Of a stretch of 64,000 bases of DNA, positions 1 through 64,000 are shown piece by piece. The DNA lies in assembly GCA_016789105.1 (NCBI GenBank), contig JAEURN010000008.1:124001-188000 (forward strand), read 5' to 3'. The position numbers and the translations under genes are program-made. The stretch comes from Armatimonadota bacterium. Lineage in GTDB: Bacteria; Armatimonadota; Fimbriimonadia; Fimbriimonadales; Fimbriimonadaceae. The notes beneath the pieces were generated by a model. That model was not told the origin of the DNA, did not search any database, and saw only the letters and a program-made list of their open reading frames with translations. Position 1 is the stretch's first letter; every line of letters starts with the position of its first letter.

Positions 1-945
1 GGCGGTCAGGTTGCGGCCATAAAAACCAAGGTACGCCGTCCAGGCCGTGAGAGCGACCAGGGCAAACGCGACTTTCACCGGGATCGAGATGTTCGGGTTG
101 AAGCTGAAAAACCCTTCAATCGGCGCCGCGGCAAAAATCATCACCAAAGCCAAAACGGTGAGGACAAACGCATCCTTCCCCGCATGTTTGAGCGAATCCA
201 CTAACCGGCGCCGCCCAGGGAACAGCAAGCCCGCGGCCAGGACATAACCGGCACCACCGGCAACGAAGATCCCCCCAATTTCGCTGATGCCGTGGGGGGC
301 GATGGATGCGATCAGGTAAGGCAGCAAGCCGACATCCAGCATGTCGCGGCCCAAGGCGCCGACCATGACGCCGTTCTGCCAAATCATCAAAGTGGAACCG
401 ATCCCCGCCGTTCCCGCCGCCACCCCGATCGTCACCAATCCGACCCTGGGATTGTTGCTGGCATAAAACCCGGTCATCATCGTGCTCTCATCCACGGTCC
501 GCGGGTCGAACCCGCCCTTTTGCCATTCCTTGAACAGCGGCTCCATTTCGGCGCTCACAAAATAAGGCCGGGTCTCCGGCCGCACCGTCATCATTGTCGC
601 CGCGTAAAAAGCTCCGGCGAAAAACACGGTTGCCGCGATCAAAAACGCCCAGAACCGCCGCCGGAACGTATCGGCACCCAGCCAAACCGCTTGCTGGATC
701 ACTTTGCCAAATGGGGCGGCCCGGTTCCGATACAACTGCCCATAAGCCCGGCTGACCAACGTGTTCAAATAAGCGACGACATCCCGGTTGCTGGAATGGG
801 CGCTCAGATAAGCCAGATCACCAGAGGCCTGCCGATAGAGGCGGACATATTCCACGATCTCCGCCCCCGTCAGGTCGCGGAACGATTTGTGGGCCTTGTT
901 GCACAATAGGGAGAGCCGCTGCCACCCGTCGTACCGCCGACCCAT
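1..945 (-). CDS. SpoIIM-like (DUF95) integral membrane protein, C-terminus cut by window edge
   Basis: The reading frame is open for 315 codons from the ATG at 945 to the window edge with no stop, so the C-terminus is missing. A purine-rich AGAGGA lies just before the ATG. A soluble N-terminal region of about 95 residues is followed by hydrophobic segments, including FWAFLIAATVFFAGAFYAA and later glycine-rich ones. The conserved PHGISEIGGIF stretch is typical of the stage II sporulation protein M family. In non-sporulating bacteria such proteins often sit near RDD or MoxR/DUF58 genes, but that neighbourhood lies outside the window. The exact role is unknown. Family assignment is from remembered motif similarity. 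Confidence 0.72.
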   Translation of the reverse strand, partial: MGRRYDGWQRLSLLCNKAHKSFRDLTGAEIVEYVRLYRQASGDLAYLSAHSSNRDVVAYLNTLVSRAYGQLYRNRAAPFGKVIQQAVWLGADTFRRRFWAFLIAATVFFAGAFYAATMMTVRPETRPYFVSAEMEPLFKEWQKGGFDPRTVDESTMMTGFYASNNPRVGLVTIGVAAGTAGIGSTLMIWQNGVMVGALGRDMLDVGLLPYLIASIAPHGISEIGGIFVAGGAGYVLAAGLLFPGRRRLVDSLKHAGKDAFVLTVLALVMIFAAAPIEGFFSFNPNISIPVKVAFALVALTAWTAYLGFYGRNLTA

Positions 946-1155
946 GTATTCCTCTTCGTTGAAAACCACCCGCCTTATTCTAGACGGACCTTGGAACGAC
1001 GGATGCCCCGGCGAGAACTTTGCCCAATGCTTGGCGTCAAAGAAGTATCCGCCCGCCATGGAATTGGGAATCCCGCCCATTTGGCACACGCTTTGCCGCA
1101 CAAAGAACAGACCGCGCAACCGGAAGCCGTGCCGGACGTGGAATGAAGAGAGGCC

Positions 1156-2001
1156 ATGACCCGAGAATCGACCGCCTCCGACCCTGGGATCGGCAGCTAC
1201 CTGAGCCGCCTCACGCAGGCCCCCTTGCTCTCGGCTGAAGAAGAGCGGGTGCTCACGGTCGCCGCCCAAAACGGGTCGGCGGCCGCCCGGGAACGCCTTG
1301 TCGAATCCAACATCCGGCTGGTCATCAACATCGCCAAGGGTTACCATTCCCGGCAAATCCCATTGGAAGACCTGATCCAAGAAGGGGCGATCGGGCTCAT
1401 CACTGCCATCGAAAGGTTCGACCCCGGCAAGGGCTTCCGGTTTTCCACCTATGCGACCCACTGGATCAAACAGTCCATCGGCCGCGCCGTTGATAGTAAA
1501 TCAAAAACGATCCGGTTGCCCGCCCACATCAGCCAAACCCTGCGGCGGATCGAAAAAACCCGGACGGACATCATGGCCAAAACGGGCTGCGACCCCACCC
1601 ATGAGCAGATCGCCCGGGAAATGGGGATCAGCCTGCGCAAACTCGCCAGCCTGATGCAGGCATCGCAGGAGCTCATCAGCCTCGAAATCCGTGTCGGCGA
1701 CGGCGAAAGCTCCACTCTGGGGAGCCTGTTGCCTGACACCGCCAACCGCGACCCCGAAGAGGCGATCATCGACAGCGAGGTGATCGAAGAGCTCAACGAA
1801 TTCCTCAACCTCCTCACCGACCGCGAACGACGGATCGTGCAATACCGGCTCCGCAACGACGATGGGACCAGCCGATTCCGCGACGAATTGAGCGTAGAAC
1901 TGAGGATCACCCGCGAACGGGTCCGCCAAATCGAAATCCAAGCGATCAAAAAACTTCGGCAGATTGCATCCCGCCGAAGAACAAAAGAGTATTTGGGGTG
2001 A
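1156..2001 (+). CDS. RNA polymerase sigma factor, sigma-70 family group 2 (RpoD/RpoS-like)
   Basis: The 281-residue protein has region 1.2 (PLLSAEEER near residue 23), region 2 (ESNIRLVINIAKGYHS, then EDLIQEGAIGL), and region 2.4 (RFSTYATHWIKQSIGRAV). Region 3 includes IRLPAHISQTLRRIEK. Region 4.2 ends in a helix-turn-helix, ITRERVRQIEIQAIKKLRQ. It lacks the long acidic region 1.1 of primary sigma factors, so it is probably an alternative (group 2) factor rather than the housekeeping RpoD. It would direct core RNA polymerase to a subset of promoters. No anti-sigma gene is adjacent. The start ATG follows GAAGAGAGG. Confidence 0.93.
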   Translation: MTRESTASDPGIGSYLSRLTQAPLLSAEEERVLTVAAQNGSAAARERLVESNIRLVINIAKGYHSRQIPLEDLIQEGAIGLITAIERFDPGKGFRFSTYATHWIKQSIGRAVDSKSKTIRLPAHISQTLRRIEKTRTDIMAKTGCDPTHEQIAREMGISLRKLASLMQASQELISLEIRVGDGESSTLGSLLPDTANRDPEEAIIDSEVIEELNEFLNLLTDRERRIVQYRLRNDDGTSRFRDELSVELRITRERVRQIEIQAIKKLRQIASRRRTKEYLG

Positions 2002-2062
2002 CACGGGACCGGCGGGTGCCCCACCCCCGTCCCGCACCATACTAGCCGTTCACGCCCGCGAA

Positions 2063-2740
2063 ATGCCCCCATTCATCGAATCCCTCCTGCACATCGACAG
2101 GCATTTGGAAGCTTTGATCCACCAATATGGACCGGCTGTCCACCTGATCTTGTTCGCCGTGATTTTCATGGAGACCGGACTGGTCTTCATGCCGTTTTTG
2201 CCGGGAGATTCGCTGCTATTTGCCGCCGGGCTGTTTGCTCACCCAGAAAGGAACGGCTTCAGCTTCCCCCTCCTGATGCTCGGATTACCTTTTGCCGCGA
2301 TCCTGGGCGACACCGTCAATTTCCACATCGGCAAGTACCTGGGCGAGCACTTCCTGTTCAAAGCCAAGTTCTTTAACCCGGCGTGGCTCAAAAAAACCCA
2401 AGAGTTCTATGCCAAACACGGGGGGAAAACCATCATCTTGGGCCGGTTCGTGCCGATCGTCCGGACCGTGGCCCCCTTTGTGGCCGGTATGGATGCCATG
2501 CGGTTCCGCGATTACCTGCCGAAATGCATCATTGGCAGCTTCCTGTGGGTCTGGATCTGCGTGGGGGCTGGCTACGTGCTTGGCGAGATCCCGTGGGTTC
2601 GCAAGAATTTTGAACTCGTCATCCTCGGCGTGGTCGTGTTGAGCGTTGTGGCCATCGCGTTGGAACTTTGGCGCGAACGGCTCAGCCGGAAAAAGGCAAA
2701 TGCAACCCTTGTGGCTGCGGACCTGAACGCAAACGACTGA
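2063..2740 (+). CDS. DedA family membrane protein
   Basis: This 225-residue inner-membrane protein carries DedA/SNARE-associated (VTT) hallmarks: FMPFLPGDSLLFAAGLFA near residue 45, GDTVNFHIGKYLG, and the basic-proline motif GRFVPIVRTVAPFVAGM, then a C-terminal pair of membrane helices. DedA proteins are linked to undecaprenyl-phosphate or phospholipid translocation and proton-dependent envelope homeostasis. The ATG at 2063 is preferred because an upstream in-frame ATG lies inside the sigma-factor gene. A CATACT element about 20 nt upstream (2038-2043) could be the -10 box. Confidence 0.9.
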   Translation: MPPFIESLLHIDRHLEALIHQYGPAVHLILFAVIFMETGLVFMPFLPGDSLLFAAGLFAHPERNGFSFPLLMLGLPFAAILGDTVNFHIGKYLGEHFLFKAKFFNPAWLKKTQEFYAKHGGKTIILGRFVPIVRTVAPFVAGMDAMRFRDYLPKCIIGSFLWVWICVGAGYVLGEIPWVRKNFELVILGVVVLSVVAIALELWRERLSRKKANATLVAADLNAND

Positions 2741-2770
2741 ATCCGGCCATAATCCACCGGATCAGCGGCC

Positions 2771-3199
2771 ATGGACATCCAAGAGATCATGCAGCACCTG
2801 CCCCACAGGTACCCCATCCTGTTGGTGGACCGGATTGTGGAGGTTGAACCCCGCAAACGGTGCGTTGGAATCAAAAACGTCACCATGAACGAGCCCCACT
2901 TCCAGGGCCACTACCCCGGAACCCCGATCATGCCGGGTGTGCTCATCATTGAGGCGATGGCCCAGGCCGGGGCCGTCATCCTCCTTAGCGACCCCGAACT
3001 CAGCGGGCTCCTCCCCGTCATCGGCGGCATCGACAATGTCAAGTTCCGGCGGCAAGTCGTGCCCGGGGATCAGTTGCGGATGGAGATTGAACTCGTCAAA
3101 TTCAAAGGGGCGGTTGGGAAAATCCACGCCGTCGCCTCCGTCGAAGGACAAACCGCTGCCGAAATGGACATGGTCTTCAAACTCATCCCACGCGGGTAA
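2771..3199 (+). CDS. fabZ: 3-hydroxyacyl-ACP dehydratase FabZ
   Basis: FabZ dehydrates (3R)-hydroxyacyl-ACP in type II fatty-acid synthesis. The 142-residue hotdog-fold protein has the expected length. The active-site block [17 protein letters not shown] supplies the catalytic histidine (about His47), and EAMAQ supplies the catalytic glutamate (about Glu61). [12 protein letters not shown] near the N-terminus is also typical. lpxA follows after 7 nt, the standard arrangement linking hydroxyacyl-ACP supply to lipid A synthesis. CATAAT at 2748-2753 may be a -10 element. Confidence 0.97.
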
Positions 3200-3206
3200 C
3201 ACGCAT

Positions 3207-3995
3207 TTGGCCAACATCCACCCCACCGCCCAGGTCAGCCCGCAAGCCCATGTCGCCGACGACGTGGACATCGGGCCGTTTTGCGTCGTCGAACCCAAAG
3301 CCGTCATCGGCAAAGCGTGCATCCTCCAGCCACACGTCACCATCAAGGGCAACGTCGTCATGGGGGACAACAATAAAGTTTGCCAAGGGGCCATCTTGGG
3401 GGGCGACCCGCAAGACCGCAAATACCAGGGGGAAGAAACGTTCCTGGAAATTGGGGACGACAACTTCTTTGGTGAATACGTCACCATCCACCGGGCCACT
3501 GGGGCCGGCAACAAAACCGTCATCGGCGACCGCAACTACATCATGGCGTTTGTCCACATGGGACACAACGGAACCATCACCGACGACTGCACCATCACCA
3601 ACAACGTCGCCCTGGCCGGGCACGTCACAATCGAAGAGCGTGCGACCATCGGCGGCATGACCGGAGTCCACCAATTCGTCCGCATCGGCAAGTTTGCCAT
3701 GGTTGGCGGCATGAGCCGAATCACGCGGGATTGCCCCCCGTTCCTGATCACCGAAGGGATGGAGCAAACCGTTTGGGATATCAATGCCATCGGCCTCCGC
3801 CGCATCGGTATCAAACCCGAGGCGAGGCTCGCCCTCCACAAGGCGTGCAAACTCATCTTCAAATCAAAACTCGCCCTCAGCAACGCCATCGAGATCGTCC
3901 GGAGGGAGGTTCCTCAAACTGATGAGGTCGATTACCTTATCGCCTTCATGGAACGGCTCTACCACGGCAAAAACGGGCGCGGAGACCAAAGGTAA
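3207..3995 (+). CDS. lpxA: UDP-N-acetylglucosamine O-acyltransferase LpxA (TTG start)
   Basis: LpxA transfers a 3-hydroxyacyl chain from ACP to UDP-GlcNAc, the first step of lipid A synthesis. The chosen TTG at 3207, 7 nt after fabZ, gives 262 residues, matching the usual length. The N-terminus IHPTAQVSPQAHVADDV opens the left-handed beta-helix hexapeptide repeats. Family motifs GGDPQDRKY and TIHRAT are present, and the catalytic histidine lies in FVHMGHNGTI (about His120). The C-terminal helical domain is complete. Together with fabZ it shows the organism makes lipid A and so has an outer membrane. Confidence 0.95.
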   Translation: MANIHPTAQVSPQAHVADDVDIGPFCVVEPKAVIGKACILQPHVTIKGNVVMGDNNKVCQGAILGGDPQDRKYQGEETFLEIGDDNFFGEYVTIHRATGAGNKTVIGDRNYIMAFVHMGHNGTITDDCTITNNVALAGHVTIEERATIGGMTGVHQFVRIGKFAMVGGMSRITRDCPPFLITEGMEQTVWDINAIGLRRIGIKPEARLALHKACKLIFKSKLALSNAIEIVRREVPQTDEVDYLIAFMERLYHGKNGRGDQR

Positions 3996-4005
3996 ACTCA
4001 ACAAA

Positions 4006-4338
4006 ATGGCCAAATTCCAGGAAGGGGAAAGGGTTCGGATCAAAGTCCGGCCCGTCACCGAAGAAGACCGAAAAGTCCATATGTTCTTTGAGCATATGCA
4101 AGGCCTGGAAGGCACGGTTTCGAACCACTATAACAAAGATGAAGTGGCGGTCGAAATCGACCTCGATTCTCTCGTCGACATCCCGAAAGACGTCCACCGA
4201 ATCGCTACCGAGCGAATCCGGGAGAAGTTCAACGAGAACACTAACGAGGAGATCAAAAAGCTGCTGACCAAGGACGAACAGAAGTTCACGCCCCACTACG
4301 TTTTGCTGGTCCGCGAAGCAGACCTCGAAAAAGCCTGA
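4006..4338 (+). CDS. Uncharacterised small charged protein
   Basis: I do not recognise this 110-residue soluble protein. It begins 10 nt after lpxA and is probably co-transcribed with it. The N-terminal part (KFQEGERVRIKVRPV, then GLEGTVSNHY and EVAVEIDLDSL) has the alternating pattern of a small SH3/KOW-like beta-barrel. The C-terminal half is charged and probably helical (IREKFNENTNEEIKKLL). There is no signal peptide, membrane segment or cysteine. A nucleic-acid or ribosome-associated role would fit an SH3-like barrel, but that is speculation. Confidence 0.7.
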   Translation: MAKFQEGERVRIKVRPVTEEDRKVHMFFEHMQGLEGTVSNHYNKDEVAVEIDLDSLVDIPKDVHRIATERIREKFNENTNEEIKKLLTKDEQKFTPHYVLLVREADLEKA

Positions 4339-4360
4339 CCCGAATCCGGCTGGCTCCGTA

Positions 4361-4366
4361 TACACT
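4361..4366 (+). promoter_or_regulatory. -10 element TACACT placing the transcription start on the ATG at 4373
   Basis: TACACT ends 7 nt before the ATG at 4373, so transcription would start at or next to the start codon and the mRNA would be leaderless. The GTG at 4367 abuts the hexamer and would lie upstream of +1, so it is unlikely to be the start. No clear -35 box is visible. Confidence 0.5.
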
Positions 4367-4372
4367 GTGGCA

Positions 4373-5224
4373 ATGGGCGTTGCCGGCGATGCGCTATCCA
4401 CTTTGGTCAGCCTGGTGTTTTTGTTGCCGATCTTCACCTGTTGCACCCTGGTGGTGCTCAAGTGGACGATCAGCGGAGACATCGACCCCCTCGCCGGGGT
4501 CCTCGCGATGTTCGTCTTGGTGGGGACGATGTTCGTTTCGCTGGCCACCAAGAACCAAGTGATGCAAGGCGTGGCCGTCGTCGGCGCGATCTCGCTGATC
4601 GCCATGTTCCCCTTTGCGGCGAACTACCTGGATCGTCACGACCTGCGCGAAATCAATGCCGAGCACATTGACAAGACGATCTTGGAACTCTCCATCCGAC
4701 CCGACAACTTCCCAGCCTGGTTCAAATTAGCCGAAAGCCTGTTCACCGCCGGATATCACGGGCACGCCATCGCCTTGGCCGAACAGACGCTGGAGCGCAT
4801 CCCCAACAATATGGATCCCTTCCACAACCGGTCGATGCGCGACATGTACCGGAGCGAGGAGATCATGATCAAAAAGTGGCGGCGCGATGCCACCAACCCC
4901 AAGCGGCATATGCCCATCGCCTGCCCCAAGTGCGGGCAAAAGAACCAACCGGGCACCATTAATTGCATCAAGTGCGAAACTCCCTACCTCCTCCTGCTGA
5001 GCCGCAATGTCGGCACCCGCACCGGAGCCTTTGCCAAGCTCGTCATCGGTTGGGCCCTCATCGCCGGATTGCTCCCCTTTGGGGCCTTTTTGGGCACCAT
5101 GGATGGCGGGGGGCTGTTCGCCATTGGCGGGACGCTCGCTGCCGTTGCCGGGGTCGGGGTCGTTTTGTGGTGGGTCTTCCGCGACCCATCCGGCCAACCA
5201 GAAAAGTTTCAGTCGTTTTCTTAA
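4373..5224 (+). CDS. Membrane protein with TPR-like segment and zinc ribbon
   Basis: This 283-residue protein begins with three hydrophobic segments (about residues 6-80). A soluble helical part resembling one TPR hairpin follows (PDNFPAWFKLAESLFTAGYH, then AIALAEQTLERIPNN). Next is a CPKCGQ...CIKCE four-cysteine zinc ribbon near residue 185, and finally two more membrane helices. Architecture and zinc knuckle resemble the proteins at 29.7-33 kb. Function is unknown; it may be an envelope scaffold. Its 3' end overlaps the convergent MBL gene by 4 nt. Confidence 0.75.
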   Translation: MGVAGDALSTLVSLVFLLPIFTCCTLVVLKWTISGDIDPLAGVLAMFVLVGTMFVSLATKNQVMQGVAVVGAISLIAMFPFAANYLDRHDLREINAEHIDKTILELSIRPDNFPAWFKLAESLFTAGYHGHAIALAEQTLERIPNNMDPFHNRSMRDMYRSEEIMIKKWRRDATNPKRHMPIACPKCGQKNQPGTINCIKCETPYLLLLSRNVGTRTGAFAKLVIGWALIAGLLPFGAFLGTMDGGGLFAIGGTLAAVAGVGVVLWWVFRDPSGQPEKFQSFS

Positions 5225-6027
5225 AACTCGATCACGACGCCGTCGTAACCGACGTTGACGCCGCGTGGTTCGAAATGGGCCGTCAATTCGGCGTGGGTTC
5301 CTTCACCTTGATGGCTATGGTGGGTCGTCCACACCTGGGTTTTTTGATCGATCGTTCCGATTTTATGAAGCCTGTCTAACATCAAATCGAACTCGCGGAC
5401 ATCCAAATGGCCGTCGTAGGCCGTGCTAGCAAACGCCTCGGAACATTCCAAGACTAAACAGTCTAATTTTACATCCGCCAGTGCTTCCCAGGTCGGCTCG
5501 TCCCAAACCCCGGTGTCCGTCCCGTATAGGACGGTGCTCTTGCCATCAGAAACCACCAGGTTGTGGGCGTCTTCGCTCGGCAGATGGTGGGCATGGATCG
5601 GTAACACTTCGTACCCGCCGTGCCGGAACTTTTCGAAGCTCTTGGTCGTGTGCATTTCCACCGGCCATTCAGGGAACTTTTCCAAGATCCGGCGGCAGAT
5701 ATACAAGTTCGCGTAAACGACAAACCCGACGAATTCAAAATCGTTGAACGGGTAAAGGGTGTACATCAACTCGTCCGGCGCAAAATGGTCGGCATCCGAA
5801 TGGGTGAACATCAGGGCCGTCCAATCGCGGGCGTCCAGGCCAGAACGGGCCAGTTGGCACCAGGTGTCCGGCCCAAGGTCAATCTTGATGCAATCGTCGA
5901 TCAGGGCACTGCTCCGCGACCGCACATCCTTGCCCCCGTGCTTGCGCGCGTATTGGCTGACGCGCGAATCGCTATAGAGACCGGGAACCCCATCCGCCCC
6001 GCCCGTGCCGAGCAGGCGGATGTTCAT
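5221..6027 (-). CDS. MBL-fold metal-dependent hydrolase (PhnP/PqqB-like)
   Basis: The 268-residue protein starts MNIRLLGTGGADGVP, typical of the PhnP/RNase Z-like branch of the metallo-beta-lactamase fold. It carries the metal-binding motif THSDADHFAPDE near residue 75. Later ligands lie in HAHHLPS, YGTDTGVWDEPTW and TTHHSHQGEG. PhnP relatives hydrolyse cyclic ribose phosphodiesters and PqqB relatives are hydroxylases, so the substrate cannot be named. Its ATG overlaps the DUF1015 stop by 4 nt, indicating a two-gene translationally coupled operon. Confidence 0.87.
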   Translation of the reverse strand: MNIRLLGTGGADGVPGLYSDSRVSQYARKHGGKDVRSRSSALIDDCIKIDLGPDTWCQLARSGLDARDWTALMFTHSDADHFAPDELMYTLYPFNDFEFVGFVVYANLYICRRILEKFPEWPVEMHTTKSFEKFRHGGYEVLPIHAHHLPSEDAHNLVVSDGKSTVLYGTDTGVWDEPTWEALADVKLDCLVLECSEAFASTAYDGHLDVREFDLMLDRLHKIGTIDQKTQVWTTHHSHQGEGTHAELTAHFEPRGVNVGYDGVVIEF

Positions 6028-7310
6028 GCCTCAAAGTCCTTTAACGACCACATCACCATCCCGCTCAACAGCTTGGGATAGTAATAGGTGCTTTTTTGCG
6101 GCATGAAGTCGCCGCCCAGTGCGATCCGGCGCATATCGTCAACAGTCGGCGGGTTCATCAAGAAGGCCGCAGGAGAACCGCTTTCGACAGAATCCAGGGC
6201 CTCGTGCTCCAACCGGGTGTAAGTGAAGAAGTCGTGGCCGGTGAGGCCAAGGAGCTTGGCGAAAACAAAGCCGTGCAAAATGCTCACATCCAACCGCTGC
6301 AGATCTTGCCCACCCGTGCCCGCCATTTCGGCGACCAAGGCATCCAAGTTCTCAACCTCGGCAACAAAGCCGGCCCCTCCGGGCAGTGCGACCCCAAGGG
6401 CCCGGCCACCAGACCGTTCGATCTTTTGCAGTTCGGCCATAAGCTGCTCATTTGGGACGTCGCGCACGGTGAACTGTTCCGCCATCCGGGACTTCAGCTC
6501 GGCGGGGCCCAGGGGCATCGACTTCAGAATCCGGTGGGTGGGCAACAAGACCAACCCGGGGTCGCTGATGCTGCACAAGGCCATCATCATGAAGTCCTCG
6601 GCCACCAGCCCGGGCAGTGCACCCAAATTCTCGCGGAAGGCCAACGCGGTTTCATACCGGTGGTGGCCGTCGGCGATCCAAACGGATTTGTCGGCCATTT
6701 TGGCCGTGATCGCCTGCAATGCCACCGGATCGCTAATTTTTTCGAATCTGTGGGCAATGCCGTCGTCGGCAGTTGTGAACTCCGTGAGAAGTTGGGCCGG
6801 GGCTGCACAAACCAGGGAATGAAGGGATTGGTCGGCATCCTCATATAGCCCGAAAATGCATTCCAAATGGCTACGCGTGGCCTCCAAGATCCGCATGCGG
6901 TCTTCTTTATGCTTGGGAAAAGTTTGCTCGTGGGGCAACACGACCTTGGCCGAATAAGGCTCGACCTTGATGGTGGCCACCAGCTTGGTGCGTTCAAAAA
7001 CCTCGTGCGAACCGGGAACGCCGAACCGCTGGGTGTAACGATAATAGGCGGCCTCGGGCTCTGCGCTCAAAACCCCTTCCCGGCGCCATTGTTCAAGCTG
7101 GCTGGCGCTGCGGGCATATTTGACGAATTTGCTCCGGTCGCCGTCTTCCTGCTCGGGCAAGGTCAGCCGGACGACGTTGAGGGGGTCTTGGCCCGCCAAA
7201 ACTTCGCGCTGATCGGGAGAAATCACATCGTAGGGAGGTGCCACGATCTTTGCCAAACGATTGGGATCGACATTGAACCGCAAGCCGTGGAACGGCCGAA
7301 TCGTTGCCAT
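6024..7310 (-). CDS. DUF1015 family protein
   Basis: This 428-residue protein starts at the ATG at 7310 (MATIRPFHGLRFNV). An upstream in-frame extension would run into the divergent ispA promoter. Hallmarks are the N-terminal KIVAPPYDVISPDQ block, the central WIADGHHRYETAL motif and the C-terminal FLMNPPTVDDMR segment. The biochemical activity of DUF1015 is not established; relatives sometimes sit beside serine or phosphonate metabolism genes. The downstream partner is an MBL-fold hydrolase with a 4-nt overlap. Confidence 0.9.
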   Translation of the reverse strand: MATIRPFHGLRFNVDPNRLAKIVAPPYDVISPDQREVLAGQDPLNVVRLTLPEQEDGDRSKFVKYARSASQLEQWRREGVLSAEPEAAYYRYTQRFGVPGSHEVFERTKLVATIKVEPYSAKVVLPHEQTFPKHKEDRMRILEATRSHLECIFGLYEDADQSLHSLVCAAPAQLLTEFTTADDGIAHRFEKISDPVALQAITAKMADKSVWIADGHHRYETALAFRENLGALPGLVAEDFMMMALCSISDPGLVLLPTHRILKSMPLGPAELKSRMAEQFTVRDVPNEQLMAELQKIERSGGRALGVALPGGAGFVAEVENLDALVAEMAGTGGQDLQRLDVSILHGFVFAKLLGLTGHDFFTYTRLEHEALDSVESGSPAAFLMNPPTVDDMRRIALGGDFMPQKSTYYYPKLLSGMVMWSLKDFEA

Positions 7311-7371
7311 AACGTTCTCGAAGGTACCACTGGTTCCAACCAGATGCGTGGGCCAGGCAAAGGCCCAGCGG

Positions 7372-7377
7372 TACACT
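7372..7377 (+). promoter_or_regulatory. -10 element TACACT before the GTG start at 7384
   Basis: TACACT ends 7 nt before the GTG at 7384, the same spacing as at 4361-4366. This predicts a leaderless mRNA and supports the GTG as the start codon. No Shine-Dalgarno sequence or convincing -35 box is visible. Confidence 0.48.
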
Positions 7378-7383
7378 CCCCCC

Positions 7384-8244
7384 GTGCCCGGCGCCGATCC
7401 CCTGACGCCCATCCGCAACTTGGTCGATGCCCGGCTCGATGCGATCCTGCCGCCCGAGGACGACATCCCCACACCGTTGCACAAGGCGATGCGCTACTCC
7501 GGGCTGGCACCAGGGAAACGGCTGCGGCCGGCACTTGCCATGGCCTCGGCGGAGGCCGCTGGGGCCGACCCAAATGTTGCTCTCGATGCCGGTTGCGCCA
7601 TCGAACTGGTGCATTGCTTTAGCCTAATCCACGACGATTTGCCCGCCATCGACAACGATGACCTGAGAAGGGGCAGGCCCACTTGCCACAAGGTTTTTGG
7701 CGAAGCGATGGCGATTTTGGCCGGCGATGCGCTTTTTGCCCTCGCCTTTGAAATCATGAGCCGCGAACCGGGGCCCTGTGTCCGCATTCTGGCCCAGGCA
7801 ACGGGTTCCCACGGCCTCGTCGGGGGCGAGGTCCTCGACATCCTGGCCGAGGGCCAAGCTGGTGATATGGAACTTTTGCAAACCATCCATGCGCGGAAGA
7901 CGGGGGCTCTGCTGGGGGCTTGTTGCGAAATCGGCGGATTCCTCGGTGGGGCCGATGGCGAAGGGCAGGCGAACCTGCGGGGGTTCGGGCTCAAAGTCGG
8001 CCTGGCGTTCCAAGTCGCCGACGATGTACTTAACGAGACCTCGACGCCTGAACAATTGGGCAAGGCAGTCGGCTCTGATTCCGAGCTGGACAAGCTCACC
8101 TACCCCAGGCTGGTGGGGCTCGAAGAGAGTCGCCGCATCGCCGATCAAGCCGTTGAAGAGGCTCTGGAATTGATCAAGCCGTTCGGCTCGCCAGCAAGCC
8201 AGCTCGCGGAACTAGCCCGCTATGCCGTCAGCCGGGATTGGTGA
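7384..8244 (+). CDS. ispA: Short-chain polyprenyl diphosphate synthase (FPP/GGPP synthase type)
   Basis: It condenses IPP with allylic diphosphates to make farnesyl or geranylgeranyl diphosphate. With the GTG start it has 286 residues, usual for the family. KRLRPAL, the first aspartate-rich motif (HDDLPAIDNDDLRRGRPT) and ILAGDAL are standard. The second aspartate-rich motif reads DDVLNE, so the third Asp of DDxxD is Asn, a mild deviation. The LTYPRLVG lysine-threonine region is present. Chain length cannot be set safely. The end overlaps the convergent M48 gene by 17 nt. Confidence 0.9.
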   Translation: MPGADPLTPIRNLVDARLDAILPPEDDIPTPLHKAMRYSGLAPGKRLRPALAMASAEAAGADPNVALDAGCAIELVHCFSLIHDDLPAIDNDDLRRGRPTCHKVFGEAMAILAGDALFALAFEIMSREPGPCVRILAQATGSHGLVGGEVLDILAEGQAGDMELLQTIHARKTGALLGACCEIGGFLGGADGEGQANLRGFGLKVGLAFQVADDVLNETSTPEQLGKAVGSDSELDKLTYPRLVGLEESRRIADQAVEEALELIKPFGSPASQLAELARYAVSRDW

Positions 8245-9115
8245 CCGGGTCAGATTTGGGATACTTGCCGCTGAGGATGCGGCCATAATCCCCGCCCTCG
8301 TACCACCGCTCCAATTGCTGCACGCGGTGCACGGGCATTGGGTGGGTGGAACGCATGCCATAAAACATGAACACCATCATCTTGCCGATGCTGTCCAACA
8401 GGTTCATGTCTTGGTAGGTTCGGGCCTGGTCCAAGAATTGTGATTCGCTCGCCTCATGCGATAGGCGGTTGGGGCCGCCGGTCAACATCAGGTTAGCACT
8501 GGCCGAAGTCGAAAAATCTTGGGAGCACAGCAACCCGGCCCGGTCGGCGGTGACCTCGGCTTGTCGGGACCACTCGAAGAATGCCGCCGTCAGGGCGACC
8601 TGGGCCACATCGCCCGCCCCAAGCGTCCGACGCCCGATCATCTCCAAAATCGGGATCAAAACCCAAGCCACCTCTTGATACAGCACATGTCCGGCCTTGA
8701 TGTGCCCCAATTCGTGCCCAATCAGGTGGTAAAGCTGCTCGTCGTCCAGCGTATCCACGATTCCGGAGCGCAACACAATATAGGGCCGGTCCACCCCGCC
8801 CGCATGCGCGTTGGGGAACGGGTTGTTGGTCAGGTAGAGCTCCGGCATCGGCATGTCCAAAATGTCGCTGCACTCTTTGGTGATGCGGTGCAACGTGCCG
8901 TACTGTTTGGGGCCGCACCGTACGCTCATCGCCATGTTCCAACAATAAATCCACCGATCCAACCCGCTCTCGTGGAACTTTTTGATGACCAAGGGCAACA
9001 GGGGCACTTTTTGCAGCGCGGCCAGCGCCTTGCGGTCGGTTTCGGCTAAAAAGGCTTCGGCACTGAGGTCGGGAAAGGTCTTTCGCCGGGTTGAAGATTG
9101 GGCACGCTGGGCCAT
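8228..9115 (-). CDS. M48 family zinc metallopeptidase
   Basis: This 295-residue protein carries the zinc site LIGHELGHIKAGH near residue 158 and the downstream third-ligand motif EVTADRAG, the HExxH/ExxxD signature of family M48 (Ste24/HtpX/Oma1-like). It lacks the strong N-terminal membrane helices of HtpX; hydrophobic stretches follow the active site (VAWVLIPILEMIG). It may be a membrane-associated quality-control protease. It is convergent with ispA and divergent from the PhzF gene, which starts 56 nt away. Confidence 0.9.
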   Translation of the reverse strand: MAQRAQSSTRRKTFPDLSAEAFLAETDRKALAALQKVPLLPLVIKKFHESGLDRWIYCWNMAMSVRCGPKQYGTLHRITKECSDILDMPMPELYLTNNPFPNAHAGGVDRPYIVLRSGIVDTLDDEQLYHLIGHELGHIKAGHVLYQEVAWVLIPILEMIGRRTLGAGDVAQVALTAAFFEWSRQAEVTADRAGLLCSQDFSTSASANLMLTGGPNRLSHEASESQFLDQARTYQDMNLLDSIGKMMVFMFYGMRSTHPMPVHRVQQLERWYEGGDYGRILSGKYPKSDPVTNPG

Positions 9116-9171
9116 GGGGTAACCGTAAATACGTTTGGCGGCGATTCAGGTTGCCGAACCAGGTGCCAGCA

Positions 9172-9951
9172 ATGCAGAATCCCCACCCATTCGCCTTGGT
9201 CGAAGCCTTTTGCACCCCGCAACCCGGTTCCGGGAACCCCGCCGGGGTGGTCTTGCTCGGGGAATGGCCCTCCGACCAAGCAATGCAGCGGTTGGCCGGC
9301 ACCCTCAACCAGGCGGAAACCGCCTTTATCGGCCCAGACCAATCAGGGAAGCGAATCCGTTGGTTCACCCCGACTGTGGAAGTGCGGCTTTGCGGCCACG
9401 CCACGCTGGCCAGCGCGGCGTTTCTAGCGTCGCTCGAACCGGCTGACCACTTTCAATTCCAGTCGCTATCCGGTTTGCTGACCGTTGGGCAAGAAAACGA
9501 CCGCTTGGTATTGGATTTCCCAGCGTTTCGGCCAGAGCCTGCCGACGTCGGAGAAGCCCGGCCGGCGTTCCCCAATGCCTTGGAACTTTGGAAGGATCGG
9601 GATGACTGGATGGTTGTCTTGCCAGACGAATCCGCCGTCGCGGATTACAAGCCTGATTTCCCTGTTTTGCGGGAGATGGGTCAACGCGGTCTGGCCATCA
9701 CAGCCCCCGGCAGTTGTTCTGATTTCGCCTATCGGTTCTTTGCCCCGCAATCCGGGGTCGATGAAGACTATGCCACCGGATCGGCGCAAACCTATCTTGT
9801 CCCGTTTTGGGCGGAACGGCTCGGCAAACGCACACTCACGAGCCTCCAGCTTTCCAAGCGGCAAGGGATGTTTGAGTCCCAGTTGGAGGGACAGCGGGTC
9901 AAAATCGGCGGGACGGCCCGCATCCTCGTCGCCGGACAAGCCGAGGTTTGA
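9172..9951 (+). CDS. PhzF family isomerase/epimerase-like protein
   Basis: The 259-residue protein has the two-lobed PhzF signature: GNPAGVVLLGEW near residue 22, QAETAFI with the conserved acidic residue, RWFTPTVEVRLCGHATLAS, and the C-terminal-lobe equivalent YRFFAPQSGVDEDYATGSA. Characterised members include PhzF itself and many of unknown substrate, so no reaction is assigned. The ATG at 9172 aligns with the conserved N-terminus. The end lies 4 nt from the convergent cheX stop. Confidence 0.9.
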   Translation: MQNPHPFALVEAFCTPQPGSGNPAGVVLLGEWPSDQAMQRLAGTLNQAETAFIGPDQSGKRIRWFTPTVEVRLCGHATLASAAFLASLEPADHFQFQSLSGLLTVGQENDRLVLDFPAFRPEPADVGEARPAFPNALELWKDRDDWMVVLPDESAVADYKPDFPVLREMGQRGLAITAPGSCSDFAYRFFAPQSGVDEDYATGSAQTYLVPFWAERLGKRTLTSLQLSKRQGMFESQLEGQRVKIGGTARILVAGQAEV

Positions 9952-9955
9952 CCTT

Positions 9956-10438
9956 TTACGCGGCTTGGGCTTGGCGGGCGCGAAGGCTGACCGCGATTTC
10001 CAGTTCACCGACATCCGCAATGGCGAGGGGGATCACCAAGGTTGGGATGTCCAGGTTTGACATCGAGATGTTGGGGCCTTTGACGATGGTCGGCGGGGTG
10101 ATGTCGGTTTTGAATCCCGATTCGAATAGCTTGCTCGAAGATCCGCCGCTGATCATGTTGCCAAGTTCGGCAATGGCCGATGCCGCCAGCTGGTCGAACT
10201 CCTTGACGGCCATACCGCCCAGCATTTTGCTCGCCATATTCTTGGCCGTCAACAGCGACATCCCGTAAATCACCTGGCCTTCGATTTCGCCCGTGATCCC
10301 GCACACGATGTTGACCTGCTGGGACGTGAAGAGTTGCGGACGCGCCGAAAGCTTGCCGCGCTCGGGAGTTGTTGCGATCAACGTGTTGATCACATTCACC
10401 GATGCGGCGACAAGCGGGGTCACGTACTCGACTTTCAT
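9956..10438 (-). CDS. cheX: CheX family chemotaxis phosphatase
   Basis: CheX dephosphorylates CheY-P. The 160-residue protein has one complete ExxN-type active site, AIAELGNMISGG, near residue 90. It also carries the family's VNIVCGITGEIEGQVIYGM strand block. It is the last gene of the operon running from cheC at 14659. The operon holds both CheC- and CheX-type proteins, so two CheY-P phosphatases are probably co-expressed. Confidence 0.88.
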   Translation of the reverse strand: MKVEYVTPLVAASVNVINTLIATTPERGKLSARPQLFTSQQVNIVCGITGEIEGQVIYGMSLLTAKNMASKMLGGMAVKEFDQLAASAIAELGNMISGGSSSKLFESGFKTDITPPTIVKGPNISMSNLDIPTLVIPLAIADVGELEIAVSLRARQAQAA

Positions 10439-10462
10439 TTCAATCCATGCCCTATCGGGCCA

Positions 10463-10828
10463 TTAGGCGGCCAAGAGTTTGCCAACGGCTTCCAAAACTC
10501 GATCGGGCTGGAACGGCTTGACGATGAAGTCCTTGGCGCCGCTCTGGATCGCCTCCACAACCATGTTCTTTTGACCCATGGCCGTGCACATCACTACCTT
10601 GGCGTTGGAATCCAAGGCCTTAATCTGCTTAAGGGCCTCCAGGCCGTCCATTTCCGGCATGGTGATGTCCATAGTGACCAGATCCGGCTTGAGCTCGCCA
10701 TAGAGCTTAACCGCCTGAGCCCCATTTTCAGCCTCGCCAACGACCTCGTAGCCGTTGGAGCTGAGGATGTTTTTCAAGGTGACCCGCATGAAGAGCGCGT
10801 CGTCTGTGATCAGGATGCGTTTCGCCAT
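10463..10828 (-). CDS. cheY: CheY-type single-domain response regulator
   Basis: This 121-residue stand-alone receiver domain has the acidic pair ITDDALFMR, the phospho-acceptor Asp in LVTMDITMPEMDG (about residue 54), the switch Thr in VMCTAMG, and the conserved Lys in DFIVKPFQ. With no output domain it should act by protein binding, most likely at the flagellar switch. It overlaps the end of cheR by 19 nt, indicating coupled translation. Confidence 0.93.
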   Translation of the reverse strand: MAKRILITDDALFMRVTLKNILSSNGYEVVGEAENGAQAVKLYGELKPDLVTMDITMPEMDGLEALKQIKALDSNAKVVMCTAMGQKNMVVEAIQSGAKDFIVKPFQPDRVLEAVGKLLAA

Positions 10829-11619
10829 TCTTTATCCCCCGTGGTGGGTTTTTGGTAGTAAAACGGCTTGGCCGTTTTGAACCCAATCTCTTCCGACCGG
10901 GAAATCCGTTCGGTACTCCCCACAAAGAGGATCCCTCCTGGTTTCAATGATCGGAAAAACTTTTCGTAAAGCTCATCCTTTGCCTCTTCGGTGAAATAAA
11001 TCACCACATTCCGGCACATGATGAGGTCAAAACCGGTTTCAAACCGGTCACCCAAAAGGTTGCCCTTTTGGAACGCCAGGTACTTTTTCAGCCTCGCGTC
11101 GGCAACAAAATCGTTCCCTTGTGGGACAAAGTAGCTTTTGTATTCAGCAGGGACACAGCGCACATCGTTTGCGCTGAACCGGCCTTCTTTCGCCTGGTTC
11201 AACGCAGCGGTGTCGATGTCCGACCCCACGATGCGATGTTGACCCGGGAATTTCTTGTCCAATATCGCTGCCAAGGTGTGGGCTTCGGCCCCATAGCTAC
11301 AGCCCGCACTCCAAATCTTTAGCCTCGGGCTCTGCTTCAAGAGCATCGGCAGGAATTCATTCTCCATTTCCCGCCACTTTTCAGGGTTGCGGAACAACTC
11401 GCTCACGTTGATGGCCAGCCGATCCAAAAACCATTCAGTGTTTGCCGGGCTCGCGGACACGAAAGCACCGAAGGCGGCAAGGTCTTTGCACCCTTTCGAT
11501 TCCATCATCGAAAGGATCCGCCGCTGAAGCTGGTTGGCCTTGTAGAGGTCCAGATCCAGGCCGGAGCGCCGTTTGAAGTGGGAGTAGAACTCCTGCCACT
11601 CAGCCGCCTTAGGAAGCAC
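10810..11619 (-). CDS. cheR: Chemotaxis protein methyltransferase CheR
   Basis: CheR methylates glutamates of chemoreceptors using S-adenosylmethionine. The 269-residue protein has the N-terminal helical CheR domain (RRILSMMESKG, then ELFRNPEKW). The SAM-binding domain shows AGCSYGAEAHTLA, GSDIDTAAL, FDLIMCRNVVIYF and GGILFVGSTE. The usual GCATGEEPY motif is GCSYGAEAH here, so the second acidic position is Ala. It overlaps cheB by 11 nt. Confidence 0.93.
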   Translation of the reverse strand: MLPKAAEWQEFYSHFKRRSGLDLDLYKANQLQRRILSMMESKGCKDLAAFGAFVSASPANTEWFLDRLAINVSELFRNPEKWREMENEFLPMLLKQSPRLKIWSAGCSYGAEAHTLAAILDKKFPGQHRIVGSDIDTAALNQAKEGRFSANDVRCVPAEYKSYFVPQGNDFVADARLKKYLAFQKGNLLGDRFETGFDLIMCRNVVIYFTEEAKDELYEKFFRSLKPGGILFVGSTERISRSEEIGFKTAKPFYYQKPTTGDKEWRNAS

Positions 11620-12640
11620 GCGCCACCTTCCCCGTCAATGTAGCGACAATGGCCGCTGCCATTTCCGCCAAATCGAACTCCCGGTCAATGCCGCCCGCTT
11701 CCTTCGCTGCCTTCGGCATTCCGTAGATCACACAGCTTTCCTGGGATTCGCCCAAGACGACGCCCCCCGCCTTCCTGATCTCGACGGCCCCGGCGGCACC
11801 ATCGCGCCCCATGCCGGTGAGCACAACCCCGACAGAGCGGGATCCCAGATATTTGGCCGCCGAATTGAACAAATAGTCGGCTGCCGGCTTGACCCCGTGG
11901 ATCCGGTCTTCGTCAGTCATCCGCAAATGCAGGTGCTGATCTAAAACCAAGTGCTTGCCAGCCGGAGCCAAAACAGCTTGTCCGGGAACCAACGGCAGGC
12001 CGTCGGCCGCTTCGCGGCACGGGACGGTCCCGGTTGAATCCAGCCGCTTGGCCAAAGATTCCGTGAACCCGGCGGGCATGTGCTGCACGATGACGATGGG
12101 GGCCGGGAACCCTTTCGGGAGTCCTTCCCACAAAGTTCGCAGAGTTGAGGGGCCACCCGTGGAACTGGCGATCAAAATGACTTTGTCCGTCCGGCCCATC
12201 GGGCGGGATGCGGCAACGACCGGCTTCCGGCTCACCAAGGCGCGGACATAGCGGGCGGCCCGAATTTTTTCCAGCGTTTCTGCCTTGCATTCGACAAACT
12301 GCAAGCTCGACGAGTTGTTCGGCTTGGCAACAAAATCGAATGCCCCCTTCTCGAGCGCTTCCATTGTGGCGGCAGCACCCTTTTGGGTGACCGATGAAAC
12401 CATGAGCACCTTGGTTCCGCCGGAAACGATCAACGGCAGGGCTTCCAGCCCCGACATCACGGGCATCTCGACATCCAAGGTCACCAGATCTGGCTTGAGG
12501 ACGGAAGCCATTTCGACCCCTTCTTGGCCGTTTTTGGCCACGCCGACGACTTCCATATCCGGTTCTGCGCCGATCCAATCCGTCATCATGCGTCGCACAA
12601 ACGGCGAGTCGTCAACTACCAAGATCCTCTGTTTGGTCAT
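11609..12640 (-). CDS. cheB: Chemotaxis methylesterase/deamidase CheB
   Basis: CheB removes receptor methyl groups, opposing CheR. The 343-residue protein has an N-terminal receiver domain (VVDDSPFVRRMM; acceptor Asp in LVTLDVEMPVMSG; Lys in FDFVAKP). The C-terminal methylesterase has the catalytic triad motifs ASSTGGPSTLR (Ser), IVQHMPAGFTES (His) and LTGMGRDGAAG (Asp). The ATG overlaps the HDOD gene's stop by 4 nt. Confidence 0.96.
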   Translation of the reverse strand: MTKQRILVVDDSPFVRRMMTDWIGAEPDMEVVGVAKNGQEGVEMASVLKPDLVTLDVEMPVMSGLEALPLIVSGGTKVLMVSSVTQKGAAATMEALEKGAFDFVAKPNNSSSLQFVECKAETLEKIRAARYVRALVSRKPVVAASRPMGRTDKVILIASSTGGPSTLRTLWEGLPKGFPAPIVIVQHMPAGFTESLAKRLDSTGTVPCREAADGLPLVPGQAVLAPAGKHLVLDQHLHLRMTDEDRIHGVKPAADYLFNSAAKYLGSRSVGVVLTGMGRDGAAGAVEIRKAGGVVLGESQESCVIYGMPKAAKEAGGIDREFDLAEMAAAIVATLTGKVARAS

Positions 12641-13500
12641 GCGGCAATTTCCTTGAAGAGAGATTCGTACTCTTCGAATTTTTCGATGAATTCGTCGGTT
12701 AACTTGTCCAACGATTCGGCGATGAGCCCCAAGCGGGCCAAACTCGATTCATCGAACCGGTAGGAAAGCCCGTCCCCGCCCAGACCGAACCCCATTGCCG
12801 AGCAGATGTAATCGCCAACGTGGGCGCAATCGACCACATTCTGGTGTTCCCTTGCTTGGCTGGGCGCGTGGTGGTGCAAGGCAGCTTCGCAAATCTCCTC
12901 GGGCAAATTCCAATTTGTCGCCAAATGGAAACCGACTTGACAGTGGTCGTATCCCAAAACTCGCCGTTCTGCCTCGTCAAACGCAATCCCCTCTCTTCCG
13001 GCGTAAAGAAGGATCGCCCCCAATTTCTCTTCGATCCAGACGCTCAACGCCACTTTTCCAAGGTCGTGGAGCAGGCCGGCTGTGAACGCGACGTCTTCGG
13101 GCGCCTTCCGGCTGGCGGTGGCGATCAATTGGCTGGCGACGGCGGTGCCAAAGGCGTGCCGCCACATTTCGGCCGGGCCCAGGCAATAGCCCGTCACAGG
13201 GCGTTGCATCCAAGGATAGGTTCCGGCCACCAGGGCTAGGTTTTTGACCGTTTTCATGCCGAGCACGACGACGGCCTCCGGCAAATCGACGATGCGGCGA
13301 CTCAATCCATAAAAGGCACTGTTGGCCAGGCGCAAGACCCGGGCGCTAAGGGCTTGGTCGGTGACGATGATCTTGGCAACCGTCGCCGCGCTGGCGCTCG
13401 ACGACTGGGCTTCCCGCATCACCTTGATGGCGGCAGCGGGAATCGTGGGCAAGTCCGTCGTTTTTGCAACAATTTGTTCGATAGTGACGGTGTGGCTCAT
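12637..13500 (-). CDS. HDOD domain signalling protein
   Basis: The 287-residue single-domain HDOD protein starts at the ATG at 13500, overlapping the cheD stop by 4 nt. The pattern TTDLPTIPAAAIKVM and VTDQALSARVLRLANSAFYG matches the HDOD start. AGLLHDLGKVAL retains the HD dipeptide, while other catalytic HD residues appear incomplete, as usual for HDOD. Such domains are usually signalling scaffolds. Its place between cheD and cheB, with overlaps on both sides, ties it to chemotaxis. Its partner is unknown. Confidence 0.9.
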   Translation of the reverse strand: MSHTVTIEQIVAKTTDLPTIPAAAIKVMREAQSSSASAATVAKIIVTDQALSARVLRLANSAFYGLSRRIVDLPEAVVVLGMKTVKNLALVAGTYPWMQRPVTGYCLGPAEMWRHAFGTAVASQLIATASRKAPEDVAFTAGLLHDLGKVALSVWIEEKLGAILLYAGREGIAFDEAERRVLGYDHCQVGFHLATNWNLPEEICEAALHHHAPSQAREHQNVVDCAHVGDYICSAMGFGLGGDGLSYRFDESSLARLGLIAESLDKLTDEFIEKFEEYESLFKEIAA

Positions 13501-14027
13501 GCCGCTGCCCCCTTCTTGTTCCGCCGCAGGCAGCAAAGGCTCTTTTCGCCGCCGTTCACGGTTCGCACGTTGACCAGGCCGTCTTCCGAAAGCACCGTCA
13601 CGGTCCGTCCGCTCGACCCGCCGACATCGGAGGCCAAGGGCCGCAGCCCGAGCGACTTGAGGATCACTGCCACCGCCTCGGCGTTGCGGAGTCCAACATC
13701 CATGCGGGAGTTGGAATCTGACCCGAATTTGAAAACCTGGGCCCCGCCGGCATAAGAGATGACAAGCCGGTTGCGTTGGGCGCCAAGGCTTTCCAGTTGT
13801 CGCAGCAATTCCGGGATGCCCGTGTCGGCAAACTTCCCCGGCTTGTCCACAGGTTTGTCTTTGAACGCCTCTGGGAGCATGATGTGGATCATCCCGCACA
13901 CGTCTGCCTGCTCATCTAATGCCACCAGGCCGATGCAGGAACCTAAGCCCAAGCAGGTGAATTTGGCCGGGCCAGAGGCCACTTTGATCTCGGCCATGCC
14001 CACCAAATGCTGGCTACCGACCGCCAT
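13497..14027 (-). CDS. cheD: Chemoreceptor glutamine deamidase CheD
   Basis: CheD deamidates glutamines in chemoreceptors and in some bacteria is inhibited by CheC. The 176-residue protein has the catalytic Cys in CLGLGSCIG (about Cys31) and His in GMIHIMLPE (about His48), with SYAGGAQVF and GGSSGRTV further on. An in-frame second ATG 10 codons in (MAEIKVASG) could be the true start. It lies 2 nt after cheC, consistent with the CheC-CheD partnership known from Bacillus and Thermotoga. Confidence 0.94.
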   Translation of the reverse strand: MAVGSQHLVGMAEIKVASGPAKFTCLGLGSCIGLVALDEQADVCGMIHIMLPEAFKDKPVDKPGKFADTGIPELLRQLESLGAQRNRLVISYAGGAQVFKFGSDSNSRMDVGLRNAEAVAVILKSLGLRPLASDVGGSSGRTVTVLSEDGLVNVRTVNGGEKSLCCLRRNKKGAAA

Positions 14028-14029
14028 CC

Positions 14030-14659
14030 TCAGGCCGCCTCCGGGATCCCGAGCGCACCGAACAGCCGGTTGAGACCGCTCACCGTGGGAACACAGAGGA
14101 AATAGCCGGTCGTTTGGGAATCGTCCATCCCGAACAGCCGGGTTTCCAGGGCTAGGGCGACGGCTTCTTCCAATTCCGCCTCGGCAACGATCGTCGCGGC
14201 GATCGTGTAGGCGATGTCGACGGAGACCATCGGTGGGGTCGCATGGAGCTTTTGGCCAGACATATCGGAAATCGCATTCAAAAAGCTAGAAGAAACGATG
14301 TTGCCGATCTCCAACATCGCGCTGGCCGCCAACTCGTCGATTTCGGCGGGGGATTCCGGGGCAGTGCCGATCAACATGCGCCACAGGTCTTGAGCGCTTG
14401 CCCACGGGAAGAGGAATGCGGTGTGGCCTTCGATATCGCCTTCGAACGGCATGCAGATGCCAACCGTGACCTCTTCGGGGTCGCCGATCATCATCGGAAC
14501 CTGTTCCAGCGAAACCGTCTCGACTTTCGGAATCTCCATATTGAAGGCTTTGCCGGTCACGGTGGCCAAGGCCGTTGTGGCGTGCCCAAGCCCGATGTTC
14601 GCCATCTCCCGGACGGCCGACATCTCCATCAATCCTAATTCGCGCGGTTCACTCGACAT
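14030..14659 (-). CDS. cheC: CheY-P phosphatase CheC
   Basis: The 209-residue protein contains both CheC active-site repeats: EMANIGLGHATTAL near residue 18 and MLEIGNIVSSSFLNAIS near residue 118, each with the ExxN pair used to dephosphorylate CheY-P. It is the first gene of the operon cheC-cheD-HDOD-cheB-cheR-cheY-cheX. No cheA, cheW or receptor gene is in the window, so the sensory core must be elsewhere. I could not identify a convincing promoter between here and 14786. Confidence 0.93.
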   Translation of the reverse strand: MSSEPRELGLMEMSAVREMANIGLGHATTALATVTGKAFNMEIPKVETVSLEQVPMMIGDPEEVTVGICMPFEGDIEGHTAFLFPWASAQDLWRMLIGTAPESPAEIDELAASAMLEIGNIVSSSFLNAISDMSGQKLHATPPMVSVDIAYTIAATIVAEAELEEAVALALETRLFGMDDSQTTGYFLCVPTVSGLNRLFGALGIPEAA

Positions 14660-14785
14660 GGCAATAGGGCCTTCCCTGGATAACTATCGGAATGGCCGAG
14701 CCAAACCCTCAGGCTACTTGCCCTTTGCGACCCCGCTTGGCACCGCTTACAATTGCGACATTTTTGTCAATGAAATCGTTATCGC

Positions 14786-14814
14786 TTACAAAAGATCCAA
14801 ATCTATGCTACAAT
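14786..14814 (+). promoter_or_regulatory. Sigma-70 type promoter TTACAA-N17-TACAAT
   Basis: The -35 box TTACAA (14786-14791) and -10 box TACAAT (14809-14814) are 17 nt apart, a near-consensus housekeeping promoter. Transcription would start near 14821, exactly where the structured RNA begins. Confidence 0.7.
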
Positions 14815-14820
14815 GCCTTC

Positions 14821-14936
14821 CAAGAGTCAAGGGTTGCGACAGCCCGTCATCAGTTTACGGACAGGACGTATCTCACAGACTCCTCCCAAAATTTGGGACG
14901 CGACGTTGCTCCTCTCCAGTCGTGTCCCACTTTTTT
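14821..14936 (+). ncRNA. Structured leader RNA (riboswitch/attenuator-like) or small RNA upstream of accB
   Basis: No plausible gene occupies 14660-14988. The transcript from the 14786 promoter can fold as follows: a closing helix GAGTC (14824-14828) with GACTC (14878-14882); an inner hairpin GGGTTG/CAGCCC (14831-14836 with 14840-14845, loop CGA); a possible CCGT/ACGG helix (14844-14847 with 14857-14860); then an intrinsic terminator. CCCAAAATTTGGG (14885-14897) is a competing hairpin sharing GGG with the terminator stem, as expected for an antiterminator. It matches no riboswitch class I can recall. It could be an accB attenuator or a free-standing sRNA of about 115 nt. Confidence 0.55.
14895..14936 (+). 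terminator. Intrinsic terminator inside the accB leader
   Basis: GGGACGCGAC (14895-14904) pairs with GTCGTGTCCC (14919-14928) over 10 bp with one G-U pair and a 14-nt loop, followed by AC and six T. It ends transcription about 50 nt before the accB start unless the overlapping CCCAAAATTTGGG hairpin forms instead. Confidence 0.78.
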
Positions 14937-14965
14937 GTTAGACCCCCTGTTTTTCGCCGCCACGG

Positions 14966-14971
14966 TACACT
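14966..14971 (+). promoter_or_regulatory. -10-like TACACT upstream of accB
   Basis: TACACT lies 18 nt before the accB ATG and downstream of the terminator, so it could give a second, leader-independent promoter with a 5' leader of about 11 nt. No -35 box is recognisable. Confidence 0.35.
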
Positions 14972-14988
14972 CTGCCGATACCGCAGAC

Positions 14989-15390
14989 ATGAAACCTCTC
15001 GATTCCGAATCGATCCGCCGGGCCCTGGTCACTGCACGGGAGGGAGGGTTCCGCTCGGTCAAACTCAAATCAGGGGACGAATCGTTCCAAGCCGTGTTCA
15101 GTGCGGAAGCCCTGAGTTGGGGTGAATCGTTTGCCGAACAAGAAGGCGAACCAGATCCAGGGCCCCGATCCGGCCAAGTGGAAGCCCCGGTCGTCGGGAT
15201 CGTCCGGTGGGCGCAAGGCACGGAGGTCGGGGCGGAGATCGCGGTCGGGCAGGCCGTTGGGGAAGTTCTGGCGTTAGGGATTGCGAACGAGATCGTCAGT
15301 GCCCATGCTGGAAAAGTCAAAGCCGTTTTGACCGAAGACGGAGCCGCCGTAGAATATGGCCAAGCTTTGTTGGAAGTGCAACTCTCATGA
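14989..15390 (+). CDS. AccB-like biotinyl-domain protein lacking the biotin-accepting lysine
   Basis: The 133-residue protein has the layout of the acetyl-CoA carboxylase carrier subunit: an N-terminal AccB helix (IRRALVTAREGGF), an acidic/proline linker, then a biotinyl/lipoyl hammerhead domain (VEAPVVGIVRW, GQAVGEVLALGIANEI, HAGKVKAVLTEDGAAVEYGQ). Where BCCP has E-A-M-K-M, this reads L-A-L-G-I, with Gly97 at the lysine position, so it cannot be biotinylated there. The codons at 15274-15294 confirm the reading. It may be a regulatory, plant BADC-like subunit of the adjacent accC product, or a decayed copy. The true carrier should be encoded elsewhere. Confidence 0.8.
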   Translation: MKPLDSESIRRALVTAREGGFRSVKLKSGDESFQAVFSAEALSWGESFAEQEGEPDPGPRSGQVEAPVVGIVRWAQGTEVGAEIAVGQAVGEVLALGIANEIVSAHAGKVKAVLTEDGAAVEYGQALLEVQLS

Positions 15391-15761
15391 AATCTCGCGG
15401 CAACAGTTTGGTCGGGCTCCTCGCGGCGGTCGCCATCGTGATCCTCGCCATCCTCTTTTTCACCACCGGCGGCAAGTTCCTTGGCGGGAAAGCGGAGGAG
15501 CGGGCCGACGGAAAGGGCGAGACCCTGATCGGCAAGTCGATTTATGCCGGCAAAGACGACGTCTGCATCAGCAACCTCAAACAACTCCGGATGGGGATTG
15601 AAATCGCGACCGACCAAGTTGAAGGGACGCACCCCCAATCCATTGAAGAAACTAAACTCGGCGCACAATTCTATTCCTGCCCCGTAGGCGGAGAACCGTA
15701 CCGATACGATCCCGCAACCGGGCAGGTCCGCTGCCCCCATAAAGGACACGAAAAATACTGA
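15387..15761 (+). CDS. Pseudopilin-like small secreted/anchored protein
   Basis: The 124-residue protein starts with an ATG overlapping the accB stop by 4 nt and ends overlapping accC by 1 nt. A short basic N-terminus precedes one hydrophobic helix (SLVGLLAAVAIVILAILFF), as in type IV pilin-like proteins, but the glutamate at +5 of mature pilins is absent. The C-terminus has CPVGGEPYRYDPATGQVRCP, a paired-cysteine ending that resembles pseudopilin C-termini. Its place between accB and accC has no obvious metabolic reason. Function unknown. Confidence 0.72.
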   Translation: MKSRGNSLVGLLAAVAIVILAILFFTTGGKFLGGKAEERADGKGETLIGKSIYAGKDDVCISNLKQLRMGIEIATDQVEGTHPQSIEETKLGAQFYSCPVGGEPYRYDPATGQVRCPHKGHEKY

Positions 15762-17122
15762 TGTTCCAAAGAGTGCTCATCGCAAACCGCGGCGAAATCG
15801 CCTGCCGTGTGATCCGCGCGTGCCACGAACTCGGCATCGAGGCCATTGCCGTGCATAGCCAAGCCGACCGGGATTCGCGACACGTCCACATGGCCGACCG
15901 GTCGATTTGCATCGGCGCCGGAACCAACGCCGACAGCTATCTGAACCTCGCCAACGTCCTTTCGGCTTGCGAAATCACCGGGGCCGACGCCGTCCACCCC
16001 GGTTTCGGCTACTTTAGCGAACGACCCCGATTTGCCGAAGCGCTCGGCTCCATGGGAATCAAATTCATTGGGCCCAGCGTCGCCGCCATCGAGGCCATGG
16101 GGGACAAAGCCAAGGCTAAGGAAGCCGCCATCGAATCCGATTGCCCGGTCGTCCCCGGATCCACCGGCGCCGTCCCCACCGAACAAGACGCCCTGGATTG
16201 GGCCGAAAAAATTGGCTACCCGGTTTTGCTCAAAGCGGTCGCCGGCGGAGGCGGTCGGGGAATCCGGCGCGTCGACAACCGCGAAGAACTCCCCCCCGCT
16301 TTCAGGACCGCCCAGGCCGAAGCCCAAGCCAGTTTTGGCAGCGGCGAGATGCTGGTTGAAAAGTGCGTCGTCAAACCCCGCCACGTGGAAATCCAAATCC
16401 TTGGCGACGAGCACGGAAACGTCCTCCACATTGGCGAACGGGAGTGCTCGGTTCAAAATCTGCGCCATCAAAAAATCGTCGAGGAAGCCCCGTGCGTGGT
16501 TCTTACGCCAGAACTCCGGGGAAAGATGGGGGATGCGGCCGTCCGCGTGGCCAAACAAGTCGGATATTCCAACGCCGGTACGGTTGAGTTCTTGCTTGAT
16601 GCCAACGGGGATTTCTACTTCCTTGAAATGAACACGCGAATCCAGGTCGAACACCCGGTCACGGAAATGGTCAGCGGGCTCGACCTCGTCCAATGGCAAA
16701 TCCGGATCGCCAGCGGGGAACCACTGCCCTTTTCCCAAAGCGATATCCAACTCACCGGGCATTCCATCGAAGCCCGCATCACCGCGCAAGACCCAGACAA
16801 AGATTTTGCCCCTTCCACCGGCACGCTGACCCGGTGGGATCCGCCCGGATTCCGTGGTATCCGCTTGGACACCCACGTCTATGCCGGGTTCACGGTCTCG
16901 CCCTATTACGACCCGATGATCGCCAAGCTCATCGTCACCGCCGAATCCCGCGAGCTCGCCGTGCGCCGGCTCCAGGTTGCCCTCGATGAATTCAATGTCG
17001 AAGGGATCCAGACCAATATCCCGTTCTTGCGCCGGCTGGTTCGGCACCCGGATTACGTTTCCGGAAGGGTGAGCACCGCCTTTGTCGGCGAATTCTTGCA
17101 AGAGACGGCCACACATGCCTGA
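15761..17122 (+). CDS. accC: Acetyl-CoA carboxylase biotin carboxylase subunit
   Basis: AccC carboxylates protein-bound biotin using ATP and bicarbonate. The 453-residue protein has the N-terminal ANRGEIACRVIRACHELGI, the ATP-grasp glycine loop AVAGGGGRGIRRV, RHQKIVEEAP with the catalytic Lys region, and EMNTRIQVEHPVTEM with the active-site Arg. Two deviations stand out: ERECSVQNLRHQK has one extra residue relative to the usual QRRHQK, and HPGFGYFSERPRFA replaces HPGYGFLSEN. The adjacent AccB-like protein cannot carry biotin, so this subunit must work with a carrier encoded elsewhere. Confidence 0.95.
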   Translation: MFQRVLIANRGEIACRVIRACHELGIEAIAVHSQADRDSRHVHMADRSICIGAGTNADSYLNLANVLSACEITGADAVHPGFGYFSERPRFAEALGSMGIKFIGPSVAAIEAMGDKAKAKEAAIESDCPVVPGSTGAVPTEQDALDWAEKIGYPVLLKAVAGGGGRGIRRVDNREELPPAFRTAQAEAQASFGSGEMLVEKCVVKPRHVEIQILGDEHGNVLHIGERECSVQNLRHQKIVEEAPCVVLTPELRGKMGDAAVRVAKQVGYSNAGTVEFLLDANGDFYFLEMNTRIQVEHPVTEMVSGLDLVQWQIRIASGEPLPFSQSDIQLTGHSIEARITAQDPDKDFAPSTGTLTRWDPPGFRGIRLDTHVYAGFTVSPYYDPMIAKLIVTAESRELAVRRLQVALDEFNVEGIQTNIPFLRRLVRHPDYVSGRVSTAFVGEFLQETATHA

Positions 17123-17720
17123 CGATGCGGCCGCCAACCAAAGCCATTCCCGGCGGTTGGCCAGGGAGCTGGCGTTTCAAGCCCTTTATATGCGGCATAT
17201 CGGTTCGGTAGACCGCAAGACCGCCATCGAAACTGCCCTTGTCCGGCAGCCCATGGCCGAGGACGCGGCCGTTTTTGTCGACATGGTCGTTTCTGGTGTC
17301 GATTCGGAAACCACTTTTTTGGATAACCAGATCGAGCCGTTTTTGGCCAAAGGTTGGACTCTTTCTCGGATTGCCGTTTCCGACCTGATCGTTTTGAGGC
17401 TTGCCGCCTATGAAATGTTCTTCCAGCCGGACATTCCGCCAAAGGTAACCATTTCACAAGCCGTCGATTTGGCCAAGCGTTTTGGAACGGCCGAAAGCGG
17501 CAGTTTTGTCAACGGTGTGCTCGGCAATTTGTTGGAGGCTTCGCCCAAGGCAGATTGGATCCCCCCGGTGCTGGATGGGGGGGACGGACTGGAAGCCAAC
17601 AACACAGTTGAACTCCCAATGGGCCAGCCCGAAGCCGAAGAGCCGGACGAGCCGCCCTCCGATGACGCGACCGTGGGGAGTTGGGTCATCAAGCGCGACG
17701 ACCCGCCAGCCGGCAAATGA
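17115..17720 (+). CDS. nusB: Transcription antitermination factor NusB
   Basis: NusB with S10 binds boxA RNA in rRNA antitermination. The 201-residue protein starts at the ATG at 17115, overlapping accC by 8 nt. ARELAFQALYMRHIG and KGWTLSRIAVSDLIVLRLAAYEM match the helical fold. ISQAVDLAKRFGTAESGSFVNGVLG is the family signature. About 50 C-terminal residues after the core are acidic and proline-rich (EAEEPDEPPSDD), longer than usual. The stop overlaps the rarA start by 4 nt. Confidence 0.95.
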   Translation: MPDDAAANQSHSRRLARELAFQALYMRHIGSVDRKTAIETALVRQPMAEDAAVFVDMVVSGVDSETTFLDNQIEPFLAKGWTLSRIAVSDLIVLRLAAYEMFFQPDIPPKVTISQAVDLAKRFGTAESGSFVNGVLGNLLEASPKADWIPPVLDGGDGLEANNTVELPMGQPEAEEPDEPPSDDATVGSWVIKRDDPPAGK

Positions 17721-19039
17721 GCCTCTTCGAAGGAGATTCGCCAAACATCCAGCCGGGCGACCTCCCGCTGGCCAGCCGGATGCGCCCCCAAACGCTGGAT
17801 GACTATGTGGGGCAGGGTCACTTGCTTGCCCCGGGTTCCCCAGTTGAACAAGCCATCCGGCAAGGAAAGCTGGGATCGGTTGTGCTTTGGGCCCCACCCG
17901 GATGCGGCAAAACCACTTTGGCCTCGATCATCGCCTATTATTCGCATTCAGCCCTGGTGTCGATGAGCGCAGTCACCGCCGGGGTCGCCGACATCCGAAA
18001 AGCCGCCGCCGAAGCCAAATCCCGTTACCAGCTCACCCAAAAACCCACCCTCCTGCTCGTGGACGAAATCCACCACTTCAACAAGTCCCAACAAGATTCG
18101 TTGCTGGGCTACCTGGAAGATGGCACATTCCGGTTCATCGGGGCCACAACCGAAAACCCGTATTTTGCGCTCAATGATGCCTTGCTCTCGCGCGCCCGCG
18201 TATTGCCGCTCAAGCCACTGCAATCGAGCGATGTTTCATTGTTGATCGACCGGGCTCTTTCCGATGGCGACCGCGGCATTGGCAACGGGCGGTACACCCT
18301 GGCTGACGAGGCCAAGGAATTCCTGCTGCAACTCGCAGACGGTGATGCCCGGCTGGCATTGAATGCCCTTGAAACCGCCGCCACCATCACCCCTATCGGC
18401 GGCGAAATCTCCCTGGAAACCGCCGAGCAAGTCCTGCAACGCCAGGCGATCCGCTACGACAAAAAAGGGGATTCACATTACGACACCATCAGTGCCTTCA
18501 TCAAGAGCATCCGGGGTTCCGATACCGACGCCGCGCTTCACTACCTGGCCCGGATGATCGAAGCTGGCGAAGACCCCCGGTTCATCGCCCGGCGGTTGAT
18601 GATCCTGGCCAGCGAGGACATCGGCAATGCCGAACCGCAGGGCCTGGTCATCGCATCCGCAACTTTGAACGCGGTCGCCGCTGTCGGGATGCCCGAAAGC
18701 CGGATCATTCTGGCCCAATGCGTGGCCTTTTTGGCAGAAGCCCCCAAAAGCAACCGCGCTTACTTGGCCGTCGATCAGGCGTTGGCCGATGTGCGGGCGG
18801 GGAAAATCGGCCCGATCCCCATGCACCTGCGCAATGCCGCCCACTCGGGCATGAAAGAACACGGCTACGGCAAGGGATACCAGTACCCGCACGACGACCC
18901 GCGCGGATGGGTCGAAGAGAATTACCTTCCTGAGGGCCACGGGCTGAAAACTCCCTATTACAAACCAAGTGCCCACGGCTACGAAGCGAAGATCGTGGAA
19001 CGGCGGAAGAGTCGGATGCAAAAGAAAACCGGCGGGTGA
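17717..19039 (+). CDS. rarA: Replication-associated recombination protein A (RarA/MgsA), AAA+ ATPase
   Basis: RarA acts at stalled replication forks with SSB. The 440-residue protein starts at the ATG overlapping the nusB stop. SRMRPQTLDDYVGQGHLL is the family N-terminus. Walker A is APPGCGKTTLA, Walker B is LLVDEIHHFNKSQQD, and sensor 1 is FIGATTENPYFALN. The C-terminal MgsA tetramerisation region includes IKSIRGSDTDAALHYLARM and KEHGYGKGYQYPHD. All catalytic motifs are present. Confidence 0.97.
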   Translation: MSLFEGDSPNIQPGDLPLASRMRPQTLDDYVGQGHLLAPGSPVEQAIRQGKLGSVVLWAPPGCGKTTLASIIAYYSHSALVSMSAVTAGVADIRKAAAEAKSRYQLTQKPTLLLVDEIHHFNKSQQDSLLGYLEDGTFRFIGATTENPYFALNDALLSRARVLPLKPLQSSDVSLLIDRALSDGDRGIGNGRYTLADEAKEFLLQLADGDARLALNALETAATITPIGGEISLETAEQVLQRQAIRYDKKGDSHYDTISAFIKSIRGSDTDAALHYLARMIEAGEDPRFIARRLMILASEDIGNAEPQGLVIASATLNAVAAVGMPESRIILAQCVAFLAEAPKSNRAYLAVDQALADVRAGKIGPIPMHLRNAAHSGMKEHGYGKGYQYPHDDPRGWVEENYLPEGHGLKTPYYKPSAHGYEAKIVERRKSRMQKKTGG

Positions 19040-19052
19040 AATCACCCGCCGG
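19029..19052 (-). terminator. Terminator hairpin between rarA and rpsI
   Basis: CCGGCGGGTG and CACCCGCCGG form a 10-bp stem with an AAAT loop over the end of rarA. On the minus strand it is followed by TTTTCTTTT, so it should terminate the ribosomal-protein transcript ending in rpsI. The plus-strand U-tract is weak. Confidence 0.7.
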
Positions 19053-19077
19053 CCTTTGCAGGAAAAGGACAAAGCGC

Positions 19078-19479
19078 TTAGCGCTTGACGAACTGGAAGC
19101 CGCGGCGGGCTTTTTTGCGGCCGTACTTCTTGCGTTCCTTGACCCGGGCATCGCGGGTCAGGAAGCCGCCAGCGCGGAGTTCTTTGCGGGTGTTTTCATC
19201 CCGTTGCAAAAGGGCGCGGGCAATACCCAGCTTGATGGCGCCGGCTTGGCCGACAACGCCGCCACCCTTCACAAGGGCGCGAACGTTGTACTGAGCATCG
19301 CTATCGATGGCGACCAGCGGGCTTTTGACCAGGATTTCCAGGACCGGGCGGCAGAGATAGGCTTTGAAGTCGCGGCCATTGATGGTGATCGACCCATCGC
19401 CGGGTTCGACCCACACGCGGGCGATGGCGCTTTTGCGGCGGCCAGTGCCGTAAGATTGGTTGGGGTTGGCAAATCGCAT
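19078..19479 (-). CDS. rpsI: 30S ribosomal protein S9
   Basis: S9 sits in the head of the small subunit, with its C-terminal tail at the P-site tRNA. The 133-residue protein has [15 protein letters not shown] near the N-terminus, [21 protein letters not shown] in the middle, and the basic tail [19 protein letters not shown] ending in the conserved KR. The ATG at 19479 matches the usual start. It follows rplM by 4 nt, the near-universal rplM-rpsI pair. Confidence 0.98.
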
Positions 19480-19483
19480 CGGG

Positions 19484-19915
19484 TTACTTGATCTCCATGG
19501 GAACCGGGTTTTGAGCGGCGTGCGGGTGATCGGCCCCAGCATACACCTTGAGCTTTTTCACAATTTGGCGTCCTAAGCGGCCCTTGGGCAACATGCCCCA
19601 AACCGATTTTTCGATCATGCGAACTGGGTTGCTTTCCCGCAAATCTTCTCGGCTGATGTTGCGGATTCCGCCGGGCCAGCCGGTGTGCCAATAAACGAGT
19701 TCTTTGCCTTTGGTGCCGGTGAGGGCGGCTTTGCCGGCATTGACGACGACGACGAAGTCGCCGGCATCCACGTGGTATGCGAAAGTCGGTTTGTGTTTGC
19801 CACGCAGCACTTGCGCCACGGCGGCGGCGAGGCGGCCAACCGGGATCCCGGTTGCATCCACCACGTGCCATTGCCGCTCGACTTCTGCGGGCTTGGTCGT
19901 TGTTGTTCTATTCAT
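19484..19915 (-). CDS. rplM: 50S ribosomal protein L13
   Basis: The 143-residue L13 has [25 protein letters not shown] at the N-terminus, [27 protein letters not shown], and the late [20 protein letters not shown] block. It forms the standard pair with rpsI downstream and lies 42 nt after truA in the same transcript direction. Confidence 0.98.
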
Positions 19916-19957
19916 AGTGTCCTTTTCCTTTTGGGTTCGGGCGGCTTTATCGCCGCC

Positions 19958-20758
19958 TCATTCAAATCTGTGGTCTTTGGGGTGCCTGCCATAGGACACC
20001 CGCATGAGGGTCAGGCCGCACGCGGGGAGCACCGGGGGCCAATCGATCGAGCTTTTGTCGGTTGCGGTCAGCAGGTTGCCGATCCAATCCGGCTCACGTT
20101 TGCCGCGCCCGATTTCCAGCAGGCATCCGGCGATCCGCCTCATCATCCCCCGGACGAAGGCCGTGCCCTGGACATCCAGCCACACCTCGTCGCGCACTTG
20201 CCGGACTTGGAGATGGAACAACGTCCGAACCGTATTCTCCGTGCCTTCCAACTCTTGGCTGAATGCCAAGAAATCGTGTTCGCCAACCAGGAGCTGTGCG
20301 GCCCTGTGCATTTGCGGCGCATCCAGGACGGTCCAATGCCAATGGGCAAACCTCATCCGGTGGGGGTCGCGAGGGCCGGTCAAAATCCGGTATCGGTAAT
20401 GGCGTTTGCGGGCCATGAACCGGGAATCGAAGTCTGGCGCCACCTCTTCGGCCTTCAAGATCGAAAGATCCCTGGGCAAGACTCGGCTCAATGCCCCAAC
20501 CCACCTATCGACCGGTATGGGAACCGGCGGGTCGAAGTGACAGACCTGCCCCCGGGCGTGGGCGCCGCTATCTGTGCGGCTCGCCCCGTAAAGCTCAACC
20601 TCTTTGCCAGTCACCTGGCAAAGCCCATCTTTCAATGTGCCGTGGACTGATCTCAGCCCGTGTTGCGGCGCCCAGCCGCAAAAGTCGGTTCCGTCGTAGG
20701 CGACGGTGAGTTTCGTTCTTTTAATCGACAAGTTCGAGGACGGCGGTTTCGGCCGCAT
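19958..20758 (-). CDS. truA: tRNA pseudouridine(38-40) synthase TruA
   Basis: TruA isomerises uridines 38-40 of the tRNA anticodon arm. Key motifs are TVAYDGTDFCGWAPQ, the catalytic aspartate in GASRTDSGAHARGQVCHF, ARKRHYRYRI and FVRGMMRRIAGCLLEIG. The ATG at 20758 gives 266 residues but overlaps rplQ by 38 nt. A TTG at 20731, nearly coincident with the rplQ stop, would give 257 residues and may be the real start. Location after rplQ is common. Confidence 0.93.
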   Translation of the reverse strand: MRPKPPSSNLSIKRTKLTVAYDGTDFCGWAPQHGLRSVHGTLKDGLCQVTGKEVELYGASRTDSGAHARGQVCHFDPPVPIPVDRWVGALSRVLPRDLSILKAEEVAPDFDSRFMARKRHYRYRILTGPRDPHRMRFAHWHWTVLDAPQMHRAAQLLVGEHDFLAFSQELEGTENTVRTLFHLQVRQVRDEVWLDVQGTAFVRGMMRRIAGCLLEIGRGKREPDWIGNLLTATDKSSIDWPPVLPACGLTLMRVSYGRHPKDHRFE

Positions 20759-21170
20759 CTCCCCGCCGCTGCCCGGTGCGAGTTAGCCGGGTGTAGCCCC
20801 CGTTGCGCGATGCGTAGCGCGGGGCCACGTTGTCAAACAGGTGCTTGACAAGGTCTTCACCATTGATCAGGCTCCGGTCGACCAAAATCTGCATTTTTTC
20901 GGCATCGGATTTGCCGGCCAACAACCGTTGCGGCTTGGCGCTGCTGGAAGAATGCCCAACAAGGACTTTGCGCGCTTCGCGGCGGCTGGCCAGGGTGTCT
21001 TTTTTGCCCAGGGTGATGAGCCGCTCGACGATCCGCCGGAGTTCTTTGGCGCGGCCCATGGTGGTGTGCACATAGCCGTGCCGCACGAATTGGCGGGCCA
21101 GGTTCGTCAAGAGAGCTTTGCGCTGGTCGCTGGGCAACCCCAGCTTTCGTCGATCCACCTTGTGTCGCAT
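20721..21170 (-). CDS. rplQ: 50S ribosomal protein L17
   Basis: The 149-residue L17 starts MRHKVDRRKLGLPSDQRKAL, with the conserved basic N-terminus and RQFVRHGYVHTTMGRAKELRRIVERLI. The C-terminal GYTRLTRTGQRRGDAAETAVLEL is typical. It follows rpoA by 12 nt, the usual order. The length is slightly above that of E. coli L17 because of an internal insertion around SSSSAKPQRLLAGK. Confidence 0.97.
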   Translation of the reverse strand: MRHKVDRRKLGLPSDQRKALLTNLARQFVRHGYVHTTMGRAKELRRIVERLITLGKKDTLASRREARKVLVGHSSSSAKPQRLLAGKSDAEKMQILVDRSLINGEDLVKHLFDNVAPRYASRNGGYTRLTRTGQRRGDAAETAVLELVD

Positions 21171-21182
21171 ATCTTTTCCTTT

Positions 21183-22166
21183 TTAGAAATCGTCATCCTC
21201 GAGCGCGTCGAGGTTGATGTAGCCGCCTTTGCTCGGCTTGAGGTCGATGCCGTGTTCGGCGAGCCGGTCGCGCACTTCGGTGAGCGATTTGCGGCCAAAT
21301 CCGCGGATGCCGTTGAGGTCCATTTCCGTCACCAGTGCCAATTGGCGCAAGTTCAGGATGCCGGCCCGGCGGAGGCAGTTGAACGTCCGTTGGCTGAAAT
21401 CCAACTCTTCGATCTTGATATCAGGGACGTTGCTGACTTCTTCTTCCGAAGCAGACCCTTCATCCATGATGTCTTCGATGCTCGCCCGGCCAAGGTCAAA
21501 AAACATGCGGAAGTACCGGTCGAGGATCTGCGCCGACTGGGTGACCGCATCGTTGGGGCCCAGCGCGCCGTTGGTCCAGACCTCTAGCACCATGCGCTCG
21601 TAGTCCGTCCGTTGTCCGACCCGGGTGGCTTCTACCGTGTAATTGACTTTTTTGACTGGAGTGAATTGGCTGCCGGTGGTGAGGATGCCGATCATCCCCT
21701 TGTACTTCTCTTGCTTTTCCGGCAACACGTAGCCCGTTCCCCAGCTGGCGTAGAGCTCGGCGGTGAGGGTTGCACCTTTGTCGCTGATCGTGGCCAGATA
21801 GCATTCGGGGTTGACGATGCTGACCCCTTCTGGGCATTCGATGTCTGCACCGGTCACCCGGCCCGGGCCTTTGACATCAATCTTGAGGATGATCTCCTCG
21901 GGGATCGCCATATCGGGATCGACCCGGATGGCCAGATCCTTCAAATTGAGGAGAAATTCGGTTGCATCTTCTTTCAGCCCGGGGATTTCGGCGAATTCGT
22001 GGAAGACCTTCTCGATCCGAACGGCGGTCACGGCCGCCCCCGCGATGGAGCTCAGCAGCACGCGGCGCAGCGCGTTGCCGATGGTTTGGCCATAGCCGCG
22101 CTCAAGCGGCTCCAGCACGAACTTCGCATAATCTCTTTCGATGTCCAGGGTTTGAATGTGGGGCAT
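21183..22166 (-). CDS. rpoA: DNA-directed RNA polymerase alpha subunit
   Basis: The 327-residue alpha subunit has an N-terminal domain with FVLEPLERGYGQTIGNALRRVLLSS, which nucleates polymerase assembly, and a C-terminal domain with FNCLRRAGILNLRQLALVTEMDL that binds UP elements and activators. It lies between rpsK and rplQ. The rpsD gene, often between rpsK and rpoA, is absent here. Confidence 0.98.
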   Translation of the reverse strand: MPHIQTLDIERDYAKFVLEPLERGYGQTIGNALRRVLLSSIAGAAVTAVRIEKVFHEFAEIPGLKEDATEFLLNLKDLAIRVDPDMAIPEEIILKIDVKGPGRVTGADIECPEGVSIVNPECYLATISDKGATLTAELYASWGTGYVLPEKQEKYKGMIGILTTGSQFTPVKKVNYTVEATRVGQRTDYERMVLEVWTNGALGPNDAVTQSAQILDRYFRMFFDLGRASIEDIMDEGSASEEEVSNVPDIKIEELDFSQRTFNCLRRAGILNLRQLALVTEMDLNGIRGFGRKSLTEVRDRLAEHGIDLKPSKGGYINLDALEDDDF

Positions 22167-22193
22167 GGGATTTCGCTTACAGGAGGGGACAGG

Positions 22194-22589
22194 TTAAACG
22201 CGGCGCTTTTTGGGAGGCCGGCATCCGTTGTGGGGCACGCTGGTCACATCGCGGAGCGATTTGACTTCCAGCCCGTTTTGGCTCAGCGAGCGGATCGCGG
22301 TTTCCCGGCCGCCGCCGGGGCCCGATACAAAAATGTCCACGGATTGCATCCCGTGGGCCGAGGTTTTTTTGGCGGCGCTTTCGGCTGCCAGCTGGGCGGC
22401 AAACGGCGTGCCTTTCCGGCTCCCCTTGAATCCGACATGGCCGGCGCTCGCCCAACAAAGCGTGTTGCCCTGCGGGTCCGTGATGGTGACGATGGTGTTG
22501 TTGAACGTGGCATGGACATAGGCGTGGCCATGGGCGACCTGCCGCTTTTCCTTTGCCTTTGCCCCACGGGTTGTGTTCTTGCGTGCCAT
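22194..22589 (-). CDS. rpsK: 30S ribosomal protein S11
   Basis: The 131-residue S11 shows [45 protein letters not shown] and the C-terminal [13 protein letters not shown], the conserved ending. It lines the platform at the mRNA exit channel. It follows rpsM after 11 nt. The basic N-terminus ([16 protein letters not shown]) is typical of the family. Confidence 0.98.
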
Positions 22590-22600
22590 GATCTAAATCC

Positions 22601-22978
22601 TTACTTCTTCGCCTTCTTCTTGCCGGCGACCGTCTTGGCCTTGCCCTTGCGGGTGCGGGCGTTGCTCCGCGTGCGCTGGCCGTGAACAGGCAAGCCCCGG
22701 CGGTGGCGCAGCCCCCGGTAGCAGCCGATCTCCATCAGGCGGCGGATGTTGGAAAAGACCTCGCGGCGCAAATCCCCTTCGACTTGGTAGCCCTCGTCGA
22801 TGATGTTCCGCAACATCCCGACTTGCTCTTCCGTCAAATCACGGACTTTGATGCGCGGGTCCAAACCCGATTTTTCAATGATTTCGGTGGCTTTGGCCGG
22901 CCCAATGCCATAAATGGCCTGGATGCCGTAATAAACGCCTTTGTCCCGTGGGAGGTCAACACCTGCAATACGCGCCAT
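22601..22978 (-). CDS. rpsM: 30S ribosomal protein S13
   Basis: The 125-residue S13 has [32 protein letters not shown], and the RNA-binding C-terminal block [20 protein letters not shown] followed by a lysine-rich tail. S13 contacts the P-site tRNA and forms bridge B1 with the large subunit. It comes 37 nt after rpmJ in the usual rpmJ-rpsM-rpsK order. Confidence 0.98.
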
Positions 22979-23015
22979 GTCTGCTTACTCTTTTTCCGTT
23001 CGAATCCTTAGCCGA

Positions 23016-23129
23016 TCAGCCCTGCCGTTGTTTGTGCTTGGGGTTGATGCAAATCACGCGCACCACGCCCTTCCGCTTGATAACCTTGCACTTTTCGCAC
23101 ATTTTTTTCACACTGGCCCGGACTTTCAT
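23016..23129 (-). CDS. rpmJ: 50S ribosomal protein L36
   Basis: The 37-residue L36 reads [20 protein letters not shown] and ends NPKHKQRQG. It keeps the zinc ribbon: Cys11, Cys14, Cys27 and His32 (CEKC...CINPKH). The ATG at 23129 is chosen because an upstream in-frame start would add 41 unconserved residues covering the promoter. It is the first gene after the TATAAT element at 23233-23238. Confidence 0.97.
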
Positions 23130-23232
23130 AACTTGACTCACCTTCCCGCGAATCGATTGCCTGATTGACAACGTCAAATCAGACAGTTGGGTAGGTTGCG
23201 TCTGGAGCCTTTGAGGCCCGACGCAAGGAGGA

Positions 23233-23238
23233 ATTATA
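23233..23238 (-). promoter_or_regulatory. -10 box TATAAT before rpmJ-rpsM-rpsK-rpoA-rplQ
   Basis: A perfect TATAAT, read on the minus strand, lies in the 174-nt gap between infA and rpmJ. No good -35 box is seen. A leader of about 100 nt would follow, containing an inverted repeat TTGAC-AAC-GTCAA (23165-23177, plus-strand reading) that could be a regulatory hairpin. This suggests an internal promoter dividing the ribosomal cluster. Confidence 0.6.
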
Positions 23239-23303
23239 CCAACCCGGGGCACGCTCCGTTGCCCCTGTGCCGATTTCGGGAGAAAGGACCCGACCGGCCA
23301 GAA

Positions 23304-23603
23304 TCAGCCCCGGTGGCGGTACACGATCCGGCACCGTTCCATATCGTACGGAGAAAACTCGACCGTGACCTTGTCACCGGTCATGATGCGCATCCAACCC
23401 CGGCGCATCTTTCCCGCCAAGTAGGCCAAAACCTCTTGGTCGGTTTCAACCAATTTGATGCGAAACAGTTGGTTGGGCAGGTTTTCAACCACGATCCCTT
23501 CCAACTGGATTCCTTCTTCCTTGGTGCTCTCTTCGGTCGTTTTCTTGGCTGGGCCACGCCCCCGACCCCGTCCGCCACGCCCGCCTGAAAAGCTTCTCGC
23601 CAT
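23304..23603 (-). CDS. infA: Translation initiation factor IF-1 with RG-rich N-terminal extension
   Basis: IF-1 binds the A site during initiation. Residues 31-99 are the complete OB-fold ([57 protein letters not shown]). The first 30 residues are an extra segment, [20 protein letters not shown] and an acidic spacer, absent from the usual 72-residue protein. No alternative start codon lies nearer the core, so the extension appears genuinely translated. RGG-type tails often bind RNA. It sits between map and rpmJ, as in many bacteria. Confidence 0.95.
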
Positions 23604-23616
23604 AAATCGCCTTAGT

Positions 23617-24369
23617 TCACTCCGAGCCGGTCAAGATCAGCGGCCCATCGGCCGTCACCGCCACCGTGTGCTCAAAGTGAGCCGACAGTTTACCGTCTCG
23701 GGTCGCAACCGTCCAGCCGTCCTCCAAAGTGACGACTTGATAGCCGCCTTCGTTGACCATCGGCTCGATGCAAAACGTCATTCCGGCCTTGAGCGGAGGC
23801 CCCTTGCGCGGTTTGCCGAAATTTGGCACGCTCGGCTCCTCGTGCAAGCTCTGCCCGATCCCATGCCCCACCAAGTCGCGCACAACCGAATATCCGTTCC
23901 GTTCCACATAAGTCTGGACAGCCGCCGATATATCGCCGACCCGGTTTCCAACCCGGGCTTTGGCTATGCCCTGCATCAGGGACTCCCGGGTGACGTTCAA
24001 TAGCCGGCGGGCCCGTTCCGAAACTGTCCCCACCGGGAACGTCCAGGCAGAATCCGCATGCCAACCATCCCAAATCACCCCAAAATCCAGCGAAACGATA
24101 TCGCCTTCCTGGACAACTGTGCCATCGGGAATGCCGTGCACAACTCGGTCATTCACGCTGATGCAAGCGGCCGCTGGGAAGCCCCGGTAGCCTTTGAAAC
24201 TTGGGACCCCGCCTTCGGCCAAGATGATTTTCTCCGCAAGGGCGTCGAGTTCGGAAAGAGTCGATTTGCCTGCCACCATCGATTGGCTCACTTCGGCCAT
24301 TGTTTTGGCAATGATGCGGCCGGCACGCTCCATTTTGGCGATTTCGGAGCTGTCCTTGATGTGGATCAC
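23617..24369 (-). CDS. map: Type I methionine aminopeptidase
   Basis: Map removes the initiator methionine. The 250-residue pita-bread enzyme has metal ligands in [19 protein letters not shown] (two Asp), [17 protein letters not shown] (His), FCIEPMV (Glu) and the final Glu in HFEHTVAVT. There is no N-terminal zinc-finger extension. The start overlaps the adk stop by 4 nt. Order secY-adk-map-infA-rpmJ is classical. Confidence 0.97.
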
Positions 24370-25019
24370 AGGCCAAGACCCCGTTCGATATCCCCGAACA
24401 CCTCGGCCGGATCCCGGCTCGATTCCACGCGCAAGAGCTTGCCCTGCGCCTCATAGTGGCCGACAACTGGCGCCGTGTTCTCGTGGAATACCCGCAACCG
24501 CTCCCGGATGGTCTCTGGGTTGTCGTCTTCGCGGATGATGATTGGGCTGTTGCAATTGTCGCAAAACCCTTCGCGTTTCGGTGGTTTGTTGATGCGGTGG
24601 TAGATCGCGCCGCACTTGGTGCAACCCATCCGGCCCGCCAGGCGCCCGATGATGACATCGTCTTGGACTTCCAGCGAGACGACCTTGTCGAGCGAGATTT
24701 TTTCGCGTTTGAGTTCTTCGTCCAAGGCTTCGGCCTGGCGTACGGTGCGGGGAAAGCCGTCCAGTATGAAGCCCTTGTCTTGGACTTCTGGTGACCGCAA
24801 CCGCTTGAGCATCATCTGGATGGTCACGCCGTTGGGCACCAATTCGCCCCGGTCGATGTAGCTTTTGGCCAATTCGCCCAGGTCGGTCTGCGCCTCGATT
24901 TCGGCGCGAAAAATCATGCCGGAAGACAGGGGCTTTGCTCCGTACTTCGCCTCAATGAGGGCCGATTGGGTGCCCTTACCAACTCCGGGCGGGCCAACAA
25001 GGATGAGGCGCACCGGCAC
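24366..25019 (-). CDS. adk: Adenylate kinase with zinc-binding lid
   Basis: It interconverts ATP plus AMP and two ADP. The 217-residue protein has P-loop VGPPGVGKGTQ, the AMP-binding LSSGMIFRAEI, and FILDGFPRTVRQAEALD. The lid carries four cysteines (CTKCG near residue 129, CDNC near residue 149), the long zinc-containing form. It is 4 nt downstream of secY. Confidence 0.97.
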   Translation of the reverse strand: MPVRLILVGPPGVGKGTQSALIEAKYGAKPLSSGMIFRAEIEAQTDLGELAKSYIDRGELVPNGVTIQMMLKRLRSPEVQDKGFILDGFPRTVRQAEALDEELKREKISLDKVVSLEVQDDVIIGRLAGRMGCTKCGAIYHRINKPPKREGFCDNCNSPIIIREDDNPETIRERLRVFHENTAPVVGHYEAQGKLLRVESSRDPAEVFGDIERGLGL

Positions 25020-25023
25020 CGGG

Positions 25024-26379
25024 TCACCCTTCGTATTGTTTGGTGATCAGGTTCGCTTCAAGTTGGCGCATGGTTTCCAGGGCGACGCTGACCATGATGA
25101 GGAGCGACGTGCCGGCAACCAAACCGATTGTCCGGGCGAGCTGCGGGATGACGACGGGCAGGATGAACTGCGTCAAAGCCGCCACTGCTAAGAACACCGC
25201 GCCGATGAACGTGATGCGCGAGACGACACCATTGAGGTAATCCCGAGTCTGTTTGCCCGGCCGAATCCCCTGGATGTAACTGCCGCCGCGCTTGAGGTTG
25301 TCGGCAATGTCTTCAACGTTGTATTGGAGGGCAGTCCAGAAATAGGTGAAGAAGAAGATCATGAGCAGGTAAACCGCCGCCCCGAGATACCCTTTGGGTG
25401 TCGTGAAGTTCGGGGACATGAACTCTGCGATCGTCGTCAAAATCTGGTGCGGGGCCGAATCGGTCGGGAACATCGCCGAAAACTGCGCCGGCAGGTACAC
25501 CAACGTGATGGCGAAGATGATGGGGATGACCCCGGCCATGGCCACGGCGATCGGCAGGTAACTGACCTGCCCACCCATGGCTTTTGTGCCGAAGTTCCGG
25601 CGCATATGCTGGATGGGGATGCGCCTTTGGCTGATCGTGAACAGCACGATGAACCAAGTCGTGGCAAAGAAAATCGCAATAAGGGCCACCACCTGCCAGA
25701 TTTGGACTTGGCCGGTCGTCACCCCTTCAAAAAGGCCCTGGACGATCGCGGGGAGCGAGATCACGATCCCGGTGAAGATCAAAACCGAAATGCCGTTGCC
25801 CACACCCCGCTCGCTGACCTGCTCGCCGAGCCACAAAAGCAGCATGGAACCCGCCGTCCAGAACAGGATGATCAACGCTCGGTGGAGCGGTTGAACCTGC
25901 AAGAGCGCTGGACCCATCGCGGTGAGAAGGCCGAGACCTTGAAACACGCAAAGGCCGATGGTGAGGAACCGGGTTCGCCGGTTTTGTTGGCGGCGGGCAT
26001 ATTCCCCGCCCTCTTTCATCTCTTCTTTCCATTGCGGAATCCCATAAGTGAGAACTTGCAAGATGATGGAGGCGACGATATAAGGGTTGAGCCCGAGGGC
26101 AAAAATGGAAATGCGTTTAAACGCCCCGCCGCCGATGGTGTTGATGATCTGGAACATCGGGTTGTTCCGAACCAAATCTTCGATGGCGGTTGGGCTGATG
26201 CCGGGGACGGGGACGGGGATGTTGACGCCGATGGCGTACACCGCCAAGATCAACAAGATGAACTGCAGCCGAGACCGCAGATCATCGTCCGCCCATGCGA
26301 GGCGGAGCGTCTCGAACAGAGAGAACCGGAGACCTTTATCCCCAGCCCCCCGCTTAGACCCCGACCCGGCGTAGCTCAC
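25024..26379 (-). CDS. secY: Protein translocase subunit SecY
   Basis: SecY is the channel of the Sec translocon. The 451-residue protein has ten predicted membrane helices. Motifs include IPVPGISP, the plug-region segment [31 protein letters not shown] in the cytosolic loop, and [17 protein letters not shown] near the C-terminus. It overlaps rplO by 4 nt. Its motor SecA is encoded at 33-36 kb in this window and its insertase partner YidC at 41-42 kb. Confidence 0.98.
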
Positions 26380-26816
26380 AGGGTGACGACCTCACCGCCG
26401 GCTTTTTCGATGGCGGCCTGAGCTGTTTTGCTGAATTTGTGGGCTTGTACCGTGAGTTTGTGGCTGAGCGTACCGAAGGCGAGCACTTTGAGCCCGTCTT
26501 TGAGGTCGCTCATGACACCCCTCTCGACGACGAGCTGGGGAGTCACCGTTTCGCCGGCCTTGAAGAACTTCTCCAGGTCGTCTAGGTTGACGATGGCGTA
26601 TTCCTTGTGGTTGATGTTCCGGAAGCCCTTTTTGACGGGGAGCCGGCGGTGGATCGGGGTTTGCCCACCTTCGAACCAGTTGGGGATTTGCCGCCGGGCT
26701 TTTTGCCCTTTGGTGCCCCGGGTGGCGGTTTTGCCCTTCCCGCTGCCGATACCGCGGGCAATCCGGCGCTTGCGCTTGGTGGATCCCGGGTTGGGGGTCA
26801 GATCGTTCAAATTCAT
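26376..26816 (-). CDS. rplO: 50S ribosomal protein L15
   Basis: The 146-residue L15 begins [20 protein letters not shown] with [21 protein letters not shown], the basic glycine-rich extension that threads into 23S rRNA. The globular C-terminal part includes [20 protein letters not shown]. It is followed by secY and preceded by rpmD after 3 nt, in canonical spc order. Confidence 0.98.
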
Positions 26817-26819
26817 GGT

Positions 26820-27263
26820 TTAAGCCTCTTCAGATTTTTTCTTGGTCGTGCGCTTCGGCTTGGCTTCGGCGGATTCGGCAGCCTTCTTGGGGGCTGCTTT
26901 TTTGGCCGGCGTCTTTTCGGCTTTTTCAGCCTTTTCCGCCTTGGGGGCAGCCGCTTTGGTTACCTTCTTTGCCGGTTTCATCTCGGGAGATGTCACGGCT
27001 TTGACGGCGGCAGGAGCTTTTGCCAGGCGGGCGGCCTTCTTTTCTGAGGCAGCCTTGCCGTCGCGGCGCCGCCGGACGACTTCGCCTTCGGCGAGTTCTT
27101 CGACGAGCAGCAGATGCTTGACCTTGTGGATCATGCCCCGGATGGACGGGGAGTCGTCGAACGTGTTGCTGCTCCCGATCTTGTTGAGCCCCAATGCCTT
27201 GACCGTGGCGCGGTTGCGCGGGGTGTTGGCGATTTTGCTTTTGACAAGGGTGACCTTAAGCAT
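26820..27263 (-). CDS. rpmD: 50S ribosomal protein L30 with long Ala/Lys-rich C-terminal extension
   Basis: Residues 1-60 are a normal L30 (MLKVTLVKSKIANTPRNRAT, SSNTFDDSPSIRGMIHKVKH). The reading frame continues about 87 residues with alanine-, lysine- and glutamate-rich low-complexity sequence (KVTKAAAPKAEKAEKAEKTP and similar), making 147 residues against the usual 60. The tail resembles histone H1-like or SPBKAW-type tails and may bind rRNA or nucleoid DNA. The ATG at 27263 overlaps rpsE by 8 nt. Confidence 0.94.
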   Translation of the reverse strand: MLKVTLVKSKIANTPRNRATVKALGLNKIGSSNTFDDSPSIRGMIHKVKHLLLVEELAEGEVVRRRRDGKAASEKKAARLAKAPAAVKAVTSPEMKPAKKVTKAAAPKAEKAEKAEKTPAKKAAPKKAAESAEAKPKRTTKKKSEEA

Positions 27264-27837
27264 GGCGGTTGTCAGACTCCTCTTTGCGGGCCTTGGCGAG
27301 CCAGGGCACCAGTTCGTTGGCATCGGCGCCGCGCCGCTTGGCGGCATCTTCCGGCGCTTCCATCTCCCGGAAGGCTTTGATCGTCGCATAGGCGAGGTTG
27401 ACGCCGTTGCGGCTGCCCAGGCATTTGGCCAGAACGTTGTGAACCCCGGCGGCTTCCAGACACTGGCGGACGGCCGAACCGGCCTTGACGCCGGTCCCCG
27501 GCGATGCCGGGCGCAAGATCACGCGGGCCGAACCGTGCTCAGCCTCGATCTCGTGCGGGATGGTCTCGCCAATCAGGTGCACGTCGAACATGTTTTTGCG
27601 GGCGGCTTCTTCGGCCTTGCGCAAAGCATCTGGGATGTTGCGGGCTTTGCCGATGCCGAGCCCCACCTTGCCCCGGTTGTCGCCAACGACGACGGTCATC
27701 GACCAAGAGGCGGTCTTCCCGCCTTTGTTGGTCTTAAAGACTTTGTTGGATCGGATAACGCGCACGTCGTATTGCGGGCCGTCCGTATTCCTCAGGGCCG
27801 ACTGGCGCCGGCCGACGATGCGTGGTCCACGTGCCAT
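27256..27837 (-). CDS. rpsE: 30S ribosomal protein S5
   Basis: The 193-residue S5 has the N-terminal double-stranded RNA-binding domain (VFKTNKGGKTASWSMTVVVG, GKVGLGIGKARNIPDALRKA) and the C-terminal domain (VILRPASPGTGVKAGSAVRQ, GVHNVLAKCLGSRNGVNLAYA). It contributes to decoding fidelity and helicase activity at mRNA entry. Start is the ATG at 27837, 1 nt after the rplR stop. Confidence 0.98.
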   Translation of the reverse strand: MARGPRIVGRRQSALRNTDGPQYDVRVIRSNKVFKTNKGGKTASWSMTVVVGDNRGKVGLGIGKARNIPDALRKAEEAARKNMFDVHLIGETIPHEIEAEHGSARVILRPASPGTGVKAGSAVRQCLEAAGVHNVLAKCLGSRNGVNLAYATIKAFREMEAPEDAAKRRGADANELVPWLAKARKEESDNRHA

Positions 27838-27838
27838 G

Positions 27839-28192
27839 TTAGAACTCCAATCCGCCTTCGCGGGCTCCGTCAGCAAGGCCAGCGATCGTGCCATGGTATT
27901 GGAATCCGCCGCGGTCGAACACCACGGCTTTCACCCCTTTTTCCAAGGCGCGCTTGGCCACTGCCTGGCCAACGAGCTTTGCCCCCTCGACGGTGTCGGT
28001 CGCCTTCAGGTCTTTCTCAGTCGTGCTTGCCGCGGCCAACGTGTGGCCGCTCACGTCGTCGATGACCTGGGCGTAAAGGTGCTTGGTGCTGCGGAAGACC
28101 GCCAAACGCGGGCGCTCGGCCGTGCCAGCAAGGAATTTGCGGATGCGCTCATGCCGCACCTTGCGCATAAAAGATCGGGTTTTGACTGACAT
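27839..28192 (-). CDS. rplR: 50S ribosomal protein L18
   Basis: L18 binds 5S rRNA in the central protuberance. The 117-residue protein has [20 protein letters not shown], the standard [20 protein letters not shown], and the C-terminal [20 protein letters not shown]. It lies 14 nt after rplF and 1 nt before rpsE. Its 5S partner L5 (rplE) is absent from this cluster. Confidence 0.98.
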
Positions 28193-28206
28193 TGTTTCGC
28201 TCCTGG

Positions 28207-28761
28207 TTACTTGCCGGCCCTCTTACCCGGCCGGGTTCGGACGACCTCGCCTTTGTAGCGAACGCCTTTGCCCTTGTAGGGGTCGGGTTTGCGCACTTTG
28301 CGGATGTCGGCGGCGATTTGGCCAACCAAGGCTTTGTCGATGCCGCTGACGTTGATCGTCAGGGCTTGACCCTTTTCTTGCTTGGGGACATCGAAAGTGA
28401 TGCCTTGGGGCGCGGCGATCTCGACCGGGTGGCTATAGCCGAGGTTGAGCAACAAGCCGTTGCCCTGCACAGCAGCCCGGTAGCCGACCCCATGGATTTC
28501 AAGGGATTTGCTGTGGCCTTCGGTGACGCCGACAACCATGTTTTGGATCAGGGTCCGCGCCAAACCATGCTGGGACCGGTTTTCGCGTTCGTTGTCCGGA
28601 CGCTCCACGCGGAGCTCGCCGGCCTCTTGGACGACCGTCAGCTTGGGGTGAATGTGTTGCTTGAGCTCACCTTTGGGGCCCTTGACGGTGACGACGGCAT
28701 TGGAAACGTCGACCGTGACCTTGTCTGTGATCTTGATGGGTTTCAATCCGATACGGGACAT
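28207..28761 (-). CDS. rplF: 50S ribosomal protein L6
   Basis: The 184-residue L6 has the duplicated fold beginning [20 protein letters not shown], the [20 protein letters not shown] strand block, and the C-terminal signature [20 protein letters not shown] with GKRAGK at the end. L6 lies near the sarcin-ricin loop. It follows rpsH by 13 nt. Confidence 0.98.
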
Positions 28762-28774
28762 TCTTCAATCCTCC

Positions 28775-29170
28775 TTAATACACCTGGCAGAGGACTTCGC
28801 CGCCGATCCGTCGTCGGCGCGCCTCCCGGTCGGACATGACTCCCTGGCTGGTGGTCAACACCAGCGTTGCCAAACCGCTGCGCACGGGGCGGAGTTCGCC
28901 GGCACCTCGGTAGACCCGCAAACCGGGCGTGCTGACCCGCTTGATGCTGCGGATCACCGATTTGCGGCGGGAATCGTACTTCAAATGAACGCGCAAAACC
29001 GGGAACTTCTCGTCTGTCAACAACTCGTGACTGGAAACAAACCCTTCCTGCTCAAGGATCTTCACGATCTCAAGCTTGATCTTGCTCATGGGGACATCGA
29101 CGTGCATGTGGCTGGCGGTCAAACCGTTGCGGATGCGCGTGAGGAGGTCGGCGATGGGGTCGCTGTGCAT
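28775..29170 (-). CDS. rpsH: 30S ribosomal protein S8
   Basis: The 131-residue S8 shows DPIADLLTRIRNGLTASHMH at the N-terminus, KFPVLRVHLKYDSRRKSVIR in the middle, and the C-terminal LVLTTSQGVMSDREARRRRI GGEVLC-type ending. S8 nucleates the 16S central domain and in E. coli represses its own operon. It follows rpsN by 22 nt. Confidence 0.98.
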   Translation of the reverse strand: MHSDPIADLLTRIRNGLTASHMHVDVPMSKIKLEIVKILEQEGFVSSHELLTDEKFPVLRVHLKYDSRRKSVIRSIKRVSTPGLRVYRGAGELRPVRSGLATLVLTTSQGVMSDREARRRRIGGEVLCQVY

Positions 29171-29192
29171 AGTGCTCCTTGAAACAGCCCGC

Positions 29193-29495
29193 TTACCAGC
29201 TGGACTTTTTCACTCCTGGCAAAAGCCCGAGGTGCGCCTTTTCGCGCAAGGTCTGGCGGCAAACGCCGAAATACCGGTAGTACCCCTTGGCGCGGCCGGT
29301 TTCGGCGCAGCGGTTGTAGCGGCGCGCTTTGAACAGGCGGTTCTTGATCCGCGTCTCTTCCAAGGCTGCCAAAGCCTGGGCGCGCTGCTCCTTGTTCAGC
29401 GATTGATCGAGCTCGATTGCGGAAAGCTTGGCTTCGTAATCCGCCCAGCGCGCTTCCACCTTGCTATGCTTGTTGATGAGGCATTCTTTGGCCAT
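29193..29495 (-). CDS. rpsN: 30S ribosomal protein S14, long form with a half-lost zinc motif
   Basis: The 100-residue S14 is the long form (C-minus length). The C-terminal half has [20 protein letters not shown] and ends [12 protein letters not shown]. The zinc-binding type needs CxxC...CxxC; here only the first cysteine of each pair remains (RCAET and GVCRQ), so zinc binding is unlikely. It is the first gene of the minus-strand cluster. The usual upstream genes rplN, rplX and rplE are not there; the strand switches at 29727. Confidence 0.96.
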
Positions 29496-29726
29496 ATATC
29501 CACCCACCGTTCCCAGACTGGTTTGAGCGGGGCGGGCCTTTGCAACACCCCCTCACCTGGCCTGTGGCCTGGTTGTGACGCCCCGCGCAAGCGGGACAGG
29601 AGCGGATGGTACCCCCGAGGAACCCGCTGCCCGGGGAAATCCGGCGAATCTGAGCCAGGAGTCCCGGATAAATCGCCAAAAATAGACGGGCTCCCGGGCA
29701 ACCAATAGGACTTCTGTTCTACTAGA

Positions 29727-31730
29727 ATGTCAGATGGGATGCAATCGATCGACGAAAAAATCGGACTGGGGCAGTCCGCTTTGGACCAGGGAGACAACCA
29801 AGAAGCCCACCGGATCTTCACCGAGGTCGTCAACGAAAACTCAGAGAAGTGGATGGCCTGGAGGGGGCTGGGGTTTGCCAACATCGGCCTAGGGAAAACC
29901 GCCGAAGCCATCGAAGCATTCGGCAAAGCCACCCTCATTAGGACCGACGACGTCGACAGCCAGTACGGCTATGGGGTCGCCTATCAACTCAACGGCGACC
30001 ATGCCAAGGCCATCAAAGCTTTTGAAGAATCGCTGAGGCACAACCACAAACACAAGCCCAGCCAAGAGGCCATCTGCGTCTCACTGCTCGCCCAAGTCCA
30101 ACATATGAAGGACATCGGCAACCTCCTCGCCGTCGAGGAGTACCTGGAAAAGGCCCACAAATTTGCCCCGGAAAACCAGGACGTCACCATCCAGCTCTTC
30201 CGCTATTACCAACAAACCGGGCAGGCCGTCAAACTCGACTCCGCGATCACCGAAATGAAGCGGCACGAGATCCCCGTCCCTGAGGCCGCGGACTATGCCC
30301 CGGTAGAAGAAGCGGCTGCGGCCGCATTACCAGAAACCGTCGCCGAACTCGAAGCCCTGACGGCGGCGAACCCCAACCACTGGCAAGCTTGGCGCGCCAT
30401 CGGCAACCTCCAGCTCGATGCCGGCAAACCCCAAGCCGCCCACGACGCCTTTAAAAAAGCCACCGTCATCCGGCCAGACGACGCCGACAGCCAATACGGC
30501 TTTGGCCAGGCGTTACAAGACCTTGGCGAGCATTCCCACGCCATCCACGCCTTTGAAGAAGCCCTCCGACACGATAAGAACCACCCCCAAGCCAAAAAAT
30601 CGCTCACTAAATCGCTGATGGCCTACGTTGACCACATGCGGGAGATCGGCAACTTGCTCGCCGTCGAGCAATACCTGGAGCGGGCGCATAAAAACGACAT
30701 CTCCGATGCCAACGTCACCGCCCAGCTGATGGGCTACTACGACGAAACCGGGCAGGGCGGCAAAAAACACGTGATCATCAAGGATTTAGAGGCGCACGGG
30801 CTCCCTGTGCCCGAACCGGCCAAGCCCAGCGAAGTCGGCCATATGCCCAGCGAGAGGGCGGCCGAAGCCGCCGTTGAAATCGATGGCGTCGATGCCCTCC
30901 GCGCCCACCTCGCCGAAAACGGCGAGGATTGGCGAAACTGGCGAAAATTGGGTTTCGCCCTCTTGGAATCCGGCGACAACCAAGGAGCCCACGATGCTTT
31001 TAAGAAGGCGACCGTCGTCCGCATCGACGACGCCGATTCCCAATACGGTTTTGGGCTCAGCCTTCAGCGGATGAACGATCACAACCACGCCATCCACGCT
31101 TTTGAAGAAGCCCTGAGGCACAACCCCCAACACCCAGATGCCAAGGCGGCCCTCAAAACTTCCTACCTGGGTTACTGTGACCACATGCGGGAGATCGGCA
31201 ACCTGCTCGCCATCGAGCAGTTCATGGAAAAGGCCTTCAAAATCGACCCGTCGGACCACGTGGTCGGGCAAAAGCTGTTCGACTACTACCGTGAAACTGG
31301 GCAAGGTTCAAAAGCGGCAAAAGTCGGCCAAGAAATCGGGATCGTCTCGGCCGAAGAAGCCGCTGCCGCCAACACTCCTCCCGACAACACCTCAGACGAC
31401 CTGTTGCTGCCCCAAGAAAAACAGTACCAGCGCGAGGGGGAACCCGAGCCGGCGAAAACGACGGCCACCCAACAAGTCTCGGACATCCCCGCCATGCTGC
31501 CCTGCCCTGGCTGCAAACAGCTGATGCCCTCTCGGTCGCGCACGTGCCCCCATTGCTCCCGGCTCGTTGACGCCATCGGGGGGACTATTCTTCGCGGCAA
31601 CGAATCCGATAAGAAGAAAAAACCGGAATCAGCTGGCTCGGCCGGCAAGCGCTCGGGTTGTGGGGGCGTGATGATGGCTTTGATGCTGCTCAGCATCCTG
31701 GCCGCAACCGCCGCCGCCACCGTGCGCTGA
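29727..31730 (+). CDS. Tandem-module TPR protein with zinc ribbon and C-terminal membrane helix
   Basis: The 667-residue protein has three tandem modules of about 180 residues (starting near residues 43, 218 and 400). Each contains TPR units ending DxDSQYGxG and AIxAFEExLRH, plus the diagnostic HMxxIGNLLAVEQYLEKAHK. They are followed by a zinc ribbon (CPGCKQLMPSRSRTCPHCSR near residue 592) and a final hydrophobic helix (MMALMLLSILAATAAATV). TPRs suggest a protein-binding scaffold. A TAGAAT -10-like box at 29723-29728 overlaps the first ATG, so the in-frame ATG at 29739 may be the real start. Function unknown. Confidence 0.85.
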   Translation: MSDGMQSIDEKIGLGQSALDQGDNQEAHRIFTEVVNENSEKWMAWRGLGFANIGLGKTAEAIEAFGKATLIRTDDVDSQYGYGVAYQLNGDHAKAIKAFEESLRHNHKHKPSQEAICVSLLAQVQHMKDIGNLLAVEEYLEKAHKFAPENQDVTIQLFRYYQQTGQAVKLDSAITEMKRHEIPVPEAADYAPVEEAAAAALPETVAELEALTAANPNHWQAWRAIGNLQLDAGKPQAAHDAFKKATVIRPDDADSQYGFGQALQDLGEHSHAIHAFEEALRHDKNHPQAKKSLTKSLMAYVDHMREIGNLLAVEQYLERAHKNDISDANVTAQLMGYYDETGQGGKKHVIIKDLEAHGLPVPEPAKPSEVGHMPSERAAEAAVEIDGVDALRAHLAENGEDWRNWRKLGFALLESGDNQGAHDAFKKATVVRIDDADSQYGFGLSLQRMNDHNHAIHAFEEALRHNPQHPDAKAALKTSYLGYCDHMREIGNLLAIEQFMEKAFKIDPSDHVVGQKLFDYYRETGQGSKAAKVGQEIGIVSAEEAAAANTPPDNTSDDLLLPQEKQYQREGEPEPAKTTATQQVSDIPAMLPCPGCKQLMPSRSRTCPHCSRLVDAIGGTILRGNESDKKKKPESAGSAGKRSGCGGVMMALMLLSILAATAAATVR

Positions 31731-31750
31731 CATGGACAAGGGGGATCCCA

Positions 31751-32350
31751 GTGGATCAGGCAGGGAATGAGGGTGGTGAGCTGGGAAGGGAAGGGCAAGG
31801 TCACTCCCAGGGCCAAATCAGCCAGACGCACAATCCGCACGCCCCGCCTCCTGGCCAACCATTTGCCGCGGGCGGGATGCCGGTCATGGTGCCCTGCCCA
31901 GCCTGCCGTCAGATGATGCCGGGCCGGTCGCGCCTTTGTCCCCATTGCGGGAAGATGGTCGACCCGGCCACCGGAGCGGTTTTGAGCGGCAAAGCCGACC
32001 AGATCAAGGCCTCCCAAGCCGAAATCGTTTACCGGGCCCTTTCGATCCTCCGCATCGTCGCCGGAGTGGCTCTGCTCGTGACCGGTTTCTTTTTGCCGGT
32101 AGTCGGTGCTCTTTTGATGATCACAGGAGCCTGGTTCGTTTTGAGTGGGATTGGACTGCTCGCCGAAGCCGAATGGGTGCAAATGTTGGTCTACTGGGGG
32201 AGCCTTTTGGGCTGTTGCGCCGCCATTTGGGGAATATTCAACGCCCTCACCTTCAATTCCCCCGCTGGGCTGATTTCCAATGCGGTTTCGTTCGCACTCA
32301 ACGCGGCAACCATGTGGGCGATCTCCAAGATCTCCGACATGGGGGCTTGA
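31751..32350 (+). CDS. Zinc-ribbon membrane protein
   Basis: The GTG at 31751, preceded by AAGGGGG, gives 199 residues. A flexible Gly/Gln/Pro N-terminus leads to CPACRQMMPGRSRLCPHCGK (near residue 56), nearly identical in pattern to the zinc ribbon at the end of the preceding TPR protein. Three to four membrane helices follow (ILRIVAGVALLVTGFFLPV, then ALLMITGAWFVLSGIGLL). The shared knuckle and 20-nt spacing indicate a functionally linked pair, perhaps a membrane complex. No known family is recognised. Confidence 0.78.
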   Translation: MDQAGNEGGELGREGQGHSQGQISQTHNPHAPPPGQPFAAGGMPVMVPCPACRQMMPGRSRLCPHCGKMVDPATGAVLSGKADQIKASQAEIVYRALSILRIVAGVALLVTGFFLPVVGALLMITGAWFVLSGIGLLAEAEWVQMLVYWGSLLGCCAAIWGIFNALTFNSPAGLISNAVSFALNAATMWAISKISDMGA

Positions 32351-32418
32351 CAGTGCGTTAACCAGGACCTGTAAACCCAAGGGGGGCGGAAACGTCACTC
32401 AATTTGAGGTTTTGGAAA

Positions 32419-33024
32419 ATGGATGCCACACAGCATATCGCCCAGGGCAAGCAGTTCCTGCACGCCCGGCAGTTCCGCCCGGCGGTCGAGAGCTTTCGGG
32501 CCGCCGTCGACTTGGCCCCCCGGTCGGTCGAGCCTCTCATGGGCCTGGGGTTCGCCCTTCACGCCTCTGGTAACCCGGGGGCGGCTTTGTGCGCGTTCCA
32601 AGAAGCCCTCACCATCAACCCGAACCAGGCGGAACTCCACTTTGGCCACGGGCTCGCCTTGATGGAAACAGGGGATCCCTACCGGGCGATCCGTGAATTC
32701 AAACGGACCTTGGAGCTGGCACCGGAACACCGCGTCTGCCGAGACATGCTCAAAAAGGCCTTGGTGCTACATACCAAGGAGCTTTTCGAACAAAAGAACT
32801 TTGTTTGGGCCGAGCAGATGATCCAAGACCAGTTGGAATTGGACGAACACGACCCCGACGCCTTGGCCCAAATGGTCGACTTGAAATACCGGATGACCGA
32901 ATACGAAGAAGCCAAGCGGCTGTTCCGGGATTTGGCCGAACACAAACCCGACTACCCGGGCCTTGTCGAGTTGGCGGACAAGCTCGGGCTCCGGCGCCAA
33001 AAGGAACGCGGCTGGCTCTACTGA
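32419..33024 (+). CDS. TPR repeat protein
   Basis: The 201-residue soluble protein has about four TPR units: AQGKQFLHARQFRPAVESFR, PLMGLGFALHASGNPGAALC, ELHFGHGLALMETGDPYRAI, and a C-terminal helical stretch containing ALAQMVDLKYRMTEYEEAKR. The ATG at 32419 follows GAGG by about 10 nt; a TTG five codons upstream is less likely. It closes the three-gene plus-strand group with the two zinc-ribbon proteins. It probably mediates protein-protein contacts; the partner is unknown. Confidence 0.85.
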   Translation: MDATQHIAQGKQFLHARQFRPAVESFRAAVDLAPRSVEPLMGLGFALHASGNPGAALCAFQEALTINPNQAELHFGHGLALMETGDPYRAIREFKRTLELAPEHRVCRDMLKKALVLHTKELFEQKNFVWAEQMIQDQLELDEHDPDALAQMVDLKYRMTEYEEAKRLFRDLAEHKPDYPGLVELADKLGLRRQKERGWLY

Positions 33025-33030
33025 TAAACA

Positions 33031-33067
33031 ACAATCCCCCGGGCTTTTGATTTGTCCGGGGGATTGT
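33031..33067. terminator. Bidirectional terminator between the TPR gene and secA
   Basis: ACAATCCCCCGG and CCGGGGGATTGT form a perfect 12-bp stem with a 13-nt loop in the 54-nt convergent gap. Neither side has a long T-tract (minus side GTTTATC), but the stem is strong and placed to stop both transcripts. Confidence 0.7.
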
Positions 33068-33078
33068 CTCAGGTCGGC

Positions 33079-36000
33079 TTAGATTTTGCCGGCGGCCCGC
33101 AATTGCGGGTAGTGGCATTGCTTGAACTTTTTGCCGCTTCCGCACGGGCAAGAGTCGTTGCGGCCAACCCGGCTCCAATCGATGCTGTCCACATCCACCT
33201 CTTTGGGGGCAGATGGTTCGTCATCGATGGCCAGCATCGCCATCTCGGGTTCCGGTGATTGGTGGGCCGCCGGCACCTGCGGTTGCTCGGTGCGGATTTG
33301 GGCGTAGAACACCATCTTCACCGCCTGGTCGCGGATCTGTTTGAGCGTGTGCTGGAAGAGGTCGAACGTTTCCTTTTTGTAGGCAACCAGCGGATCGGTT
33401 TGACCATAACCCCGCAGCCCGATGCCTTCGCGGATGTAGTCGATCATCTTGAGGTGCTCCATCCAGGCATCGTTGACGGCGCGCAGCATCACTTGCCGCT
33501 CCAATTGTTCAAAGATCTCGTCGCCAAACTTGACCCGCTTGGCTTCATATTCCTCGCCAGCGATCTCCGTCAGCTCGTTGACCATCCCTTGGCCATATTT
33601 GGCTTCGGCAAAGTCGCTCGGCGAAACGTGGTCGATGAGCGGCATCATCTCGTTCAGCCGTTCATAGACCTTGTCGTGGTCAAAGGTGAATTCACCGGTG
33701 GCCGGATCAAACTGCCGACCCGATTCGACGGTTTCAGCAATGAAATCGCCGATCCCTTTGGTGATCTCTTCCCGGCACGGCTTGCCCAGAAGGATTTCCC
33801 GGCGCATCCCGTAGATGTGCTCCCGTTGGGCGTTGAGCACGTCGTCGTATTCCAAGATGTGCTTGCGCGCCTCGAAGAAGTGGTTTTCGATCCGCTCCTG
33901 GGTTTTTTGGATCATCCCGCTGATGAACTTGGCCCGGACTTCCTCCATTTCCGGCCATGCCTTGAGGACCGGGTTTTCCATCATGTTCTTGTTGAAAATC
34001 CGCCAAAGTTCATCTTCTAGCGAAACGAAGAAACGGCTTTCGCCCGGGTCGCCTTGGCGACCGGCCCGTCCCCGGAGTTGGTTGTCGATGCGCCGGCTTT
34101 CGTGACGTTCCGTCCCCAGGATGAAAAGGCCGCCGAGGTTGCGGACTTCTTCAGCGGCGGCTCGCCGTTCGGTGTCGTCCAGCGGCAACGGGGGGGCGGC
34201 TCGCTCTTTGCCGCCTCGCCGGAACGAGATGAAGGTGTCGTCGTAGTCGCTGATGACCCCGCCGTCTTCGTGGTCGCGTTCGCGAGCGCGGCTGACTTCG
34301 TCGTCTTGGACACGCCCGCCAAGCAAGATGTCCACCCCGCGCCCAGCCATGTTGGTCGCAATGGTCACTGCGCCTTTCCGGCCCGCCTCACTAACAATTA
34401 ACGCCTCTTTTTCGTGGAACTTGGCGTTGAGGATGTTGTGCGGGACGCCGTGGCTGATGGCCTCTTTGAAGAATTCGGCGTTCTCTTGCAAGCCGTGTTT
34501 GCCCAAAAACCAGTCGGCGATCTCCTGGCTGTGCGGGTCGGTGGGCAACCCGGCGCCAGAAAGCACGTTCTTGATCGTTTGCATCTTCAGTTCGGTCAGT
34601 GGCGTGTTGAACAACACTTCCGATTCCTTCTTGAGCGATCCTGTGCCTTTTTCGTTGGTGACCTTGTCGAGAACGTAATCCGTCAACACCAGTTTTTGGA
34701 GCATTTCAGCTTCCAACCGCTTGGAAACCACTTCTGTGGTTTCAATAGAGCGCGTACCGACCAGGGTCGGTTGTTGCTTGGTGTAAACGCGAAGAATTTC
34801 GCGGGCGACCCCCCGGTACTTGGCATCCGTGGATTTGTAGACGATGTCTTCCAGGTCTTTGCGGATCATCGGCCGGTGGGTGGGGATCGCCACGACCTCC
34901 AAGCCGTAAATCTTTCGGAACTCGTCTTCTTCCGTCTTGGCCGTCCCGGTCATTCCGGCAAGCTTGTTGTACATCCGGAACAGGTTTTGGAACGTGATGA
35001 CGGCAACGGTTTGGCTTTCCCGCTGGACGGGGACCCCTTCTTTGGCTTCGATCGCTTGGTGGAGACCGTCGCTGTAGCGCCGGCCAAACATCATGCGGCC
35101 CGTGTTCTCGTCCACGATGACGACTTCGTTCCCCCGGACCACGTAGTTGACGTTCTTCTCAAAAATGCCGTAGGCCTTGATTGCTGCGCCAGCGTGGTGG
35201 AACAGCATCGGCTCATCGGCAATGTTTTCGATGCCCAAGGCTTGCTCTAAGAAGTCCATGCCCTCTTCGGTGAAGCTTGCCGAGTGGTTCTTTTTATCGA
35301 CCGTGTAATGCTCTTCCGGCACCATTTCGCGGACGATCTTGTCCACGTGGGCATAAACCGAGATATCTTCGGTGCTGGGGCCGCTGATGATATGCGGCGT
35401 CCGGGCCTCGTCGATCAAGATCGAGTCCACCTCGTCGATCAGGGCGTAATTCAACTCCCGCATCGACAGCTGTTCTTTCTCGAAGGCCATGTTGTCGCGC
35501 AGATAGTCAAACCCGAATTCGTGGTTCGTGCCGTAAACGATGTCGCAAAGATAGGCCTCGCGGCGGGTGCAGGGCCGCAAGTGGTGGTACCGCGGGTCTT
35601 CGTGCTGGAACCCGGGATCATAGATGAAGCTGCCGCCCAGCTCGTCGGAATCGGCGCCTTGCCCTTGCACGATGCCGAGACTGAGACCCATCGTGTGGTA
35701 GATCGGGCCCATCCACACCGCGTCGCGGCGAGCCAGGTAGTCGTTGACGGTGACCAAACAGGCACCTTTGCCGGTCAGGGCGTTCAAAACCAACGGGGCG
35801 ACGGCGACCAGGGTTTTCCCTTCCCCTGTCCGCATTTCGGCGATCTTGCCCTGGTGGAGCACGATCCCGCCGACCATCTGCACGTCGAACTGGCGCATGC
35901 CGAGCGTGCGCCGGGAGATTTCGCGGACACAGGCGAACACTTCGGGGAGGACTTGTTCCAATGTGTCCCCGCCCGCGACCCGTTCTTTAAACAGGGCTCC

Positions 36001-36132
36001 TTGGGCTTTGAGCTCCTCATCGGAAAGATTTTCAAATTTGGGTTCGAGCTGGTTGATCTGCTCGACGATCGGTTGAAGATTGGCGACCTCCTTGTGGCTT
36101 TGGTCAAGGAGTTTTCTCAAAAATTGAAGCAT
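33079..36132 (-). CDS. secA: Preprotein translocase ATPase SecA
   Basis: SecA drives unfolded preproteins through SecYEG. The 1017-residue protein has nucleotide-binding domain 1 with MRTGEGKTLVAVAPL and the DEVDSILIDEARTPHIISG Walker B region. The preprotein cross-linking domain follows, then domain 2 (TNMAGRGVDILLGG, GTERHESRRIDNQLRGRAGRQGDPG). The C-terminal zinc motif CPCGSGKKFKQCH binds SecB or phospholipid. Extra length over E. coli (901) lies mainly in insertions before domain 2 and around residues 630-670. Confidence 0.98.
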   Translation of the reverse strand: MLQFLRKLLDQSHKEVANLQPIVEQINQLEPKFENLSDEELKAQGALFKERVAGGDTLEQVLPEVFACVREISRRTLGMRQFDVQMVGGIVLHQGKIAEMRTGEGKTLVAVAPLVLNALTGKGACLVTVNDYLARRDAVWMGPIYHTMGLSLGIVQGQGADSDELGGSFIYDPGFQHEDPRYHHLRPCTRREAYLCDIVYGTNHEFGFDYLRDNMAFEKEQLSMRELNYALIDEVDSILIDEARTPHIISGPSTEDISVYAHVDKIVREMVPEEHYTVDKKNHSASFTEEGMDFLEQALGIENIADEPMLFHHAGAAIKAYGIFEKNVNYVVRGNEVVIVDENTGRMMFGRRYSDGLHQAIEAKEGVPVQRESQTVAVITFQNLFRMYNKLAGMTGTAKTEEDEFRKIYGLEVVAIPTHRPMIRKDLEDIVYKSTDAKYRGVAREILRVYTKQQPTLVGTRSIETTEVVSKRLEAEMLQKLVLTDYVLDKVTNEKGTGSLKKESEVLFNTPLTELKMQTIKNVLSGAGLPTDPHSQEIADWFLGKHGLQENAEFFKEAISHGVPHNILNAKFHEKEALIVSEAGRKGAVTIATNMAGRGVDILLGGRVQDDEVSRARERDHEDGGVISDYDDTFISFRRGGKERAAPPLPLDDTERRAAAEEVRNLGGLFILGTERHESRRIDNQLRGRAGRQGDPGESRFFVSLEDELWRIFNKNMMENPVLKAWPEMEEVRAKFISGMIQKTQERIENHFFEARKHILEYDDVLNAQREHIYGMRREILLGKPCREEITKGIGDFIAETVESGRQFDPATGEFTFDHDKVYERLNEMMPLIDHVSPSDFAEAKYGQGMVNELTEIAGEEYEAKRVKFGDEIFEQLERQVMLRAVNDAWMEHLKMIDYIREGIGLRGYGQTDPLVAYKKETFDLFQHTLKQIRDQAVKMVFYAQIRTEQPQVPAAHQSPEPEMAMLAIDDEPSAPKEVDVDSIDWSRVGRNDSCPCGSGKKFKQCHYPQLRAAGKI

Positions 36133-36206
36133 GGTTGTTTTGTGGGGGTTTGGTTAACGGTGAAAGGGGCGCGATAAAGCGCCAAAGCGGAAAACAGGTG
36201 GGGAAA

Positions 36207-36488
36207 TTAAGCCGCCGGGCCGTCCCGGGTGAGTCCGCTACCCGGCCAATGACGAGGGGAAGGCAGGCCGGATCGGGCCGCGAAAGCCCGTTTGACGGCA
36301 GGCGAAACCGCCAGAGCCGATTCTTCGGTGTCGGATTCCAATCCAGGGGCGTTGCGGATCTCCCGGGCGTCTTCTAAAAACGCCACGTAGCGGAGCATCC
36401 GCACCAACTCGTGGGGATGCGCCGGGGAAACCGCCCCTGCCCCCCCTTGGGTGAGCAGGACGATCAGGATCGGAATCCATTTCGGCAT
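36207..36488 (-). CDS. Small putative secreted protein
   Basis: The 93-residue product begins with a signal-peptide-like sequence (MPKWIPILIVLLTQGGAGAV) and is otherwise polar with no recognised domain or cysteine. It is upstream of secA on the same strand, 74 nt apart, with a small hairpin GGCGC-GATAAA-GCGCC (36166-36181) between. No family is recognised. It could be a real short secreted protein or a spurious frame; the clean signal peptide favours real. Confidence 0.45.
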   Translation of the reverse strand: MPKWIPILIVLLTQGGAGAVSPAHPHELVRMLRYVAFLEDAREIRNAPGLESDTEESALAVSPAVKRAFAARSGLPSPRHWPGSGLTRDGPAA

Positions 36489-36642
36489 TGGCCGCCTGTA
36501 CGCCTATTATGAGCGCACCGGAACGGATTCCGTTCCCGCCCGTGCTAGAGGTCCCTGGAATTCATGCCTGGAAACATGGGCAACAGGCCCAGTTGCCGCG
36601 CAACAAGGCAACTTTTGGCAGGAGAATGCCGGTTCAGAGCCC

Positions 36643-38604
36643 ATGATCTGCCGATTCTTGCCGATGACCTTACTGGCCTGCCTGGCCAGCATGGCCCGCG
36701 CCTTGCCGGATTCCACTTACGACATCCCGGGAAAACGCTTGGATCAGGCCCCCAAAATCGATGGCGTCATCCAGCCCGGCGAGTACCCGGAAGAAATCCA
36801 CCGGAGCGGATTCCGGGACAAGGACACGAACCTCGAAAGCGATGAACTCGGCGAATTTTGGATCGGGTACGACGAACGATACATTTATTTCGCCGGAAGG
36901 GCCACCACCAACCCCCGCAAGGTCGTCCGGGACGAGTACCGGCCGAATGTCGGCATGGGCGGCAACGACAACTTTGGCCTGATCATTGACCCGTTTGGTG
37001 GCAACAGCAACTTCAACCTGTTCCAAACAAACGCCAACGGCGCAACCAGCATCAACCTTGCCGGCGGGCGGGCGGCAAAAACCGAGTGGCTTGGGGAGAT
37101 CGAGGCCAACGGCCGCCTCACCGAAACCGGCTGGGAGTGCGAAATGCGCATCCCCTGGTCGGTGATGAGCCTGCCGCCAGAAGGCATCCGCAGCCCCCGG
37201 TTCAACATCACGTGGTACCGGTCGGCCAAATCCAACACCTATGCCTACCGATTCACCGGGCAGAACAATGAGCTCACCCCGGCATGGGTGGATGTCGAAG
37301 TCCCTAAAGTCGACCGGGGCCGTTCGGTCAGCTTCCTCCCCTATGCCTACGGGGGCATCCAGAAAGGGGCCGGGCCGATCGCCAACGCTGGGCTCGATTT
37401 CAAAACAAGCCTCACCGATTCCATCCAATTCGTCGGGACTCTGAACCCGGATTTCCGCAATGTGGAGTCCTCGATCCTGTCCTTGGATTTCAGCTACTTC
37501 GAAAGGCTGGCCAGTGAAAACCGGCCCTTCTTCAACGAAGGTTCCCAGTTCCTGCGGGTCGGCTACAGCACCCGGCTCTTTGCCCCCCAGCGCATCCCGA
37601 CATTCGACGCCGGGTTCAACATCTATGGCCAAGCCAATAGCAAACTAACCTTTGGCGCCCTTTCGACTATTGATTTTGGCGAGCGCACCGCCACCGTGGC
37701 CAGCGCGAACTACCGGTTTGACGACAAAACCTCGGCCGAAATCGGGATTGTCAACAACAGCCGCCACGGTCAGAACAGCACGGCTGGATTGGCCAACATC
37801 TTCACGCGCACCGGTGATGTCGGCTATTTCTTTACCAACCAGTACACAACCGACCAAACCAGGGGTGCGGGATTCCGCAACAACATCGGAGTCACGTACA
37901 ACAAGGGCGGCTACAACGGCTCGATCGAATACCTTTCCATCACCCCCGATTTCTTTCCGAGGATTGGGTTCAACCGGGAGTCGGACTTGAAGGGGTACTC
38001 GATGGATTTGTCCCACGAGGCGACCCCGGCCCACGGGAACTGGAATTCCTACAGTTTCGGCGTCGATGCCGTCACCTACGACCGTTATTCGGGGGGGTTC
38101 TACCGCAACGAGGCCAACTTCTCTGTCCAAGCCAGCGACCGCAAAGGATTCTCTTTTGGAGCTTCCACCGGGTTTTCCCAATTCCTCGGGATCGCCGACC
38201 GCACGTTCGGGGTCGGTGCCGCATACCCTTACAACAACCCCTACCGGGCCGTTGCCGCCAACTATGAATCCGGGACATTTCTTGGCAATCCCTATGAAGC
38301 CTACGATGTTTCCGCCGTCTACCGCGTGTTTGGCCGGTTACAGTTCTCGCTCAAATCCCAGTGGCAACTTTCCGACGATGACGAAACCCTGCACATCCTC
38401 GGCGCCAACTTCGACATCGGCAAGTTCGAATCGGTCGGAGGGAGGCTCGTCATCCAAAACGGACAATCCAACTGGTATCTCAGCTACCGGATGAGCGGGA
38501 AAAGAGGTGCCGAATACTTCATCTTGGTCGGGGATCCAAGGGCCGATTCATTCACCAACCGGCTCGTTATCAAGGCCGTGATCCCGTTTTCGGTGAAGTA
38601 TTGA
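36643..38604 (+). CDS. DUF5916 protein: CBM9-like N-terminal domain and beta-barrel
   Basis: The ATG at 36643 opens a signal peptide (MTLLACLASMARA), giving 653 residues. Residues 30-220 resemble a CBM9-like beta-sandwich (APKIDGVIQPGEYPEE, IYFAGRATTNPRKVVRDEYR, WECEMRIPWSVMSL). The remainder has alternating aromatic strands typical of the DUF5916 outer-membrane barrel (NPDFRNVESSILSLDFSYFE, ENRPFFNEGSQFL). It ends VIPFSVKY, with a terminal aromatic as in BAM-assembled barrels. The substrate is unknown, possibly carbohydrate-derived. The stop codon directly abuts the 3' end of rnpB on the other strand. Confidence 0.85.
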   Translation: MICRFLPMTLLACLASMARALPDSTYDIPGKRLDQAPKIDGVIQPGEYPEEIHRSGFRDKDTNLESDELGEFWIGYDERYIYFAGRATTNPRKVVRDEYRPNVGMGGNDNFGLIIDPFGGNSNFNLFQTNANGATSINLAGGRAAKTEWLGEIEANGRLTETGWECEMRIPWSVMSLPPEGIRSPRFNITWYRSAKSNTYAYRFTGQNNELTPAWVDVEVPKVDRGRSVSFLPYAYGGIQKGAGPIANAGLDFKTSLTDSIQFVGTLNPDFRNVESSILSLDFSYFERLASENRPFFNEGSQFLRVGYSTRLFAPQRIPTFDAGFNIYGQANSKLTFGALSTIDFGERTATVASANYRFDDKTSAEIGIVNNSRHGQNSTAGLANIFTRTGDVGYFFTNQYTTDQTRGAGFRNNIGVTYNKGGYNGSIEYLSITPDFFPRIGFNRESDLKGYSMDLSHEATPAHGNWNSYSFGVDAVTYDRYSGGFYRNEANFSVQASDRKGFSFGASTGFSQFLGIADRTFGVGAAYPYNNPYRAVAANYESGTFLGNPYEAYDVSAVYRVFGRLQFSLKSQWQLSDDDETLHILGANFDIGKFESVGGRLVIQNGQSNWYLSYRMSGKRGAEYFILVGDPRADSFTNRLVIKAVIPFSVKY

Positions 38605-38924
<320 letters not shown>

Positions 38925-38931
38925 GGCACCG

Positions 38932-38937
38932 ATTGTA
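38932..38937 (-). promoter_or_regulatory. -10 box TACAAT of rnpB
   Basis: TACAAT (minus strand) ends 8 nt before the P1 5' end of rnpB, right after the stop codon of the LD-carboxypeptidase gene. Any -35 box would lie inside that gene and is not obvious. Confidence 0.6.
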
Positions 38938-38940
38938 CCG

Positions 38941-39867
38941 TCAGGCGGTGAACCCTTCCAGGAGTTCCAACCGGCCCGCATCGGCATCCAGCCGGGCGGC
39001 AACCCCCATCGGCAGGCTGAGCATGGTCTTCATATGCCCGAACGGATAGTTGACCACCGCCGGGATGCCCAACGGTTTGATGCGGTCGGCCACCAGTTCC
39101 CGCCAGGGCCACGTGCCCATCTTGTCCTCCGACATCTCATCCGTCCCCGTCATCTCGCCAATCACGATGCCGGCAGCTTGGGCCAACTGGCCGTTGTTGA
39201 TTAGGTTTGTCAGCATGGCGTCGACGCGGTAGGCATGTTCGTCCACGTCCTCGATCACCACGATCTTGCCCCGGCAATCCAATTCGTACCCGGTGCCGAA
39301 ACTGTCCGTCATCAAGCACAGGCACCCTCCCGTGATGACGCCTTCGGCAACGCCACCGACGAGGGTTTCGGCTGGAGTGTGTGCCGCCGGGAAAGGGTTT
39401 TCTCCCTTCAGAATGTTGGACATCGACTTGTAAACCCATTCCACTCGGGGCACGCTGAGGGTGATCATCATCGGGGTGTGTAGCGTCACCAACCCCCGCT
39501 TGTTCAAGGCCAGGTGGAGGGTCGTCACGTCGCTAAAACCGCAGACCTGCTTGCCGCTCGCGACAACCTCATCCAAGTCCAGGTATGGGATCGTCCGGGC
39601 ACACCCGTATCCCCCCCGCGAGCACATGACACAGTCAACATCTGGGTCGCCGATAGCCGCCATAAAGTCCCCGGCCCGGTCTTCATCGGTTCCGGCCAAA
39701 TAGTGGTGTTTGTCAAACACGTGGTCGCCTAGGCTGACCCGGTACCCTTCTGATTCCAGCCATTTGACCCCATCGTCGATTTTCTCCGGAGTTAGAGGAG
39801 AAGCCGGCGAAACGATGCGGATATGCGAGCCGGGCCGAAGGGCGCGCGGCTTGACCTGCGTGGGCAT
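38941..39867 (-). CDS. LD-carboxypeptidase (peptidase family S66, LdcA/MccF-like)
   Basis: The 308-residue cytoplasmic serine peptidase would trim L,D bonds in murein tetrapeptides during recycling. RIVSPASPLTPEKID opens the fold. CSRGGYGCARTIPYLDL is the oxyanion-region motif. The nucleophile Ser is in CGFSDVTTLHLA (about Ser112), and the catalytic His in YPFGHMKTMLSLPMG near the C-terminus. The ATG at 39867 is preferred over one 8 codons upstream, which would start inside the jag terminator region. rnpB follows immediately. Confidence 0.92.
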   Translation of the reverse strand: MPTQVKPRALRPGSHIRIVSPASPLTPEKIDDGVKWLESEGYRVSLGDHVFDKHHYLAGTDEDRAGDFMAAIGDPDVDCVMCSRGGYGCARTIPYLDLDEVVASGKQVCGFSDVTTLHLALNKRGLVTLHTPMMITLSVPRVEWVYKSMSNILKGENPFPAAHTPAETLVGGVAEGVITGGCLCLMTDSFGTGYELDCRGKIVVIEDVDEHAYRVDAMLTNLINNGQLAQAAGIVIGEMTGTDEMSEDKMGTWPWRELVADRIKPLGIPAVVNYPFGHMKTMLSLPMGVAARLDADAGRLELLEGFTA

Positions 39868-39889
39868 GGCGCACACGTTACCCGGACGC

Positions 39890-39926
39890 AAAAATGCCCC
39901 AAGCCGTTTCTATCGACTTTGGGGCA
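39890..39926 (-). terminator. Terminator of the rpmH-rnpA-yidD-yidC-jag operon
   Basis: On the minus strand TGCCCCAA pairs with TTGGGGCA (8 bp, 16-nt loop), followed by TTTTTG. It lies 10 nt after the jag stop codon. Confidence 0.75.
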
Positions 39927-39936
39927 CCTGTGTGGA

Positions 39937-40770
39937 TCAACCCGCCGGGGCGATGACGACATACCGTTCCGGTTCTTCGCCCTCGCTATAGGTGCTGATG
40001 CCTTCGATTTCAACCAGGGCCTGGTGGATGACCCGCCGTTCAAAGGCTGGCAAAGCATCCAGAACCGCTTCCTCGCCGCGCTCCAAGACTTGGGCGGCGA
40101 TCCGCCGGGCCATGTCGCTCAACATTTCGGCCCGCCGCTCGCGGTAGTTGTCGCCTTCCACCACCACGCGAACCCCATTGTTGAGTTTGCGGGCCGAGAT
40201 CACATTCATCATGTATTGGATGGAGTTGAGGACTTCACCGCGCCGGCCGATCAGGTAGCCGACGTCTGGGCCATCGACATCGATATGGACGTAGCGGCCA
40301 TTGAGGGCACTGATGGTGGCATCGGCGCGCAGGTCGCCGGCTTTGAGCATCCCAGTGAGAATTTCGAGGAGCCGGTCGGCGTCTTCCTGGCTGGCCACCA
40401 CATCGGGGCCCGCCTCTTCTTTGGCCTCTTCATGCTCGGCTTCGGCGGTCGGGGCTGCTTCTTTCTCCACCGGTTTGTCCTCGCGTTTGGTGCGGGTTCG
40501 GCGTTTGGGCTTTTCTTCTTCTTCCGCCGGGGCTTCTGCGGCGGGTGCTTCCGCCACAGGCGCAGCCGTGGGCTCCGGCTTGGATTTGGGGCTGGCAACC
40601 GCGCTGGCGCGGATGGTCACTTTGCCCGGTTTGCCAAAAAGGCCCTTGGCTTCGTCGATGACTTCGGATTTGACGGCTGACGCTTCGACCCCCAACTGCT
40701 GTGCGGCCCGTTCAATGGCCTCTTCAACGCTGCTTGCGACGACTTCGATGGTTTCCATGGTTTTGCTCAA
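39937..40770 (-). CDS. jag: Jag/KhpB RNA-binding protein (Jag_N-KH-R3H)
   Basis: The 277-residue protein has the Jag N-terminal domain (METIEVVASSVEEAIERAAQ, then EAKGLFGKPGKVTIRA). About 80 residues of Ala/Glu/Lys-rich linker follow, then a KH domain (GPDVGYLIGRRGEVLNSIQY) and an R3H domain (NYRERRAEMLSDMARRIAAQ, AFERRVIHQAL). KhpB binds RNA with KhpA and influences envelope growth. An in-frame ATG four codons in may be used. It lies 14 nt after yidC, the conserved arrangement. Confidence 0.95.
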   Translation of the reverse strand: MSKTMETIEVVASSVEEAIERAAQQLGVEASAVKSEVIDEAKGLFGKPGKVTIRASAVASPKSKPEPTAAPVAEAPAAEAPAEEEEKPKRRTRTKREDKPVEKEAAPTAEAEHEEAKEEAGPDVVASQEDADRLLEILTGMLKAGDLRADATISALNGRYVHIDVDGPDVGYLIGRRGEVLNSIQYMMNVISARKLNNGVRVVVEGDNYRERRAEMLSDMARRIAAQVLERGEEAVLDALPAFERRVIHQALVEIEGISTYSEGEEPERYVVIAPAG

Positions 40771-40784
40771 TAGATGGTGTGCGG

Positions 40785-42203
40785 CTACTTTTTCCGCTTT
40801 CGCTGCTTGTTCGCCTTAGGCGTGCCTTTCTTCCCGAAGAAGTCCGGAGAAACCCCGTTCTCGCTAACCTGACCGTTGGCGTGGCCGTTCTGGGATACGG
40901 CATTAGACAAAGCGTCGATCACTTTGCCACCGGTCGGCGTTTGGACCTTGGTGAGTTCCGGGAGGGGCAATCGATAGCTCAGCAGCGATTGAGCTGTCGA
41001 CAAAACGTTGGTGAAGATCCAATACAACACAAATGCCGAAGGCAACGAATAAAAGAACATGAATATGGAGGCGACCAAGGCCGCCCCGACCCCCATGAGC
41101 CGCTGTTGCTTGACGTTGCTCGGGTCGTTCACTGGCATCAACAGGGTCGAAACCACCATGCTGACGGTGTAAATGGCGATCAGGATGTAATCCTTTTCAC
41201 CGAGGTTGGGGGCAAGCGGGATCCCGAGGAACTTGGTTGCCCCCGGGTGAATCCACAAAAATGTTCCTTTGACAAATTCAAATTTGTAGTGGTGCATCGA
41301 TTGGTACACCGCCCAAAAAAGCGGCAACTGCACGACCATCGGCAAACATCCGGCAAAGGGGTTCAGGCCGTATTCCTTGTAAATTGCGAACTGCTCGACC
41401 TGCAAGGCCTGCGGGTCTTTGATTTGACCCGTCTTCTTGTCTTTGTACTTTTCCTGCAGTTCTTTGATGCGCGGTTGCAGCTTCATCATCTGCCGGCCGT
41501 GCATGATTTGGCGCTGGGCCAACGGCCAAACAACGCCCCGAACCACCACGGCGAGCAAAAAGGCGGCGAACCAATAGCTGAACCCAGGCTGGGCCTTGGT
41601 GGCCTGAACCAATGAATCGATGAGTTGATAGCCCGGGATGAACCCGAACACCGGCTCTTTTTCCGCCAATGGACTGAGATCCACAACGAGGCTGTCATAA
41701 ACCTCCTTGGCGGTGCGCTGGGTTGCCGGGTATTTGGCCGATGGAGTCACCTCAACGGCCACCGATTCCCACATGGGGGTGTGGAAATAGGCTTCGTATT
41801 TGGGTTTGAAGAACGTATAAGCCTTATCCAGCTTCCGGTATTCCCAGTTTTCGCTGACTTTGCCGTCCCGGAACAACTGCCCCCGGTATTGCCCGCTTTT
41901 GACCATGGTGTCGACAACCAGCAGGTTTGCGCGAAGGATTTGGGCTTGCCGGACTTCTTGAGGGATCTTCTTTTGATCCGCTTCGGCGTTGTATTTGGCC
42001 TCATAGGCCCGCAAGTCGGCCATCACGCTGACGTCTTTGAGGTCGGCGTTCTCTTGCAGCATCTTCGCCCAAAGCTCGTCGGCGCTGCGAGTGTCTTGTT
42101 GGCCCTGCTTGGGGCCCATCACCAGTTGGATGCCCAAAAAGATCATGACGCCGAGCATCAGCATGGTCATGAAGTTCTGTTTGGGAGGCTGTGGCGTGCT
42201 CAT
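40785..42203 (-). CDS. yidC: Membrane protein insertase YidC
   Basis: The 472-residue insertase has an N-terminal membrane helix (FMTMLMLGVMIFLGIQLVM), a soluble periplasmic region of moderate size, then the conserved five-helix core. This core includes VVVRGVVWPLAQRQIMHGRQ with the hydrophilic-groove Arg, NPFAGCLPMVVQLPLFWAVY, and FYSLPSAFVLYWIFTNVLS. A basic C-terminal tail (KGTPKANKQRKRKK) can contact ribosomes. It works alone or with SecYEG and lies 11 nt after yidD. Confidence 0.97.
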   Translation of the reverse strand: MSTPQPPKQNFMTMLMLGVMIFLGIQLVMGPKQGQQDTRSADELWAKMLQENADLKDVSVMADLRAYEAKYNAEADQKKIPQEVRQAQILRANLLVVDTMVKSGQYRGQLFRDGKVSENWEYRKLDKAYTFFKPKYEAYFHTPMWESVAVEVTPSAKYPATQRTAKEVYDSLVVDLSPLAEKEPVFGFIPGYQLIDSLVQATKAQPGFSYWFAAFLLAVVVRGVVWPLAQRQIMHGRQMMKLQPRIKELQEKYKDKKTGQIKDPQALQVEQFAIYKEYGLNPFAGCLPMVVQLPLFWAVYQSMHHYKFEFVKGTFLWIHPGATKFLGIPLAPNLGEKDYILIAIYTVSMVVSTLLMPVNDPSNVKQQRLMGVGAALVASIFMFFYSLPSAFVLYWIFTNVLSTAQSLLSYRLPLPELTKVQTPTGGKVIDALSNAVSQNGHANGQVSENGVSPDFFGKKGTPKANKQRKRKK

Positions 42204-42214
42204 CTATCTTTTCA

Positions 42215-42424
42215 CTACGGAACCGGATCGTGCCCGCCGGGACTCCACGGGTGACAGCGCCCGATCCGCTTGAGCCCCAGCCAACTGCCCTTCAATAGGC
42301 CATGCCGTTCGATGGCTTCCAGAGTGTATTGGGAGCACGAAGGCGTGAACCGGCACGTCGGGGGAACCCACTTGGTGGTCTTTTGATAGCAACGGATCAG
42401 GAAAATCCCTATCGCTTTTCCCAT
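42215..42424 (-). CDS. yidD: Membrane protein insertion efficiency factor YidD
   Basis: The 69-residue protein has an amphipathic N-terminus ([19 protein letters not shown]) followed by the three-cysteine hallmark [20 protein letters not shown] and the ending [15 protein letters not shown]. YidD assists YidC-dependent insertion. It overlaps the rnpA end by 16 nt. A longer frame on the same strand (to 42440) is out of phase and is a shadow. Confidence 0.96.
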
Positions 42425-42681
42425 CGCCGTTCCAATTCATCGATCAATTCCAAAAATTCGTTTTGCAGTTCTTCGAAACCCGCCCCATCGGCTGCTGTTT
42501 TGGCGATCACCACGGTGTCCAGCCCTTTCAGCCTCCCATGCACCAACCTGGCAATTTCGCGGATCCGCCTCTTCACCCGGTTCCGGCGCGCGTGGCTCCC
42601 GATCTTCCGGCTGGCGGCAACCCCGACCAATCCTTCGCCAGGGAGGGCGCTGAGGGTCATGTGGTTCCGACCGGCTCGCAC
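42409..42681 (-). CDS. rnpA: RNase P protein component; true N-terminus probably further upstream
   Basis: From GTG 42681 the product has 90 residues with [20 protein letters not shown], the RNR motif that binds RNase P RNA. The family is usually about 110-120 residues. The conserved first helix, with its aromatic residue contacting the tRNA 5' leader, is encoded upstream in the same open frame (RPARFQQIVSEG, codons from about 42714). Back to the previous stop there is no ATG, GTG or TTG; an ATT lies at 42738, overlapping the rpmH end. The frame stays open beneath rpmH, recalling the nested rnpA/rpmH genes of Thermus. Confidence 0.88.
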
Positions 42682-42725
42682 CCCTTCAGAAACAATCTGC
42701 TGGAACCGGGCCGGGCGGGGGCCCT

Positions 42726-42860
42726 TTACGCCCCCAATCGGTGCCGGCCCTTGCTGCGGCGGCGCTTCAGGACGTTTTGACCGTCGGTGGTGCGCATGCG
42801 AACACGGAAGCCATGCTTCTTGTGGCGCTTGCGGTTGTTGGGTTGAAAAGTTCGTTTCAT
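42726..42860 (-). CDS. rpmH: 50S ribosomal protein L34
   Basis: The 44-residue L34 reads [20 protein letters not shown] and ends [12 protein letters not shown]. This matches the full family length and signature. It is first in the operon rpmH-rnpA-yidD-yidC-jag. In many bacteria dnaA and oriC lie upstream; here a DUF885 peptidase gene diverges instead. Initiation at 42860 is preferred over upstream in-frame starts because only this N-terminus is conserved. Confidence 0.97.
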
Positions 42861-42911
42861 TGACCTGATCCTTGTCAATCCGCCGGGACGGGCGAGAAAT
42901 CTGAACCTGGC

Positions 42912-42917
42912 AATATA
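42912..42917 (-). promoter_or_regulatory. -10 box TATATT of the rpmH operon
   Basis: TATATT, read on the minus strand, lies 51 nt before the rpmH ATG in the 130-nt divergent gap. The -35 region is GC-rich and unconvincing. Confidence 0.45.
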
Positions 42918-42977
42918 CCCGCGCGAACCTGAGCCGGAAACCTGCGCGGCATCAGGCGGGTCCATTGGCGGCAAAGC

Positions 42978-42983
42978 TATACT
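42978..42983 (+). promoter_or_regulatory. -10 box TATACT 8 nt before the start at 42991
   Basis: TATACT ends 8 nt before the ATG of the DUF885 gene, so its mRNA would have essentially no 5' leader. It follows the same pattern as 4361-4366 and 7372-7377. Confidence 0.5.
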
Positions 42984-42990
42984 CCCGCAC

Positions 42991-44700
42991 ATGGGCTTCC
43001 TCACCGGCATCATCGCCTTGGCAATGGCTACAGCCCCCGCAACCCCGACCATGAAGGACCTCATGATCCGTTATTCGGCCGACCGAGACGCCCTGCAACG
43101 CCTGCACACCTTTCCAGAAGCCCCGTCGGCCATCGCAGCCTTCTCCACCCATCTCGACACCGTGGAACGGGAACTCCAAAACGTGCCGTTCAGCCAACTC
43201 ACCCAAGATGATCGGGCCGATTGGGTGTTGATGCGCCTGGACATTGATCGCCAACGGCAAAGCCTGCGGGAACTGACCAGCGACCTTGAAGAATCCCAAC
43301 CCCTGCACCCGTTTTTGGCCCATGTCGCCGAATTCCACGACCAAAGGATCAGCCGGACCATCCCCGACTCCCGCGGATTCGCCGCCAGCCTCGACAAACT
43401 CGGCAAAGAAATAAAGGAAGCCCATGACCAATGGGCGGCAAAGCTCAAGGACGAGCCGGCTGGCAAACTGATTCCCGAAAATGTGGCGCTCCGCGCCGTG
43501 GGGACGCTCCAAAACTGCCGGCGCGCCCTCGATGGCTGGTACACCCACTTTGCCGGTTACGACCCCCAATTCACCTGGTGGTGCAAACGCTCTTACGAAG
43601 ACTGCGCCAAAGAGCTGGACAGCTACGCGGCGTTTGTCAAACGCGAATTCACCGGCCGGGAAGCTGACCCCAACAAAATCGTCGGCGACCCTGTGGGCCG
43701 GGAAGCCCTCGTCTCCGCCCTCAAACGGGAGATGATCGACTACACCCCAGAAGAATTGATCGAAATTGCCGAAAACGAAATGGCCTGGGTGGACAAAGAA
43801 TTCAAAAAGGCGGCCAAAGAACTTGGCTACGGCGACGATTGGCGGGCGGCCCTGGAGCACGTTAAAAACCTGTACGTCGATCCCGGCCAGCAACCTAGGC
43901 TCATCCGGGAATTGGCCGACGAAGCAACCGACTACCTTGAAAAGAACGACCTTGTTACCATCCCGCCACTGGCCAAAGACGTGTGGCGGATGGACATGAT
44001 GTCGCCAGAACGGCAACTCACCAGCCCGTTCTTCCTTGGCGGCGAATCGATCCTCATTTCATTCCCGACCGACGAGATGACCTACGACCAAAAACTCATG
44101 AGCCTGCGGGCAAACAACCGTTACTTTGCCAAGGCCACCGTCCACCACGAACTCATCCCGGGACATCACCTCCAATTCTTCATGACCTCCCGGTACAACA
44201 CGCATCGGCAAGGCGTTTCGGGAACCCCGTTCTGGGTGGAAGGCTGGGCGCTCTATTGGGAGTTCCTGCTGTACAAGCGGGGCTTTGCCGCGACCCCGGA
44301 AGAAAAAATTGGGTTCCTGTTCTGGCGCAAGCACCGCTGCGCGCGAATCATCTTTTCCCTCAAATTCCATCTTGGCCAAATGACCGCCCCGGAATGCGTG
44401 AAAATGCTCACCGACGTCGTCGGGCACGAACAAAGCACCGCCGAAGGCGAAGTCCGGCGTTCGTTTGGAGGGGCTTATCCGCCGCTTTACCAAGCCGCTT
44501 ACATGTTGGGAGCCTTGCAACTCTGGCAGATCCGACGCGAATTGGTAGACACGGGCAAAATCCCCGAAAAGGAATTTCACGACCGGATCCTGCAATACGG
44601 CAACATGCCTTGGGCGCTGGTCCGACAACTGCTCAGCGGTGAAAAGATCGAAAAAGAATTGAAGCCGTGGAAGTTCTACCACGGCAACGTGGAAAGCTAA
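42991..44700 (+). CDS. DUF885 family zinc metallopeptidase, secreted
   Basis: The 569-residue protein starts with a signal peptide ([18 protein letters not shown]). The long helical body typical of DUF885 leads to the zinc motif [15 protein letters not shown] near residue 385, followed by [18 protein letters not shown] with the third ligand glutamate, and a C-terminal block [23 protein letters not shown]885 proteins are gluzincin-like carboxy- or aminopeptidases, often in lipoprotein or secreted form. The substrate is unknown. It ends 4 nt inside the convergent selD. Confidence 0.9.
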
Positions 44701-45695
44701 GGCAACAGCACAAAGCCCGGCTCGCCGGGTTCGATCCATCCGATTTCCGCTGAGCCCTGGATTTCGGTTTGGGAACAACAAGCCAGACCCCCACTGGTCT
44801 GCGGGTCAAAGGCGGCTTCCACCAACCATCCAGGAACCCCGTTGTCGCACACAAACATCCCGCCCGCCGCTTCGCGGTTCTTGCGGCTCCCGCCGGTCAG
44901 GCAGTTTTCGGCCACCATGCGTTCCACACCCGGCAAAATCGGGAGCTTTGATGCTTGCACCACCACCTTTACCCCGCTACCCCGCGCGATGTTGAGCAAG
45001 TGCCCGACCAACCCGAACCCGGTGACATCAGTCGCACACCGGACCCCGGCTGCATGGGCAAACTCCATTGCCTCCCGATTGAGCCGGGCCATGGATGCGG
45101 TGGCCGCGGCAATTTCATCCGCGCTAGCTTTGTCGAATTTGGCTGCCGTACTCGCAATGCCGGTGCCGAGCGGTTTGCCCAAGAACAACCGGTCACCAGG
45201 CCGGGCGGCCGTGTTGGCAAAGACCTTGCCTTCTTCAACGATGCCGGTGACACTCAGGCCGAACTTCGGCTCCCGGTCCTCGACGCTATGCCCTCCGACC
45301 ACCACGGCCCCGGCCTCCGCACACTTGTCGGCCATCCCGACCAGGATCTGAGCCCAGATTTCGGCCGGGGCCGCTTCCGGGTCGAAGCAGGCGATGTTCA
45401 TCACCGTGATTGGGCGACCGCCCATTGCGTAAACATCGCTCAGGGCATTTGCGGCGGCAATGGCCCCGTAGCTGTAGGGGTCGTCCACAACCGGGGTAAA
45501 GAAATCGACCGTCTGCACCAGAGCCAGGCCAGGTTGCCCGGACACACGGATGACCCCCGCATCGTCCCGGGTGTCGAAACCGACAAGCAGGTCGGGATGC
45601 GTCTGCAAAGGCAAGCGGCGGAGAACCTCCGCCAATTGGGCCGGGCCCAATTTGCCCGCTCAACCAGAGCAAGATACGAGGTGCGTCAAACGCAT
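44697..45695 (-). CDS. selD: Selenophosphate synthase SelD, itself a selenoprotein (UGA = Sec at codon 12)
   Basis: SelD makes selenophosphate from selenide and ATP for selenocysteine and selenouridine. From the ATG at 45695 the frame reads MRLTHLVSCSG, then TGA (45660-45662), then AGKLGPAQLAEVL. The UGA falls on the catalytic Cys/Sec position of SelD, followed by the invariant active-site Lys. The rest is standard: DDAGVI, ANALSDVYAMGG, VVGGHSVEDREPKFGLSVTG, CATDVTGFGLVGHL. Length with Sec is 332 residues. The conventional TTG at 45650 would remove the active site. A possible TATTCT -10 box lies 9 nt upstream of the ATG. Confidence 0.93.
45617..45652 (-). promoter_or_regulatory. Candidate bacterial SECIS stem-loops after the selD UGA
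   Basis: Two stem-loops lie inside the selD coding sequence. AATTGGG/CCCAATT (7 bp, loop CCCGG) begins 8 nt after the UGA. GGCGGAG/CTCCGCC (7 bp, loop GTT) has its loop 34-36 nt after the UGA, within the range usual for bacterial SECIS elements. Either or both could recruit SelB. Confidence 0.6.
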
Positions 45696-45770
45696 AGGTC
45701 TGCCAGAATACCGCTGGGTTGGCAGGCGGTGGGTTAGGTAGTCTCTCATCGGCCGGGAGCCAAGATTCCG

Positions 45771-47168
45771 ATGCGTTCGAAAACCATCCTCATTACGGTG
45801 GCCGCAACCTTAGCGGCCCAATTTGCGACCGCCCAGTCTCAAAGCTGGGAGAAGCTGATCGTGCCCGGACTCTCCTACCGGATGGAGGTCGACTTTGCCT
45901 TGCCCCGGGTCATCCATGCCTTTCGCTATGTGCCGGGTTCAGGCAAGGTGTTTTCAGCACCTGAGCTGGCGGGATCCCAAGTGTTTGTTCCCGACAACGA
46001 CACCAAGGGCCGCGAGCCCTTGACCAGGACGATGGAGTCGGTCGGCGCCCTCGCCGGGGTGAACGCCGATTTCTTCCCCTGGACGGGCGACCCGATCGGC
46101 ATGATGGTGCGCAAAGGCGAGCTCATCAGCCTGCCTTATCAAAAGCGGTCGTCGTTCAGCTGGGGGGCGGGCTACTTTGCTTGCGGCCCTGTGGAAACAA
46201 CCCTCGCCCTGCAACTCAACAACTCGCTCAAGACCATCGACCTGCTCAATGCCGAAGTCGGGGATAACCAGCTGGGGCTTTTCACGCCGGTCGCGGCATC
46301 GGCTCGGTCTTCCGTCGACGGGATTTACGCTGTCCTCTCCACCGAAGATATCCTGAAGCCGAGCGGGGTTGTGCAGACCAAAGTGGAGCTGATCACCCCA
46401 GATCTCAAATCTGCGGCCGTCAAGCCCGGCCAAATGGTTTTGGTCGGCACCGGCAACCAAAAAGGGGCCGTCAGTTCCCTTTCCGTTGGGCAATCGCTTT
46501 CCATTCGAACCGTCTCACAGGGGGCTGATTTCACCAAGGCCCTGCACACCATTGGTGGCGGGCCCCGGCTGATTTCGGGCGGGAAACCGGCGATGGACCT
46601 CGCCGCCGAAGGCATCCAACCGAGTTTTTCGACCACGATGCACCCGAGGACGGCGATCGGTTCCACCAAGGATGGGGACATTTGGTTCGTGGTTGTGGAA
46701 GGGCGGCAAGCAATGAGCCGCGGGGCAACCCTTGATGAACTCACCGCGATCATGCAAGGCCTCGGTTGCGTCGAAGCGATGAACCTGGATGGGGGCGGGA
46801 GTTCCACGCTGGCCCTGGGCGGGTTGGTGGTCAACCGACCAAGCGACAAAGGCATCGAACGCGCCATCTGCAACAGCCTGTTGCTGTTCGGCGAACTCCC
46901 CGAACCCGCGCCCGACACCGCCTATGTGATCAAAGGGGCGCCCAAAGTGTCCGAAGGCACCTCGGCCTCTTTTGCCGTCATCGACTCAAAGGGTGAGCGC
47001 GTGTCTTTGAGCAAAGTGATCTGGGCCGCCCAGGGATCCGGCTGGATCGACCAATCTGGCACGTTGCGGACTCTCGGGGTCGGGAAAGCTACCGTGAGCG
47101 CGTGGATCGGGGGGCGGGTGGTTTCGGTTGATATCGAAGTGACTCCGAACGACCCGGGCGGAAAATGA
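45771..47168 (+). CDS. Secreted phosphodiester glycosidase family protein (NAGPA/DUF2233)
   Basis: The 465-residue protein has a signal peptide (ILITVAATLAAQFATAQS). A NAGPA-type catalytic domain follows: GALAGVNADFFPWTGDPIGM, TIGGGPRLISGGKPAM, MHPRTAIGSTKDGDIWFVVV, and the hallmark MNLDGGGSSTLALGG near residue 345. A C-terminal Ig-like domain (about residues 385-460) follows. Family members cleave GlcNAc-phosphodiester or related glycosidic links, often in cell-wall or exopolysaccharide metabolism. The substrate is undetermined. Confidence 0.88.
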   Translation: MRSKTILITVAATLAAQFATAQSQSWEKLIVPGLSYRMEVDFALPRVIHAFRYVPGSGKVFSAPELAGSQVFVPDNDTKGREPLTRTMESVGALAGVNADFFPWTGDPIGMMVRKGELISLPYQKRSSFSWGAGYFACGPVETTLALQLNNSLKTIDLLNAEVGDNQLGLFTPVAASARSSVDGIYAVLSTEDILKPSGVVQTKVELITPDLKSAAVKPGQMVLVGTGNQKGAVSSLSVGQSLSIRTVSQGADFTKALHTIGGGPRLISGGKPAMDLAAEGIQPSFSTTMHPRTAIGSTKDGDIWFVVVEGRQAMSRGATLDELTAIMQGLGCVEAMNLDGGGSSTLALGGLVVNRPSDKGIERAICNSLLLFGELPEPAPDTAYVIKGAPKVSEGTSASFAVIDSKGERVSLSKVIWAAQGSGWIDQSGTLRTLGVGKATVSAWIGGRVVSVDIEVTPNDPGGK

Positions 47169-47265
47169 GGGCAAAGTCCCAACAAGAAGCAATCAAGCAA
47201 CCAGAAGGCCAACCAGCCCGGTAACCATTCCGGGAAGTGGCATCCGTGCCATAACTGGGAAAGTC

Positions 47266-50200
47266 ATGTTGATTTCATCGCTCGCAGCCCTCGCAATGGG
47301 GCAAGCGCTCACCGATCCGGTCCGCCTGATGCGCTGGCCCGATGTCCACGGCGACAAGATCGCCTTCGTCTATGCCTCCGATATCTGGGTGGCTGACCTC
47401 AAGGGCGGGGCCGCTCGGCGGCTCACCTCGCACCCGGGTCTGGAATCGCTGCCAAAGTTTTCTCCGGACGGCAAGACCATCGCCTTCACCGGCCAATACG
47501 ACGGGGCCAACAACGTCTACACGATCCCGGTCGATGGCGGCGTGCCCAAACGGCTGACCTTTGAACCGGCCAACGAATCGGTTGAAGGCTGGACACCCGA
47601 CGGCAAAAAGGTCGCGTTCAGCTCCAACTACGGCAACCACACCAACCGGATGGCCCGGCTTTGGTTCGTCGATGCCAAAGGCGGCAACCCTGAACGGACC
47701 GATATCTCCGAGGTTGCCGACCTCTCCTTCAGCCCCGATGGTTCGATGATGGCCTACAACCGGGCCCAAAGCCACCAGTTCAACTGGCGCCGCTACCGCG
47801 GGGGGACCCAAGGCCGCATCTCGTTTTGGGACTTCAAGACCGGCTCCTATTCGGAAATCCCGGCCGACCGCGAGCAGAACTACTTCCCGATGTGGGTGGG
47901 AGAGGACGTCTACTTCCTGAGCGACCGGAATCTCGCCAACATCAACCTCTACAAATACAACACCAAGTCCAAAAAGGTCAGCCAGGTCACCAATTACACC
48001 GACGGCGACATGCGTTGGCCTTCCACCGACGGCAAAACGCTGGTGTTCGAGCGCAAGCTGCGGCTTTGGTCGATGGATTTGGCCAGCGGGCAAGTGACCG
48101 CGCTCGACCCGCATGTGAGCGGTGACAACCTTTCCATGCGACCGCGCTATGTCAACCTTGGCAACCAGGTTTCGAACTTTGCGCTTTCGCCGACGGGCAA
48201 ACGGCTCGCGGTCGAAGCCCGGGGCGATGTGTTCAGCGTGCCAGCCACCAGCGGCGAAACCCGCAACCTCTCCGATTCCGACGGCGTGCGTGAGCAAAGC
48301 CCCGTCTGGAGCCCGGACGGTCAGCATATCTATTACTTGACTGACCGGTCTGGAAATGTCCAGTTGGCGCGGCGCGCCCAAATGGGTGGGCCGGAGGAAT
48401 CCATCCCCATCCCCGCTGGGGTTGTCCCTTCACGGTTTGACATCAGTCCGGACGGCAAGCACATCGCCCTTTATGGCATCGACTTTAGCCTCTACACCAT
48501 CAACTTGGAGACCAAGCAGTCTAAATTGGTCATCCGGGACATGGGCGGCCCGGTCAACGCCGATTGGTCGTTTGACGGCCAATACCTGGCCTACACCAAA
48601 ACCTTGCCCAACCTTTTGAGCGCGGTCTGCATTTATGACCTGGCGAACGGCATGGAGCACGAGGTGAACCGGGGCATGTTTGCCGACACTTCCCCCACAT
48701 TCGACCTCACGGGCAAGTACCTCTACTTCATCTCGGCCCGCGATTACGCCCCCAACAACGGCGTGCTCGGCCCGACACTGGAACAAACCGGGGACATCCA
48801 ACGCGTCTACATGACGACCCTTCACAAGGGTGACCCGAACCCGCTGTTGCCGACCGGCGACGAAGAACCGGTCAAGGGTGGGGAAGAGGGTTCCAACCCG
48901 GAAACCGGCAAGGGGATCGACTTTGCGGGAATCGAGTCCCGCACCATTTCCCTGCCCTATCCGGTCGGATCTTATCAAGGTCTGGTCGGATTGAAGAACG
49001 GGGTGATGGTGTTTGCCGGCAATGCGGCCACGTCGTTCAGCCTCGTCAGCAAGTCGATTGCACCGATCATGCCGCAACTCCAAGGCGCGACCTTCAACTA
49101 TGACCGCACCAAAATGGCTTACTCCCTGGGCAGCACGATCGGCATCGTCGATGTCCGGCCGGGCAACAAGCCGGGCGATGGGGCCGTGGCCCTCAACCGG
49201 GTCGGCCGCGTGATCGACCCCGCTAAGGAGTACAAGCAGATGTTCTGGAACGCGTGGCGCTACGAGCGCGACAACTTCTATGACGAAGGGATGCTTGGGC
49301 TCGATTGGAAGGCGATTGGCGACAAATATGCCGCTTTGCTCCCCGACATCGGCGACCGCAGCGACTTTGATTACATCCTCGGCCAATTGATCGGCGAACT
49401 CGGTACCGGCCACTCCTACATCACGCCCGGCGCGGGCGGAAGCGACCCGATGACCCCGCCATGCGGATTGTTGGGGGCGGATTATCAAGCCGTTGGCAAC
49501 AAAATCAAAATCACCAAGGTCTATCGAGGCGTCGATTACCTCCCCGATGTCCGGGGCCCGTTGGGGGCGATTGGAGTCGATGTCAACGACGGTGACTTCC
49601 TGCTGGCCATCGACGGGGAGGCCGTCACCCCGGCCAAAAGCATCACCGAAATGCTGATGGGCAAGGTCGGCCGAGGGGTGGAAATCACCGTCAATTCCTC
49701 ACCTTCGATGGAAGGTGCCCGGAAGTACACGGTCTACCCGACGGTTAGCGAAACCAACCTGCGCTACGAGAGTTGGGTTGAAGAGCGCCGGGCTTTTGTC
49801 GACAAAATGAGCGGTGGCAAGATCGGCTACATGCACGTGCCGGACACCAATGTGCAAGGCATGATCCTGTTCCTCCGCGGCTACCTGTCGCAATTCGACA
49901 AAGAAGCTTGGGTCATCGATGAACGGTACAACGGGGGCGGCTGGATCCCGACCTTCTACATCAACTACCTGTCCGCCCACTTCACCAACGTGATCGCACC
50001 CCGCTATGGCGCGAACACGGGCCTGGAGCCGTCGTTGAACGGGCCAAAAGCGATGCTGATCAACCAGCACGCAGGCTCGGGTGGCGACCTGTTCCCCTAC
50101 CTGTTCAAAAAGGCCGGCATCGGCCCGCTGATCGGGAAACGGACATGGGGCGGCCTGGTCGGCATCCAAGGCACCTATCCGCTTGTTGGAGGCGGCGGGC

Positions 50201-50421
50201 TGACCGCTCCGGCGTTCGGCATCTTTGACCCGGACACCGGCAAGTGGATCGCCGAAAACAAAGGGGTCGACCCTGACATCGACATCGACGACCGGCCAGA
50301 TCTCGCCGCAAAAGGGCAAGATCCCCAACTGGCCAAAGCCGTCGAGGTCCTGCAAGGTCAAATCAAGGGAGGGCCCAAGCCGCTGACCCGGCCGCCCTTC
50401 CCAAAAGTCGGCGGAAATTAA
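47266..50421 (+). CDS. Tricorn-like S41 protease with beta-propeller and PDZ domain
   Basis: The 1051-residue protein resembles tricorn protease homologues. N-terminal WD40-like/TolB-type propeller repeats include KFSPDGKTIAFTG, GWTPDGKKVAFSS and VWSPDGQHIYYLT. These are followed by a C1/PDZ region (DVNDGDFLLAIDGEAVTPAK near residue 770) and an S41 core with GKIGYMHVPDTNVQGM, VIDERYNGGGWIP and the nucleophile Ser in NQHAGSGGDLFPY. A short hydrophobic start (MLISSLAALAMGQA) could be a weak signal peptide, suggesting a periplasmic location. It probably degrades oligopeptides. Confidence 0.92.
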   Translation: MLISSLAALAMGQALTDPVRLMRWPDVHGDKIAFVYASDIWVADLKGGAARRLTSHPGLESLPKFSPDGKTIAFTGQYDGANNVYTIPVDGGVPKRLTFEPANESVEGWTPDGKKVAFSSNYGNHTNRMARLWFVDAKGGNPERTDISEVADLSFSPDGSMMAYNRAQSHQFNWRRYRGGTQGRISFWDFKTGSYSEIPADREQNYFPMWVGEDVYFLSDRNLANINLYKYNTKSKKVSQVTNYTDGDMRWPSTDGKTLVFERKLRLWSMDLASGQVTALDPHVSGDNLSMRPRYVNLGNQVSNFALSPTGKRLAVEARGDVFSVPATSGETRNLSDSDGVREQSPVWSPDGQHIYYLTDRSGNVQLARRAQMGGPEESIPIPAGVVPSRFDISPDGKHIALYGIDFSLYTINLETKQSKLVIRDMGGPVNADWSFDGQYLAYTKTLPNLLSAVCIYDLANGMEHEVNRGMFADTSPTFDLTGKYLYFISARDYAPNNGVLGPTLEQTGDIQRVYMTTLHKGDPNPLLPTGDEEPVKGGEEGSNPETGKGIDFAGIESRTISLPYPVGSYQGLVGLKNGVMVFAGNAATSFSLVSKSIAPIMPQLQGATFNYDRTKMAYSLGSTIGIVDVRPGNKPGDGAVALNRVGRVIDPAKEYKQMFWNAWRYERDNFYDEGMLGLDWKAIGDKYAALLPDIGDRSDFDYILGQLIGELGTGHSYITPGAGGSDPMTPPCGLLGADYQAVGNKIKITKVYRGVDYLPDVRGPLGAIGVDVNDGDFLLAIDGEAVTPAKSITEMLMGKVGRGVEITVNSSPSMEGARKYTVYPTVSETNLRYESWVEERRAFVDKMSGGKIGYMHVPDTNVQGMILFLRGYLSQFDKEAWVIDERYNGGGWIPTFYINYLSAHFTNVIAPRYGANTGLEPSLNGPKAMLINQHAGSGGDLFPYLFKKAGIGPLIGKRTWGGLVGIQGTYPLVGGGGLTAPAFGIFDPDTGKWIAENKGVDPDIDIDDRPDLAAKGQDPQLAKAVEVLQGQIKGGPKPLTRPPFPKVGGN

Positions 50422-50444
50422 CTTCGCACCCTCAAAAACCTCAA

Positions 50445-50484
50445 GGAAGCCTCCGAGAACAAATTCGGAGGCTTCCGCATTTTT
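50445..50484 (+). terminator. Intrinsic terminator after the tricorn-like gene
   Basis: GGAAGCCTCCGA pairs with TCGGAGGCTTCC over 12 bp (8-nt loop), followed by GCATTTTTG. It separates the protease gene from the GspE-like gene. Confidence 0.82.
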
Positions 50485-50547
50485 GCCGGGAAGCCATCCA
50501 CAACAAAGTGCGGGGCTTGACAGCAAAACCGCAAGGAAACAGCTACG

Positions 50548-53500
50548 ATGGGTGAAAGATTCAACTGGGATCGGCTTTTGAAGCGCAAACCGGAGAAGGA
50601 ACAGGACAACACGATCCAACTCCCGACCGAACCGCCGGGAGCCCCAATCGCCCCGCTGCAAGCGTCCAACCCGTTCCCGGCACCCGCAGCGGAACCAGCT
50701 CCAGTTGCCGCCACGGCTCCGCCCGCCCAAGCACCGGCAAACCGAGCCCCGCTTGTCATCGAGTGGGACGAGTTCCAAAGCTCAGCCCCCGAGCCCACTG
50801 AACCGTTGGCTCCGATTCCGATCGAACCTCCTGCGGGGCGAGCCCCTTCCGGAATCGGATTCTGGGAGCGGTTGGGCCAGGAAACAACCTCGGCCATGGC
50901 AACCCAACCGGAATCCCAGCCGACTCCGGAAATCACCGGCTGGACCGACGTCGAACTCACCCCGGCAGTCGACCCTGTCCAAACTCCCACCGAAAGCAGC
51001 TTGATGGCGGGCACCCGTCCGGCCGAAAGCTATGCACCCATCGAAACGCCCTATATCCGGCCCAGCGAAGAAGAAATCCGCACCAAAACCGACGCCATCG
51101 CAACCAGTCCACTTTGGGACGAGCAGCCGGCTGCCCCCGAGCAACCGGTTCAGCCCCCCGTTTTTGAAACTCCCGCCCCTGCGGCCCACACGCCACCCGT
51201 CGCCCCAGACGCGGAACCTCCAGCTGCCGAAACACCTGCGGTGGAGGCTCCGACCGGCCTGAGGGCAATCCCCACCAAGGAGTCGGTGGATATGGACGAT
51301 TGGCTGAACGGTGTTGAGTCAAGCCCGGCGGCAACCAGCCCGGCGCCCGAATTTGCCCCGCAAACCCCGGAACCTGCAATACCGGAAATATCGGCACCGG
51401 TCGAGTTTTCGACCCCACCGGTCATCGGCGAAACAACCGTGCTCGAACAGACGGCCGAGAATACCCATCTTGAGGCGCAATCCATTGATGTCCAAGAAGA
51501 CGCGTCGCTCGAACCAGACCAAATCTGGAGCGATTCAATGAATGGCGTGCCTGATAACCCGATCCAACCGCCTTCCCAAGAATCCAGCCTGGAATCTTGG
51601 TCGAACCCTACTGAAGCCTTTGGGCCTGAGCCCCTTGCGCAACTGGCAGAAGGCGCGGATGCGGTGGTGCCCCCTGTGGCTCCCCCGGTGTTTGAACCGC
51701 AATCACAAGAAATCGAGCCGGAAACCGTGCTTGCCAGTCCGGTTGGCCCCTCCATTACGGCAGATTTGGCCACGCCCGAACCCGAATCCTGGACCGACCA
51801 ACCGGCAGTGCATGGGGCGGAAGCCATGGCAGAGCCCAGTTTGGATGAACCGCAAGCCGCCGATGCCCCGCCGACTGACGGCTTGGTGGCCCAATCCAAC
51901 CCCAACGACTTTTGGGCTAGCATCGCCTCGGCCAAACCGCAAACCAGTACCGCCGCATCGCCGGAACCCCTGGCGGTTGCGCCAGAGCCGATTGTGGAGC
52001 CGGCACAAGCACCGGATGCATCCATGGAGGCCATCGATGCCCAAGCCGATTCAGAACGGGAACTCCGGATTGGCGACGTCTTGCTCAAACACAAGCTTGT
52101 CGCCCCGGCCCAGTTGGAACGTGCCCTGGCCCGGCAACGCGATTCAAAAGAAAAGCTCGGCCAGGTGTTGGTCAGCATGGGCTTGATCAGCGAACGCCGC
52201 CTGCTCCAAGTTTTGGCGACGCAAAAGGGGGTCAGCCCCTGGCACTTGGAAGACGATGCACCGAGCCAGGACGCCTTGGCGCTGGTCGACCACGAAACAT
52301 GCCGGCTCTTCCAGGTTTTGCCGGTTGCGGTGCGGGGGGATTTGTTGCTGCTGGCAATGCGCGACAGCGACGACCATGAAGCCCTTGCGGCAGTCCGGAC
52401 AGCTTCTGGCAAGCGAGTTGAGCCGGTCTTGGCGGACGAGGCCCGGCTGGCTTCAACAATCGACATGGCTTATGGCGTCGCCCGGGAACACCATTCCACC
52501 ATCGTTGAAGGAATGGTTGAGATCGCCCACGAACACGAGGTTAACCTCAGCGACGGCGATATCGTCAACCCGGAACGACCCGACCACCTTTCGGCACTCT
52601 TCCGCGAACTTTCGGCCGATGCAAAGCGCAAAGGCGCCACGTCGATCACCGTCGCCCAAGGTGCCGACATGGGGGAAATCCTCTACCGGATCCACGGGCG
52701 GCTTTGCCCCGTGCAAAAGATCCCAGCCTCTTTGGCCAACAGCATCGTCGCAAATGCCAAGTCCGCCATGGAAGAGGGCCAGACCCCCTTTGAAATCGGG
52801 GCCGGATGCAAGGTCGCCCTTACCACGGGCAAACAAGGTGAGAACTTTGTTTTGACGCTGCCTCAAGCAGCCCGCGAAGTTGTCGGACTCGAGGCCATGG
52901 ACATCGAGCCAGAAAACCTCAAACTCCTCCGCGACCTGATCGACCGGCCGTACGGCCTGTTCTTGGTCACGGGATCCGCCCGGAGCGGCAAAGAAGCCAC
53001 CAGCATGGCCATTGCCCAGGAACTAGAACGGCAAGGCCGCGCCGTCACGCGGGCCAACGAAGGAGAATCGATCGCCGAACAAATCCAACTGGCCGTGACA
53101 TCGGAAAGCGAAGTGATTTTGGTTGGCGAACTGCAGTTGGAGGAAGATGTGCGGGCCGCCGTGAAAGCCGCCTCATCCGGACACCTCATCATTGCCGAAA
53201 CCACGGCGAACGATGCGCCCACCGCGATCCAGCAAGTGATTTGCAACGGAGCCGACCCGTACCTGCTGGCCACGGTTTTGAACGGCGTTTGGTGCCAAGC
53301 GGTTGCGCCCAAGCTGTGCTTGCACTGCCGGTGCGGCCAAGCCCTCACTGACTCCCAACGGGAACTCTTGGATCAATACGGTCAGCGCCAGGTCACCCAG
53401 GTCTTTGAGGCCAAAGGGTGCGACCAGTGCAACCAAACCGGAGTTTCGGGTGAGATCGTGCTGAGCGAAGTCATGCCGGTCAGCAGCGACGTGAGCCTGC

Positions 53501-53700
53501 TGGTGAACGGCAAGGCCCCCGCCGAGCAGATTGCCACCCAAGCCGGATTTGCCGGATACCTCCCGCTGGCCTACGATGCGATGACCCGCGTCATCACCGG
53601 CGACCTGGACTGCACCACCGCCAAGCGCCTCGCCTCGTTCAGCCGACGCGAACTTTCGGCCATCAGCCGAATGGACACCTGGCGCACGCAAGCCAGCTAA
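50548..53700 (+). CDS. Degenerate GspE/PilB-type ATPase with long proline-rich N-terminal region
   Basis: The first 500 of 1050 residues are disordered, rich in Pro, Ala and Glu, with no fold recognised. Residues 500-640 are a GspE/MshE N-terminal domain (ELRIGDVLLKHKLVAPAQLE, KLGQVLVSMGLISERRLLQV). The C-terminal 400 residues follow the PilB/GspE ATPase layout, but Walker A is TGSARSGKEATS (normally GPTGSGKTTT) and Walker B is ILVGELQLEED, lacking the GEIRDxET residues. The CLHCRCG...CDQCNQTG zinc motif is kept. It is likely a non-hydrolysing paralogue acting as a type IV pilus or secretion regulator. Confidence 0.85.
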   Translation: MGERFNWDRLLKRKPEKEQDNTIQLPTEPPGAPIAPLQASNPFPAPAAEPAPVAATAPPAQAPANRAPLVIEWDEFQSSAPEPTEPLAPIPIEPPAGRAPSGIGFWERLGQETTSAMATQPESQPTPEITGWTDVELTPAVDPVQTPTESSLMAGTRPAESYAPIETPYIRPSEEEIRTKTDAIATSPLWDEQPAAPEQPVQPPVFETPAPAAHTPPVAPDAEPPAAETPAVEAPTGLRAIPTKESVDMDDWLNGVESSPAATSPAPEFAPQTPEPAIPEISAPVEFSTPPVIGETTVLEQTAENTHLEAQSIDVQEDASLEPDQIWSDSMNGVPDNPIQPPSQESSLESWSNPTEAFGPEPLAQLAEGADAVVPPVAPPVFEPQSQEIEPETVLASPVGPSITADLATPEPESWTDQPAVHGAEAMAEPSLDEPQAADAPPTDGLVAQSNPNDFWASIASAKPQTSTAASPEPLAVAPEPIVEPAQAPDASMEAIDAQADSERELRIGDVLLKHKLVAPAQLERALARQRDSKEKLGQVLVSMGLISERRLLQVLATQKGVSPWHLEDDAPSQDALALVDHETCRLFQVLPVAVRGDLLLLAMRDSDDHEALAAVRTASGKRVEPVLADEARLASTIDMAYGVAREHHSTIVEGMVEIAHEHEVNLSDGDIVNPERPDHLSALFRELSADAKRKGATSITVAQGADMGEILYRIHGRLCPVQKIPASLANSIVANAKSAMEEGQTPFEIGAGCKVALTTGKQGENFVLTLPQAAREVVGLEAMDIEPENLKLLRDLIDRPYGLFLVTGSARSGKEATSMAIAQELERQGRAVTRANEGESIAEQIQLAVTSESEVILVGELQLEEDVRAAVKAASSGHLIIAETTANDAPTAIQQVICNGADPYLLATVLNGVWCQAVAPKLCLHCRCGQALTDSQRELLDQYGQRQVTQVFEAKGCDQCNQTGVSGEIVLSEVMPVSSDVSLLVNGKAPAEQIATQAGFAGYLPLAYDAMTRVITGDLDCTTAKRLASFSRRELSAISRMDTWRTQAS

Positions 53701-53709
53701 CACAGTGGG

Positions 53710-53734
53710 GCCGGGCCGCCAAAGGCGGCCCGGC
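53710..53734. terminator. GC-rich hairpin after the GspE-like gene
   Basis: GCCGGGCCGCC and GGCGGCCCGGC form a perfect 11-bp stem with an AAA loop 9 nt after the stop codon. There is no T-tract, so it may act as a Rho-assisted or processing structure rather than a strict intrinsic terminator. Confidence 0.5.
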
Positions 53735-53792
53735 ATCCCGGACCCCAGCGGTCTTAACAGGGCCGCAGTAAACTCGGGTTTCAAGGAACACC

Positions 53793-54803
53793 ATGGCTGT
53801 CAAAGTTGGAATCAACGGATTTGGACGGATCGGGCGGCTTTCGCTGCGCACGATGCTGGAACGGTGCAAAGGCGAAATCGATGTCGTTGCCATTAACGAC
53901 CTGACCGATACGGAAACGAACGCCCACCTCTTCAAATACGACACCGTTTACGGGTCTTACAACGGCACGGTCTCGCACGACGAGAAAAGCATCACCGTCG
54001 ACGGCGACCGGTTCCAGGTTTTCTCCGAGCGCGAGCCGGGCAACATCCCCTGGGGAGATGTCGGAGCCGACATCGTGCTGGAGTGCACCGGATTCTTCAC
54101 CGATGCAACCAAGGCCGCAGCCCACCGCGATGCCGGGGCCAAAAAAGTCATCATCTCCGCCCCCGCCAAGAATGAAGACGTCACACTCGTCTTGGGGGTC
54201 AACGACGACATGTACGACCCGGCCAGCCACCACGTGGTCAGCAACGCCAGCTGCACCACCAACGGCCTTGCCCCGGTGGCTAAGGTGTTGCATGAGCGGT
54301 TCGGGATCGAAAAAGGCCTCCTGACAACCGTCCACGCCTACACCAACAGCCAAGCCACGGTCGACACGGCCCGCAAAGGGCTGCGCGACAGCCGGGCAGC
54401 CGCCGAAAATGTTGTGCCCAGCAGCACTGGTGCCGCCAAAGCGGTCGGGCTCGTCATCCCAGAACTGAAAGGGAAGTTCACGGGCATGGCATTCCGGGTA
54501 CCGGTCCCCACCGTGAGCGTTGTGGACTTCACCGCGGTATTGAGCAAAGTCGCCTCGGTCGAGGAGATCAATGCGGCCATGAAGGAGTACGCCGAGGGCC
54601 CGATGAAGGGCATCTTGCTCTATTCGGACGAAGAATTGGTTTCCAGCGACCTGCGGGGTAACCCGCACAGCTCCATTTTCAGTGCGGTCGACACGGTCGC
54701 CATCGACGAGATGGTCAAAGCCGTGGCGTGGTATGACAACGAATGGGGTTACAGCTGCCGGATAGCCGATTTGACAAAGTTCATCGCCGACAAAGGACTT
54801 TAA
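53793..54803 (+). CDS. gapA: Type I glyceraldehyde-3-phosphate dehydrogenase
   Basis: The 336-residue glycolytic enzyme oxidises glyceraldehyde-3-phosphate with NAD+. VGINGFGRIGRLSLR is the nucleotide-binding start, VVAINDLTD the cofactor-specificity loop, SNASCTTNGLAP the active site with catalytic Cys154, and VWYDNEWGYSCR-type sequence (AWYDNEWGYSCR) the C-terminal signature. AAGGAAC precedes the ATG, and TAAACT at 53768-53773 may be the -10 box. A membrane protein gene starts immediately after the stop. Confidence 0.98.
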   Translation: MAVKVGINGFGRIGRLSLRTMLERCKGEIDVVAINDLTDTETNAHLFKYDTVYGSYNGTVSHDEKSITVDGDRFQVFSEREPGNIPWGDVGADIVLECTGFFTDATKAAAHRDAGAKKVIISAPAKNEDVTLVLGVNDDMYDPASHHVVSNASCTTNGLAPVAKVLHERFGIEKGLLTTVHAYTNSQATVDTARKGLRDSRAAAENVVPSSTGAAKAVGLVIPELKGKFTGMAFRVPVPTVSVVDFTAVLSKVASVEEINAAMKEYAEGPMKGILLYSDEELVSSDLRGNPHSSIFSAVDTVAIDEMVKAVAWYDNEWGYSCRIADLTKFIADKGL

Positions 54804-55280
54804 ATGCCATTCGAACCTCTGGGAACCGACGAACCCCGAGAGGAATCCAACACCCCCCGGCGCGCAAAGAGCTTTGAGAACGAGCTCGTCGGGGGGTGTT
54901 TCACTATCCTGGGTGGGAGCGTCCTCATTTTCCTCCTCACCTGGTGGCCATTTTTGACTGGCGACACGTTGACGCTTGAGCGGCTTTTGGGCGCGGTTGG
55001 ATTTGCCTTGGTGCCCGTTTTGATCGCTGGTGCCGTCATGACCCGTTTGGCCAAACTCACGGGGGCGATCGCCTTTGCCGCGGGGATGTTTGCCGGGGCG
55101 ATGTTCCTGTTTCTTAACCTCAACATCAATTTCGCCGGTGCGAATTCGCCCGACGCGCCCCGTCCCGATTACCCGGATGTTTGGCGGTGGATCGTCCCGC
55201 TCGCCTGGTTTTTGGTTGGGCTGGTCGTTATGCTTTTTGCCTACGGAAATCCGGGGCGGAACACTGAAGGCCAAGGCTGA
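54804..55280 (+). CDS. Uncharacterised membrane protein
   Basis: The 158-residue protein starts directly after the gapA stop codon (TAAATG), so translation is probably coupled. A charged N-terminus of about 28 residues is followed by four hydrophobic helices: LGGSVLIFLLTWWPFL, GAVGFALVPVLIAGAVM, AIAFAAGMFAGAMFLFL and IVPLAWFLVGLVVMLFA. No family or active residues are recognised. The link to gapA may be only transcriptional. Confidence 0.75.
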   Translation: MPFEPLGTDEPREESNTPRRAKSFENELVGGCFTILGGSVLIFLLTWWPFLTGDTLTLERLLGAVGFALVPVLIAGAVMTRLAKLTGAIAFAAGMFAGAMFLFLNLNINFAGANSPDAPRPDYPDVWRWIVPLAWFLVGLVVMLFAYGNPGRNTEGQG

Positions 55281-55325
55281 ATCCACCGATCATCCTGATA
55301 GGCTTAGGCCGGAGAGTGATTGCGC

Positions 55326-55736
55326 GTGGCGTACCCAAATGCATCGGTTCAGCAATATCGAAAAGCATCGATCGATTCCGCGACCCCACTCCAGTTGGTC
55401 GTCATGCTCTACGACGGGGCCATTCGGTTCCTGAACCAGGCCCGGGTGGCCATGCAACACCACAACCTGGAAAAGCAGAATGAATATTGCCTGCGCGCCC
55501 AAGACATTGTTTCTGAGCTGATTTGCTGCCTGGACACTGCGCGTGGCGGAGAAGTGGCTTCCAGCTTGTTTTCGCTCTATTCGTTCGTCTTCGACCGGAT
55601 TGTGCAAGCCAACCTCCAGGACGACGTGAACTACTTGGATCAGGCGATGCGCGTCCTCACCGAACTCCGGGAAAGCTGGTCCCAGCTTGAACAGATGTCC
55701 AATGGGGCCAAACAGGGGCTTGCCAATGCCAGCTGA
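55326..55736 (+). CDS. fliS: Flagellar export chaperone FliS
   Basis: FliS binds flagellin in the cytoplasm and prevents premature polymerisation. The 136-residue helical protein begins with AYPNASVQQYRKASIDSATP, has LVVMLYDGAIRFLNQARVAM (the family signature) and YLDQAMRVLTELRESW. The GTG at 55326, 9 nt after GGAGAG, is preferred to a TTG two codons earlier. It overlaps the next gene by 11 nt. No other flagellar structural gene is in the window, though the chemotaxis operon is. Confidence 0.92.
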   Translation: MAYPNASVQQYRKASIDSATPLQLVVMLYDGAIRFLNQARVAMQHHNLEKQNEYCLRAQDIVSELICCLDTARGGEVASSLFSLYSFVFDRIVQANLQDDVNYLDQAMRVLTELRESWSQLEQMSNGAKQGLANAS

Positions 55737-56061
55737 CGAACTCCAACATCAAGTCGACCGGTTTGTCGCGCTTTCGCTGCTCATTGACGAGGAGCTCTTG
55801 GGCCCCGATTTGGACGGCTTGCAAGAACTGTTCAGCCAACGGCAAAAGTGCCTTGACCGGCTGCAGGAACTGACCGCATCGGGCCATGACTTGACCCTGA
55901 AACAGAAACAGATCCTTGCCCAACAGGATGATTACACGCAAGCCGTGATCCAACGTTTGCAGACCGATCTGAGGTTGGAAGCAGGGCAACAATCGCGCCG
56001 CCGCCAATCCCGGCGGGCCTACTCAGACGAAGCCAAACCGCATTACGAATTGACGGGTTGA
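55726..56061 (+). CDS. FliT-like helical protein downstream of fliS
   Basis: The 111-residue protein is almost entirely helical and coiled-coil-like (VDRFVALSLLIDEELLGPDL, QELFSQRQKCLDRLQELTAS, QAVIQRLQTDLRLEAGQQSR). It starts within the fliS end. Position and composition match a FliT-type flagellar chaperone, but FliT is poorly conserved and no diagnostic motif is visible; the assignment rests on context. Confidence 0.6.
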   Translation: MPADELQHQVDRFVALSLLIDEELLGPDLDGLQELFSQRQKCLDRLQELTASGHDLTLKQKQILAQQDDYTQAVIQRLQTDLRLEAGQQSRRRQSRRAYSDEAKPHYELTG

Positions 56062-56077
56062 AGACCCGATTGATCAA

Positions 56078-56117
56078 AACGAGGAAGGCCCCGCCAATTG
56101 GCGGGGCCTTCCTCGTT
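56078..56117. terminator. Strong bidirectional terminator between fliS/T and the secreted-protein gene
   Basis: AACGAGGAAGGCCCCGCC and GGCGGGGCCTTCCTCGTT form a perfect 18-bp stem with an AATT loop. The minus side continues TTTTGATC, giving a proper U-tract for the gene ending at 56129. It also closes the fliS transcript. Confidence 0.85.
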
Positions 56118-56128
56118 GCGGACTAACC

Positions 56129-58303
56129 TTACAGTTCGTTGATTGTCAGCTGCCCGAAGTCGGTGCTGAAATCAAAGGCATCCGGGACACCGCCCCGGCG
56201 CGGGATGGTGTTGAGCAACACGACCCGGATGGTCATGTTGCCGGTGCCCCCGGCCCGGTACTTGGCGATCTCGGCTGTGGTGAAGACCCGTTGGAACGCG
56301 GTCGGCGTGGTCTTGGCCCGGATCGACGATAGAAGGTCGAAGTTTCCGGTCTGGTCGTTCTTTGCATAGACGAAGGCACTCACGCCTTCGATCGACGCCG
56401 AGAAGCTCAGATCCAACCGGCCACCGTCAACCAACCCGTTGGTCGGAATGACCGCCTCGTAACCGGCATAGTTGCCCCGGTTGGTTTGGACGCCACTGTT
56501 GAGGACATATTGGTCGCTGTCGCCGAGTGCATTGAAGCTCGCTGCATTCCCGGAAACGAGGTTCCCAAAGATCGGGGTGACCGAGAGGACGTTGCGGATC
56601 GCGACGGTGCTCGATTTCACCCGGAACTTGAAGATTTCGGTGCCCCACCGGAGCGAAGCATTGGAAAACACCTCGTGGCTGGCCCAGAAGGAATCTGCGG
56701 CAGACGGGTCGACGCCGATCCCCGCGTAGTCACCCCAGCGGCTGGTCAGGTCGGTCGCGTTGGCAATCGTGAAGTTCGGCGAGGAGGCGAACACCTGGGG
56801 TGTTCCCATCTGGCCAAGGGGGTCAGTGTCTTTGCGGCCGACTGCGGCAACTTTGGGAGTCCCATTTTCGCTGGCGTCGGTCAGGACGATGGCAATAGAA
56901 CCTTGGGAGTTGCGGGAGATCGCCGGCATCAGGAACGACCGGCCGTTGCCCATGGTGCTCTTCACATCACCGGCTTGGCGCAAGGTCGGGTTGTTGGCGG
57001 CGGGCCAACTGTTGAGCCTGAGTTCGCCCCACCGGACCTTGGTTTGCCGGGGTGCCGGTTCATCCAAGCTGCTGCTGTCGTATCCGTCGGCATCAATCCC
57101 GTTGTTGCAGGTAAAGGCGAACTGCAGGAAATCGCCGGTGCGAGAGACATCCATCATCCGGTCGCCGATCGTGTCGATCATGAACCCGCCGGTTTGGGCA
57201 CCTTCGGCTTGCCAAACAAACACTGGGAACGAAACGGAATCGAAGGTCAGGGTCGGCGGATCGACATCGTCCCTCAACCCAACCATTTCACAGGTCGGAT
57301 CGACCGGAACCACCCCACCGAACAAGAATGGGAACCCGAGCATCACACCAACCGGGGTACCGGGGCCAGCCAAGTACTTTTTGGCCAACGAAACCGAAAA
57401 GCCGCCCAAATCCGCAACAAACAGTTCGTGATCTGTTTTGCGGATCATGAACAGGACGGCGGAGACATTGCCGTTGGCAAACGGGAAAGCGTTGAACGTG
57501 CAAACCCAGCTGTCCGGACTGGTTGTCAAGGTCGGGTAGTCACCCCAGCGAGGGCGGTTGCCGCTATCGTTGGTGATGTTGTCCACTTTGGCGATCATCC
57601 AGTTGCCGTTGGGGTTGGAGTCGTCTGAAATGGCGAGGTGGTAGTAAGACTTGTTGTTATTGAAGTCGACATCCAACACGCAAATCACGAATTGGTTGGT
57701 GTCGTAGTCGTAAACAACGCGTGGGTCGAAGGCAAAATCGCCAGCACGGGGCAGAAAGCCGCTGGCGCTCAACGGCTGCAGATATTCCAGCTTCCCGTTC
57801 TTTTTGTTGTAAAAGGCGACCATCGTGTTGACGATCTGCACGATGTGGGTCGGGCCGACCGCCATGTGGGTGTCCGGCGGGAACGAGCCGTTGAAACCGA
57901 TACCCGGGAATTTGGAATCCATCAGCAGGTTGAAGGCCCCAGAAGCGGAGCCGAGCTCAACGCTTTCTTGCTGGGCCGCTTTGGATTGCCGCTGCCGGAT
58001 TTCCTCCAACGTGAGCGAAGGTTGGAATAGAACCGAAGGATTACTCGGCTTCACACCCTTGGCCGTCACCATGCGGGCAATTTGCGGGAACTTGGACGTG
58101 GTGTCGATTTGGGACCAAGTCACCCGGCCCGTGGCCCGTTGCATCGGCCGCACTTCGCCAGGCTTGCCAAACGGCGTGACCTGCATGCGCGCCGGATCGA
58201 CGGTTGGGCGGGGTTGCGCCATCGAAACCGCAGCCAACGCCGCCGCTCCAAAGGCGATGAGAGAAGCCCGCACAGCTCCCCGTGTCTTACTGAAAAATCC
58301 CAT
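56129..58303 (-). CDS. Large secreted protein of unknown function
   Basis: The ATG at 58303 gives 724 residues with a clear signal peptide (ASLIAFGAAALAAVSMAQPR). The middle (about residues 120-500) looks like a beta-propeller or BNR-type fold, with GFNGSFPPDTHMAVGPTHIV, RVVYDYDTNQFVICVLDVDF and WGDYAGIGVDPSAADSFWAS. The C-terminal 150 residues look like a beta-sandwich (VIPTNGLVDGGRLDLSFSAS). The PPDTHMAVGP pattern recurs in secreted bacterial proteins of unknown activity. No enzyme motif is visible; it may be a surface or extracellular matrix protein. Confidence 0.85.
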   Translation of the reverse strand: MGFFSKTRGAVRASLIAFGAAALAAVSMAQPRPTVDPARMQVTPFGKPGEVRPMQRATGRVTWSQIDTTSKFPQIARMVTAKGVKPSNPSVLFQPSLTLEEIRQRQSKAAQQESVELGSASGAFNLLMDSKFPGIGFNGSFPPDTHMAVGPTHIVQIVNTMVAFYNKKNGKLEYLQPLSASGFLPRAGDFAFDPRVVYDYDTNQFVICVLDVDFNNNKSYYHLAISDDSNPNGNWMIAKVDNITNDSGNRPRWGDYPTLTTSPDSWVCTFNAFPFANGNVSAVLFMIRKTDHELFVADLGGFSVSLAKKYLAGPGTPVGVMLGFPFLFGGVVPVDPTCEMVGLRDDVDPPTLTFDSVSFPVFVWQAEGAQTGGFMIDTIGDRMMDVSRTGDFLQFAFTCNNGIDADGYDSSSLDEPAPRQTKVRWGELRLNSWPAANNPTLRQAGDVKSTMGNGRSFLMPAISRNSQGSIAIVLTDASENGTPKVAAVGRKDTDPLGQMGTPQVFASSPNFTIANATDLTSRWGDYAGIGVDPSAADSFWASHEVFSNASLRWGTEIFKFRVKSSTVAIRNVLSVTPIFGNLVSGNAASFNALGDSDQYVLNSGVQTNRGNYAGYEAVIPTNGLVDGGRLDLSFSASIEGVSAFVYAKNDQTGNFDLLSSIRAKTTPTAFQRVFTTAEIAKYRAGGTGNMTIRVVLLNTIPRRGGVPDAFDFSTDFGQLTINEL

Positions 58304-58431
58304 GGTGTGCACCTTGATGGATCGACCCCATGCCGAAATCATCCGGACAAGGGCCCATTCCCCTCAATTATGTCGGCCCAGCCGACTCAAAAGCAAGCGC
58401 AAGACCGCCTGAAAGCGGTAACTTGACGGCC

Positions 58432-59548
58432 ATGTTGACCCATGAGCAACAGGAAGCGCTGTCGGAGGCGAGCGGCCGCCTCGACGCTATTAGGGGGCAT
58501 CTTTGACCTCCCCCGCCTTAAAACCCAACTCGCTGAACTAGAAGAAGCAGCGGGACAACCAAATTTTTGGGACGATCCGCAAGCCGCGCAAACCCACCTG
58601 CGGAAAATCTCACGCAACAAAGGCACCATCCAGCCCTTCGAGTCACTTCAAAACAAGCTCGATGAAATCCTCGAATTTTACGAACTCTTAAAACTCGAGC
58701 CCGAGCCGGAACTTGAAAAGGACGCCGACAAGCAGGCCCTGGCCTTTTTGGCCGACTTGGATGCCTATGAGTTGCAAACCCTCCTCAGCGGAGAGTACGA
58801 CGATCGCAACTGCATCGTCGAAATCAGCGCTGGCGCCGGGGGATCCGAAGCCTGCGACTGGGCGAGCATCCTTTACCGGATGTACACCCGGTGGGCCGAA
58901 CTCAAAAAATACAAAGTCGAAGTGATCTCCGAAACACCCGGAGACGTGGTCGGCTACCGCAACATCACGTTTGAGGTCAACGGGGCCAACGCCTATGGCT
59001 ACCTGAAGGCCGAAGGCGGCGTCCACCGGTTGGTACGCATCTCTCCATTCGACTCAAACGCCCGACGCCACACATCCTTCTGCCGAGTCGAAGTCCTGCC
59101 CGAAGTCGAGGCCACCGAAGTCGAAATCAACCCCGACGACATCAAGGAAGAGACCCTCCGCGCCTCCGGGGCCGGGGGCCAGCACGTCAACAAAACCGAA
59201 AGCGCCGTCCGCATCACCCACATCCCCACCGGGATCGTCGTCCAGTGCCAAAACGAGCGGAGCCAACACAAAAACCGCGCCTCTGTTTACAAGATGCTCG
59301 CTTCCAAACTCGCCGAAGTCCAGCGACTGGAAGACGAAAAGAAGATGAAGGATATCCGTGGCGACATCGGGCCGGCCGAATGGGGGCGCCAAATCCGCAG
59401 CTACGTGATGCAGCCTTACACGATGGTCAAAGACCACCGAACCGGGCACGAGACTGGAAACGTCCTTGCCGTGATGGACGGGGAAATCGACGGGTTCATC
59501 GAGGCGTTCCTGAAACGGCCCCCCGACCCCGATGCGTTTATCGAATAA
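58432..59548 (+). CDS. prfB: Peptide chain release factor 2, expressed by programmed +1 frameshift
   Basis: RF2 recognises UAA and UGA. Codons 1-24 (58432-58503, [20 protein letters not shown] then RGHL) end at an in-frame TGA. Shifting +1 at CTT skips T58504 and continues [18 protein letters not shown] to 59548, giving 371 residues in all. The SPF anticodon-mimic ([11 protein letters not shown]) and catalytic GGQ ([10 protein letters not shown]) motifs are present. Because RF2 decodes the UGA, low RF2 favours the frameshift: autoregulation. An ATG at 58442 in the downstream frame gives an unrelated N-terminus and is not the real start. Confidence 0.96.
58492..58507 (+). promoter_or_regulatory. 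prfB programmed +1 frameshift site
   Basis: AGGGGG (58492-58497, internal Shine-Dalgarno), a 3-nt spacer CAT, then CTTTGAC (58501-58507). This matches the E. coli prfB site in sequence and spacing, including the C after TGA that weakens termination. Confidence 0.95.
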
Positions 59549-59554
59549 GCCCGC

Positions 59555-61129
59555 ATGACCCCCGCCCTCCTTGGATTCGCCATCGCCCTCGCCGGGCCGG
59601 AACCGGCCCCCCTGCCCCCAATCGGGACCAACCAGGCCTACCAGCAAGGCGTCAAGGAAGTCGCCGGCCTGCTCGAAAACGGCCAGTTCGCAGATGCTGC
59701 CAAACGGGCATCGAACTTGCCAAAGACCGAATTCACGGTCGCCGTCAAATCAGATGGCGTCGATGCCGACACTCTCGCCCTCTTCAAAAAATCGGTCGAT
59801 GCGTCAATCGATGCCTGGCAAAGGGCCGTGCCGGGGCTCAAGGTTTCCTTTGCCGCCAAAGCCGACCTCCTCATCACTTTGGTTGGCGAAATCGATGGAA
59901 CCAAGACTCTTGCCCTCTTCCCGAGCCCGGATCCGGCGGAGCCTGCCCTAGAAGCCGTCGTGGCGGTCAAACGGTTGAGCACCAAGGCCGTCATCGACTC
60001 CAATATCATGACGGCGGAAGCCAATTTCGCCATCGGCCAGTATCTTGGGCTCGAACAGGTGCCGTCGCCGATGGCGACCATGTTCCGCATCGACGGGTTT
60101 GGGGTCCGGAGTCTCAAGGTCGATTCAACGGCGGCTCAGCTTGCCAAAACAACGCTGGCCCAATCGCAGATTCTTCGCGGCCATGCAAAGTCTAAAACAA
60201 AAGTCGAGGCCGCCTTTCCCGGTTGCTTCGTCGCCACCCAGGACATCGATTTCAAGACGGTCACCCAAGGCGAACCGCAATATTTCCAATTCGAGGTCGT
60301 CAACCGCGGGCGGGCGCCGCTGACCTTTGTCATTCAGCCGGATTGCTCCTGCTTCCGGATCGATTACAACCCCGTTGTGGAGCCCGGGCAAACCGGGATC
60401 GTCTCGATCGCCATGTCCACAACCGAATTCCAGGGGCACCAGGATAAGGGGCTGTTCCTTTACACCAACGATGCCGAAACGCCCACCCGTCGCATCAGCG
60501 TGCACGGCACCATCAAGCCGGCCTACCAATTCACAACCGGATGGCCGACCGAGAAGACGTTCGCCATGACCCCCTCCGGCGTGAAAATCCAATACTTCCT
60601 CTATGCGGACGGCCCGTTGCCGTTTGAACCCCGCAAAGTCGCCGTTTCCGGGGTTGCCGCCGCAACAACATTCGCCCCATACGAAGGCCCGGTGCCCGGT
60701 GTCGAAGGCAATGTCAAAGGCTACCGGTTCGAAATTTTGGTCAGCCCTTCCTCGCCGGTCGGCCGGAACCTTGGGGCGATCGTCGTGCAGACAGACTCTG
60801 AAGTCTTTCCCACCGTCGCCGCCAACTTCTTTGTCCAAAAGGGCGTCGACGTGAGCCCAAAATCGATCTACCTCGGCGACATTCAAGGCATCGGCGAAGC
60901 TTGGGCGATCCTCACCGGGATGGACGACAAGTTCGAAGCTGTTTCCGCCGAATCCGCTGACCCCCGAATCGTGCCCACCCTCGAAAAACTCAAGCCTGGT
61001 GTGTGGAGGCTGCGCACGACCGTCAAACCCGGCGGGTTCAAGGGCAGCTTGGCGGGGACCGTGACGGTCAAGACGAACGACCCCGATTCCCCGACCATCG
61101 TGGTGGCGGTCCAGGGTTATGTCAAATAG
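59555..61129 (+). CDS. Secreted DUF1573 domain protein
   Basis: The 524-residue protein has a short signal-like start (MTPALLGFAIALAGPEPAP). An N-terminal region of about 200 residues has no confident assignment (FKKSVDASIDAWQRAVPGLK, VVAVKRLSTKAVIDSNIMTA). A DUF1573 Ig-like domain follows near residue 235 (QYFQFEVVNRGRAPLTFVIQ, PDCSCFRIDY, VEPGQTGIVSIAMSTTEFQG, then LYTNDAETPTRRISVHG). Another Ig-like domain lies at the C-terminus (LAGTVTVKTNDPDSPTIVV). DUF1573 proteins are periplasmic and often lie beside cytochrome genes, as here: the next gene overlaps by 11 nt. Confidence 0.86.
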   Translation: MTPALLGFAIALAGPEPAPLPPIGTNQAYQQGVKEVAGLLENGQFADAAKRASNLPKTEFTVAVKSDGVDADTLALFKKSVDASIDAWQRAVPGLKVSFAAKADLLITLVGEIDGTKTLALFPSPDPAEPALEAVVAVKRLSTKAVIDSNIMTAEANFAIGQYLGLEQVPSPMATMFRIDGFGVRSLKVDSTAAQLAKTTLAQSQILRGHAKSKTKVEAAFPGCFVATQDIDFKTVTQGEPQYFQFEVVNRGRAPLTFVIQPDCSCFRIDYNPVVEPGQTGIVSIAMSTTEFQGHQDKGLFLYTNDAETPTRRISVHGTIKPAYQFTTGWPTEKTFAMTPSGVKIQYFLYADGPLPFEPRKVAVSGVAAATTFAPYEGPVPGVEGNVKGYRFEILVSPSSPVGRNLGAIVVQTDSEVFPTVAANFFVQKGVDVSPKSIYLGDIQGIGEAWAILTGMDDKFEAVSAESADPRIVPTLEKLKPGVWRLRTTVKPGGFKGSLAGTVTVKTNDPDSPTIVVAVQGYVK

Positions 61130-62321
61130 GCCTGGGCTGGGGCTGCTTTTGGCCAGCCTAGCCCCGTTCGCCGCCGTGTTCTTTGCCCAGCCGGCTCCGC
61201 CCTCGTGGAAGTTGGTCATCGGCGGGGCGACCAAGGGGTACCTTTCGCCTTGCGGCTGCACGTCGCCGATGTCGGGCGGGATCCGCCGCCGGGCAACCGT
61301 GGTCAAACAGATCGCCGGGCCGGGAGACGTCATTTTGGAAACCGGGCCGATGACCGGCCAATTGGGCCGGCAGATGGAGATCAAGGCCGAAACGCTCGCC
61401 CAGACTTTCAAAGACATGGGGGTCTCGGCGGTGACCTTGGGCAAGGGGGATGCGGGGCTGGGGCCGGGGGTATTGGAGGCGATTTCCCGCCTCAGCGGCG
61501 CCCCACTCATCGATGGCGGGCCTGAACCAGTTTCCCACTGCCTGATTGGCTCCGACCCCGGCGAAATCGCGATTGCTGAGGCCATTAGTCGGGCCAAGCA
61601 ACTGGCCGACCAACCAGGCCGTGGTTTGGCCCGCGTTTATGTCACCGGCTTGGCAAAGGAGGCGGCCCGGGAAATCGCGCGGGCGGTGCCTCAACTTGAT
61701 GCCATCGTGTTTGCCACTACCAGCAACCCCAGGGGACAGGCCGAGCGGATCGGCAAGACCTGGATTGTCACGGCCGCCGACGAGGGCCGGTTTGTGGTCT
61801 CGCTCCCCTTCACTGGAGCGGGGTTCGAAGCCCCTTCCGTCTACGACTTGGGGCCGGACATTAAAGACGACCCAGAAACCGCCCGGTACTACCGCCAATA
61901 CCTGGATCGGCTCCGGGGGGAGAACTTGGTCGAGATGATGCCCAAGACCTCGAACGAGGCGTATTCCGGTTCAAAGGCCTGCAAAAGCTGCCACCAAGCT
62001 GAGTATGCGGTGTGGGCGGAGTCCAAACACGCCCACGCCTGGCCGACGCTCAAACAGGATGGTCACGACGCCGACCCGGATTGCGTCCCCTGCCACACAA
62101 CCGGCATCCAGAGCACGGGCGGCTTTTTGATTGAAGAGAAAACCCCGCGCCTGGCCGAAGTCGGCTGTGAAAGTTGTCACGGATCCGGCGAGGCGCACAT
62201 CACCATGCCGGAGGCAAACCCGTTCCCCAAAGCCGGCGAACAGTCATGCGCCGGTTGCCACAAGCTGCAAAACAGCCCTAATTTCCGATTCAAGGAGTAT
62301 TGGGAAAAGATCAAGCATTGA
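61119..62321 (+). CDS. Periplasmic tetraheme cytochrome c-type protein with 5'-nucleotidase-like N-terminus
   Basis: The 400-residue protein has a signal peptide (LLLASLAPFAAVFFAQPAPP). Residues 30-230 resemble the metallophosphatase/UshA-like domain that precedes some cytochrome c554-type modules (GYLSPCGCTSPMSGGIRRRA). Four CxxCH heme motifs follow: CKSCH, CVPCH, CESCH and CAGCH (about residues 290-380). Distal His candidates are present (ESKHAHAW, SGEAHITMP). It probably transfers electrons in the periplasm; the partner is unknown. It is co-transcribed with the DUF1573 gene. Confidence 0.9.
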   Translation: MSNRPGLGLLLASLAPFAAVFFAQPAPPSWKLVIGGATKGYLSPCGCTSPMSGGIRRRATVVKQIAGPGDVILETGPMTGQLGRQMEIKAETLAQTFKDMGVSAVTLGKGDAGLGPGVLEAISRLSGAPLIDGGPEPVSHCLIGSDPGEIAIAEAISRAKQLADQPGRGLARVYVTGLAKEAAREIARAVPQLDAIVFATTSNPRGQAERIGKTWIVTAADEGRFVVSLPFTGAGFEAPSVYDLGPDIKDDPETARYYRQYLDRLRGENLVEMMPKTSNEAYSGSKACKSCHQAEYAVWAESKHAHAWPTLKQDGHDADPDCVPCHTTGIQSTGGFLIEEKTPRLAEVGCESCHGSGEAHITMPEANPFPKAGEQSCAGCHKLQNSPNFRFKEYWEKIKH

Positions 62322-62506
62322 CGGGTGGAAAGCAGGTGGAAAAATCGTCGAGATTCCTGCTGGGCTAGGTTACACCTGATTTTGTCTTTTCTGTTTATTA
62401 TTTTGACTGTTAGCTTATACTAATCGCCAAAAAGGGGGACCTTGCCAACAAGCGCCCCGGGGCCATACACTCCGAACCCCATAGAAGAACTGCGAGGGGG
62501 ATTGTG
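62322..62506. other. AT-rich intergenic region upstream of the DnaA-like gene
   Basis: This 185-nt gap contains a distinctly AT-rich patch (about 62378-62425) in otherwise GC-rich DNA. A TATACT box lies at 62416-62421 and a TACACT box at 62465-62470 on the plus strand. Either may be the -10 element for the DnaA-like gene, whose Shine-Dalgarno GAGGGGG ends 7 nt before the ATG. I found no clear DnaA boxes (TTATNCACA), so an origin here is not supported. Confidence 0.5.
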
Positions 62507-63535
62507 ATGGTGGCTGAACCGCGTTTCGATACTGAAACACTGGGATATCCCGTTGATGCCGGGAAAGGACTCGCCACGCCTTCACTGGGAGCCACGGCCG
62601 TGCCGGTTTCCATCGCCGCGCTGCCCAGCAACCGCAACGCCCTTTCGGTGGGGTTCGACTTTGCCTGTGGCAAGCGGCGCTTTGTGGGCATCGGGGGACC
62701 ATCCGGTTGGGGGAAATCGGAGCTACTGGCCCATGTGGCCCAGGCCGTGAGCCAAATCCGCGAACGACCCGTCAAGGTGCGGGATGCTTCTGAATGGGCG
62801 TTGAGCCAATCGGCGGCGGCTTCGGATGGCGTGCTCATTTTGGACGACCTTCAAGACGCGGTGCGGTCGCCCCGGATGAGGCACCTCCTCCGCATCCGAC
62901 TAGAACAGCGGCTGAGGCGGAATTTGCCGACCATGGTCGCCAAAACCGGCGACTTTGCCGAAGCCCAGCGTCTCCGGGTGATGGCCTCGAACCGCTGGCA
63001 CCTAGTCCAAATTCTGGCCCCGACTCCAAGCGAGCGGCAACGCATCGCCCACCAGATCGCCGGAGAAGAGGGGCTCAAGCTCCATCCGTCCATCGAATCG
63101 TTGATCGCCACGCACCTCAATGGCAACGGCCGCTCGATCCGCGGGGCCATGCTCCGGCTGAAAATCCTGCGATCTGATTGGCAGCAAGACGCCGACTTTG
63201 CCGAAGCGTGCGGGCGGCTGGGCCCCTTCCTGATCGGGGAAGACGGCTGGGATCCCCGGGACGTGGTCCAAGAAGCCGTCAACTACGTCTTTTTGGCCTG
63301 GCCGGAGACACCGCCGGTCGGGAGACGGGCCACGATTGCTTACGCCCTCCACAAAGTGCTCCGGCTGGCCGAAGAGGATGTGGCCGGGTTCTTGCGGATC
63401 AAGACCGGGCAGGTCTACCGCCATTGCCGAAACGTCAACGACCGGCTGGATCAAGGCGAAACCGCTGCCTTCCTCAGCATCGTCCGCGATCACGTCTATT
63501 GGTCTTTGGCAGATTCGGCCAAATGGCTCGAATAG
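62507..63535 (+). CDS. DnaA-like AAA+ ATPase with divergent C-terminal domain
   Basis: The 342-residue protein has the DnaA domain III layout: Walker A GGPSGWGKSELL near residue 68, Walker B GVLILDDLQD near residue 112, and sensor 2/lid block LVQILAPTPSERQRIAHQIA with GRSIRGAMLRLKIL. Residues 255-320 look like DnaA domain IV (VVQEAVNYVFLAW, RRATIAYALHKVLRL, VYRHCRNVNDRL), but the DnaA-box signature GGRDHTTV reads RIKTGQVYRH. It could be this lineage's diverged DnaA or a regulatory paralogue in the manner of Hda. ATG 62507 is favoured over GTG 62504 by spacing. Confidence 0.78.
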   Translation: MVAEPRFDTETLGYPVDAGKGLATPSLGATAVPVSIAALPSNRNALSVGFDFACGKRRFVGIGGPSGWGKSELLAHVAQAVSQIRERPVKVRDASEWALSQSAAASDGVLILDDLQDAVRSPRMRHLLRIRLEQRLRRNLPTMVAKTGDFAEAQRLRVMASNRWHLVQILAPTPSERQRIAHQIAGEEGLKLHPSIESLIATHLNGNGRSIRGAMLRLKILRSDWQQDADFAEACGRLGPFLIGEDGWDPRDVVQEAVNYVFLAWPETPPVGRRATIAYALHKVLRLAEEDVAGFLRIKTGQVYRHCRNVNDRLDQGETAAFLSIVRDHVYWSLADSAKWLE

Positions 63536-63585
63536 GGGAAGACGGCATGGATCTTGCAGGGTTGGCCCGTTAGAGGACACGTTTT

Positions 63586-64000
63586 ATGCGCCGGCTCGCC
63601 GACCTGAATCTCAACCGCTTGACGATCCCCGATGGAAGCGATATGGGGTCGGCACTCCTTGCAATGCAAAAGGCTGGGGCCTCTGCCGCCGCCGTTTTGG
63701 ACGGCAAGCGGTTTTGTGGTTTCGTCACCATTGAATCGGCCATATTGAGCGACCCAGAAACACCGGTTCGTGATTTCCTCCGCAGTGCTTCGTTCCACTT
63801 GCAGGCCGAAGATCCGGTTCGCCAGGCCAGCAAACGGTTCGTCCAACAGCAAGCCGATTTCCTCGCCGTTTTTGATGGTGACCGCTTTTTGGGCATCCTT
63901 AGCGCGTTGATGCTCATCACCGAGCTCGGCCGGAGCTATGACCCGCTCACCGGGCTCAGCTGGAGCGACGCGCTGCGCGATTGGGGAGTCGACCGGTTGG
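63586..64000 (+). CDS. CBS-domain protein with probable GGDEF domain, cut by window edge
   Basis: 138 codons are visible. Two CBS motifs (ALLAMQKAGASAAAVLDGKR with FCGFVTIESAIL; VRQASKRFVQQQADFLAVFD with GDRFLGILSALMLITE) form a Bateman module that would bind an adenosyl ligand. The last visible residues, YDPLTGLSWSDALRDWG, resemble the start of a GGDEF domain (DPLTGL), suggesting a cyclic-di-GMP synthase. Catalytic residues lie beyond 64000. It is 50 nt after the DnaA-like gene. Confidence 0.75.
   Translation, partial: MRRLADLNLNRLTIPDGSDMGSALLAMQKAGASAAAVLDGKRFCGFVTIESAILSDPETPVRDFLRSASFHLQAEDPVRQASKRFVQQQADFLAVFDGDRFLGILSALMLITELGRSYDPLTGLSWSDALRDWGVDRL

Follow-up and report, generated by a model that had tools for sequence, protein, structure and literature searches.

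What does an AccB protein do once the lysine that carries biotin is gone? The question is raised by accB1, a gene found in a 64-kb stretch of contig JAEURN010000008.1 (assembly GCA_016789105.1), hereafter the window. The source genome, 2.75 Mb in size and 99.96% complete, belongs to the Fimbriimonadaceae, a family of soil and water bacteria in the phylum Armatimonadota. Features of the locus are collected in Table 1.

Table 1. Features of the accB1 locus, in positions of the window
Feature	Position	Strand	Basis
accB1, lysine-less AccB/BCCP paralogue, 133 aa, ATG start	14989..15390	+	Pfam, family alignment, AlphaFold2, Foldseek
Predicted N-terminal module, helix (residues 6-18) plus beta-hairpin (23-36), putative counterpart of the E. 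coli AccB N-terminus	15004..15096	+	predicted secondary structure, profile alignment, conservation
Biotinyl-type beta-barrel domain, thumb shortened	15169..15384	+	Pfam, AlphaFold2, Foldseek, spacing count
LALGI where the EAMKM biotinylation motif is expected	15268..15282	+	translation, alignment
Gly97 codon of accB1	15277-15279	+	translation, alignment
Pilin-like membrane protein gene, conserved, 124 aa, overlaps accB1 and accC	15387..15761	+	synteny, start and stop overlaps
accC, biotin carboxylase of 453 aa, all checked catalytic residues present	15761..17122	+	family search, alignment
nusB-like gene, start approximate	17115..17720	+	synteny; named by homology, not by family search

AccB1 keeps the BCCP fold and lacks the biotin lysine

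An earlier note on this DNA had described a biotinyl domain in which LALGI replaces EAMKM, and it was right. AccB1 scores above the cut-off of Pfam Biotin_lipoyl (29.2 bits, cut-off 22.1, E 8e-7), and in an alignment to true BCCPs its motif, L94-A-L-G97-I98, places G97 exactly on the biotin lysine. The lysine of E-x-M-K-M/L by which an AccB is recognized is therefore absent, with Gly97 in its place. Against the AccB model TIGR00531 the protein reaches 38.6 bits, under the curated cut-off of 115.2; this cut-off does not discriminate here, because the true AccB of the same genome (AccB2, described below) also falls short at 86.7 bits.

The structure predicted by AlphaFold2 from 71 relatives (mean pLDDT 82) consists of a helix (residues 6-18), a hairpin with strands 23-28 and 31-36, a low-confidence linker and then the biotinyl-type domain, in which Gly97 occupies the turn between strands 89-95 and 98-103. 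The best Foldseek matches of the model are all BCCPs (5gua, 1bdo, 4hr7 and Arabidopsis BCCP1, 9a87). At the N-terminus, the AccB1 profile aligns weakly (8.8 bits) with residues 20-60 of 4hr7_B, the corresponding part of E. coli AccB. In the order of its domains (a predicted N-terminal helix-hairpin, a flexible linker and the biotinyl beta-barrel) and in its place in the operon before accC, AccB1 resembles E. coli AccB (4hr7, 1bdo), and it differs in the missing biotin lysine, the shortened thumb and a relaxed carrier core.

The gene order accB1, pilin-like gene, accC, nusB is kept across the Fimbriimonadaceae. The stop of accB1 overlaps the start of the next gene as ATGA, and the stop of the pilin-like gene overlaps the accC start as TGATG, so that the intact and tightly coupled frame noted earlier is borne out. 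The statement that accB1 lies beside accC holds for the operon and fails for direct adjacency, since the pilin-like ORF intervenes, in the window as well as phylum-wide. Biotin carboxylase is the first enzyme of fatty-acid synthesis, and the AccC encoded here shares 48% identity with its E. coli counterpart and has all the catalytic residues that were checked. Synteny of accB1, the middle gene and accC holds at the 77 family loci examined (accC is visible in 74 of the slices) and reaches other families of the phylum. Among sampled genomes, AccB1 is phylum-wide and lies mostly within the accB1-mid-accC-nusB cluster; in one family (f3) it does not adjoin accC. The f3 loci L140-L144 retain a lysine-less AccB1 (VLGIPNE) away from accC.

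The glycine is fixed in the Fimbriimonadaceae

A homologue of accB1 is present in 81 of 85 genomes of the family. One of these matches (G075) is short and weak and was left out, and the remaining 80 loci all carry Gly at the lysine column. This is the conservation of Gly97 for which the earlier note had suggested looking, and a normal lysine in relatives, named there as the sign of a strain mutation, was found in none of the family loci examined. A strain mutation or sequencing error is accordingly ruled out. In an alignment of 71 sequences only three residues of AccB1 are invariant: A16, G70 and G97.

Values of dN/dS were taken from close pairs, the comparison with the nearest genus-mate being saturated, and lie at about 0.03-0.3, indicating purifying selection. 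Together with the overlapping, coupled frames this rules out a pseudogene, in agreement with the earlier argument against decay.

A second gene encodes the biotin carrier

The same genome encodes a true AccB of 149 aa (AccB2; GLIEAMKVFNEI) with the motif EAMKVFNE, whose gene adjoins a homoserine dehydrogenase gene. The second true BCCP that had been predicted elsewhere in the genome therefore exists, and the contrary case, a genome without any other BCCP, is ruled out. A third BCCP, of the AMKM type, has surroundings that look like a catabolic cluster. The carboxyltransferases of the genome include separate AccA/AccD-type halves; a second biotin carboxylase, an acyl-CoA-type carboxyltransferase and a biotin ligase family protein are also encoded.

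We surveyed the phylum by a profile search of 255 genomes, after which sampled sequences were read. An AccB2-type match (E <= 1e-6) was obtained in 246 of the 255, and nearly every sampled genome holds both AccB1 and AccB2. The lysine is kept in all 65 AccB2 examined, with no loss among those sampled. In several distant families, too, accB2 adjoins a hom-like gene, named by eye (loci L001 / L173, L203, L205, L207, L215 and L231).

AccB2 was not found in three family genomes that have AccB1 (G035, G044 and G059), likely as a result of assembly gaps; G035 and G059 did yield a different BCCP of the AMK type. Two 1.5-Mb genomes of the Fimbriimonadaceae (G060 and G061) lack both AccB1 and an ACC-type AccC, the biotin carboxylase that remains being 47-49% identical, and the profile search of phylum genomes gave no clear AccB2 in either. 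This suggests that these reduced genomes have lost an acetyl-CoA carboxylase of their own.

The lysine state changed repeatedly across the phylum

The lysine column of 54 sampled AccB1 from outside the family holds Gly in 23, Lys in 20, Arg in 5, Thr in 4 and His in 2, and three more genomes (family f25) also have Gly. In a quick tree, AccB1 and AccB2 form two sides with E. coli AccB between them (SH-aLRT 90). In a more careful tree of AccB1, from which the motif columns were excluded, the lysine state changes at least six times, and sequences of differing state are paired with good support, for instance L166 (Arg) and L169 (Lys). Grouping all lysine-less AccB1 costs 97.5 log units (AU p 4.5e-6), which rejects a single origin of the loss. 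Support that does not depend on the gene tree comes from single GTDB families (f35, f21, f13 and f6) in which both lysine states occur. The count of changes cannot by itself separate gain from loss, and we read the changes as losses from a lysine-bearing ancestor because working BCCPs have the lysine.

A locus search with a subset of 14 sequences returned 16 loci, all from Armatimonadota according to their titles (one is titled just 'bacterium'); since its pattern was drawn from Fimbriimonadaceae, these Armatimonadota-only matches do not show absence from other phyla.

The carrier core of AccB1 is under relaxed constraint

In 30 matched genomes, the mean pairwise identity of AccB2 is 0.48 in the N-module and 0.68 in the core, against 0.44 and 0.43 in AccB1. 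The N-module is thus held about equally in both proteins, relaxation in AccB1 being confined to its carrier core. Counted from a conserved Gly, the Lys column lies at a spacing of 34 in every one of the 65 AccB2 and of 27-29 in AccB1 of the family, from which we conclude that about five thumb residues were lost. Most lysine-keeping AccB1 also have a spacing of 29, so the thumb was probably lost before the lysine.

Comparison with known carboxylase subunits

Plant BADCs have no biotinylation motif; they bind both BC and BCCP and serve as glue, as summarized for Arabidopsis in a 2025 paper that calls them unique to the plant enzyme, although inhibition has been proposed as well (PMC11926652). 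In the earlier description BADCs assemble into acetyl-CoA carboxylase and inhibit it; the inhibitory part is contested even in plants, where the same paper favours the glue role. AccB1 resembles Arabidopsis BADC1-3 in being a BCCP paralogue without the motif, in coexisting with a true BCCP and in keeping a biotinyl-type domain. It differs in being encoded in the accC operon, the BADCs being plastid proteins, and in lacking about five thumb residues; moreover, its lysine was lost within one bacterial phylum and more than once. Of the two, the plant proteins alone have been shown to bind BC and BCCP. The origin of AccB1 is probably separate from that of the plant proteins, because lysine-keeping AccB1 of other Armatimonadota sit in the same clan.

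In Chloroflexus aurantiacus, the N-terminal beta-hairpin of BCCP, and not its biotinyl core, interlocks four-fold as a barrel that joins two BC dimers into a tetramer, and removal of the hairpin lowers BC activity (PMC11077971). A hairpin of this kind is predicted in AccB1 too; in the fused BC-BCCP protein of Chloroflexus (BC1) hairpin and biotinylated core lie in one chain, whereas AccB1 would have the hairpin without the biotin site. Actinobacterial acyl-CoA carboxylases have epsilon-type subunits, small proteins that are unrelated to BCCP and not its paralogues. They would resemble AccB1 as non-catalytic bacterial 'glue' (mentioned in PMC11926652). A search of open-access papers turned up no bacterial protein of the BADC kind; AccB1 probably works like a BADC.

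A candidate assembly subunit of acetyl-CoA carboxylase

On the evidence of its sequence, we propose that AccB1 would be a non-biotinylated assembly or regulatory subunit of acetyl-CoA carboxylase, BADC-like in function and evolved independently and repeatedly, a reading to which we give a probability of roughly 0.6. Its N-terminal helix and beta-hairpin would bind AccC and help to tie AccC dimers into a larger BC-BCCP assembly. The biotinyl-like domain, carrying no carboxybiotin, would fill the place of a BCCP or contact AccB2, which is encoded elsewhere beside hom and would shuttle biotin between AccC and AccA/AccD. We infer that AccB1 would bind both AccC and AccB2 and would affect assembly rather than inhibit the enzyme.

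Such a non-catalytic subunit appears most likely because of the Chloroflexus hairpin, the plant BADCs, the linkage in one operon and the two 1.5-Mb genomes that lack AccB1 together with ACC-type AccC. A regulatory or structural role with AccC, as suggested in the earlier note, would find indirect support in the operon linkage, in retention of the N-module and in the joint absence with accC. Several points count against the proposed role: the N-module match of 8.8 bits, the f3 proteins encoded away from accC and the three genomes in which AccB2 was not found. The hairpin role may not be general, because in E. coli it is the BCCP cores, and not the hairpin, that hold BCCP and BC together (PMC11077971). 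In addition, since the lysine persists in some AccB1 of other families, the ancestral role of AccB1 may have been that of a second carrier, of which the lysine-less form could be a tolerated spare.

Alternatively, AccB1 could be an inhibitory decoy that displaces AccB2 on AccC, lowers acetyl-CoA carboxylase activity and so tunes fatty-acid synthesis, as first proposed for the BADCs. Retention of the AccC-side module with no biotin at the normal site would suit a decoy, one operon with accC would fix the ratio of AccB1 to AccC, and the inhibition model has its precedent in plants (summarized in PMC11926652). A constitutive inhibitor made from the enzyme's own operon would nevertheless be an odd brake, and the same paper argues that the plant structural data do not fit inhibition; we regard a decoy as rather unlikely.

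AccB1 might also serve a complex other than acetyl-CoA carboxylase, either a different carboxylase or a membrane partner tied to the pilin-like gene. The conserved embedding of that gene between accB1 and accC speaks for such a complex, as does the presence of the second biotin carboxylase and acyl-CoA-type carboxyltransferase. AccB1 is linked to the ACC-type accC, however, and is missing from the two genomes whose sole remaining BC is the other one, which makes this reading very unlikely. A still fainter prospect is that AccB1 is kept to control expression of its own operon, of which accB1 is the first gene, by extension of the autoregulation of accBC transcription proposed for E. coli AccB (PMC11602165): a Pfam search found no known DNA-binding domain in AccB1, the f3 genomes conserve it away from accC, and its biotinyl-like fold would be conserved without obvious need. 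Finally, it is scarcely credible that AccB1 takes biotin at a different lysine or is a relic in decay, because its lysines (K112 and K114, for example) lie outside the hairpin turn where biotin attaches, a relative is no longer biotinylated once its motif lysine is mutated (PMC11077971), and purifying selection and the fixed Gly speak against a relic.

We lean slightly toward a history in which an ancient duplication of AccB in the Armatimonadota split the jobs, leaving AccB2 as biotin carrier and AccB1 as structural protein, after which AccB1 lost its lysine independently several times (to Gly, Arg, Thr and His). The enzyme would then be a complex of BC, BCCP and pseudo-BCCP with a carboxyltransferase, convergent with the plant plastid enzyme.

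BADCs have been treated as a plant invention, and opinion is divided on whether they act as glue or as brake. A bacterial counterpart of separate and repeated origin would offer natural replicates, with lysine-keeping and lysine-less AccB1 of related genomes to be compared in one simple enzyme. Should AccB1 prove to be an assembly subunit, it would open to direct test a structural role of BCCP that the carrier role normally hides. For annotation, the accB found near accC in Fimbriimonadaceae genomes should not be taken for the biotin carrier.

Other genes at the locus

The pilin-like gene lies between accB1 and accC at 126 loci, in most of the sampled genomes of the phylum. Its product has a prepilin-like N-terminus, with PF07963 (N_methyl) detected in an f2 homologue but not in the copy from the window. 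Toward the C-terminus the pattern CP.G.EPY.YDP.TG.V.CPHPGHE.Y is conserved. Divergently upstream of accB1 (11609-14659, minus strand) lies a set of chemotaxis-type genes that we named by eye: a response regulator/methylesterase, an HDOD-domain protein, a CheD-like protein and a CheC-like protein.
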